Source: Basidiobolus meristosporus CBS 931.73
Lineage: Eukaryota; Basidiobolomycota; Basidiobolomycetes; Basidiobolales; Basidiobolaceae
Length of the DNA stretch: 44,368 nucleotides
Direction: 5' to 3'
Assembly: GCA_002104905.1 (NCBI GenBank)
Contig: MCFE01000697.1
Coordinates: 1 to 44,368 of the forward strand
Shown: positions 1 through 44,368 of the stretch, piece by piece
How positions within the stretch are numbered: position 1 is the first letter of the stretch
Layout: each line of letters begins with the position of its first letter
Notes under the pieces: model-generated
What the model saw: only the letters and a program-made list of their open reading frames with translations
Told to the model about the DNA's origin: nothing
The model's database searches: none
Translations under genes and position numbers: made by a program

Positions 1-63
1 CGCATTTGGTTACACACAATGGCACCATTTTTTAGGATATCGCGTATGAGCCTGAATGTGAGC

Positions 64-70
64 TATAAAT
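64..70 (+). promoter_or_regulatory. TATA box of the DAACS gene
   Basis: TATAAAT lies 58 nt upstream of the chosen ATG at 122. This is a plausible core promoter element from position and sequence only. Confidence 0.5.
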
Positions 71-121
71 TGGCCTCGTCGGCCAACCGGTTCCCTACCA
101 CCGCCTTCCTCACCATACAGC

Positions 122-1467
122 ATGACCATCATTGGGGAACAACTTCCACAGAGCGAGAGCCAATTGCGCCGATTCTCCCGTAAGGTTTGGAGGATCTTGT
201 GCTGGCCTAGCTTGACCCACTGGATCATCACTTCCATGATCCTTGGCATCATCGTGGGCTGGCTAGCTCCTAGCTTCGCTGTCCAACTTCAGCCTCTCTC
301 CAACATCTTTGTTTACATGATCAAGGCCATGATTACCCCGCTTCTGTTTGCCACTCTAGCTGTGGGGATTGCTGGCCACGGGGATGATCTCAAGAAGATC
401 GGCTCCTTGGCTATCAAGTCGCTGATCTACTTCGAGGTGATCACCACCATTGCCTTGGTTCTGGGTGTTCTCACCGCGAATCTATTCAAACCTGGTCACG
501 GGGTCCACCTGGAGGGATACGACAACAAAACCGGACAAGACCTGGCCAGCACCCAGATCACATGGGAACATGAGCTCTACTCCATCATCCCGCAAAGTTT
601 CTTCAAGGCGGCGGCCGACAATGCCGTGCTACAGATCGTGTTCTGCGCCATCATGTTTGCGGTCGCCCTTGTGAAGACCCCAGCCCAACACAAGCAGCCA
701 ATGATCACCTTCCTTGACAGCCTGGCCAACGTGATGTTCAAGGTGACCGGGTTGGTGATGAATTACGCCCCCATCGGTATATTCGCCGCGCTCTCCTATA
801 CCGTCGGTAAGAATGGGATCTCCGTGCTGAGCAGCCTAGGGAAACTCGTGGGCTCCGTGTATCTGGCGTTGGTCGTGTTCATCGTTGTGATCTTCATACC
901 CATCATGCTGATCGCCAAGATCCCTATATTGAAGTTTGTGAAATGCATCTCCCAGCCACTCCTCATCGCATTTACCACCTGTTCTTCGGAGGCCGCCCTA
1001 CCACCGCCATGCAGGCCTTGGAAGACTTCGGAGTCCCGAAGAAGATCGTGGCTTTCGTCCTGCCCACCGGGTACTCGTTTAATCTGGATGGCGGCTCGAT
1101 CTACTTCTCCATCGCCACCCTCTTCGCAGCGCAAGCTGGCGGGGTAGAGCTATCGGTGTCTCGCCAGGCCTTCCTAGTACTCACCCTGATGCTCACCAGC
1201 AAAGGTGTAGCCGGGGTTCCTCGAGCCGGCTTGGTCGTGGTGGCCAGCGCCGTTCAGAGCTTCGATCTGCCCTACGAGGCTGTGGCAGTCCTCCTAGGAG
1301 TGGAGCCCATTCTAGAGATGGGAAAGACTGCGGTGAACGTGGCTGGCAACTGCATCGCCACCGTTGTCATGGCCAAACTGGAGGGCGAGTTCCCAGCGTC
1401 GAAGTTGGAGGACTCCAGATTTACCTCGCTTGAATCAGGCGAGGACAAACCAATCACTAGCATTTAG
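122..1467 (+). CDS. Dicarboxylate/amino acid:cation symporter (DAACS), one-base frame break
   Basis: Membrane transporter of the glutamate/dicarboxylate symporter family, about 448 residues if the break is ignored, which is the usual family length, and without introns. The N-terminal part has several hydrophobic segments. The HP1 motif SSEAALP ends the first frame; the second frame carries the NLDGGSIY motif (family NMDG), the HP2 motif SKGVAGVP and the TM8 motif EMGKTAVNVAGN. The frame switches at about 1001-1003: codon CTA at 998-1000 is followed by two bases instead of three before the ACC at 1003, so one base is missing. Both halves are otherwise open and conserved, so this is either a very recent mutation or an assembly error. 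By alignment from memory, GltPh D394, R397 and D405 are replaced by E, K and N; an Asn at the last site is typical of proton-coupled bacterial DctA/GltP. Substrate is likely an acidic amino acid or dicarboxylate (inference). Confidence 0.85.
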
Positions 1468-1977
1468 ATCATCTAAGCCCAGCAACCCTAGCCCATCCTT
1501 AAGTAGAAATCCCTAAACCATGCCTGTTGATAAGTTAATGTGAGATTCAGTTAGGGTGAAGAATGTAAATAAACTCGATAATGTGAAATTCAGATGCCAA
1601 TCGGACGCCCCCACCAATCATCACCGTCGAATTTATTGATCATGCAGAATTGGGAGTGGACTGTGGTCTGGGCTATTATGGGAAAGGGAATGGGATTTGG
1701 GATTTGGGATTTGGGAGGGACATGGATGGAACAAGCTGGGCATAATTAAGGGGGATTTCTTTTCCTCCCTCCATTTCCTTTCGAATTCGCTATTTGGGGC
1801 GAGTTTTCGATCGAAAAGGTTAACTCCCTTCCGTAGTTATTGGGTAGTGATAACGCTTAGGAAATTTCCTGATATTGGCCAACAAGGTCCCTTGAAAGTA
1901 AGTCAAACCAGTGACTCTGGACAGCATATAGAGAGAAGTCTCAATCCATACTTGGTAGGAAAAAGCGAGCGACAACC
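1468..1977. other. Intergenic region with a GGGATTT microrepeat
   Basis: No gene seen. It holds a short tandem repeat with GGGATTT three times around 1691-1714, a polypyrimidine stretch near 1760-1780, and the 5' leader and promoter of the helicase gene. Confidence 0.5.
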
Positions 1978-4733
<2,756 letters not shown>

Positions 4734-5123
4734 AAGTTCATTTATTATTCGACCATTTTATTCTAATCTTTGAGTCCCGCCCCTTCTTCATTGCTCTGTG
4801 TGAGTCCACCATGGGATCACTTTGAGGAAACGCCAAATAAACCATCATTTCTGACCACGAACGCCGCCATCTCCTGAGAAAACAAAAATGCATGTAATAG
4901 AAGGTTCGGCCATGAATCCAACCAGATTTCTCGGCCACACTATTAGTTGAATTTGCCGTGTGGTTTAATGAGCTGCATTAATGGCATAACGCAAATCATC
5001 CCCGCCTTGTACCTCTAGACAAAAATAGGTATGGCGGGTAAGGGTCAATGGCAGCTGGACGGGTGTTGAGGGCAGATGCTCTATAAAAAGATCGGCCACC
5101 TTCAACACTCTACATATCCCACA
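4734..5123. promoter_or_regulatory. Intergenic region with TATA box of the first secreted-protein gene
   Basis: Helicase 3' region followed by the promoter of the next gene. TATAAAA at 5082-5088 lies 42 nt before the ATG at 5124. No gene seen in between. Confidence 0.55.
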
Positions 5124-5735
5124 ATGTTGAAGGCTTCCCTTATCTCGAGAATAATCATCGCTCTATTGATCACCTTGGAACTAGCCCAAGGAGCACCGAT
5201 CGGCATCGCACAAGGGCGCATGGAAAGGCGTGATGGCCAGCACAAAGACTATGGAGTACCAGAGCCCTACGATGGGTCCGTGTACCATGGCAAACCCTCA
5301 TATCCTGACGAAGGCTATGATTTGGGCGAACCTGGCTATGATACTTATCCTAAGCCAACCTACCGACCAAAGCCTACTCCTCATCCGAAGCCTCAACCGA
5401 CCCCTACGCCCAAGCCCAAACCCACACCCACACCTACGCCGACTCCCGAGCCTAAGCCAAAGCGCAAGTCTTTCAAGTTTGGATTTGGGCTAAATATCGG
5501 GGCGAACATCGGCATCGGTGGAAAGAAAGACGGTAATGGAGTGGGCCTGGACGTGGGAGCCGGGATTGGGGCTGGGGTGCAGATCGAGACCGACAAGCAA
5601 AAAATCGATGTGAACGCAGGAGTGAAGGCGAATGTTGGAGTCGAGGTTGGGAGTGGCAAGGATGGTAAAGGACTGGATGTCGGCGTCAACACTGGTGTTG
5701 GAGCCGAGATCGGTGGTTCTGTTGAGGAGAAATGA
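5124..5735 (+). CDS. Secreted glycine-rich protein, paralog 1 (with Pro/Lys linker)
   Basis: Family not recognised; 203 aa. The ATG at 5124 is chosen because the upstream in-frame ATG at 5076 lies before the TATA box and because 5124 begins a clean signal peptide (hydrophobic core IIIALLITLELAQG, then APIG). A dibasic RR at about residue 35 and KPKRK before the conserved domain could be Kex2-type sites. A Pro-Lys-Thr-rich linker of about 40 residues leads to a domain of about 85 residues with alternating Gly and small or aliphatic residues, broken by charged turns such as GGKKDGNG, ETDKQKID and SGKDGKGL. The protein ends SVEEK. The alternation suggests beta strands; I infer a secreted wall-associated or matrix protein but cannot assign an activity. 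Confidence 0.75.
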   Translation: MLKASLISRIIIALLITLELAQGAPIGIAQGRMERRDGQHKDYGVPEPYDGSVYHGKPSYPDEGYDLGEPGYDTYPKPTYRPKPTPHPKPQPTPTPKPKPTPTPTPTPEPKPKRKSFKFGFGLNIGANIGIGGKKDGNGVGLDVGAGIGAGVQIETDKQKIDVNAGVKANVGVEVGSGKDGKGLDVGVNTGVGAEIGGSVEEK

Positions 5736-6070
5736 TTTTGAATACTTTCGCCAGTGACAGCATCATAATTCATTAAATAAAGTGAACATTTAACCACATA
5801 ACAAACAACAGCTCTATCCATTTATATCCAATGCGTGTGATCAGTGTCGGTTGCAATTACATTCAAGGATGTCAAGATATTTCACTACGTCGTGATGTTC
5901 CCCACCCTGCATGCAAGGTCCATCATTTATGCTTCAAATAGATAGGCGGCCACTATTTCTGCAAGCCTCCTAAACGCCAAGCGTGCATGGCATAAACTAA
6001 TTCCAGAGACGATGGGAAAGTATATAAGCAAAAGCCCCTCTGTACTTCTGCAATCGTTATCGGAAACAAG
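5736..6070. promoter_or_regulatory. Intergenic region with TATA box of paralog 2
   Basis: TATATAA at 6021-6027 lies 50 nt upstream of the ATG at 6071. Nothing else is supported here. Confidence 0.5.
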
Positions 6071-6442
6071 ATGTTCAAACCCTGGTGCCTCGTTGTATTC
6101 GCACTGATCGCATTGTTCATTTGCACTTCGCCGGCGCCCATCAACTACTCGTATGGAAGTTTGCATAAACGGAGACCCTTCCGGCTCGGTGTAGGGGTTG
6201 GTCTTGGGCTGAACTTGGGTGTTGGTAGTAAAAAGGAAGGCAAAGGTGTCGGTATCAATGCTGGAGCTAATGCCGGAGTTGGCGTTCAGGTGGAGACTGA
6301 CAAAAAGAAAATCGACCTTGAGGCAGGAGTGAAGGGTGATGTTGGGGTGGAAATAGGCTCCAGTAAAGACGGGAAAGGCCTGGAAATTGGCGCCAACACA
6401 AACGTAGGGGTGGGAGTGGGAGGTTCTGTTGAGGATAAATAA
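6071..6442 (+). CDS. Secreted glycine-rich protein, paralog 2
   Basis: A 123-aa member of the same unnamed family. A signal peptide (MFKPWCLVVFALIALFICT, then SPAPINY) is followed by a short propeptide ending in the Kex2-type site LHKR. The predicted mature part starts RPFRLGVGVGLGLNLG and keeps every landmark of the family: SKKEGKG, VETDKKKIDLEAGVK, SSKDGKGLEIG and the SVEDK end. The linker of paralog 1 is absent. Single exon, with TATA box 50 nt upstream. It lies between paralog 1 and an opposite-strand GPI-type gene. Confidence 0.75.
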   Translation: MFKPWCLVVFALIALFICTSPAPINYSYGSLHKRRPFRLGVGVGLGLNLGVGSKKEGKGVGINAGANAGVGVQVETDKKKIDLEAGVKGDVGVEIGSSKDGKGLEIGANTNVGVGVGGSVEDK

Positions 6443-6502
6443 GTATTCTGACACCATGATTTTCCCCATCGCTCATTTTATTAAATAAATAGTTTCATCC
6501 AG

Positions 6503-7048
6503 TCAATGCACATACACTAATAGAGCCGAGCAGAAGGCCAGGGCCCTCCACCCCGCACTGTATTGCTGTGTTCCTAGGTTTTTTTTGCCTTGTCCATATG
6601 CTGGGGTTTCTGGATGTAGTTTGACTTTTGTCGGCTGATTCCACATTGGGCCTTTCTCAGTATTTGTAGAAGCTGGTGTGCGTGTGGCGATAATTGAAGT
6701 CTGACCTGTAGAAGGGGTGTCTGTGTGACTAGCAGTAGCTAAACCGGAGCTACGAGTTGGGGTTGGTTCAGTTGAGGAAGTAGGAGTAGTCGATTCGAGT
6801 GTGGGCAGACTAATACTCCAGATTGAATATGCACTAGTAAAAGTAAACGAGCTCCACTCGCTTTCTTCGGAACTGTCGGAATCTTCGTCATACTCCACAT
6901 CTTCCATGCTGTCGTCATCATGCGACTCTTGCTCCGCCTCTTCCCAATCCTCACTAACCACCGAATCTTGAGGGAGTTCATCCACAGTCATTGAGTTTGC
7001 CAAGGTGAGCAGCCCCATAGCAGTGAGCAATAGTATCAAGAACCTCAT
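6503..7048 (-). CDS. Acidic Ser/Thr-rich GPI-type surface protein
   Basis: Not recognised; 181 aa. Visible: signal peptide (MRFLILLLTAMGLLTLANS), an acidic segment rich in Glu, Asp and Ser at about residues 24-65, a Ser/Thr/Pro-rich segment likely to be O-glycosylated, and a hydrophobic C-terminal end (WRALAFCSALLVYVH) typical of a GPI-attachment signal. This is the architecture of a small fungal wall or plasma-membrane anchored protein. A TATATAA box on this strand at 7085-7091 supports the start at 7048. It is transcribed divergently from the gene at 7313, which has the same layout. Confidence 0.65.
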   Translation of the reverse strand: MRFLILLLTAMGLLTLANSMTVDELPQDSVVSEDWEEAEQESHDDDSMEDVEYDEDSDSSEESEWSSFTFTSAYSIWSISLPTLESTTPTSSTEPTPTRSSGLATASHTDTPSTGQTSIIATRTPASTNTEKGPMWNQPTKVKLHPETPAYGQGKKNLGTQQYSAGWRALAFCSALLVYVH

Positions 7049-7084
7049 GGTAAGTTGTAAACTGACCTGGCGTGGGTCAAAAGC

Positions 7085-7091
7085 TTATATA
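7085..7091 (-). promoter_or_regulatory. TATA box of the minus-strand GPI-type gene
   Basis: TATATAA read on the minus strand, 37 nt upstream of the ATG at 7048. Confidence 0.5.
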
Positions 7092-7312
7092 TGCACCGCC
7101 ATATGCATCGGGAAAATTACCACTAGTCCGTTACTTCTTGGTAAATTTCCATCTGCATATCACAATAGAGAATGTCGGGAAATAGAAGTAGAATCGACGC
7201 GAAAGATACATGCGTACCACCAAAGACACAATCATATACAATGGCGCCAATGGCTTGGAGGATTTGTCGAACTTTACTTAAAAAGTGGTTTTGGAGATCG
7301 GTCGAATTAGCA

Positions 7313-7657
7313 ATGCGTTTATTTCGAGTTTACGTCCTCACCATCCTATTACTGACGAGGCCCGTCCTCTCAGAAACTCCTCCTGCTGAGCAGCCCTCCG
7401 GGAATGGCACACTTACTGAATCGACTACCGCGACCCTCAGTGTGACTGACCCAATACTCCCAACTTCCCAGATTGCAGTGAATGATACGGCTACGCTCAA
7501 CATTACCATGGAGCCCACCAGTTCTGTAACGTCAAGCTGGCCTCTAAGGACTGCCACTGCCGCCCCTCGTCCCACCCTTACAAGCAACTATATACGGATC
7601 ACTCCCGTCGCAATCTATATCCTGCTGAATATACTTGTCTGTGTTTTGCAGCATTAG
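7313..7657 (+). CDS. Small Ser/Thr-rich GPI-type surface protein
   Basis: Not recognised; 114 aa from the ATG at 7313. That start is preferred over in-frame ATGs at 7172 and 7241 because it places a signal peptide (MRLFRVYVLTILLLTRPVLS) at the N-terminus. A Thr/Ser/Pro-rich middle with possible N-glycosylation sites (NGT, NDT, NIT) and a hydrophobic end (IYILLNILVCVLQH) suggest a GPI-anchored mini-protein. It forms a divergent pair with the gene ending at 7048. If an upstream start is used, the signal would be a type II-like anchor instead. Confidence 0.55.
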   Translation: MRLFRVYVLTILLLTRPVLSETPPAEQPSGNGTLTESTTATLSVTDPILPTSQIAVNDTATLNITMEPTSSVTSSWPLRTATAAPRPTLTSNYIRITPVAIYILLNILVCVLQH

Positions 7658-7817
7658 TCTAAATTTAGATGGTAAATGAAACCCCAGCATGAAATTTATG
7701 CACGATCAGGAGGTGTATTTTGTTTGTCCAGTGCTCCCCTCAGAATATCCCTGATCCTTACACCGTTCCGATTTATACGATACGTGCCCGATTGTCAAGC
7801 TTATCTAACACATGTTC

Positions 7818-7825
7818 TATATATA
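7818..7825 (+). promoter_or_regulatory. TATA box of paralog 3
   Basis: TATATATA 62 nt upstream of the ATG at 7880. Confidence 0.5.
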
Positions 7826-7879
7826 GCCTCACCAAGCTCCCCATCAACATATCACCTATTTACTGTTCTATTCATCACC

Positions 7880-8272
7880 ATGCTTGCCATCAGATCTTTG
7901 CTCTTGCTCATTCTGGTCATTGCCACCTTGAGTGCACTTTCGTCTGCCGCCCCAATAAACTGGTCCCAAAGACTCCAGAAGCGAAGTGAGAACCCCAAGA
8001 AAAAGTCGTTCCGGTTAGGCGTGGGCGTTGGTGCCAATGTGAATGCTAGCATCGGAGGAAAGAAGGAAGGAAAGGGGCTGGGGGCCAATGTCGGTGCTGG
8101 TGTCGGCGTGGGTGTGCAGGTGGAGACCGACAAGAAGAAGGTGGACCTTGAGGCCGGAGTCAAAGGAAATGTTGGTGTCGAGGTCGGCACTAGTAAGGAT
8201 GGCAAGAGCCTGGAGGTTGGCGCCAATGCCGGAGTAGGAGCTGATGTTGGTGGCTCTATTGAAGAGAAATAA
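7880..8272 (+). CDS. Secreted glycine-rich protein, paralog 3
   Basis: A 130-aa family member. The ATG at 7880 is chosen over an in-frame ATG at 7676 because it lies after the TATA box and starts a signal peptide (MLAIRSLLLLILVIATLSAL). The propeptide ends in LQKR, a Kex2-type site, and the predicted mature peptide is about 90 residues. It reads as two copies of one motif: a Gly/Val/Asn strand, a turn containing K-[ED]-G-K, and a second strand, joined by VETDKKKVDLEAG. The mature region is almost identical at the DNA level to the gene at 8787, while the signal peptides differ. Function unknown. Confidence 0.75.
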   Translation: MLAIRSLLLLILVIATLSALSSAAPINWSQRLQKRSENPKKKSFRLGVGVGANVNASIGGKKEGKGLGANVGAGVGVGVQVETDKKKVDLEAGVKGNVGVEVGTSKDGKSLEVGANAGVGADVGGSIEEK

Positions 8273-8786
8273 TATTACCAACCTGGGACATATGTCACCT
8301 GGATATGTTGTCTATTTAGTCTTTGCACGATCATGCATCATCTTTTCTATCTAATAAACCATCGATTCCCACATAAATCCCCATATCCAAGCTTATCAAC
8401 ACAACACGAAGTTGTATAATGATATTCAACACGATACACGAAATTAGTCCATGAAAATCATCACCCTAACCCACATACATTTGAATTACCTCATAACCGA
8501 TGAAAATAAGGGCTGGTCAAGGCATTAACCTTTATTTTCCCCCTTTAGAGTTGGCCTTCACCCAAATAGATATGCATGAAATAATGATTCCCCCTCGTAT
8601 TTCCCCTCGTATACTACTAAACTAAGGTATATTGCTGAAGTTGCGATGTCGATGCTAATGACGTGCGGACAACCAGATGCTACTTATCCATATCGCTTCT
8701 TAGTATATAAGCCAGACAAGATATCCACGGCTGATATAACAATCAACTATCAACTAGTGAATCTTACCACTTCTTTATCCAAGACA
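8273..8786. promoter_or_regulatory. Intergenic region with TATA box of paralog 4
   Basis: AT-rich, no gene seen. TATATAA at 8704-8710 lies 83 nt upstream of the ATG at 8787. Confidence 0.5.
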
Positions 8787-9179
8787 ATGCTCGCTATCAG
8801 ATCCCTGGCTTTACTCTTGGTTGTCTTTGTCGCACTGAGTATGCTTGTCTCTGCCGCACCCATCCATCTGTCCCAAAGACTCCAGAAGCGAAATGATAAC
8901 CCCAAGAAGAAGTCATTCCGGTTAGGCGTGGGCGTTGGTGCCAATGTGAATGCTAGCATCGGAGGAAAGAAGGAAGGAAAGGGGCTGGGGGCCAATGTCG
9001 GTGCTGGTGTCGGCGTGGGTGTGCAAGTGGAGACCGACAAGAAGAAGGTGGACCTTGAGGCCGGAGTCAAAGGAAATGTTGGTGTCGAGGTCGGCACTAG
9101 TAAGGATGGCAAGAGCCTGGAGGTTGGCGCCAATGCCGGAGTGGGAGTCGATGTTAACGGCTCCGTTGAAGATAAATAA
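8787..9179 (+). CDS. Secreted glycine-rich protein, paralog 4
   Basis: A 130-aa family member with signal peptide (MLAIRSLALLLVVFVALSM), Kex2-type LQKR site and the same two-repeat glycine-rich mature region as the gene at 7880, ending NGSVEDK. The ATG at 8787 is preferred over an in-frame ATG at 8646 for the signal peptide and TATA position. From about 8916 to 9141 the DNA matches paralog 3 with a single mismatch, whereas signal peptide and flanks have diverged; this points to gene conversion of the mature region or strong constraint. Role unknown. Confidence 0.75.
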   Translation: MLAIRSLALLLVVFVALSMLVSAAPIHLSQRLQKRNDNPKKKSFRLGVGVGANVNASIGGKKEGKGLGANVGAGVGVGVQVETDKKKVDLEAGVKGNVGVEVGTSKDGKSLEVGANAGVGVDVNGSVEDK

Positions 9180-9531
9180 GGATTACCAGACATATTTATG
9201 AGCTATCCACATACTCACGTTACATAATCTTTTCTTGGGTCTCACTTTGAATTCTTCATCAACATTGTTGCAAGCGACTGTTCGATGTTGGTATCATGAG
9301 TGCTATTTAGGGCATTTTTTCATTAATAAATAATTACTAGGCCAGCTGAAATCGGTCTGCGTCGATTCATATTTCGAATGCAAAAACATGAACGATCATC
9401 AATTCTGTGGGATCAATCGATCAAGCGTTTACATATATCCCGCATCATGTGATCCTAAGATCAGTAGTTTATAAAGAGGACAGGAGTAATATTTCTTTCT
9501 CTTTCTGTCCTTTAAAGGGTTCAATATAATC
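9180..9531. other. Intergenic region upstream of RPS25 copy 1
   Basis: No gene seen. It holds the 5' leader of RPS25 with a pyrimidine-rich stretch at 9491-9513, as is common near ribosomal-protein gene starts. Confidence 0.4.
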
Positions 9532-9938
9532 ATGGTATGTAAATCTTGATTTCGATGTGTACTTGACGGATGAATAATATCTCCCCAATGGATAAGATGT
9601 TAACCTGAACTTCTTAGGCCAAGAAGGACGCTCCCGCTAAGCCTAGTTCCGGTGGAAAGAAGACCAAGAAGAAGTGGTCCAAGGGAAAGGTCAAGGATAA
9701 GGCCAACAACTTGGTCGTCTTCGACCAGGCCACTTTGGACAAATTGATGAAGGAAGCCCCCACCTACAAGCTCATCACCACCTCTGTGTTGGTTGACCGT
9801 CTTCGTATCAACGGTTCCCTTGCCCGTGTTGCCCTCAGAGAGTTGGAAACCCAAGGTTTGATCCAAAAGGTTTCCACCCACGGCTCACAATTGATCTACA
9901 CTCGCTCTATCAGCGCTGGTGGTGAGGAAGCTAACTAA
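9532..9938 (+). CDS. RPS25: 40S ribosomal protein eS25 (copy 1)
   Basis: Small-subunit ribosomal protein eS25, 107 aa. Exon 1 is only the ATG (9532-9534); an 84-nt intron follows and exon 2 is 9619-9938. The Lys-rich N-terminus ([11 protein letters not shown]), [27 protein letters not shown] and the winged-helix [11 protein letters not shown] with QLIYTR are diagnostic. An intron directly after the start codon is common in fungal ribosomal protein genes. A second copy lies at 26427-26810 with identical protein sequence. Confidence 0.95.
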
Positions 9939-10367
9939 AGTCTCGGATCTGCTACCTTGTTATTTTAAATAAATGTGATTATACCGAACGTCAGTTCAGC
10001 TATTTTGAGTTCATTGAAAACAAAAGCGCCTACCCGCCGAATCAATACGGAACTAATACATCATCGCATATATATGCAAGTGTAAGTAGAAGTGGTTCCG
10101 GAAGTCCGATGTAAATAAATTGGCTGCTCAAGGAGAGTACCGCATACAATCGATCGGTCATCAAGTCCATCTCTAAGGATCCGAAAATATCGGGACAATA
10201 TGGAAAATTCCGGATAATTTAGTGATTTCAGGGTATTGTTTTTTTTTCAAACCTCACTGAATTGGGTCTTCCTCTCTTTTCATTGTGAGCTTCTCAATTG
10301 GAAAACTGGTCTTTTTGAAGATACTTGGTGAACAATATACTCTCACTTCAACATCCTTTGAACATCA
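9939..10367. other. Intergenic region, nothing specific
   Basis: RPS25 3' region and upstream region of the next gene. No gene or repeat that I can support. Confidence 0.4.
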
Positions 10368-11170
10368 ATGAATCATAACGGAGCCAATGTCGAGGCTACC
10401 CATGCCGGAGACTTGGGGCCTGACCCAGCTTTGTTGAACTCTTTCAAGGCCGCTGCCACTGCTGTGACGCAAATGTACAAAGATGCCATGAAGCAGAACC
10501 GAAAGTCTTACCAGACAGGCTACGAACAATGCCTCCAAGATTTGATAGGTTACATTTCAACCCACGCTAGCGTTCAGAGTCAGAGAGATCGTGGAGACAT
10601 CCAGCTTCGCAACTCTTTTATACCTGCCAGTGATCTCATAGCTTTTACCAGAGAAAAATACACCCAGATTCACGCAGAGTCGACCAACTCGGAAAACCCC
10701 TCGCTGCAGCGAGAGTCCCATTCTACATCCGGATATCAAGCAGCGCAACCTGGTGTAGGTAGGTCACTATAACTGTTACACGTGAATGCAATTAACTAAC
10801 TTGAGCAACTTACAGAACGCCATAATGTTCCAGTAGCTACACCCTTCCCTACCAACCACCAGTTCAACTTCACCCCGCCTGTCGTCAATCTTAGTCCCCT
10901 GCAAGGAGCCGGTTTCGAAGGCCTACATACAGAAGAATTCGCCTCGCTGTTTGGCATGGATTCGTTGAAGCGAAGACTCAATGCTAGTGCCGACCCATTA
11001 TTTGCAAGGGATGTAAATAGCGAATACATGTTTGAACCTTCCTACAAACGTGGACGTCCTCGCCACGACGGTAAGTCAGTCTCGGAAGATAGTGCCCAAT
11101 AGCCCACTGACATTTCCATTACCCTTACCCTGTAGATTCCATCAGCCGAAGCAATAAGCATTTTTACTGA
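10368..11170 (+). CDS. Possible DUF4588/HAPSTR1-like protein
   Basis: Three exons, 10368-10758, 10816-11070 and 11136-11170, give 226 aa with consistent phases. The N-terminal segment LLNSFKAAATAVTQMYKDAM followed by a conserved-looking helix (SYQTGYEQCLQDLIGYI) resembles, from memory, fungal relatives of the HUWE1-linked stress protein HAPSTR1 (DUF4588). That assignment is tentative. The rest is low-complexity, with a basic KRGRPRHD near the C-terminus that looks like a nuclear localisation or AT-hook-like stretch. No membrane segment. A profile search would decide the family. Confidence 0.5.
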
Positions 11171-11515
11171 ACCCGCCTAATCTCAGCCCATATTTATGCC
11201 TTCTAATTTTGTCACATTCATTCAATGTACACACGCTCTTCATATAGATAACCAGTTGTAGTTTTATTTGTGTATTTTCCTTGTTCGATCGAGAGAATAA
11301 ACCCTCCTAATGCTAGCAAACCTCGGTTAGATGCATGGTATGGAACGCTGGGCCATTAACGTTGTTATTCACGGCGCCCGAGGGGAGGGAACACCCAGCG
11401 TGATGTTTATGTGCGAGTAGGATAAGGAGAATCATGCTTTAGAAAAAAATGATGTACATGTGTCATAATAAGTGAAAATGCTGTATGAAGTGACGGAGCA
11501 TATGAAGGCTAGAGT
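11171..11515. other. Intergenic region between convergent genes
   Basis: 3' regions of the upstream (+) gene and the PPR gene (-). A possible AATAAA at about 11296 is seen; nothing else. Confidence 0.35.
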
Positions 11516-12697
11516 CTAGGGACTCAATTCAGCTGATCTAGCTTGATATTCCTTTTCGAGATGCTCGCGAATCTTGGCGTGCTTCTTGGGGCGGTGGGCA
11601 CGGATCAACAGTCGGTAGATTCTGCGAACTGGCTTCAGCTGGTACGTGTCCTGCATTAGCTTGAAAAGCTCCATGGCTTCGATCAGGTAGCCTTTCATGC
11701 AGCTGCTCTTGATGAGATAGTAGAAGGTCTGCGAGTCCGGGGTGATTTCGTATGGAGATTTCTGCATGTCGTGGAAGAGACTCTTGGCATAGTTCCAATC
11801 GCAGGAGGAGCTGCCTAGTAAGAAGTTGAAGGTGTTCACATCCGGAGCCACTCCGTTCTTGCTCATGCTTTGGAAAGTTTTGATGGCATCTTTGAAACGG
11901 TTGACCCGTCCGTACGCTCTGATCATAGTGTTGTAGATATTGAGATTCGGTGGGACGAACAGTGATTCGGGCTCCTTGTGGCTCGCTAGCATGGCGTTGA
12001 AGATACGCTCAGCACCCTCGATCTCGTTCACCCGTCCGTAAAGCTCGATCAGGCAGGCATAAGTAAAGTCGGTCGGCTTCACTCCAATCTCACACATCTC
12101 CTCGAAGATTCGGATCGCTCTGGCTCCCTTACGGGCGTGCACTTGGCACTTCAGGTAAAGGTTGTATGAATAGATGTTGGGTCGGATTTTCTGGGCTTTG
12201 AGACGGCGCCAAACCTTCTCGCAGGTGTTGATGTCACCCAAGCCGCCGAAGAACTGAAGCAAGGTGTTGTAATCACGGATATCCAGTTGATGGCCGAGTT
12301 GTTGTTGCTTTTCGAGTACATGCAAGATGCGCTCTTTGCACTGGTCGACATACTCGGAGGTGAAATGCTTTTTAAGTTTGAAAGTTCCGAGTACAAAGCT
12401 GTGGTCCTCGGGCGACAACAAATTCAACTTGTTAACATCCTCTAGCATGCGATACAACGTCCAAGTGCTGTTAGGATCCCGGTCCCAAATTGCTTTGTTG
12501 ATGGTGAGCACTTCCCTCGGAGCTGTGGCTGGAAGTTCCAGGTTTCTATTTCCGTTGTCTTCCTCGAGCAGCAGCTCCTGAAGACTGGTATTTGTTGAAA
12601 GGAATCTGGGGGTTTGTTTGTAAATGCATCGGACGAAATTGGGATTTCTCCCACGTGAAGCCAGGAGGGCACTCGTATTTCTCCACAACATGGACAT
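11516..12697 (-). CDS. Mitochondrial pentatricopeptide-repeat (PPR) protein
   Basis: RNA-binding helical-repeat protein expected in mitochondria. The ATG at 12697 (or 12691) is chosen because it starts an Arg/Ser-rich presequence without acidic residues (MSMLWRNTSALLASRGRN); an in-frame ATG at 12775 adds 26 residues that look like 5' leader. About 393 aa, single exon. At least six PPR-like 35-residue units are visible in the second half, with hallmarks such as YNTLLQFFG, YSYNLYLKC, FTYACLIELYG, YNTMIRAYG and FNFLLG. Likely a factor for mitochondrial RNA processing, stability or translation; the target cannot be read. The final segment is basic (RAHRPKKHAKIREHLEKEYQ). Confidence 0.85.
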   Translation of the reverse strand: MSMLWRNTSALLASRGRNPNFVRCIYKQTPRFLSTNTSLQELLLEEDNGNRNLELPATAPREVLTINKAIWDRDPNSTWTLYRMLEDVNKLNLLSPEDHSFVLGTFKLKKHFTSEYVDQCKERILHVLEKQQQLGHQLDIRDYNTLLQFFGGLGDINTCEKVWRRLKAQKIRPNIYSYNLYLKCQVHARKGARAIRIFEEMCEIGVKPTDFTYACLIELYGRVNEIEGAERIFNAMLASHKEPESLFVPPNLNIYNTMIRAYGRVNRFKDAIKTFQSMSKNGVAPDVNTFNFLLGSSSCDWNYAKSLFHDMQKSPYEITPDSQTFYYLIKSSCMKGYLIEAMELFKLMQDTYQLKPVRRIYRLLIRAHRPKKHAKIREHLEKEYQARSAELSP

Positions 12698-13361
12698 GTG
12701 GCTGAATGCTGAATGGAGAATCCTGAACGAACCCACGCTCCACTGGAACCAACACGTTTTCTCCCTCACGACCAAAAATTTTCATTTGGGTGATTTGGGT
12801 TTTTTTAATCACCAGTAATCGAGGGATTTGATCAAATATCCATTTCGTGTGTAACTCTTCCAGCCAGCTGAGGAATATTTCTGCATCCGAACATTTCATC
12901 CCCCAACCCATAACCTGTCAAGGATTCGGGTTCTGAAGAAAAGCGAATCCCCTGCCCTCATGGTTCCGTACAAATGTCTATAAGCGCACAGAGTCGCAAA
13001 GTTTACTCCAGCTGTCCTGTACAGCTGCAGAATTATCATTTTGCGCTAGTGTAGCTTTAGAGTATTAGGCTCCTTTGGAGTCAAGTGTAGGTCTTAAACT
13101 AGTTCCGTTCCTACTACGGTCCAAGTAATGTACTTCACACTGAAATCTAAATATCAAGAAAAATCATCATCCAAAACCCTATTAATTGATACGTAAATAT
13201 GTGCAAATTAATCATCAGTGTAATCTGGTCAATTCTAAATTCGATCGACATTTGTTGTTTAATCTCATTTATGGTGGAGGTATTAATCTATACATGCTCT
13301 ATATCGACGTTTGCTGTCGTGGAGCATATATACTCCTTAGTTCTATTCATAACTGGTAGCC
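12698..13361. other. Divergent intergenic region between PPR and ATG18
   Basis: Shared upstream region of the PPR gene (-) and ATG18 (+). AT-rich near 13130-13340; no further feature supported. Confidence 0.4.
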
Positions 13362-14996
13362 ATGAACCTAGGAAACATATCCAACAACGAATTACTTTTC
13401 GCAAGCATCAACCAAGATTTCAGGTCATCGGCTCCTTACCAGCTCTATCTGATTCGTGCCTGACTGACTTTCCTGATAAATAGTTGCGTTTCTGTCGGAA
13501 CTAGAAATGGTTATAAGATATACAACAGCGACCCTTTTGGAAAGTGCTACTCCAAGTGTAGGTTTCATAACACTTTCACCGATTTCCTGGCACCTTCTAT
13601 TAAGCTTCATTAATTAGCCGAAGGAGGTGTAAGTGTAGCGGAGATGCTATTCTGTACTTCTCTCGTCGCTGTAGTTGGAGCTGGTGATGAGTCTGGATTC
13701 TCTTCAAGACGTCTGCAAATCGCCAATACCAAGGTTTGAATATACATCCCGAGTAACTTTGGTGGCTTCTACTAAGGCTTATCTCCTTTTGTCAATAGCG
13801 CGAAACCATCATCTGTGAATTGACCTTTCCAGCCACCATATTGACAGTGAAGATGAATCGTCGTAGGCTCGTAGTTGTCTTGGAAGTGCAAATCTATGTA
13901 TACGACATCAGTAACATGAAGTTGCTTCATATCATTGAGACTAGCCCAAACCCTCACGGTACCTAACCCCATTCTATCCCGAGCTTGATAATGGGCTGAC
14001 TGCTAATCAACGGTTTAATTATGCCTTAGCTGTATGCGCACTGTCCCCCTCAAATGATAACTGCTACTTAGTGTACCCTTCGCCCTCCCCCTCCCCCTCA
14101 CCATCCTCCCCATTCTCATCACCAGCGGTGACAGCAGGGAATGGCTCAGCCTCTGGAGATATTCTATGCTTTGATGCTATTTCACTTCAGAACGTAAACT
14201 ACGCTCAAGCACACAAAACCCCGCTATCGTGTATCTCTATCAGCTCGGATGGTAACATGGTTGCTACTGCAAGCGACAAGGTTGGAGGGATGGAATGCTC
14301 TTTCAACGAAACTTCGCTAACCCTTTACTCAGGGAACGGTGATCCGAGTATTCTCTCTGCCCAGCTTCCAAAGACTCTATCAATTTAGACGTGGGACCTA
14401 TCCAGCACGCATTTACTCTATATCCTTCAACGTGGTCAGCACCCTGTTGAGCGTTTCGAGTGATACGGAGACAGTACATATTTTCCGACTATCGAAGAGC
14501 CAAGAGAACGGGGGGAGAGATGGCCTCGCTGGGGAAGAACAAAGCCAAAGGCTATCGAAACGGCCTTCTGCGGGACCTGGAGTGTCGTAAGTTGTTTATA
14601 CCGTCACCAAAGCAGTTTCCAGAGGTATTCACACCCCCTATTATGCACAAGTGGAATGGTTCGCAAAACCTCGTTCCACCAGAAGCTAGCCGGGAACGTT
14701 GGTGCTCTCCTTCCGGGTTCGTTGACGGAGATGTGGGAGCCAGTGCGAGACTTTGCCTATCTTAAACTGCCTAGCGCAGGGGTTCGAAGTCTTGTTGCCA
14801 TTAGCAGGTTCGTCACCAATTCGATCCAGCCAGGAAAATTCGATTAATCAAGCTCCCGCATTTTAGCTCCACTCCAAAAGTAATGGTGGTCACCTCGGAT
14901 GGCTATTTGTATCAATATAGCATTGATTTGGAAAGTGGCGGAGAGTGCATATTGACTAAACAGTACAGCCTGCTTGACGGGTCTTCCGCAGAGTAG
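13362..14996 (+). CDS. ATG18: Atg18-family PROPPIN, WD-repeat phosphoinositide-binding protein
   Basis: Binds PI3P and PI(3,5)P2 and acts in autophagy and vacuole membrane recycling. Eight exons: 13362-13423, 13484-13557, 13618-13733, 13799-13958, 14030-14280, 14333-14586, 14652-14807, 14867-14996 (400 aa). The start gives [21 protein letters not shown], followed by [51 protein letters not shown], the phosphoinositide-binding [33 protein letters not shown] and the last blade [19 protein letters not shown] Ser-Pro run ([11 protein letters not shown]) lies in a loop at about residue 150. Intron 6 needs an AAG acceptor (65 nt) to keep phase; a CAG acceptor would leave only 29 nt. Confidence 0.9.
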
Positions 14997-15571
14997 CCTC
15001 CTATCCTTCCAATCACCACCCCATCAGTGTCAATTCCAAGAGTCAATATAATATCCGCACATTAACTGAATCCAAATGTTGGGCAATCTAAAAGCACCTT
15101 CCATCCACCACTCAAAACGGAAAATCTAACCTGTATAGTTCGATTTTGGGGAGGGGAATGGGTAGAGTTTATCCAGGATTTCACTCACCCGCCCGCATTC
15201 CTTTCGACTGTCAGTTTTTCTGTTTCGAATAGATTATTTGCAACAAATCAGCGTGTACTGAACCCGAAGGCCTGGCCCAAAGGAACTATTTTGATTCAGC
15301 AGTGATCCCTCCTCACTCGCTTGCCCGTTTCCACGAACGCTTAATTAGACAATCACCTTCTATTTGCGTATATAAAGACGAATCGGATGGCTTACCACCA
15401 CTGAAAACTAATCTGGGAAGCAGTTTGTTTGGATTGGGAGAAGTGGTCTTTCTAGATTGGGATGGCTCAGCAGGCAGCAGGATTTTCAGATAAGAGTATC
15501 TCGAGCTTTACTGCGCTTATATATACGTGATTCCTTGAAACCCATCCCTCTTACTGTGTCAGAAACTCACC
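14997..15571. promoter_or_regulatory. Intergenic region with TATA-like sequence for the next gene
   Basis: No convincing gene; an open frame at 15302-15493 lacks recognisable features. TATATATA near 15518-15525 lies about 50 nt upstream of the ATG at 15572. Confidence 0.4.
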
Positions 15572-16102
15572 ATGTGCTTAATCAACTTCCCTCCCTATGA
15601 AACATCAACACTCCCTTCCGACTTCATCCAATCGAATCCCCAAAGCGGGGTGTCGGTCTCCCTGAGGGAGATCATCGACCGGTTCGCAAACAAACCAGAT
15701 ATCATGGATCTACTGTTAAAAGCCAAGATCGAAGAGGATAGGCGGCTAACGGAGCAGTATCGCTGCCAAGTGGAGTTAGCCCACGAGGAGATGAAACAGC
15801 GTGAGCTGGAGAATCTGGACCAACAGCGGGAGTCCGACAGCCCCCCGGTGCCCGAGGGGGACAGCTTCGTTGACAACCTCTTGTCCAATCTGGAGTTGGA
15901 CCTGGATTTTTTGGAACGGGCGGAGCCCAACCTTCTGGACAACGCTCCGGTCAGTCAACTTAAACGCAAAGCAGCCGTGGACCTGTGCAACACATTTCTC
16001 TCTCTCTCCGGAGAAGAGCCGGCCCCGCGCAAGGTCCGGGTTCAGCATGCAACCAAGAAGAAATCGCCCCAACAGAAGTTCATGCAAAGGATAAAGCTAT
16101 GA
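15572..16102 (+). CDS. Conserved-looking fungal protein of unknown function
   Basis: Single-exon 176-aa protein that I cannot name. The segment SLREIIDRFANKPDIMDLLLKAKIEEDRRLTEQYRCQVELAHEEMK (about residues 31-76) forms a charged helix or coiled coil and resembles, from memory, a motif in uncharacterised proteins of early-diverging fungi. An acidic middle (LLSNLELDLDFLERAEPNLLD) precedes a basic tail (KVRVQHATKKKSPQQKF) that may be a nuclear signal. Acidic plus basic layout could suit a nuclear regulator, but that is speculation. It converges with the tubulin cofactor gene, whose stop is 102 bp away. Confidence 0.6.
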   Translation: MCLINFPPYETSTLPSDFIQSNPQSGVSVSLREIIDRFANKPDIMDLLLKAKIEEDRRLTEQYRCQVELAHEEMKQRELENLDQQRESDSPPVPEGDSFVDNLLSNLELDLDFLERAEPNLLDNAPVSQLKRKAAVDLCNTFLSLSGEEPAPRKVRVQHATKKKSPQQKFMQRIKL

Positions 16103-16138
16103 GGGGGGGGGGTCATCCAACGACTGTCAATATGTAAA

Positions 16139-16193
16139 TATACAAATCAACCATAATAAATAGTTCAAGTAGGTTTTATACAAATCAACCATA
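16139..16193. repeat. Direct repeat in the convergent 3' region
   Basis: ATACAAATCAACCATA occurs twice (about 16139-16154 and 16178-16193), 39 bp apart, between the two convergent gene ends. Confidence 0.6.
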
Positions 16194-16203
16194 TTCAATG
16201 GGT

Positions 16204-20940
<4,737 letters not shown>

Positions 20941-21197
20941 TATGGTTTCCTGGTGTCAAGTCAGCAACGATCAATACATCAGCTATTTGCATTTCTAAAC
21001 ATGCTTGTTGATTTCGTATCGTGTCAGGATCCTGATCTAATCACATTGAATTTAACTAGGTTTCTAACACTTGAAATCAGAAAAAATCCAAAATAACCGC
21101 TTTATTCAAGCGAACTCCGATCTGTCGTATTTAAATACCAATTTTCAGCAGGTTGCGCTTCTTATTTCACTCGTGTAGTTTGGCGAAATTCACGTCA
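20941..21197. promoter_or_regulatory. Bidirectional promoter region TBCD / BBP
   Basis: 257 bp between the two divergent start codons; no TATA box near either start at a typical distance. It must hold both promoters. Confidence 0.45.
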
Positions 21198-23518
21198 ATG
21201 GGCTGGAAACCAACAGGCACTAACGTGGTTCCTCTAGGAAAGAGAAGTAGAGCCTCGCAATTTTTCGACGATGACGAAGTAGATCAGCTTGCTCCAGCTC
21301 CACCTGCCCCTCCACGTTCTCCACCACCACCACCACCACCCCCTCCACCTACCTCTGATGAACCCGATCGACAACGTCGCAACGATCAACCAGGTAAAAT
21401 GTGTTGCAGTAACTCTTCCTACCAAGTATAGCTACTTCAAGGGTTTGGCCTCTTGATGAACTCTTTCTATCTATATCTTCCTTTCGAGAGCTTTGGCTTT
21501 ACTTTCACTGGGGGAAATTCTTTTTTCAAAGGGGAAGCGCTAGAATATGCGAGAAATCAAGTTGACAACTTAATTTTGCACTATGCTATGGTCAAGCCAT
21601 ACGCAGCACTACCTTACTCGTAAAAAGTTCGCTTTCCTCGAAAAGATTTAGCTGCTAACCTGATCCAAAACGATCTTTTCACAGCACCCGCAATTTCACC
21701 TCACCTTCTTTTTTACGGAACTAATTAGAGTTGGATCCACCCCTCCCCCTTTTTACACCCTGGTTGTTTCTCCCTTTTTCGGCTCAACTAACCTTTGTTT
21801 AGAAGAGAGAGAAGGGCGCAGGAGAAAGAGACGCAGCCGCTGGGGAGATGAAACTAACAAAGTCAGCATTCCTGGTATGCCATCCATCCTTCCTTCCAAC
21901 ATGACCAAGGAACAGTCGGAGTTGTATGTCAGTAAGTAGCAACCATGAGAGAGCACTTCTATACGCCAACCTTTCCCTTACTTACTCGATGACCTTCAGT
22001 ATATATGCGCTTGGAGGAAATCAACCGCAAGCTACGTATCGGTGACTACATTCCACCAGAATCAGAGAGGTATTTACATCATGAATGTTTATTCAAGAAT
22101 CCTAGCTTATCTGAGCCTCTAGATCACCCTCTCCGGAGCCAGTGTACAATTCTGAGGGAAAGCGTGTCAACACCAGAGAGTTTCGCTACAGAAAAAAGTA
22201 TGAGGACGAAAGGACCAGGATCATCGAGAACGCTATCAAGGCCTACCCTACATTCAGACCACCTGCTGATTACAAGAGACCAACCAAGATCCAGGAAAAG
22301 GTTTACATTCCTGCCAAGGAGTTCCCGGAGATCAACTTTATTGGTCTGCTCATTGGCCCTAGAGGAAATACGTTGAAGAAGATGGAAACCGAATCCAACG
22401 CCAAGATCAGTATCCGTGGCAAAGGGAGTGTCAAGGAAGGAAAGTCCCGGCAGGATGGTGCTATGGCACCTGGCCAGGATGAGGATCTGCATTGCCTGAT
22501 CACCGCCGATGACGAAGAGAAGGTCAAAAAGGCTATCAAGATGATCAACAAGATTATTGAAACGGTAAGTATCCTCCGTTCAGCATGAGCTAACTTCCGT
22601 GTATTAAACTGTGTTGCAGTCCTCCTCCGTCCCCGAAGGTCAAAACGAGCTCAAACGCCAACAGCTCAGAGAACTGGCTGCTCTCAATGGTACTCTCCGT
22701 GATGACGAGAACCAAACATGCACCAATTGCGGTGCTGTTGGACATCGTAAATACGAGTGCCCAGACACGCAGAATTTCACGGTCAACCTGGTCTGTCGTA
22801 TCTGTAATGGTGTTGGCCATACAGCAAGAGATTGTATTCAACGAAACAATCCTGAAGCGTTGGAGCAGGCTAGACAGAGAGATCAACAGTTGGATCATGA
22901 GTATCTCAGCTTAATGGCGGAACTTGGTGAAGATGTACCCGAAGGCTCTGCCGCTCCGAAACCATATGGTGACGCTATTCCTGCTGCACCTGTGATGGCG
23001 GTAAGCTTGTCCTGACATCAATCTTCAAAGCAACTGCTGATCAATCATCTCCTTAGGGTCAGTATGGATCTACCGACACAGCTTGGGGTAAGGCGGACCC
23101 TGGTGTACCTGCTGCACCGGGCGCTGCTGCCGGGTGGGCACAGCCTGCTGGTAAGCATTCGCAAACGTCATCTTGTTAATGGAATAGGATATTTAGTCTC
23201 GCTCAAACTCAACACAGGTGATGCCGCCTGGAATTATAGCTACGCTCAAGGCTATCCCTCATACCCGGGCATGTATGGCAACTATGCTGCTGATCCAAAC
23301 GCCGCTTATGCTTCATATGAAGGCTACGCTGCCTATTCACAAGCCCCAGCATACCCACCGCCCCCACCTCCAGGGGCAAGTACGGTAAGTATCTGAACGT
23401 AGATGAAAAACAATTACCATTAGAAGCAATCCAACCCAAATACCCACTCTATATTTAGGACTCTCCCCAGCCTCCTCCGGAAGTCTCTCCACCACCACCT
23501 CCTCCACCATCCTCTTGA
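21198..23518 (+). CDS. MSL5: Branch-point-binding protein (BBP/SF1)
   Basis: Recognises the intron branch point in the early spliceosome. Eight exons: 21198-21393, 21803-21931, 22000-22069, 22123-22564, 22620-23000, 23057-23150, 23218-23384, 23459-23518 (512 aa). In order: polyproline near residues 35-50, the U2AF-ligand motif RKRRSRWGDE, the helix hairpin domain (PGMPSILPSNMTKEQSELYV...IGDYIPPESERSPSPEP), the KH-QUA2 region with LIGPRGNTLKKME, and two CCHC zinc knuckles (CTNCGAVGHRKYEC and CRICNGVGHTARDC). The C-terminus is rich in Tyr, Ala and Pro, ending with polyproline. Start at 21198 (MGWKPTGTNVVPLGKR) matches the family. Intron 1 is 409 nt, far longer than all others in the window. Confidence 0.94.
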
Positions 23519-24533
23519 ACAGCTACCAAATAGGACGTATTGCGGTTTATAGTATATTAGTGACTCTACTTATTCAATGGTGTCGTGAAAACCCCAGTTG
23601 CACTTCCAGAGATATCATCCGATCCCAGCTAACTGGATCGTGGATAGTTCTATTTTCTAGCAAATAAAGATGTGTTTCGTATAGATCGATTTCATACAAC
23701 CTGACCATGCGCATTGATTTGGCAATTTTTCAACATGGGACCTGCTGCCTTCTCGAGTGCAGGTCGAGCCGTTCCTGTCAAGCCGCACACCACCCCTCCA
23801 CGACCCATCTGGGCGAGCTCGCAAGGGTTCACATGTTCTCCCCAGAAGATAGGGTTACATCATCACCAAGAAAAGTAGTCCTGACTCTCGCCGAAGATCG
23901 TGATAAACCATCATGTGAACAAATCCGATTTGGCCCATCCATTTTAGACCTTATCCAAGATAACTAGGGACTGATGACAAGCTCCAAGACAACTAGAGAC
24001 TGATGACAAACGTGGACTTCGACAGAGGTTCTAGATGATGCACACCCCCCGATGATGCCACGGATGGCGGTTTATACGTAGACGACGGAGCCTCCTCTCT
24101 ACCGCGGTATACGGTGAGTTTGCGTGAGTCAACATGTGTAACGAAGCTGTAGCGCGACCTTTGATCCGCAATTACAGGAGCGTTATCTTGCGATCAAGCC
24201 TCACCACAGCCCAATAGATTTAATCCCGCAACAGACTATTCAGGTACGCTGTTGAGCGATTTACCGAAGCTGGCCAGCAAGTTAGATCTGAGCTGTAGAG
24301 CCGATGAATTCGGAAAGTTCCCATATGGAGATAAGAGATAAAATGAGTCAACACCACTCAGGCGATCGGCTACTTGCCCGCTCGATTATCGCTAATCTAA
24401 TTCATTCTCCGCGCACTCCGTCGCCGCTCTATAAAAATCCCCAAATCGTGCGGGAGCTCACCACTACTCTCCCTATTGTTCAGGGTTTCAAATCAACCAA
24501 GTCTCTGCTGGTCCTTCCTTACACCACCTCGTC
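23519..24533. promoter_or_regulatory. Intergenic region with HOM3 promoter: two Gcn4-type sites and a TATA box
   Basis: TGAGTCA occurs at 24125-24131 and 24344-24350, and TATAAAA at 24430-24436, all upstream of the aspartokinase ATG at 24534. TGAGTCA is the consensus of Gcn4/Cpc1-type bZIP activators of amino-acid genes. A 26-nt imperfect direct repeat lies at 23955-23980 and 23984-24009. No gene supported. Confidence 0.6.
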
Positions 24534-26048
24534 ATGCAAATCACCCAAAAATCCAACCCCTCTAACAAGCCTTGGCTGGTACTGAAATTCGGCGGTACGA
24601 GCGTCGGCAAGTTTCTCAACCAAATCACCGAAGTCATCGTGAAGGGCGCATTGGAAACCCACCGCGTGGTCGTCGTGTGCTCGGCTAGAAGCAACGACGT
24701 GAAATCCAAAGGTACCACCAGCAGACTTATCCATGCCTCCGAGGAGGTCCTACACACTGGCTCCAAAAGCCATCTTAGCATCGTGCAGGATATTTTGGAG
24801 GATCATATCGAAGCAGTCAATGCGGTCATCCTCAACCCCGACATCCGTCAGCAAGTCATTCAGGAATTGACTGCTGAGTGTCGTAAGCTTCAGGCCTTCT
24901 TGACCGCGGCCGAGGTGATCAACGAAGTCTCACCAAGATCCAAGGATATCATCATCGGATGTGGAGAGAAGCTGGCGTGCATCTTTGTTGCTGCCGCCCT
25001 GAAAGATAAGTATGTTGATGCCCAGTATGTCTCCTTGGAGAGAATCGTGGACAAACATTTCGAGGCTGGGAAGCTCGATCAATCCTTCTACGATTACCTG
25101 GCTGAACGGTTTGCTGCCTCTGTCGAGGATTGCGAAAACAGGGTCCCGGTGGTCACCGGCTACTTCGGATCAGTTCCTGGAGGTATTTTGCATAGTATCG
25201 GGAGAGGATACACCGATCTTACTGCCGCCTTGTGCGCAGTCGGACTTCAGGCTGAAGAGTTGCAAGTCTGGAAGGAAGTCGACGGTATCTTCACCGCTGA
25301 TCCTCGCAAGGTTCCTACCGCCCGTCTTCTGAATATTATTACTCCAGAGGAAGCAGCTGAATTGACCTACTATGGCTCCGAGGTGATCCATCCATTCACC
25401 ATGGAGCAGGTGATCCGTGCTCAGATTCCAATCCGCATCAAGAATGTACAAAACCCAGCGGGAAACGGTACCATCATCTTCCCCGACAGCATGTCCAGCA
25501 AAGGCGGAAGCCCCCCACCTGCACCCAAGTTCTTATTGGAGAACGGATACCAGTTAGATCTGTCCAGAAGACACCCCACCGCGGTCACTATCAAGGACAA
25601 CGTGGTTGTCCTCAACATCCATTCCAATCGGAAGTCCGTTTCCCATGGTTTCCTAGCCAATATTTTCTCCACGCTAGATAGATTTGGGATTATTGTTGAC
25701 CTGATTTCTACCAGTGAAGTCCATGTTTCGATGGCCTTAAGCGCAACCCTGCTGGACCATAATCTGGAAGGGGCGCTGGCTGAGCTCGGAAAGCTTGGCA
25801 GGGTCGATGTTTTAAGGCAGATGGCTATCCTGAGTCTGGTTGGAAAGCAGATGCGAAATATGGTCGGTATTTCCGGCTTGCTATTCGCGACCTTAGCCGA
25901 GGCCCACGTCAACATCGAGATGATTTCCCAAGGATCATCCGAGATCAACATCTCCTGCGTCATAGAGGAGCGGAAATCCAAAGAGGCGCTTGTCGCCATC
26001 CACAACACATTAATAGAAAAGACCAACCACGCGCTACTCGCTGAGTAG
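24534..26048 (+). CDS. HOM3: Aspartokinase
   Basis: Phosphorylates L-aspartate, the first step toward threonine, methionine and homoserine. 504 aa, single exon, normal length for fungal monofunctional aspartokinase. The catalytic domain shows KFGGTSVGK near residue 18, VCSARSNDVKSKGTT, the substrate-loop motif SIGRGYTDLTA and WKEVDGIFTADPR with YYGSEVIHPFTMEQ. Two ACT-type segments follow (VLNIHSNRKSVSHGFLANIF and the second around NMVGISGLLFATLAEAHVNIEMISQ), consistent with threonine feedback. Two Gcn4-type sites upstream suggest general amino-acid control. Confidence 0.95.
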   Translation: MQITQKSNPSNKPWLVLKFGGTSVGKFLNQITEVIVKGALETHRVVVVCSARSNDVKSKGTTSRLIHASEEVLHTGSKSHLSIVQDILEDHIEAVNAVILNPDIRQQVIQELTAECRKLQAFLTAAEVINEVSPRSKDIIIGCGEKLACIFVAAALKDKYVDAQYVSLERIVDKHFEAGKLDQSFYDYLAERFAASVEDCENRVPVVTGYFGSVPGGILHSIGRGYTDLTAALCAVGLQAEELQVWKEVDGIFTADPRKVPTARLLNIITPEEAAELTYYGSEVIHPFTMEQVIRAQIPIRIKNVQNPAGNGTIIFPDSMSSKGGSPPPAPKFLLENGYQLDLSRRHPTAVTIKDNVVVLNIHSNRKSVSHGFLANIFSTLDRFGIIVDLISTSEVHVSMALSATLLDHNLEGALAELGKLGRVDVLRQMAILSLVGKQMRNMVGISGLLFATLAEAHVNIEMISQGSSEINISCVIEERKSKEALVAIHNTLIEKTNHALLAE

Positions 26049-26426
26049 GCCAATCGTGTATATTCCCTTCACTCTGTCACCAATGTTCGCATTTGTGTAT
26101 GCAGCACCGTTTTGTCCTATAGTCACCACCGCGGAATTCGTGTGAATTTCAATAAAACCCTAAAGCGTATGTAACAGTCGTGATTAGAGTCACAGCCATA
26201 TTTACCGGCCATTCACGTGACGGGCAGCCATCAATCAATTGTGCCTGTCATGAAGTTGTTGCCTGAAAAATTGCTTAAGCTAAACATCTCTTTACGCACT
26301 TCTCATGGAAATCACCTAACCTGTAGGAAAATTCCTTACCCCGGACCTCATCCAAAAAAAAGGACGTCAGCTAATAAATACACAAAAGGGTTGTGCGGAT
26401 TCTCTCTCTGTCATATATAGGTCAAA
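26049..26426. other. Intergenic region between HOM3 and RPS25 copy 2
   Basis: HOM3 3' region and RPS25 copy 2 leader, with a pyrimidine-rich stretch just before the start. It shares no visible similarity with the region upstream of RPS25 copy 1. Confidence 0.4.
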
Positions 26427-26810
26427 ATGGTACGTTTACTTTATCATGTCGATCGATGGATGAATGGATTTACTTAGTTGGATGTATAGGCCAAGAAAGA
26501 CGCTCCCGCTAAGCCTAGTTCCGGTGGAAAGAAGACCAAGAAGAAGTGGTCCAAGGGAAAGGTCAAGGATAAGGCCAACAACTTGGTCGTCTTCGACCAG
26601 GCCACTTTGGACAAATTGATGAAGGAAGCCCCCACCTACAAGCTCATCACCACCTCTGTGTTGGTTGACCGTCTTCGTATCAACGGTTCCCTTGCCCGTG
26701 TTGCCCTCAGAGAGTTGGAAACCCAAGGTTTGATCCAAAAGGTCTCCACCCACGGCTCACAATTGATCTACACTCGCTCTATCAGCGCCGGTGGCGAGGA
26801 AGCCAACTAA
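26427..26810 (+). CDS. RPS25: 40S ribosomal protein eS25 (copy 2)
   Basis: Same 107-aa protein as the copy at 9532. Exon 1 is the ATG (26427-26429); a 60-nt intron unrelated to that of copy 1 follows, and exon 2 is 26490-26810. The coding DNA of exon 2 differs from copy 1 at only five third-codon positions, three of them in the last 20 codons, and all silent. Confidence 0.95.
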
Positions 26811-26821
26811 ACTGAATAAAA

Positions 26822-26988
26822 CAGTACTTTAAACCGATGTTGCCCTATTCGCGTTATGTAGTGTTATGAAAGCAGTACTTTAAACCGATGTTGCCCTATT
26901 CGCGTTATGTAGTGTTATGAAAGCAGTACTTTAAACCAAGGCTGTCCTATTCGCCCTACTGTCACGGGCCATGCAGTGTTATGAAAGC
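26822..26988. repeat. 51-bp tandem repeat, three units
   Basis: Two near-perfect 51-bp units (26822-26872, 26873-26923) start CAGTACTTTAAACC and end GTGTTATGAAAG; a third, degenerate and about 14 bp longer, runs 26924-26988. It starts about 12 bp after the RPS25 copy 2 stop and so would lie in its 3' UTR. Confidence 0.85.
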
Positions 26989-27197
26989 CCATTGTTATTG
27001 TTGATGTTTTGAATGAACGCTATTGATGCGAATCTAAAATTCTGAATCTATTGGCACAGACGATGTATCCCAGATATTGATTCATTGAGAATTTCTGGTA
27101 ATACACGATCGGGTATACTGCTTGATTTATGGTGGGCCATCATTAAAACCGTGGGTTGTCAAAACCAAACCTCTTTACATACTTAGTATTGATACAC
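26989..27197. other. Upstream region of CYK3
   Basis: AT-rich spacer with no recognised element. Confidence 0.35.
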
Positions 27198-30100
27198 ATG
27201 AGCGCATATCAAGGGCATCATGTCGTCAAAGCCATACACGACTTTTATTCCTTAAAGAAATCTGACTTGAATTTCGAGAAGGGTAAGTGGAAGGGAATAT
27301 CTCTATACAACGGCCCCTGCCTAAACCGCTCTTCACCACTCTCGTAGGAACTATCATCGAAGTGATAGATTCAGGTAGGTCTCCATTCCCCATGTCTGTA
27401 TCAAGGGGTGTTATTGACTCTGCGTTTAGAGAATCCTCACGAGTGGTACGGAAAAATCGTCACCACCAATCAGTTTGGTACTTTCCCACCCGACATCGTC
27501 AAGACCATGTAAATATCCCTTTTGCCCCACTTGATACACAACCTACTGTACAGATTCAGTGGCTGATCGATTTACGTCGGGTTTTTTAGTTACCTAGATG
27601 ACAAGGTGGCCCCTCCACAAAAGGAAGAGAACGTCATATACGAAACAACAGAGGTTAGGTTGTCTGATTTGGCCGAAGATGAAAATCTAGAGGATATACT
27701 CCTTTCGTGGGCAGAGGAGGAGAACAAATTTATCGAGTTCACCAAGAATAACCCACACGTAGCGTTGAAAAAGCCCGAACAAACGAAACCTAAGGTTTTG
27801 CGTGATTCTTCTGGGAGCTCCCTTTCTGTCACTCCTAGAGGCAGCATTTGGGGAAAGGGTACCAGAGAAAGCAGTAAGAAAGGGCTCGGTGGCTTTCCTA
27901 ATAAACCTACCGGTGCCGGGCTTGGACTGACCCTGAGGTCGGAGAGTAAAGCCTCTTCGATCTATCCTCGCTCGCCCACACCCTCTCAATTGGGCCGATT
28001 GAGTGACGGTGGTCTTCGGAAAGGGTTGTCTCCAAGCCGGCTAGGAGGTCAGATGCTCTCCCAGGCTGGCCGGAAGGATTTCAGTTTCAAGGGAAGAGAG
28101 CGACCTCATTCCTCATTATCTTACTCCGATGAAAGCGAGCGATCCATGTCCAGGTTAAGTAGCTTTAGATCTGATTCGCGAATGACCAGCAATTCAGATC
28201 CCCTTGACGAGGACTACTCCCCAAGAGCATCGCGTCTCACTAGCCTATCTGACCGAGAAACCCCCGATCTCGACGATGTTCTTTCATCCACTTTAAACCA
28301 GCTAGATAAGCTGCAGCTGGACTCTGGACGCAGTAGTAGCCAAGATCAGCAGCTACCTCAGGCATACTATAATGGAGATTCGAATGAGATTGATACGCAT
28401 AGAGGTAGATTTAACGTCTCACCACCGCTCACCGACACCACGAGTACTTTGGTGCCTTCGGAACACGAGGAAATCGAAAAGAGATTCACGATCTCGCCCA
28501 CGATGGCTGAGACCGATACCATAGGCAGATATGGTCTTTCCCCTGAGCACGAAGCGACTTCGAAGTTTGATATCTCCCCGCCCCATCCCGAGCTAGCAGC
28601 GGAGCCTGTGCAGGGCGGGGTTAGTGCGCCGTACTCAGACTCCGGATATCAAAGCTCCGTCATGTCTGCGGGGGCCTACTCTACGCCCTACAATTATCCA
28701 TACATGCCTGACCCAATGTACATGAACACCATGCCTCACATGCCCTACTATCCCAGCCCACACCCGTATTACTCCCAGGGCGGATATGGATCGTACGCTG
28801 GGTATCCACAGGGCATGATGGGGTCGCAAAACTATGCCATGCATATGATGGGTAATCCTCAGTACCGCAATGGCCCCGGTCCGGGTGGAATGGACAACCT
28901 CCCCTCGAGCACGAACCAGATTCAGCCTCAACCACAGCGGGCCAACTCCGAGAGCACCGAGCAATTCCGCGCGGCAAAGCCAGCAGAAAAAAGACTCCCA
29001 TATCGTGGAATGCCCAGAACAAGCATGGCCAATGGGGAGACCTACAACCATCTCACCACCAAGCTAAAAGAGAAGCTCAAGAAGACCAAGGCCATGGGAC
29101 CCATGGAGACGCTGCTCATGTCATCCTCCGTTGGGAAGGGCAAGATCAATCTGGATATCAGCCTCATGGACTTCTACGATATCGATACGAAGGCCCGTGC
29201 TACCGAGTACCCAGGTGCCTACGTATCTCCTAGCGACTTTTGCCGAGGCGCTCTCACCGCCACATACACCGATGAGATTTCCAAATCTCGCGCCATCTTC
29301 ATATGGATACTGAAGAACATTTCGTATCCCGGAAAGCATAAGCCAGTGTCCATCACCGGCACGGAGACTCCCGAGTTCCCCAAAGATGTTTGGGAAAAAA
29401 AGGTGTGCAAACGAGAGGGCTTTGCCATTCTTTTCCACGAGATGGCCCAAGCATGCGGGTTAGAAAGTTACATCATCACGGGATATCAAAAAGGCCCCAC
29501 CGACGAGTACTTCGGTACCGCGCAGACACCGCTTCCAAACCACTGGTGGAACGCGGTCAAGGTCAATGGGGAGTTCCGATTCATTGACATCGGGTCGGCC
29601 TCTCCGTTGCATCTGTACAACCATCTCAAGCAGCCGGATTACTTCTACTTCCTTGCGCACCCGCTTCACTTCATCTATACGCACTACCCCAATAACCCCA
29701 AATTCCAATTCCTAAGCCCGCCCATCTCGCCCAAGATATTCTGGGCCCTTCCCTATATCCAGCCCAGCTTCTTTTATGACGAGATCAAGTTCATCGATTA
29801 CACCGATAGCATCTTCCAACTCGAAGACGAGGAGACGGGCGAGTTCTCGATCATGCTACCCAGCGGCCTGGGATGCTTTGCTGAGGTGGATATACCCAAC
29901 AAGAACGCCACCTACTACAACCACTTGCGAACCCTCGTACACATCTCAGAGCAGGACGGCCAAAATATAGCGCGCATCAGCATCCGCCTAAACAAAGGAA
30001 AGGGGTCAGGCTTCTTGAAGGTGTTTATTGGGCCAAAGATTCAGGTAGAGTGAACAGCATCCATGCCTCTTGCAGCATTCCGAAACTAACCATTGATCCT

Positions 30101-30468
30101 AGGCGCCCACGAATACAAACCCCTATCCTCTGTCTTTCAGTTTCATGCTCAAGCACACTGGAGACAAGCTCCCCAATGATTTTGTCATGACATTCTTCAC
30201 TGAGCATGATTTCACGATCAAGGAGCCTCGTGACCTGATACTGAAGTGTGGTCGTGGGTATCGGTTTGTGGTGGCAACGCCGTGCGCAACCAAGCCCATC
30301 AAGCTGTCGGTGCGCTCGCCTTCCCAACACAACAACATATTCTCGTACTTCCCAGACGAGCATAGCTACGCAGCGGAGGTGTTCCTGAAGGAGCAGGGCA
30401 AGTGGACTCTGGCCTACCTAACCGGAAAGGATAAGTGGGTGCCATTTGCCCAGTACGAATGTCACTAG
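27198..30468 (+). CDS. CYK3: Cytokinesis protein Cyk3-like (SH3 + transglutaminase-like)
   Basis: Scaffold of the actomyosin ring and septum in fungi. Five exons: 27198-27282, 27348-27374, 27430-27508, 27590-30044, 30103-30468 (1003 aa). The N-terminal SH3 domain is assembled from the first four exons: VVKAIHDFYSLKKSDLNFEKGTIIEVID, EWYGKIVTTNQFGTFPPDIVKTI. A long Ser-rich disordered region and a Tyr/Pro/Met-rich stretch (about residues 400-480) follow, then the transglutaminase-like domain with SRAIFIWILKNISYPG, CKREGFAILFHEMAQACGLESY and PNHWWNAVKVNGEFRFIDIGS. The position of the catalytic Cys, two residues before the Gly of GFA, is Arg; the His and Asp-containing motifs remain. This agrees with the known inactive domain of Cyk3. 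Confidence 0.88.
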
Positions 30469-30776
30469 CGGAAGCGCTCCGTCTATCTTGAATACATTTA
30501 TAAGAGCATCACTACTACTTTCTGGTTAAACTTCGATGTAAATGTGCTTTATTTCTAAACCATTCCGACGCGACTTTCATCCTTGATAAACCTCATATCA
30601 CCCCTGCATTCACCAATTAGATTCTTTCGGCCTATTTCCATGTCCCCTCCCATAGATACCGATCACACAACATGCTTGCTGTTCTTCGACAAATAAAGCA
30701 TAATGAGTGCAAGTGCTGGATATGAAGACATTAGTATGCATATTTATTCTTCCGAAGTAACATTGACGACGACTGG
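30469..30776. other. Intergenic region between convergent genes
   Basis: 3' regions of CYK3 and the CBS protein gene; no further feature seen. Confidence 0.35.
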
Positions 30777-31809
30777 TTAGACAAATAATTTGATGATATC
30801 CGATAAGGTGATCACTTCGATGGCCTTGTCGTTCTCGACCACCCACACTCTGTGTGTATGAGCATCGATGATCTTTTGGAAAATCTCCGAGAGCGGAGCC
30901 TGCTTGGTGCAGGTCTTCAATGGGGTTCTACCGTGGTCGGTTTCCTAAGGGAGAGAAGGGTTAGTCACCAGATGAGCTACCTCGGACTATGCAAAAGTTA
31001 CCTTCAGGAACTCTGGAATGGCTTTGGTCAAATTGTTGAAGGCTTTGGGATTAAGTCCGCGTAGATCTGCTGCACTGAGCGCGGTGACCAGCTTTCCATC
31101 AGAGTCCACCACGGGAACTGCGGAATAATTGGATTCCGACATGGAATGGTATGTTTGCAAGGCAGAGTCGGTGTCCTTGGCGCTAAGGAGCTCCCGATCG
31201 CGGATCAACCCTAACTCGGAAATACTTTTGTTGATATCCACCTTGCCGCCAGCCTTAGGGTTGGCAATCAGGTATTTGATGATGTCGGATTGGGTGATGA
31301 TAAAGGGTGGTGAGTTGTTAATGTAATCATAGACAAGTGCCCTGTGTGTTCCACTGGAAAAAGCACTTAGGACCTGCGGGAGTTTGGCGGATTAAGTCAA
31401 GTGTTCGGAACAAACCAAAAAACAATCAGACGTTACTTTTTTCAACGAGTCGGTCGTCTCGGTCTCCACAATGCGATAACTCTCTCTCTCGTTATCCAAC
31501 GTCATCACCACCTCGATGTTCTCGTCGAGTTTCGCCAGCTTGTCGGTGTCCAGGGTGGTAGCCACCTCGCCGGAAGGCGTCTTGGTGATGGTAACGATGT
31601 ACGACAAGATATCCATGGAGTTGACGATGTTGACAATCTTTTTGGGGTTACTGTGACTATAGATAGGTAGGGAGACGATCCTGTGAGAGGCCATTTTGTT
31701 CAAGGCCTCTCGTCACGGTGATGGCAGGCTCGGCAGCTATTAAGGCCTTGCGCTCGCTGGATTGTTTCAAGTCAGCAGCGGTAATGTCAGCAATAAATCT
31801 CTCGGGCAT
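30777..31809 (-). CDS. CBS-domain (Bateman) protein, Snf4/AMPK-gamma-like, one-base frame break
   Basis: Probable adenine-nucleotide sensing regulatory protein with four CBS motifs. Exons on the minus strand: 31809-31437, 31373-31002 and 30944-30777. Exons 2 and 3 are multiples of three; exon 1 has one base too many. The break lies at about 31710: EPAITVT in the first frame must continue as EALNKMASHRIVSLPIYS in the next. With that base ignored the protein is about 303 aa. CBS-like segments: EALNKMASHRIVSLPIY, LSAFSSGTHRALVYD..ITQSDIIKYL, YHSMSESNYSAVPVVDSDGKLVTALSAADLRG and IIDAHTHRVWVVENDKAIEVITLSDIIKLFV. Length and layout resemble Snf4, but the match is not strong enough to exclude another four-CBS protein. 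Confidence 0.75.
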
Positions 31810-32836
31810 GATACTCGGCAAGCAAAAATAAATTAGGGAAATGAGGAAGATACAGCAGCTTGTGCAGTTATAAAGCCCGAGTCGTGGCTTAGTTGAGTAC
31901 AAATAAGACTTAATAATGAAGAAGGTTTCGTGTAAAGCAGATGGGTTGTCTAAGGTCACCTGTATCGTCCATATGATTGGCCAGAATTGTCACAAGCCAA
32001 CCATGACATTGGTACAAGAAACGTAATCGATTTAACTTAGTTAGGCATAAACCATCCTAAACTGCCCAAATATCATGGCATTGTCGCAATATGCCATTCA
32101 TAGGAGGCTGCAGCTTCAGAAATTCTGCACATTTCGATAATGCGGTGAAACTTTTACCGTTATAGAACAGTCTCGGCTAGTTGTGACCTACGTATCGCCT
32201 GTTTGTGATCATCCCGAAGTCCACATTGAGGGCTAGGGTCATACACCGTAGCACGAATTCAGTTCTGGAATTCTAAGGGTCTCTCCACTTGCGAGAACGG
32301 TTAAGCATTTGGAAAGCGGGTTAGTTAATGCGCAGTTTTACTCAAATAACTGCTGCTATAACGTCATGCGATTGGCATGAAGGAATATTTATAGATATTT
32401 ATATTTAACTCCACCCAAATTCCCCTTTTGGCCATCACAAATCTTTAGAAGTTCTATGTAAGGAAATGCTGGGTAGTGAACCTGGGAAGGTTTGTTATTA
32501 CCAAACAAGATAAGAACAAACGAAGTATATCACAAAGAAGTGCACCTCTCGAAGTAACCATTACTGAGTTGAAGCATTCCGATCACAAACACACTGTTTT
32601 CGAAACCTCCTAATATGTTGAAGTGACAACTTCAGAGTTCCCGAATATGTCATTCTAATTGATGTGACCCTTCCTTATGATACTTCCTTACTGCACGAGT
32701 CAAAAACACTAGTCGCGTGGAATAGCCTATTTCAGTATACTTTCATGTTACGTCAAACGCCTCGCTGCCTGGGTATAAATTTCCCAACAGGTTCCCATTT
32801 TCCTTCACAGTTTCGCATTTACTTTTCTTTACAGCA
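31810..32836. promoter_or_regulatory. Long AT-rich intergenic region with GH16 TATA box
   Basis: About 1 kb without a supported gene. TATAAAT at 32774-32780 lies 63 nt upstream of the GH16 ATG. An open frame at 32664-32855 shows no features and crosses the promoter. Confidence 0.45.
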
Positions 32837-34235
32837 ATGGCTCTCAAGAAGGTGATTTGCAGATAATCACCACTGGTTTTTCATGTATCTAACATGTAAT
32901 TACCCCTGTAGGCTTGCCTCGTAGCTTTACTGGCTTACTTTAGTACTCAGGCCAATGCCGCCTGTCCCGAGTCTGCTCCCTGTTACTCTGGAGGCCGGTG
33001 TGGTGTTGGTCATAATTGCATCGCCACTATTTGCGACCCTGCCAAGAGTTATTCAGCTGATAGTTGCCATCCCAAGCCACAATGTGTCGATTTTGTTGAT
33101 ACCTTCTCCAGAGATGATGTTGCGGAGTTTTCCAAGTTCGACGGAAATCCAAATAGTGGTTACGAGTGGGTGAGTGAATTTATTCCAAACCACGCGGCAG
33201 TCGAGGATGGAGAGCTCGTCCTGAGCATGCCATTGGGAACTCACAGAAACTCGTATGGCCGTCTACAAGGATTCGGAGCTACAGTCACCTCTGTTAGGTG
33301 GATTCAATACGGTAATGTTACAGCAAGGGTCAAGACAGCTTCCACTTCTCCCGGTGTCGTGACCTCCTTCATCATCCGCAATCCTGAAGGGGATGAGATC
33401 GATTTTGAATGGGTTGGTGGCAGTCCTGACCAGGTTCAGACAAACTATTATTACAACGGCATCTTGGACTACAAAAACGGCAGGAAGACGCCTGTCGGGA
33501 GCAATACTGCTGACGGGTTTAATGAATACATGTTCCAATGGGAAGAGGATTTCATCAAATTTTGGGTGAACAATAAGGTGATCAGAACTGTTTACAAGAA
33601 GGATACCTGGGATGAGAAATTGAAAGTATACAAGTACCCCGCTAAGCTAGCCCAAGTTCATCTCGGCATCTGGGATGGAGGTCGTGGTGCTCTTGGGACT
33701 ATGGAGTGGGCTGGTGGACCAACCAACTGGAGCAATCCCAAAACTGTATACAAGGCCTATTACAACTACGTCAGTATCCAGTGCAAGTACAGCAGCAATC
33801 CAACTCAGCAATGGCCTACCAAGAGCATCGATTTTCCAAACTTTGCTACCTCCAAGACCTATTCAACCGCCTCTACTAGCTCTGCTCACTCTTGTTACCT
33901 CCTCCAAGACCTCTTCAACCGCCTCCACTAATTCAGCTCACTTTATTACCTCCTCCAAGACCTCTTCAACCGCCTCTACTAGCTCTGCTCACTCTGGTTC
34001 CTCCTCCAAGACCTCTTCAACCGCCTCCCCCAGTTCGGCTAACTTTGCTGTCACCTCTCAGAGCCTTTCAACCACTTCAGCACCTTTCGAGGCCTCAGAC
34101 ATTTCAAAAGTTGTCAACCTTATTCCAACGAACCTTCCTCCTTCCGCGGAGCATGTGAATTCAGCAAACACAGTCAAGCTTGGATCAGTTTTACTAAGTG
34201 CAGCACTATTTCTTACTACCTATATCTATCAATAG
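32837..34235 (+). CDS. GH16 CRH-type chitin-glucan transglycosylase, frame break before GPI-like tail
   Basis: Secreted enzyme that probably links chitin to beta-glucan in the wall (CRH family). Exons: 32837-32851, then 32912 onward (60-nt intron, donor GTGATT, branch CTAAC at about 32889). Signal peptide ALKKACLVALLAYFSTQANA; a Cys-rich, CBM18-like segment (CYSGGRCGVGHNCIATICD); the GH16 domain with catalytic DEIDFEWVGG, HLGIWDGGRG and WAGGPTNW. The first frame stops at 33931 inside 51-bp Ser/Thr-rich repeats (344 aa). One base fewer at 33848-33896 would continue to 34235 through SSKTSSTAS repeats to a hydrophobic GPI-type end (VLLSAALFLTTYIYQ). The break is either an assembly error or a true length change in the repeat. 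Confidence 0.85.
33848..34049 (+). repeat. 51-bp coding tandem repeat in the GH16 tail
   Basis: Four units start at about 33848, 33897, 33948 and 33999. Each encodes about 17 residues of the form TSSKTSSTAS plus seven more. Unit 1 lacks one TCC codon and carries one extra base near its end, which shifts the frame. Confidence 0.85.
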
Positions 34236-35226
34236 CTACAAACGTAAATCTGGATTTATCCAGCAGGAACCTTACGCTTTGCCAAAAATAAATTAAGATA
34301 AACACGCTGTCCAACAACCACATCAGCATCACAGTAGTGCAGTGGTTGCTCAGATATCGAGATTTGACAACAATGCATGATAATTTATACGTTGAATATT
34401 CAGATGAATGTATGAACTCCCGACCCTCATCACATCGAAATAATATTGATGCCACGAAAGGGTGCTAAGATGTTCTTTTCGTCTACGCTTATGTTGACGC
34501 TCTTAAACTACAGAGTAGTAACAAGCCTATGGTGCTAAGAGGCTTATGAGCAACACGGATTATAAGCGGTGCCGCACGATAATGAACTCGAAAATGCCAA
34601 CTCTGACTTTATATGATTGATCAAAATATGGGAAATCATCGAATTTATGAGCCCATTTCTATTTTTATCAGAAGCTGTCTAACCATTTCTACGTATAGAA
34701 AATTCATCCATGATTACACATAATCGCGTGCCAGGTTCTATCATCTATCAGTAACCATGTAGGTTAGTTGACTACATAAAGCTATTTCTTCAACATACTA
34801 CTTCACGCCATGCAATCGGGAAGGCCGGAGTTGAAGTGTGACTGGCTGTTATTCAGGAAAGATCAGCAACGGAGTAGATGTGTTACTGAATTTTGGCTTA
34901 TAAGTTCAAATTGGTCACACTGGTCTTTTATTCATGCTAAATTTAGCCATATTTGGTTGGCTATTCAAGTATTCCTCGGGAGTTGAAAGATGCTTCTCGT
35001 GCTATTTAATATATCCATGCTTCCACGGCCATCGCTGATATATGCCCGCAATCCGTCACTTGTGGTATGTCATGCTACACAAAGCATCAGGTACCAGAGC
35101 AGAGAGTACTATACAAAAGAGAGATTTCTGGCCAAATATTCTCATCTGTCATTGTTCAAGAGTATAAAGAGACTAGATATCTAACTCTTTGACAATCATC
35201 AATCTAACCAACCTTACTACGAAGGC
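34236..35226. promoter_or_regulatory. Intergenic region with TATA box of the LPMO gene
   Basis: About 1 kb, AT-rich, no gene supported. TATAAAG at 35163-35169 lies 64 nt upstream of the ATG at 35227. Confidence 0.45.
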
Positions 35227-36141
35227 ATGAGAGTCCCATCCTATTTGCTTGCTGCTGCATCTCTATGTGCCTTGAATTCCGTGTCCGGCCACATGGAAAT
35301 TCAATCTCCCGCGCCTCGAAAGTCTACCTTTAGCAAGTACTATCAGTCCATTGGAGATATCGATTACGATATGAACGGTCCATTGGGAGTATTCCCTTGC
35401 AAAGGTTATAAGCCAGGAAAAGTCGAGTACACCTACAATGCTGGGGATACCGTGAAAGTTCAATTCGCCCCTGGAAATACCCACAACGGCGGACATTGCC
35501 AGTTTGCTCTCTCCTACGATAATGACCAGACATTTGTCGTTTTGAAAACGGTTGTCCGTAACTGCTTCAAGGATGGCCTCACTTTCGATGTCCCTATTCC
35601 CGCTACTGCCCCTCCCAGCAACCGTGCTACCTTAGCCTGGACTTGGGTTAATGCTGAGGGTAACCGGGAGTACTACATGAACTGTGTTGACATTACTATC
35701 AACGGTGGGGTCCCAGGCGGAACAGTCACCGGTCCGAAGCTTATGGTCGCTAACCTTCCTGGTTACCCTACTATTCCTGAATTTGATATTGGCGAAGGGG
35801 ATGGTCATGAGTTGCTGGATAAACGTCCTATCATTACTGTCGGGGCTACCGGTGGAGGCGTGAATCCCGACCCAACTACCACAGTGAAGCCCACCACGAC
35901 TGCTAAGCCTACAACAACCGCCAAGCCCACAACTACAACTACCGCTACCTCCGCCAAGCCAACCACAACTAATGATCCCGGAGCTGGTGCATGTGCCGGA
36001 GTGGCAGCCTGGAGTGCAGGTACTGCGTACAATGGCTCCCAGAAAGTCACTTACAGCGGGCACCTTTGGCAAGCTAAGTGGTGGACCCAGAATGAAACTC
36101 CCGGCCAGCAAGGAGTCTGGACCGATTTAGGGGCCTGTTAA
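35227..36141 (+). CDS. AA11-like lytic polysaccharide monooxygenase with CBM5/12-type domain
   Basis: Copper enzyme that oxidatively cleaves chitin. 304 aa, single exon. The signal peptide (MRVPSYLLAAASLCALNSVSG) ends just before His (HMEIQSPAP), so the mature protein starts with the His needed for the copper brace. A second His lies in NGGHCQFALSYD, and Tyr in NREYYMNCVDITI fits the axial ligand (assigned by pattern). The catalytic module is about 180 residues and is followed by a Thr/Lys/Pro linker (TTTAKPTTT repeats). A C-terminal chitin-binding module has WSAGTAYNGSQKVTYSGHLW and ends GVWTDLGAC. Family AA11 is my best match; other LPMO families cannot be excluded. It sits between two other wall-active enzymes. 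Confidence 0.82.
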   Translation: MRVPSYLLAAASLCALNSVSGHMEIQSPAPRKSTFSKYYQSIGDIDYDMNGPLGVFPCKGYKPGKVEYTYNAGDTVKVQFAPGNTHNGGHCQFALSYDNDQTFVVLKTVVRNCFKDGLTFDVPIPATAPPSNRATLAWTWVNAEGNREYYMNCVDITINGGVPGGTVTGPKLMVANLPGYPTIPEFDIGEGDGHELLDKRPIITVGATGGGVNPDPTTTVKPTTTAKPTTTAKPTTTTTATSAKPTTTNDPGAGACAGVAAWSAGTAYNGSQKVTYSGHLWQAKWWTQNETPGQQGVWTDLGAC

Positions 36142-36475
36142 ATGAATGCTCTCAATAAATCATTGATTTTCAATCGATTGGGCTGAATCTTGGAATATAA
36201 TATGCTTGAATGAGAGGTAACGGAGCATGCACCGATTCACCAACAGAGTCAATCCACACCATACACACATCACACATACACAAAAGAGGCAATATACAGC
36301 ATATACAGATCCACCAAAAGGGTGAATGTTCTGAATCGCGTGCTCCAAGTGTGTGTTCAATGTAGCTAAGATCTACCAAGATTTCCATATGCAGCGGCGG
36401 TTTCTTATCATAGTTCCAGCCCATCTTGTTTCACGTGTTGTATAAAATTCGCCTCATGAGAACGTGGGCAGCAAC
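36142..36475. promoter_or_regulatory. Intergenic region with GH18 TATA box
   Basis: TATAAAA at 36441-36447 lies 35 nt upstream of the ATG at 36476. A CA-rich stretch lies at 36256-36284. Confidence 0.5.
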
Positions 36476-37793
36476 ATGAAGGTTACTGGAATTCATCTTT
36501 TGACACTCTCGGCAGCTATCGTCTTAACTACCGTCTCTCTCCCATTAGTGTTGGCTGACGATGACAAGGTAATTGTTGGGTATTATGCTCCTTGGGGGAA
36601 CGTTCGGCCTAGCCAGCTTAGTTTCGACAAGGTTACCCACATCAATTATTGTAAGTAATGGTAGCTTGGTCCACTATGTATTTCTCCTTTCTAACGGTTG
36701 CATTAAGGTTTCGGTGTGCTGGTGAGTAGAGATGACCCAGCAAACATTCTCCATAGATCCCGAATATGACGGCGACGCCATAAACCAGCTGAAGCAGCTA
36801 GCCACCTCCAAAGGTGTCAAAATTCAGATTTCACTAGGTGGCTGGACAGGGAGCCAAACGTTTTCCCTGATGGCCCGTGATCCACTTCTTCGCCAGAAAT
36901 TCATTAACAACGCCCTTGTTTTTGTTCGTAAAAATACAAAGCCCGATGGCCAAGTTCCGAGTGGATGGGATTTGGATGGAATTGACATCGATTGGGAATA
37001 TCCCGGAAGAAAGGGGGTTGTTTGTAACGTGTATAATGCTGCAGATACCGAAAACTATCTGAATTTGCTAAAAGAGCTACGTACTGCTCTTGATAAAGAA
37101 TTCCCGAGCGAACACAAGCTACTTACTGCCGCGGTCAGGGTTCAGCCATTTGACGGGCCTAATGGTAAACCACTAAAGGATGTATCGGAATTTGCTGCCT
37201 ACCTTGATTTTATCAACGTAATGGCATATGACCTCTGTGGGAATGCCACTACTGGCCCTAACGCTCCATTCAACTACGACCCCAAGGGGCAGAAAAAATA
37301 TTCTTTTCGACAAGCTGCATCAGCTTGGTTGGCAGCCAACTGGCCTGCTGACAAACTAGTTATGGGGTTGCCATTTTATGGCCGATCAGCAACAGCTACT
37401 GTTGATATGAACACCAACCCTTCTAATCAGTTTGTTGCCAAGTCACCTGTGGTGCCAAAGGGAGACCCTTCAGATACCAACACGCCGAATAAGCTATGTA
37501 ATGAAGGCGCAGTCTACAGCGGCCAGTGGACATGGAGATATCTTCGGAGCGAGATCCTTAGAGATGGACCCGCCAGTCCTATCCATGGTTGGAGAAGGTA
37601 TTGGGATAATATAACACAAACCCCCTGGTTATTTCATTCCATTAGCAAGATGTATATCTCCTATGATGATCCCCATTCACTAAAGGTCAAGGCAGACTAT
37701 TCTAAGCAACAAGGCTTTCGTGGGCTGATGTTCTGGGATATGGCGGACGATTCAAATGATGAGCTGCTGAATTCCATTCAGAAGATCCGTTGA
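36476..37793 (+). CDS. GH18 chitinase, one-base frame break near exon 2 start
   Basis: Secreted endo-chitinase-type enzyme, about 419 aa if the break is ignored. Exon 1 is 36476-36650 (signal peptide ending around LPLVLA, then VIVGYYAPWG and KVTHINY); a 57-nt intron with branch CTAAC and AAG acceptor; exon 2 from 36708. The first frame reads CFGVLVSRDDPANI and must shift by one at about 36746-36749 into SIDPEYDGDAINQL. The rest is intact: ISLGGWTGS, the catalytic DGIDIDWEYP (DxxDxDxE complete), MAYDLCG, GLPFYGRS and GLMFWDMADD. The ATG at 36476 is chosen over 36464 because it starts the signal peptide. Single-base break with intact catalysis suggests an assembly indel or a very young null allele. 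Confidence 0.85.
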
Positions 37794-39074
37794 TTGAATC
37801 GCATCTCTGCACTCCAAAGCCGGAGCTAGTAGATCAAGTAAACAGTGAGCAAGTGTTTCATCTGATTAAAAACCCTCATTTATTGTATTGATAGGCAGAG
37901 CCATCCAGATATTAGTTAATATCTGATTGCAGCGGCGATGACTCCAACCCTTTCTATATATACCAACGTCCTAGTACATATCATCAGATCCTCAGTCAAG
38001 GGTCAATCATGAGATTACCACAAGAGCTAGATGATTAACTCACATTCGTGTCACAAACAACAAATACTTTCACTCATTGAAATGTAACGAGGCTGTAAGC
38101 TTATTACTGGTTAGGAACTGAGCCAAAGGGGTTCCAAGAAGATGTAGAAAAGTACTGTTCGTGGGATCGCAAAGCTTTTAACATTTTGATTGTCTGAAGT
38201 AATACTGGAATCGATGCTATATCTAGCAGATAATGTTCTGTTCATTTTATCTCGTCTCCTACAGCCGGGTGTAGAATGCATATATTTCAGGCTTCAATTC
38301 TAATATCCAAGACAAATATTGTTTATAAAGAAGCTGGCTGGCTACTCCCACTGAATATGCAAAAGCAGGTTAAAATTCTAATCATTGTGTTCAACAAGCC
38401 ATCACCCATAGATTGAAATGGAAATGCCTGGCCTCAATCCGGGCTATTGCTTGGTTAAGCCAAGGTTGGGATGGCTGCTGGTCTACAATTTTCCACATTG
38501 TGCCTTTATATGTAGCAAGTTGGCTAGAGATCCCGGAAGTTTTGCAACTTGAAGAAAAAAGGGCGGTTTTTACTTGTTGGCTTATTGAACTGGAATAAAC
38601 ATCTATGCTTTAGGTAAAATATCAAAAAAGTCATGCCAGGAATGCCCAAAGAAAACTTTCAGAAACCGGTATCCTGGTAATTATGCACAACTTACAGTAA
38701 CTTATGTTGTTACGTCTGGCCTTAAAGGCAACCCTTGTGTTACACTTAATACAAATCTACGGGATAAGGACTGGAACTAATCAATCCTCTGTTGTAAAGT
38801 TGATCCATTCCATAGCTGGAAGTGAAGGTGTACTAAAACATCAGAACTCTTGAAGACATTGTTAGCCTTAACAATTGATGCTTGAACTTGTTGAAAACAA
38901 TTCACCAAAGTACATTCAATGGAGTTTAGAAAACTGGCATAGCCCCCAAATTAAATCTAAGATCTATTAACTAGGCTTAGCTTACAGCTCCTCAGCTTAT
39001 ATGATGGTACCGCAAATGTTGTCATGGAATACATGGAGAAATTGGATCTAGTCAACATTCTATGTAGCAGAGCA
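37794..39074. other. Subtelomeric spacer, AT-rich, no gene seen
   Basis: About 1.3 kb between the chitinase and the retroelement array. I see no coding potential; a 61-codon open frame at 38413 is not convincing. Confidence 0.4.
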
Positions 39075-39337
39075 TAGGGTGGGGGGGGGGAGGAGATTTA
39101 ACAAGTGGTGAAATCTTGGTTTACTAATGACAAGTAACTGAAGTGTCAAGTTGATCAGAAGTTATTCCCAGAAAGCTAAGTATGAGTGACATCTTCCTGA
39201 TAAACCATGTCTGAGAGCTGAGAAGCTGAGTTGTATTGAATTTCCTAGTTATCTAAGTCTGAGAGAGGATTTCTAAAAAGCCAAGCCTGAGAAGTGAGAA
39301 TCTGGGTATATCTGAGGTGAGTTGTACTGATTTGCAG
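39075..39337 (-). mobile_element. 5'-truncated LINE fragment A
   Basis: Starts at a TAGGGTGGGGG stretch and parallels the segment 42824-43087 (shared blocks such as AAGTGGTGAAATCTT, ATCTTCCTG, CTGAGAGAG and GAGAAGTGAGAATCTG). On the minus strand the low-coordinate end is the element 3' end. Its 3' hairpin is degenerate. Confidence 0.6.
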
Positions 39338-39609
39338 TTAGGGGGGGGGAGACAGTCACCAACAGGTGGAATCCTTAATTCAGCTGAAACAAAGATGCCA
39401 GTGCTATTGTTATAGCTCTAATACAAAAGTGTGTAGTTTAGGGGAATTGGTGGGGAACTTGATAAGGAGAGATGATAGCTCCTCAGTGCTAAAAACATTG
39501 TTCAAAGGGGTAAGGGGGTAGCCAGCCAGGTAAGAATGATTTATGAATAACAATAATAAGGGGAATATGAAATGGATTGATACTCATCAAAAAGGGAGTG
39601 TGCTGTTTC
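39338..39609 (-). mobile_element. 5'-truncated LINE fragment B
   Basis: Starts TTAGGGGG and matches the 3'-most roughly 265 nt of the long LINE (39630-39895): AGACAGTCACCAACAGGTG, AGTGTGTAG, AGGTAAGAATGA and GGGAGTGTGCTG. It is cut at its 5' end after GTGTGCTG. Confidence 0.75.
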
Positions 39610-39629
39610 TTAGAGGGGGGGAGATAGTC
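39610..39629 (-). mobile_element. Very short LINE 3'-end remnant C
   Basis: TTAGAGGGGGGGAGATAGTC: a telomere-like start plus the first bases of a LINE 3' end, directly followed by the junction of the next element. Confidence 0.45.
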
Positions 39630-39691
39630 TTAGGGGGAGACAGTCACCAACAGGTGAAATCTTTATTTCAGTTGAAACAAAGAAGCCAGCG

Positions 39692-42445
39692 CTACTGTTG
39701 TAGCTTTGATACAAGAGTGTGTAGCTGAGGGGAATTTGTAGGTAAGTTAATAAGAAGTGATGATAGTTCTTCAGTGCTCAAGACACTATTCAGTGGGAAG
39801 GGGGGTAGCAAGAGAGGTAAGAATGACTTGTGAACAACATTAATGAGGGGAATGTGATAAGGATTGATATTCATCATAAAGGGAGTGTGCTGCTGCAGAT
39901 ATTGCTGCCAAAGGTCTGTCAAGTACTTCAGGTTGGCCAGCTTGGGTTTTTCTGACTGCAGAATATAATGAGCAAGCCTCTTGACTTCAGGATCTCCAAG
40001 TATAGTTTTCCAGCAGGAGTCAGGTGTAGTGTAGTGTGTTCTCTTCCAGGCCTTAATCAGTGGGTTGTTGCAGTGGTGAAGTCTGAGATATAATCTGGTT
40101 CTAAGGTAGAGAAGTCTGATCTTATAGGGCATAAACCTAAAAGCACCAAGCATAGCATGTCTGTAGGGGCATTCAGGCAAATGAGGCACCAAGGAGGTAA
40201 TGCACCTGACTGCAGACTTGTCAAGCTTGGTGCAGTCTCTAGAAGTAAGAGAGAGAAGTGGTAAGCCAAATTCCAGGACAGGGAAGACAAACTGCCTGAG
40301 TAGAAGGAGGCAGCTGGGAGCTGAAGTTGTAGGAGGAGTAACAGCCAGTAGCTTGTGGAGTGCCTGTCTTGCCTGGATAATTCTCTTCTTCAGGTGTGCT
40401 CCAGAGTCTAGTCCAGTAGGAAGGAAAGGAAAGCCAAGATATGTAGCAGCAATCTGAGCAGGTAGAGTGGAGTTCTCCAAGTTGATGGGAGAGCCCAAAG
40501 GTACTGTCTTTGCAATGGAAAGCTGGAGATTATTCTTCTGCAGGTACTGGTGGATGGTCTGGGAGTCTTGTTGCACATTGGAGGAGGATATTCTGATGTC
40601 ATTGGCAAAGAGAGTAACCAGGCAGTCAGCTGAGAGTCTTGGGAAATCATTCAGGAAGATGGCAAACAGTATAGGACCAAGCGCAGAGCCTTGAACCACT
40701 CCATTAGGAACTGAGAACACAGCTGATTGCCCACTTGGGTGAGGAATTCTTGCTTATGGATCCAGAAACAGAGACCTGACAAGGAGGGTGAGAGAGGTAC
40801 TGGAGAAGCATTGCAACTTGGACCAAAGCAGATTTCTGTCAACTGAATCAAAGGCCTTAGTAATATCAAACAGAACAGAGGGATACTTGCACTGGAGAGA
40901 GTGATCTTGGCTAAGTATGACTGCATATTCCAAGGAGAGGCCAGGAACAAAGCCAAACTGTGCAGGGTGAAACTTGAGGGAGTCAGAGTAGAGCTCCTCA
41001 GCAAGCAGAAGCTCAAACACCTTTCTGCAGGTGGGCAGTAGAGATATTAGCCTGTAGGAGCTAGGATCCAGGTGCTTTCCTTTACCCTTGTACAGTGGCA
41101 GAACATTTGCAAAGGACCATTCCTCAGGAGTAGAAAGCTGGGCTGTGCATTGTTGAAACAGTGGAAGCAGAAGTGCAGACATGGCCTTGGTACTAGTCTT
41201 CAGAAGCTCATAGGAGATTGTGTCCCCACCTGGGGCAGTAGAGTTGGGAAGCTTCATGAGCACATTATGGATTCTCCCTTGATCAAGTGCAAGTGGGATG
41301 GGCAGAGTCTTAAAGTCAGGATGAAAGCCAGGAGTTGAGTACTGCTTTGTAGAGAAGAAGATGTTAGCCAGCTGTTCTGTTGAAGGTAACTTCCTGGAAG
41401 AGGGCCTTATTGCCCTGTAGAGTCTTGATACTGTTCTTGTTATAGAGTTGGAAGATTGCAGAGGCAAAGAACTCATAATATGATCCCAGAGCTGAGTATG
41501 CAGAGTGTGGTGAATTGCCTTGGAGTGGTGTATGGCTGTCAGGAGGAGTTTCTCTGTTTTTGGGTTAGGGAAACTCAGATAGCTTTGCTGCAGGGCTGAA
41601 ACAATGGATTCCCATTTGCTTGAGGTAACAGCAGTAGTCTTGCATGGCAGTGAGAGGGAGGCAGACACCAGAATCAGATGCTTCACAAAGAGCCTGGCAT
41701 AGTTGAGATCATCTGGCAGAGAAAGTAGCAAACTGGCAAGCTTCAAGTAGTTCCCAAAGTCTTTCTTCTGATTCTTGGTAGCTTTGTGGGTGAGCACAGT
41801 AAGTTTTGGCAGCTTCTTCTTCACAACTGGTTGCATAAAAAGGGACCAGGCTGGGTGGTCAGAGGATCTCAAGGATCCTAGCTCAGCTCCAGAGAATTGC
41901 TTGACTTGATTCACAAAGTAGAGGGCAGCAGCAGAAGGGCAGATCCAGTCAACACATCTTCTCCCAGATTGAGCACCTAGTGCTAGCAGATGGCTTTCTC
42001 TCAGGAAGTTCAGTAGGAATGTAGACCTTGGCTTCATTCTTGCAGTCACAGTAGTCTTGTTCTCAGGATGGGGAATGTTGAGATCTCCAAGCAAGATAAC
42101 AGGTGTTGATATAGATTGCTGGTATTGCTGAACTTTCTGGCATATAACTTGCACTTCCTGAAGGGGGAGACTTGGAGGCAGATAGCAGAGCACCAGACTG
42201 ATAGTTGGCAACTGGAGAGCAGCACAGTAAGGGGAGTAAATAGGTACACAGAGCTGAGGAGTATTGATGGTAGAAGAGATGAAGCTGATAGAGGAGGTAT
42301 TCTTTGTTCTAGGAGTAGAAAAGCAATATTGATTAGTCAAAAGTATAGAGGGTAGCTGGACATCAATCAAACACAGGAGGGAAAATCTTGAAAGAAGTCT
42401 CTCTAGAGTTGGTCTTGATGGCTGTAAGCTGTTGCAGTTAAGCAA
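39692..42445 (-). pseudogene. LINE ORF2: APE endonuclease + reverse transcriptase, inactivated
   Basis: Starts LLNCNSLQPSRPTLERLL with the endonuclease landmarks LLGDLNIPHPE and SSDHPAW, then RT with ALDQGRIHNVLMKLPNSTAPGGD, YRLISLLPTCRKVFE, motif A FDITKAFDSVDR, motif B GVVQGSALGPILFAIFLNDF and motif C. The frame holds one in-frame TAA at 40754-40756, between motifs A and B. Motif C reads LFANDI instead of the [FY]xDD needed for catalysis, so an Asn replaces the first Asp. Downstream residues run without break to a stop at 39692. No RNase H domain is visible. This copy is dead on two counts. Confidence 0.85.
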
Positions 42446-42750
42446 CAGAACTTCAGGTAGTCAGGCAGAGGTTGTAGCTTCTTCAGAGGCAGCATTGACA
42501 ATGTGACCTGCAGAGTCCCAGAGCTCTTCAAATGGTGCATTACTTAAGTCAGCAAGGTGGGAAATGGCATGATTCTTGAGGAAGTATGCCACATCCTAGG
42601 AGGGGGCTTGTCTCTTGATGGCAGCAAAGACAGACAGAATGGCAACATGAGCTGGAGGCTTGTTGAACAGTAGAGAGTCAGAGGATTCAGATACTTCAGG
42701 CACTATCTTGAAGTCAGTTTTCAGCCAGTTAAGGTTCTTCTCCACAAAGG
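42446..42750 (-). pseudogene. LINE ORF1 remnant
   Basis: On the minus strand this reads EKNLNWLKTDFKIVPEV, then VAILSVFAAIKRQAPS, stop, DVAYFLKNHAISHLADLS, ending EEATTSA, stop, just before the endonuclease. It is 5'-truncated at the telomere-like junction. No zinc knuckle is visible in what remains. Confidence 0.5.
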
Positions 42751-42751
42751 C

Positions 42752-42823
42752 TTAGGGTTAGGGGGAGGAAAGTCACCAAGTGGTGAAATCTTTATTTACT
42801 TTTGACAAGTATCCAAACAAGCC
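42752..42823 (-). mobile_element. 5'-truncated LINE fragment E (72 bp)
   Basis: TTAGGGTTAGGGGG followed by GAGGAAAGTCACCAAGTGG and the start of the same 3' UTR as fragment F; cut after ACAAGTATC. Hairpin TCACC-AAGT-GGTGA at 42773-42786. Confidence 0.7.
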
Positions 42824-43280
42824 TTAGGGGGGAGGAAAGTCACCAAGTGGTGAAATCTTTATTTACTTATGACAAGTATCTTAAGAAGCCAAGTTAATCT
42901 GAAGTAGTTCCTAGAAAGCTAGGTTGGAGAGATATCTTCCTGGTAAGCCAAGTCTGAGAGTTAAGAGGCTGAGTGGTACTATATTTCCTAGTTAGCTAGG
43001 TCTGAGAGAGGTTTCCTGGAAAGCCAGGCCTGAGAAGTGAGAATCTGAATATATCTGAGCTAAGTTATACTGGTTTGCGGTAGCTGAATTGTGGCTGGAA
43101 TGGCCAGTAGACTGGGGGAACGGAGAGGAATTTTGATGCAATCACTGGCCAAATTTACTAGGCAAATCTGGCCAATTTGCATTTCAAGGATTTCAGCCAA
43201 TTAGAGCCTTTACTTTGCCTAATGGTTGATCAAGCCATCTCCCAATGAGCACACATCAATTTATTAATCAAATTTTGCTG
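42824..43280 (-). mobile_element. LINE fragment F
   Basis: Starts TTAGGGGGGAGG, hairpin at 42840-42853, then AATAAA on the minus strand. The first 264 bp match fragment A. The 5' limit is unclear and may lie near 43280, where tRNA-like sequence and a copia LTR follow. Confidence 0.6.
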
Positions 43281-43327
43281 GATCCAGGATTTGAACCCAC
43301 AACCATTAAGGGTGTAGGTGTTATAGT

Positions 43328-43676
43328 TGTTGTAAAAATTTGTAATTCCACCTAAATATTCACCTAACTTAGTCACTTAGATCATCACCTTCAAATCCTA
43401 GAGAATACTGACCAAATTCCTTGTCGGGATTTACTTAGAATATTTTCACCAAAATACCAGGTACCCAGAACATGAAAATTCTCAAAGTTGTCCAAACAGC
43501 CCCAAACTTTGCACACATGTTCTTGGGACCTTCCTTAACCTATTCTATGTGTTTGTAATGCCACGACCAGGTAAAAGTATAAATACTACTTTTACATTCA
43601 ATAAATCATTAAGTGAAAACCACATAATCTACTTGTTCTCCCAATCACTTCCAATATCACCAAGACTCTTAAAACA
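43328..43676 (+). repeat. 5' LTR of a copia element
   Basis: Begins TGTTGTAAAAATTTG and ends AAAACA (TG...CA ends), directly followed by a primer-binding site. It contains TATA-like and polyadenylation-like (AATAAA near 43602) sequence. The left end is inferred from the TG rule because no second LTR is present. Confidence 0.6.
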
Positions 43677-43688
43677 GGTTATGAGCCC
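43677..43688 (+). other. Primer-binding site for a half initiator-Met tRNA
   Basis: GGTTATGAGCCC is the reverse complement of GGGCTCATAACC in the anticodon arm of eukaryotic initiator tRNA-Met, rather than of the tRNA 3' end. Drosophila copia and yeast Ty5 use such an internal, half-tRNA primer site. Confidence 0.65.
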
Positions 43689-43707
43689 CAAGCTGTCACT
43701 CTCTGCA

Positions 43708-44236
43708 ATGTCTACTACTGCTATTACTGGAATTTTTCCCTCTGCTGAAAAGTTGGATGGATCTAACTACCAAGTGTGGAAGATGAAGATGAAGATGCTG
43801 CTACAAGAAAGAGGCCTTTGGGATATTGTCATGGGAGAAGAATGCCCTCCTAAAAATGTGGGAGAGGAAGCCTTAAAGTACCAGAAGAAAGAACAAAGTG
43901 CCTTTAACTGCATTTGCCTTAATGTCAAGGACAAATTGCTAATTCAATGCTCAAGAGCAAAAACGGCAAAGAATGCCTGGAAAGCATTAGAAGACACCTA
44001 CCAGTCATGTTCAGCTGCCAAGAAGATATATCTGAGACAAAAATTCTTTACTACAAGGATGCTGCCAGGAGAAGAAATGAAAAATCCAATTAACAGAATT
44101 ACCCTGCTGGTAGATGAGATGGAATCTGTGGGGGTACCAGCTGTGAGTACTCAATGTAGTACCCACTCTTTGCCCAAGAGTTCTCCCAAGAGTTCCCTCC
44201 AGAGTCCTACCCAAAGTCCTCCAGTACCCTCCCTAT
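43708..44236 (+). pseudogene. Copia gag (UBN2-type), truncated by the telomere
   Basis: Ty1/copia-class Gag polyprotein start. From the ATG at 43708 (an in-frame ATG at 43681 overlaps the primer site) it reads MSTTAITGIFPSAEKLDGSN, then the family hallmark YQVWKMKMKMLLQERGLWDIV, a helical segment with NAWKALEDTYQ, and IYLRQKFFTTRMLPGEEM. Copia-like similarity ends around VDEMESVGVP (about 44141). A low-complexity Ser/Pro stretch follows and the open frame runs straight into the TTAGGG repeats. No protease, integrase or RT remains. Confidence 0.75.
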
Positions 44237-44368
44237 TTAGGGTTAGGCTTAGGGTTAGGGTTAGGGTTAGGGTTAGGGTTAGGGTTAGGGTTAGGGTTAG
44301 GGTTAGGGTTAGGGTTAGGGTTAGGGTTAGGGTTAGGGTTAGGGTTAGGGTTAGGGTTAGGGTTAGGT
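44237..44368 (+). repeat. Telomere repeats (TTAGGG)n
   Basis: About 22 units of TTAGGG running to the window end, with a variant TTAGGC as the second unit and TTAGGT as the last. G-rich strand runs 5' to 3' toward the end, so this is a right chromosome end. Confidence 0.97.

What the first reader, a model, noticed from the sequence alone, without database searches (positions are those of the whole stretch)
39075..43280. Head-to-tail LINE array in which each element 3' end joins telomere-like sequence
Seen: six LINE segments in one orientation, each beginning on the plus strand with a telomere-like G-run (39075 TAGGGTGGGGG; 39338 TTAGGGGG; 39610 TTAGAGGG; 39630 TTAGGGGG; 42752 TTAGGGTTAGGGGG; 42824 TTAGGGGGG). 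Five are 5'-truncated. On the plus strand the polarity is TTAGGG then element, as expected if the TTAGGG strand 3'-OH primed reverse transcription from an RNA ending in CCCCCUAA. Known parallels are MoTeR in Magnaporthe, TRAS/SART in silkworm and Zepp in Chlorella. Inference: this lineage has a LINE that inserts into, or extends, telomeres.
Basis: partly seen in the sequence, partly recalled or inferred. Interest (0 to 1): 0.88.

Follow-up and report, generated by a model that had tools for sequence, protein, structure and literature searches.

The report
Fungal telomeres overgrown by LINEs and SINEs
At the chromosome ends of this fungus, two kinds of jumping genes, a long one with its own copying enzyme and a short one that appears to borrow it, are stacked one after another onto the telomere DNA, each joined through a telomere-like tail, so the chromosome tips seem to be built partly by telomerase and partly by these parasites.

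Summary
Observation mostly confirmed, and it holds in the genome-wide samples taken. The window is a chromosome end capped by about 22 TTAGGG repeats. The array is real and head-to-tail, but three of the six segments belong to a ~530-nt SINE-like element (Pol III A and B boxes), one is a ~20-nt remnant, and all six are 5'-truncated. In the 89-Mb assembly, 47 of 48 exact SINE-type 3' ends on long contigs lie within 10 kb of the contig end they point to. All 82 element segments read on 19 forward loci share one orientation. 415/447 SINE-type and 628/721 LINE-type exact 3' ends have TAGGG at the joint. Many distal 5' ends run straight into the terminal telomere. Six element types share a 3' module: two hairpins, a C-run and CCCCTAA. 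ORF2 has an N-terminal APE-type endonuclease plus RT, unlike MoTeR, FoTeR and Cnl1 (CRE/R2-like). ORF1 and ORF2 are joined by in-frame UGA-CUA, a known fungal readthrough context, seen in two diverged LINE lineages. Best reading: the telomeric G-strand 3'-OH primes reverse transcription on RNAs ending in CCCUAA; telomerase recaps. Natural end versus endonuclease nick is unresolved. New variant of a known kind. Expression and mobility were not tested.

The parts
39075..39337 (-). SINE-B fragment (element sense on minus strand), 5'-truncated, old copy; 3' joint TAGGGTGGGGGGGGGG at 39075
   Evidence: blastn 39089-39338 to SINE 521-271, 85%; 3' joint
39338..39609 (-). LINE-A 3' fragment, old copy, 5'-truncated
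   Evidence: blastn 39345-39605 to LINE 4557-4298, 84%
39610..39629 (-). about 20-nt 3'-end remnant with G-run, joined directly to the next element
   Evidence: read by eye (TTAGAGGGGGGGAGATAGTC followed by TTAGGGGG); not tested by alignment
39630..42751 (-). LINE-A copy, 5'-truncated inside ORF1
   Evidence: blastn 39634-42751, 97% to another copy; 5' joint at 42751
39692..42460 (-). ORF2 (APE-type endonuclease + reverse transcriptase), one in-frame stop at 40753/40754 and an altered RT catalytic motif: a dead copy
42458..42463 (-). UGA-CUA between ORF1 and ORF2 (in frame)
   Evidence: TGACTACCT in 11 of 11 rows, 10 distinct copies
39630..39683 (-). shared 3' module, LINE-A version: hairpin 1, hairpin 2 (TCACC/GGTGA), C-run, CCCTAA
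42752..42823 (-). SINE-B 3' fragment (about 60 nt of element) on TTAGGGTTAGGGGG
   Evidence: truncation at SINE position 462
42824..43306 (-). SINE-B copy lacking its first 45 nt; keeps the B box
   Evidence: blastn 42831-43306 to SINE 521-46, 93%; B box GGTTCAAATCC read by eye
42824..42886 (-). shared 3' module, SINE version
43307..44236 (+). Copia-like LTR-element fragment (gag from about 43720), cut off and capped by telomere repeats
   Evidence: Retrotran_gag_2 E 1.1e-27; repeated in other loci
44237..44368 (+). terminal telomere tract, TTAGGG about 22 copies; contig end

Best explanation
This is a telomere-targeted retrotransposon community: autonomous APE-type LINEs (LINE-A, and a second lineage here called LINE2) and partners without a seen RT (a Pol III-type SINE, family B; families C and D, probably also non-autonomous). 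Their RNAs end in a common signal (two hairpins, C-rich tail, CCCUAA). The LINE protein, probably made as an ORF1-ORF2 fusion by UGA-CUA readthrough plus ORF1 alone, binds that signal. The CCCUAA end pairs with the TTAGGG strand of a telomere, whose 3'-OH primes cDNA synthesis toward the chromosome tip. Copying often stops early, and the cDNA end is recapped with TTAGGG repeats by telomerase or by annealing to remaining repeats. Repetition gives head-to-tail arrays with 3' ends inward and 5' ends outward. Shown: anatomy, location, orientation, joints, shared 3' module, intact ORF2 frames, a TERT domain. Inferred: mobility, priming by pairing, readthrough, use of LINE protein by the SINE, telomerase recapping. 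Whether the 3'-OH is the natural end of a short telomere (slightly preferred) or an endonuclease nick is open.
For: Location. One orientation. Telomere-like 3' joints: 415 of 447 and 628 of 721 exact 3' ends; 88 of 94 sampled matches with at least one TAG(G)n unit, 44 of them with two or more. Distal 5' ends abut the terminal tract: 13 of 18 sampled tract starts have LINE-A or SINE-B within 15 nt. LINE-A truncation points: 42 distinct among 43 joints; SINE full-length in 31 of 45; these count the 94 of 103 readable 5' ends that have telomere-like sequence within 6 nt, 9 without it having been left out. 5' joints share more bases with the TTAGGG frame than random breakpoints do (mean 1.76 versus 0.75, 46 of 56 eligible joints used, p=9e-9). 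Spacers inside the arrays are short: inward of the outermost motif-bearing element median 14 nt, maximum 59, against terminal tracts of 120-243 nt (11 ends). Shared 3' module in 9 sequences of 6 types. Pol III boxes in full-length SINE copies: B 28 of 29, A 26 of 29 with at most 1 mismatch, TTTT absent from 27 of 29. EN and RT. UGA-CUA: and its known effect in a fungus, PMC4207609 (passages). Many near-identical RT copies, about 35 of 150 in a 922-aa frame (counted by eye). TERT RNA-binding domain present.
Against: No polymorphic insertion, transcript or activity was available. The shared hairpins are conserved mainly in sequence: RNAalifold finds 0 of 11 pairs with changes on both sides. The SINE head has no Rfam tRNA match even at E 10, so tRNA origin rests on the boxes alone. 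Age order is only partly clear: the innermost copy is more diverged than the outermost in 10 of 17 loci, equal in 7, never less, but rank correlations are not significant. Two internal arrays exist (C558, C726). 32 of 447 SINE-type and 93 of 721 LINE-type exact 3' ends lack TAGGG in the searched spacing. 9 of 103 readable 5' ends have no telomere-like sequence within 6 nt. 5' truncation could also come from breakage followed by healing, as the Copia fragment at the tip of this very window suggests.
Confidence: 0.8

Rival explanations
1. SART-like insertion into double-stranded telomere: the APE endonuclease nicks the TTAGGG strand inside a normal-length tract, the element inserts, and the repeats left on its inner side are later lost by breakage or contraction.
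For: The endonuclease fold is present and its GDLN, VDW and SDH motifs are kept in relatives (by eye; TRAS1 EN 1wdu matched at TMt 0.64). SART1 inserts inside repeats (PMC7265360, passages). Internal tracts of more than 3 repeats break easily in the MoTeR host (PMC7367193, passages).
Against: Even inward of the outermost, presumably newest, motif-bearing element the spacer is short (median 14 nt, maximum 59) against 120-243 nt terminal tracts (11 ends).
Confidence: 0.35
2. The arrays mostly grow by recombination or break-induced replication between chromosome ends, with little ongoing retrotransposition.
For: Reported for MoTeR arrays (PMC7367193, passages). One LINE-A truncation point (4031) is shared by two contigs. 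Ends are repeat-rich and the assembly often breaks there (8 of 20 sampled ends).
Against: 42 distinct LINE-A truncation points among 43 joints; spacer lengths and G-runs differ from joint to joint; many intact ORF2 frames.
Confidence: 0.1
3. The G-runs are simply the elements' own 3' tails; insertion is not telomere-directed and copies persist at ends because they do no harm there.
For: A C-run ending in CTAA is part of the types aligned and 44 of 94 joints have only one unit.
Against: Near confinement to ends and a single orientation in the samples; two or more telomere units at 44 of 94 joints; selection against internal copies would not fix orientation.
Confidence: 0.04
4. Assembly artefact.
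For: Contigs are nearly all deposited with the telomere on the right, which is unusual, and some arrays sit on short contigs.
Against: Arrays sit at the ends of contigs of 150-260 kb, and mirrored arrays occur at both ends of C291 and C361.
Confidence: 0.02

Closest known systems
MoTeR1/MoTeR2 (Magnaporthe), FoTeR (Fusarium), Cnl1 (Cryptococcus): CRE/R2-like telomeric LINEs of fungi
   Same: At telomeres; for MoTeR head-to-tail, 5' ends outward, TTAGGG spacers, non-autonomous partner MoTeR2 (PMC7367193, passages)
   Different: Reported as REL-endonuclease or R2-like elements (PMC12857005, PMC12810828, PMC7367193, passages); here an N-terminal APE-type endonuclease, two ORFs joined by UGA-CUA, and a Pol III-type SINE partner instead of a LINE with its RT region replaced
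TRAS and SART (silkworm; R1 group by PMC10088271, passages)
   Same: APE-type endonuclease, two ORFs, telomere-specific; EN fold match to TRAS1
   Different: SART joins by poly(A) and inserts inside repeats (PMC7265360, passages); Bombyx copies at telomeres are full-length (PMC4700185, passages); here a CCCCCTAA tail and mostly truncated LINE copies; no close RT relationship was shown
HeT-A, TART, TAHRE (Drosophila)
   Same: Head-to-tail arrays added toward the tip, possible use of the natural chromosome end
   Different: Drosophila lacks telomerase and telomeric repeats (PMC7265360, passages); here a TERT domain and TTAGGG caps are present
Zepp (Chlorella) and endonuclease-deficient Penelope-like elements (Athena)
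   Same: LINE or PLE insertions at chromosome ends
   Different: Their tail and enzyme features are recalled, not tested here; the RT here matches LINE-1 and other APE-type LINE proteins
LINE/SINE pairs sharing a 3' tail (for example UnaL2/UnaSINE1, recalled)
   Same: SINE carries the LINE's 3' hairpin module
   Different: Here the tail ends in telomere sequence and the SINE lives in telomeric arrays

Membership tests
MoTeR/FoTeR/Cnl1 (CRE/R2-like) | Restriction-like endonuclease C-terminal to the RT | tested here: not met
   APE-type fold N-terminal to the RT; no separate search for the REL motif was run
MoTeR/FoTeR/Cnl1 (CRE/R2-like) | Telomeric head-to-tail arrays, 5' ends outward | tested here: met
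MoTeR/FoTeR/Cnl1 (CRE/R2-like) | RT groups with CRE/R2 elements | tested here: inconclusive
   Profile search: LINE-1 ORF2p E 7.5e-23 against R2 E 7.8e-9; 50 of the 67 further database hits carry an APE domain (counted by eye); no tree with named references
TRAS/SART | APE-type endonuclease | tested here: met
   the Pfam matches are below the curated cut-offs for LINE-A
TRAS/SART | poly(A) 3' tail joined to telomere repeats | tested here: not met
   3' end is CCCCCTAA
TRAS/SART | R1-group RT | not tested
   no named R1-group reference was available for a tree
HeT-A/TART | Substitutes for absent telomerase | tested here: not met
   TERT RNA-binding domain found; TTAGGG caps
SINE | Pol III internal promoter boxes | tested here: met
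   B box 28 of 29, A box 26 of 29 with at most 1 mismatch
SINE | tRNA-derived head | tested here: inconclusive
   No Rfam tRNA match at E up to 10
SINE | 3' tail shared with a LINE of the same genome | tested here: met
SINE | Moved by that LINE's protein | not testable with these tools
   needs a retrotransposition assay

The most novel reading that the evidence does not exclude
Chromosome tips in this fungus are extended by a second, telomerase-like activity: the LINE reverse transcriptase uses the bare TTAGGG 3' end of short telomeres as primer and any RNA with the shared hairpin-CCCUAA end, SINE RNA included, as template, so that a SINE acts as an alternative telomerase RNA; telomerase then adds the cap. 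The LINE protein is made by programmed UGA-CUA readthrough.
Probability: 0.35. Interest if true: 0.88.

Novelty: new variant of a known kind. Interest (0 to 1): 0.72.

Why it matters
Fungal telomeric LINEs in the papers seen here (MoTeR, FoTeR, Cnl1) are CRE/R2-like. This one has an APE-type endonuclease, which would make telomere targeting by LINEs in fungi a repeated invention, and it appears to have recruited a SINE. In the papers held, searches listed no report of a SINE confined to telomeric arrays; the one phrase hit (a frog paper, passages) describes a satellite derived from a genome-wide SINE. The common CCCUAA-ending RNA module is close to a telomerase template and makes the old question of how LINE RTs and telomerase relate testable in one organism that has both. 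The shared UGA-CUA also offers a clean case of LINE expression by readthrough.

Tried and rejected
Rfam tRNA search of the SINE failed. Formal covariation of the 3' hairpins failed (0 of 11 pairs changed on both sides). Age order by BLAST identity was not significant. I first thought that the endonuclease might have lost its catalytic glutamate; comparing with relatives suggests a conservative E-to-D change plus intact GDLN, VDW and SDH motifs (by eye), so a dead endonuclease is not claimed. L081 was first read as Copia but has no Pfam match and is left as an unidentified repeat. Organism identity was not established; Basidiobolus was a guess recalled from assembly size. Literature searches for a telomeric SINE, for readthrough in LINEs, for telomeric LINEs in early-diverging fungi and for Basidiobolus with telomere and retrotransposon listed no report of this system; one search returned nothing. 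Seen of papers: PMC12857005 outline with abstract, passages and one section; passages of PMC10088271, PMC12810828, PMC5009743, PMC4700185, PMC7367193, PMC7265360, PMC7473861, PMC4207609 and PMC10794172; all others search listings only.
Full report
WHAT IS THERE. The window is contig C976 of an 89.0-Mb, 1311-contig assembly and ends in a TTAGGG tract of about 22 copies. Gene content (GH18 chitinase, CBM5/12 protein, a snoRNA of the S. pombe snR35 type) points to a fungus; the species was not established. None is full-length. Between the array and the telomere lies a Copia-like fragment cut off and capped by TTAGGG. The window's ORF2 is dead: one in-frame stop and an altered RT catalytic motif.

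GENOME-WIDE TEST. The 19-nt 3'-end motif (up to 2 mismatches) occurs 1164 times forward and 102 reverse, reversed-pattern control 0 and 0; (TTAGGG)5 occurs 6978 forward and 73 reverse, control 0 and 12; tract starts preceded by a non-G base occur 108 forward and 3 reverse. Contigs are thus deposited mostly with the telomere on the right, and the elements share that bias. Of the 100 exact B-type hits listed, 99 had a known contig length; of these, 48 lie on 30 contigs over 100 kb, and 47 of the 48 are within 10 kb of the end they point to (the other is at 18.3 kb, C80, with a further reverse copy at 1.4 kb). The other 51 lie on 28 short contigs and say little. I left out one further such match, C726:66301, which lies 3.3 kb from its end. 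The two exceptions, C558 and C726:58040, were fetched because they looked internal; both are themselves head-to-tail arrays. Contigs C291 and C361 carry mirrored copies at both ends.

JOINTS. Exact 3' ends preceded by TAGGG at 4-12 nt: 415 of 447 for the SINE type, 628 of 721 for the LINE type. In the sampled loci, 94 matches (one of them, on L027 minus, spurious) have telomere-like units at the joint distributed 0:6, 1:44, 2:24, 3:5, 4:6, 5:4, 6:4, 10:1, with a G-run of 5-6 in 68. Of 20 long-contig ends, 12 are telomere-capped. The other 8 stop inside LINE-A or SINE-B (L073, L076, L078, L082, L088), a LINE-like endonuclease frame (L074), Copia-like sequence (L075, gag_pre-integrs E 1.3e-12) or an unidentified repeat (L081, no Pfam match). 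Of 18 tract starts taken at every fifth place (two dropped: C926 reverse and the second tract of C671; this list leaves out tracts preceded by G, hence full-length SINE ends), 13 have LINE-A or SINE-B within 15 nt. The others are: L117, matching the stretch next to a family C end; L124, an ORF1-like frame read by eye; L116, Copia-like (Pfam matches of about E 3e-5, below the cut-offs); L118, a tRNA-gene region; L127, mostly unidentified. 5' ends: of 103 readable continuations, 94 have telomere-like sequence within 6 nt and 9 do not. Among the 94: SINE full-length in 31 of 45, LINE-A 43 joints at 42 positions, LINE2 6. Truncated 5' ends overlap the TTAGGG frame by 1.76 nt on average against 0.75 for random breakpoints (46 joints used of 56 eligible, 10 dropped for unclear register, p=9e-9). 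Inward of the outermost motif-bearing element the spacer has a median of 14 nt (maximum 59), while terminal tracts are 120-243 nt (11 ends; in the window a Copia fragment lies between the two).

ANATOMY. LINE-A: ORF1 of 523 aa with a CPNCG finger (by eye) and a coiled-coil-like stretch (weak Pfam only), an in-frame TGA followed by CTA, then ORF2 of 922 aa. TGACTACCT is found in 11 of 11 rows (10 distinct copies); TGACTA recurs in a second lineage (L074; one copy read), whose endonuclease start is 44% identical to LINE-A over 103 residues and 59% to database relative P0005 over 39. P0005 and the LINE2 copy in L026 are each 48% identical to LINE-A ORF2; that L074 and L026 are one lineage is inferred. 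The endonuclease domain begins within ten residues of the stop, GDLN is at residue 125 and the first methionine at 142, so an ordinary AUG start would lose more than half of the domain. UGA-CUA triggers readthrough in the fungus Ustilago maydis (PMC4207609, passages). About 35 of 150 RT matches lie in a 922-aa open frame (counted by eye): many intact copies exist. SINE-B: 29 full-length copies, B box exact in 28, A box with at most 1 mismatch in 26, no TTTT in 27 (5.5% of shuffles of one copy lack it), median pairwise identity 96.7%; no Rfam tRNA match. LINE-A, LINE2, SINE-B, C, C2 and D share the 3' module: hairpin 1, TT, hairpin 2 (TCACC/GGTGA), C-rich tail, and CTAA where the stretch reaches it (9 sequences). 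The stems are conserved mainly in sequence, so covariation does not support them formally.

RELATIONSHIPS. Five database proteins form its own group (46-83% identity to LINE-A or to each other). The other 67 hits fall to 22-39% over part of the query; 50 of the 67 carry an APE-type endonuclease domain (counted by eye), and one is named an X-element-type polymerase. A PDB profile search puts LINE-1 ORF2p (E 7.5e-23) before R2 (7.8e-9). The AlphaFold model of relative P0001 is modest (pLDDT 61), but 15 of the first 21 ten-residue blocks score 67-89, and Foldseek matches TRAS1 endonuclease 1wdu (TMt 0.64) and other APE-type nucleases, after LINE-1, R2 and other RTs. MoTeR, FoTeR and Cnl1 are reported as REL or R2-like (PMC12857005, PMC12810828, PMC7367193; passages).

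MECHANISM. On the plus strand the joints read TTAGGG, then the reverse complement of the element, with the element's 5' end outward. That is the product expected if the G-strand 3'-OH primes copying of an RNA ending in CCCUAA (inference from polarity). Short inner spacers favour priming at short telomeres or at the base of the tract. Overlap at 5' joints fits telomerase seeding or annealing. A TERT RNA-binding domain is present, so telomerase is likely to recap. Rivals are set out in their field; the nick-in-tract model stays open.

LIMITS.

Noticed in passing
window 43307-44236; L116; L075: Copia-like elements are broken off and capped by telomere repeats at this end and at one sampled further end (L116), and one uncapped end stops in Copia-like sequence (L075), suggesting that broken ends are healed by telomere addition.
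   Followed up: partly
L118:433-505: A telomere tract begins at the 5' end of a tRNA-Lys gene, beside a tRNA-Ala gene: a chromosome end with no LINE-A or SINE-B match in the 500 bases read.
   Followed up: no
L023:4753-6470; L115; L133: Family D, a roughly 1.7-kb, probably non-autonomous element with a 271-aa ORF and the same 3' module, perhaps the counterpart of MoTeR2.
   Followed up: partly
G000:C558:96730 and C726:58040: Two internal arrays in inverted orientation; old telomere fusions or assembly chimeras.
   Followed up: partly
whole assembly: Telomere strand bias of 6978 to 73: nearly all telomeres are deposited at the right end of contigs, and several telomeric contigs are only 10-20 kb, so the number of chromosome ends may be inflated by variants.
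   Followed up: no
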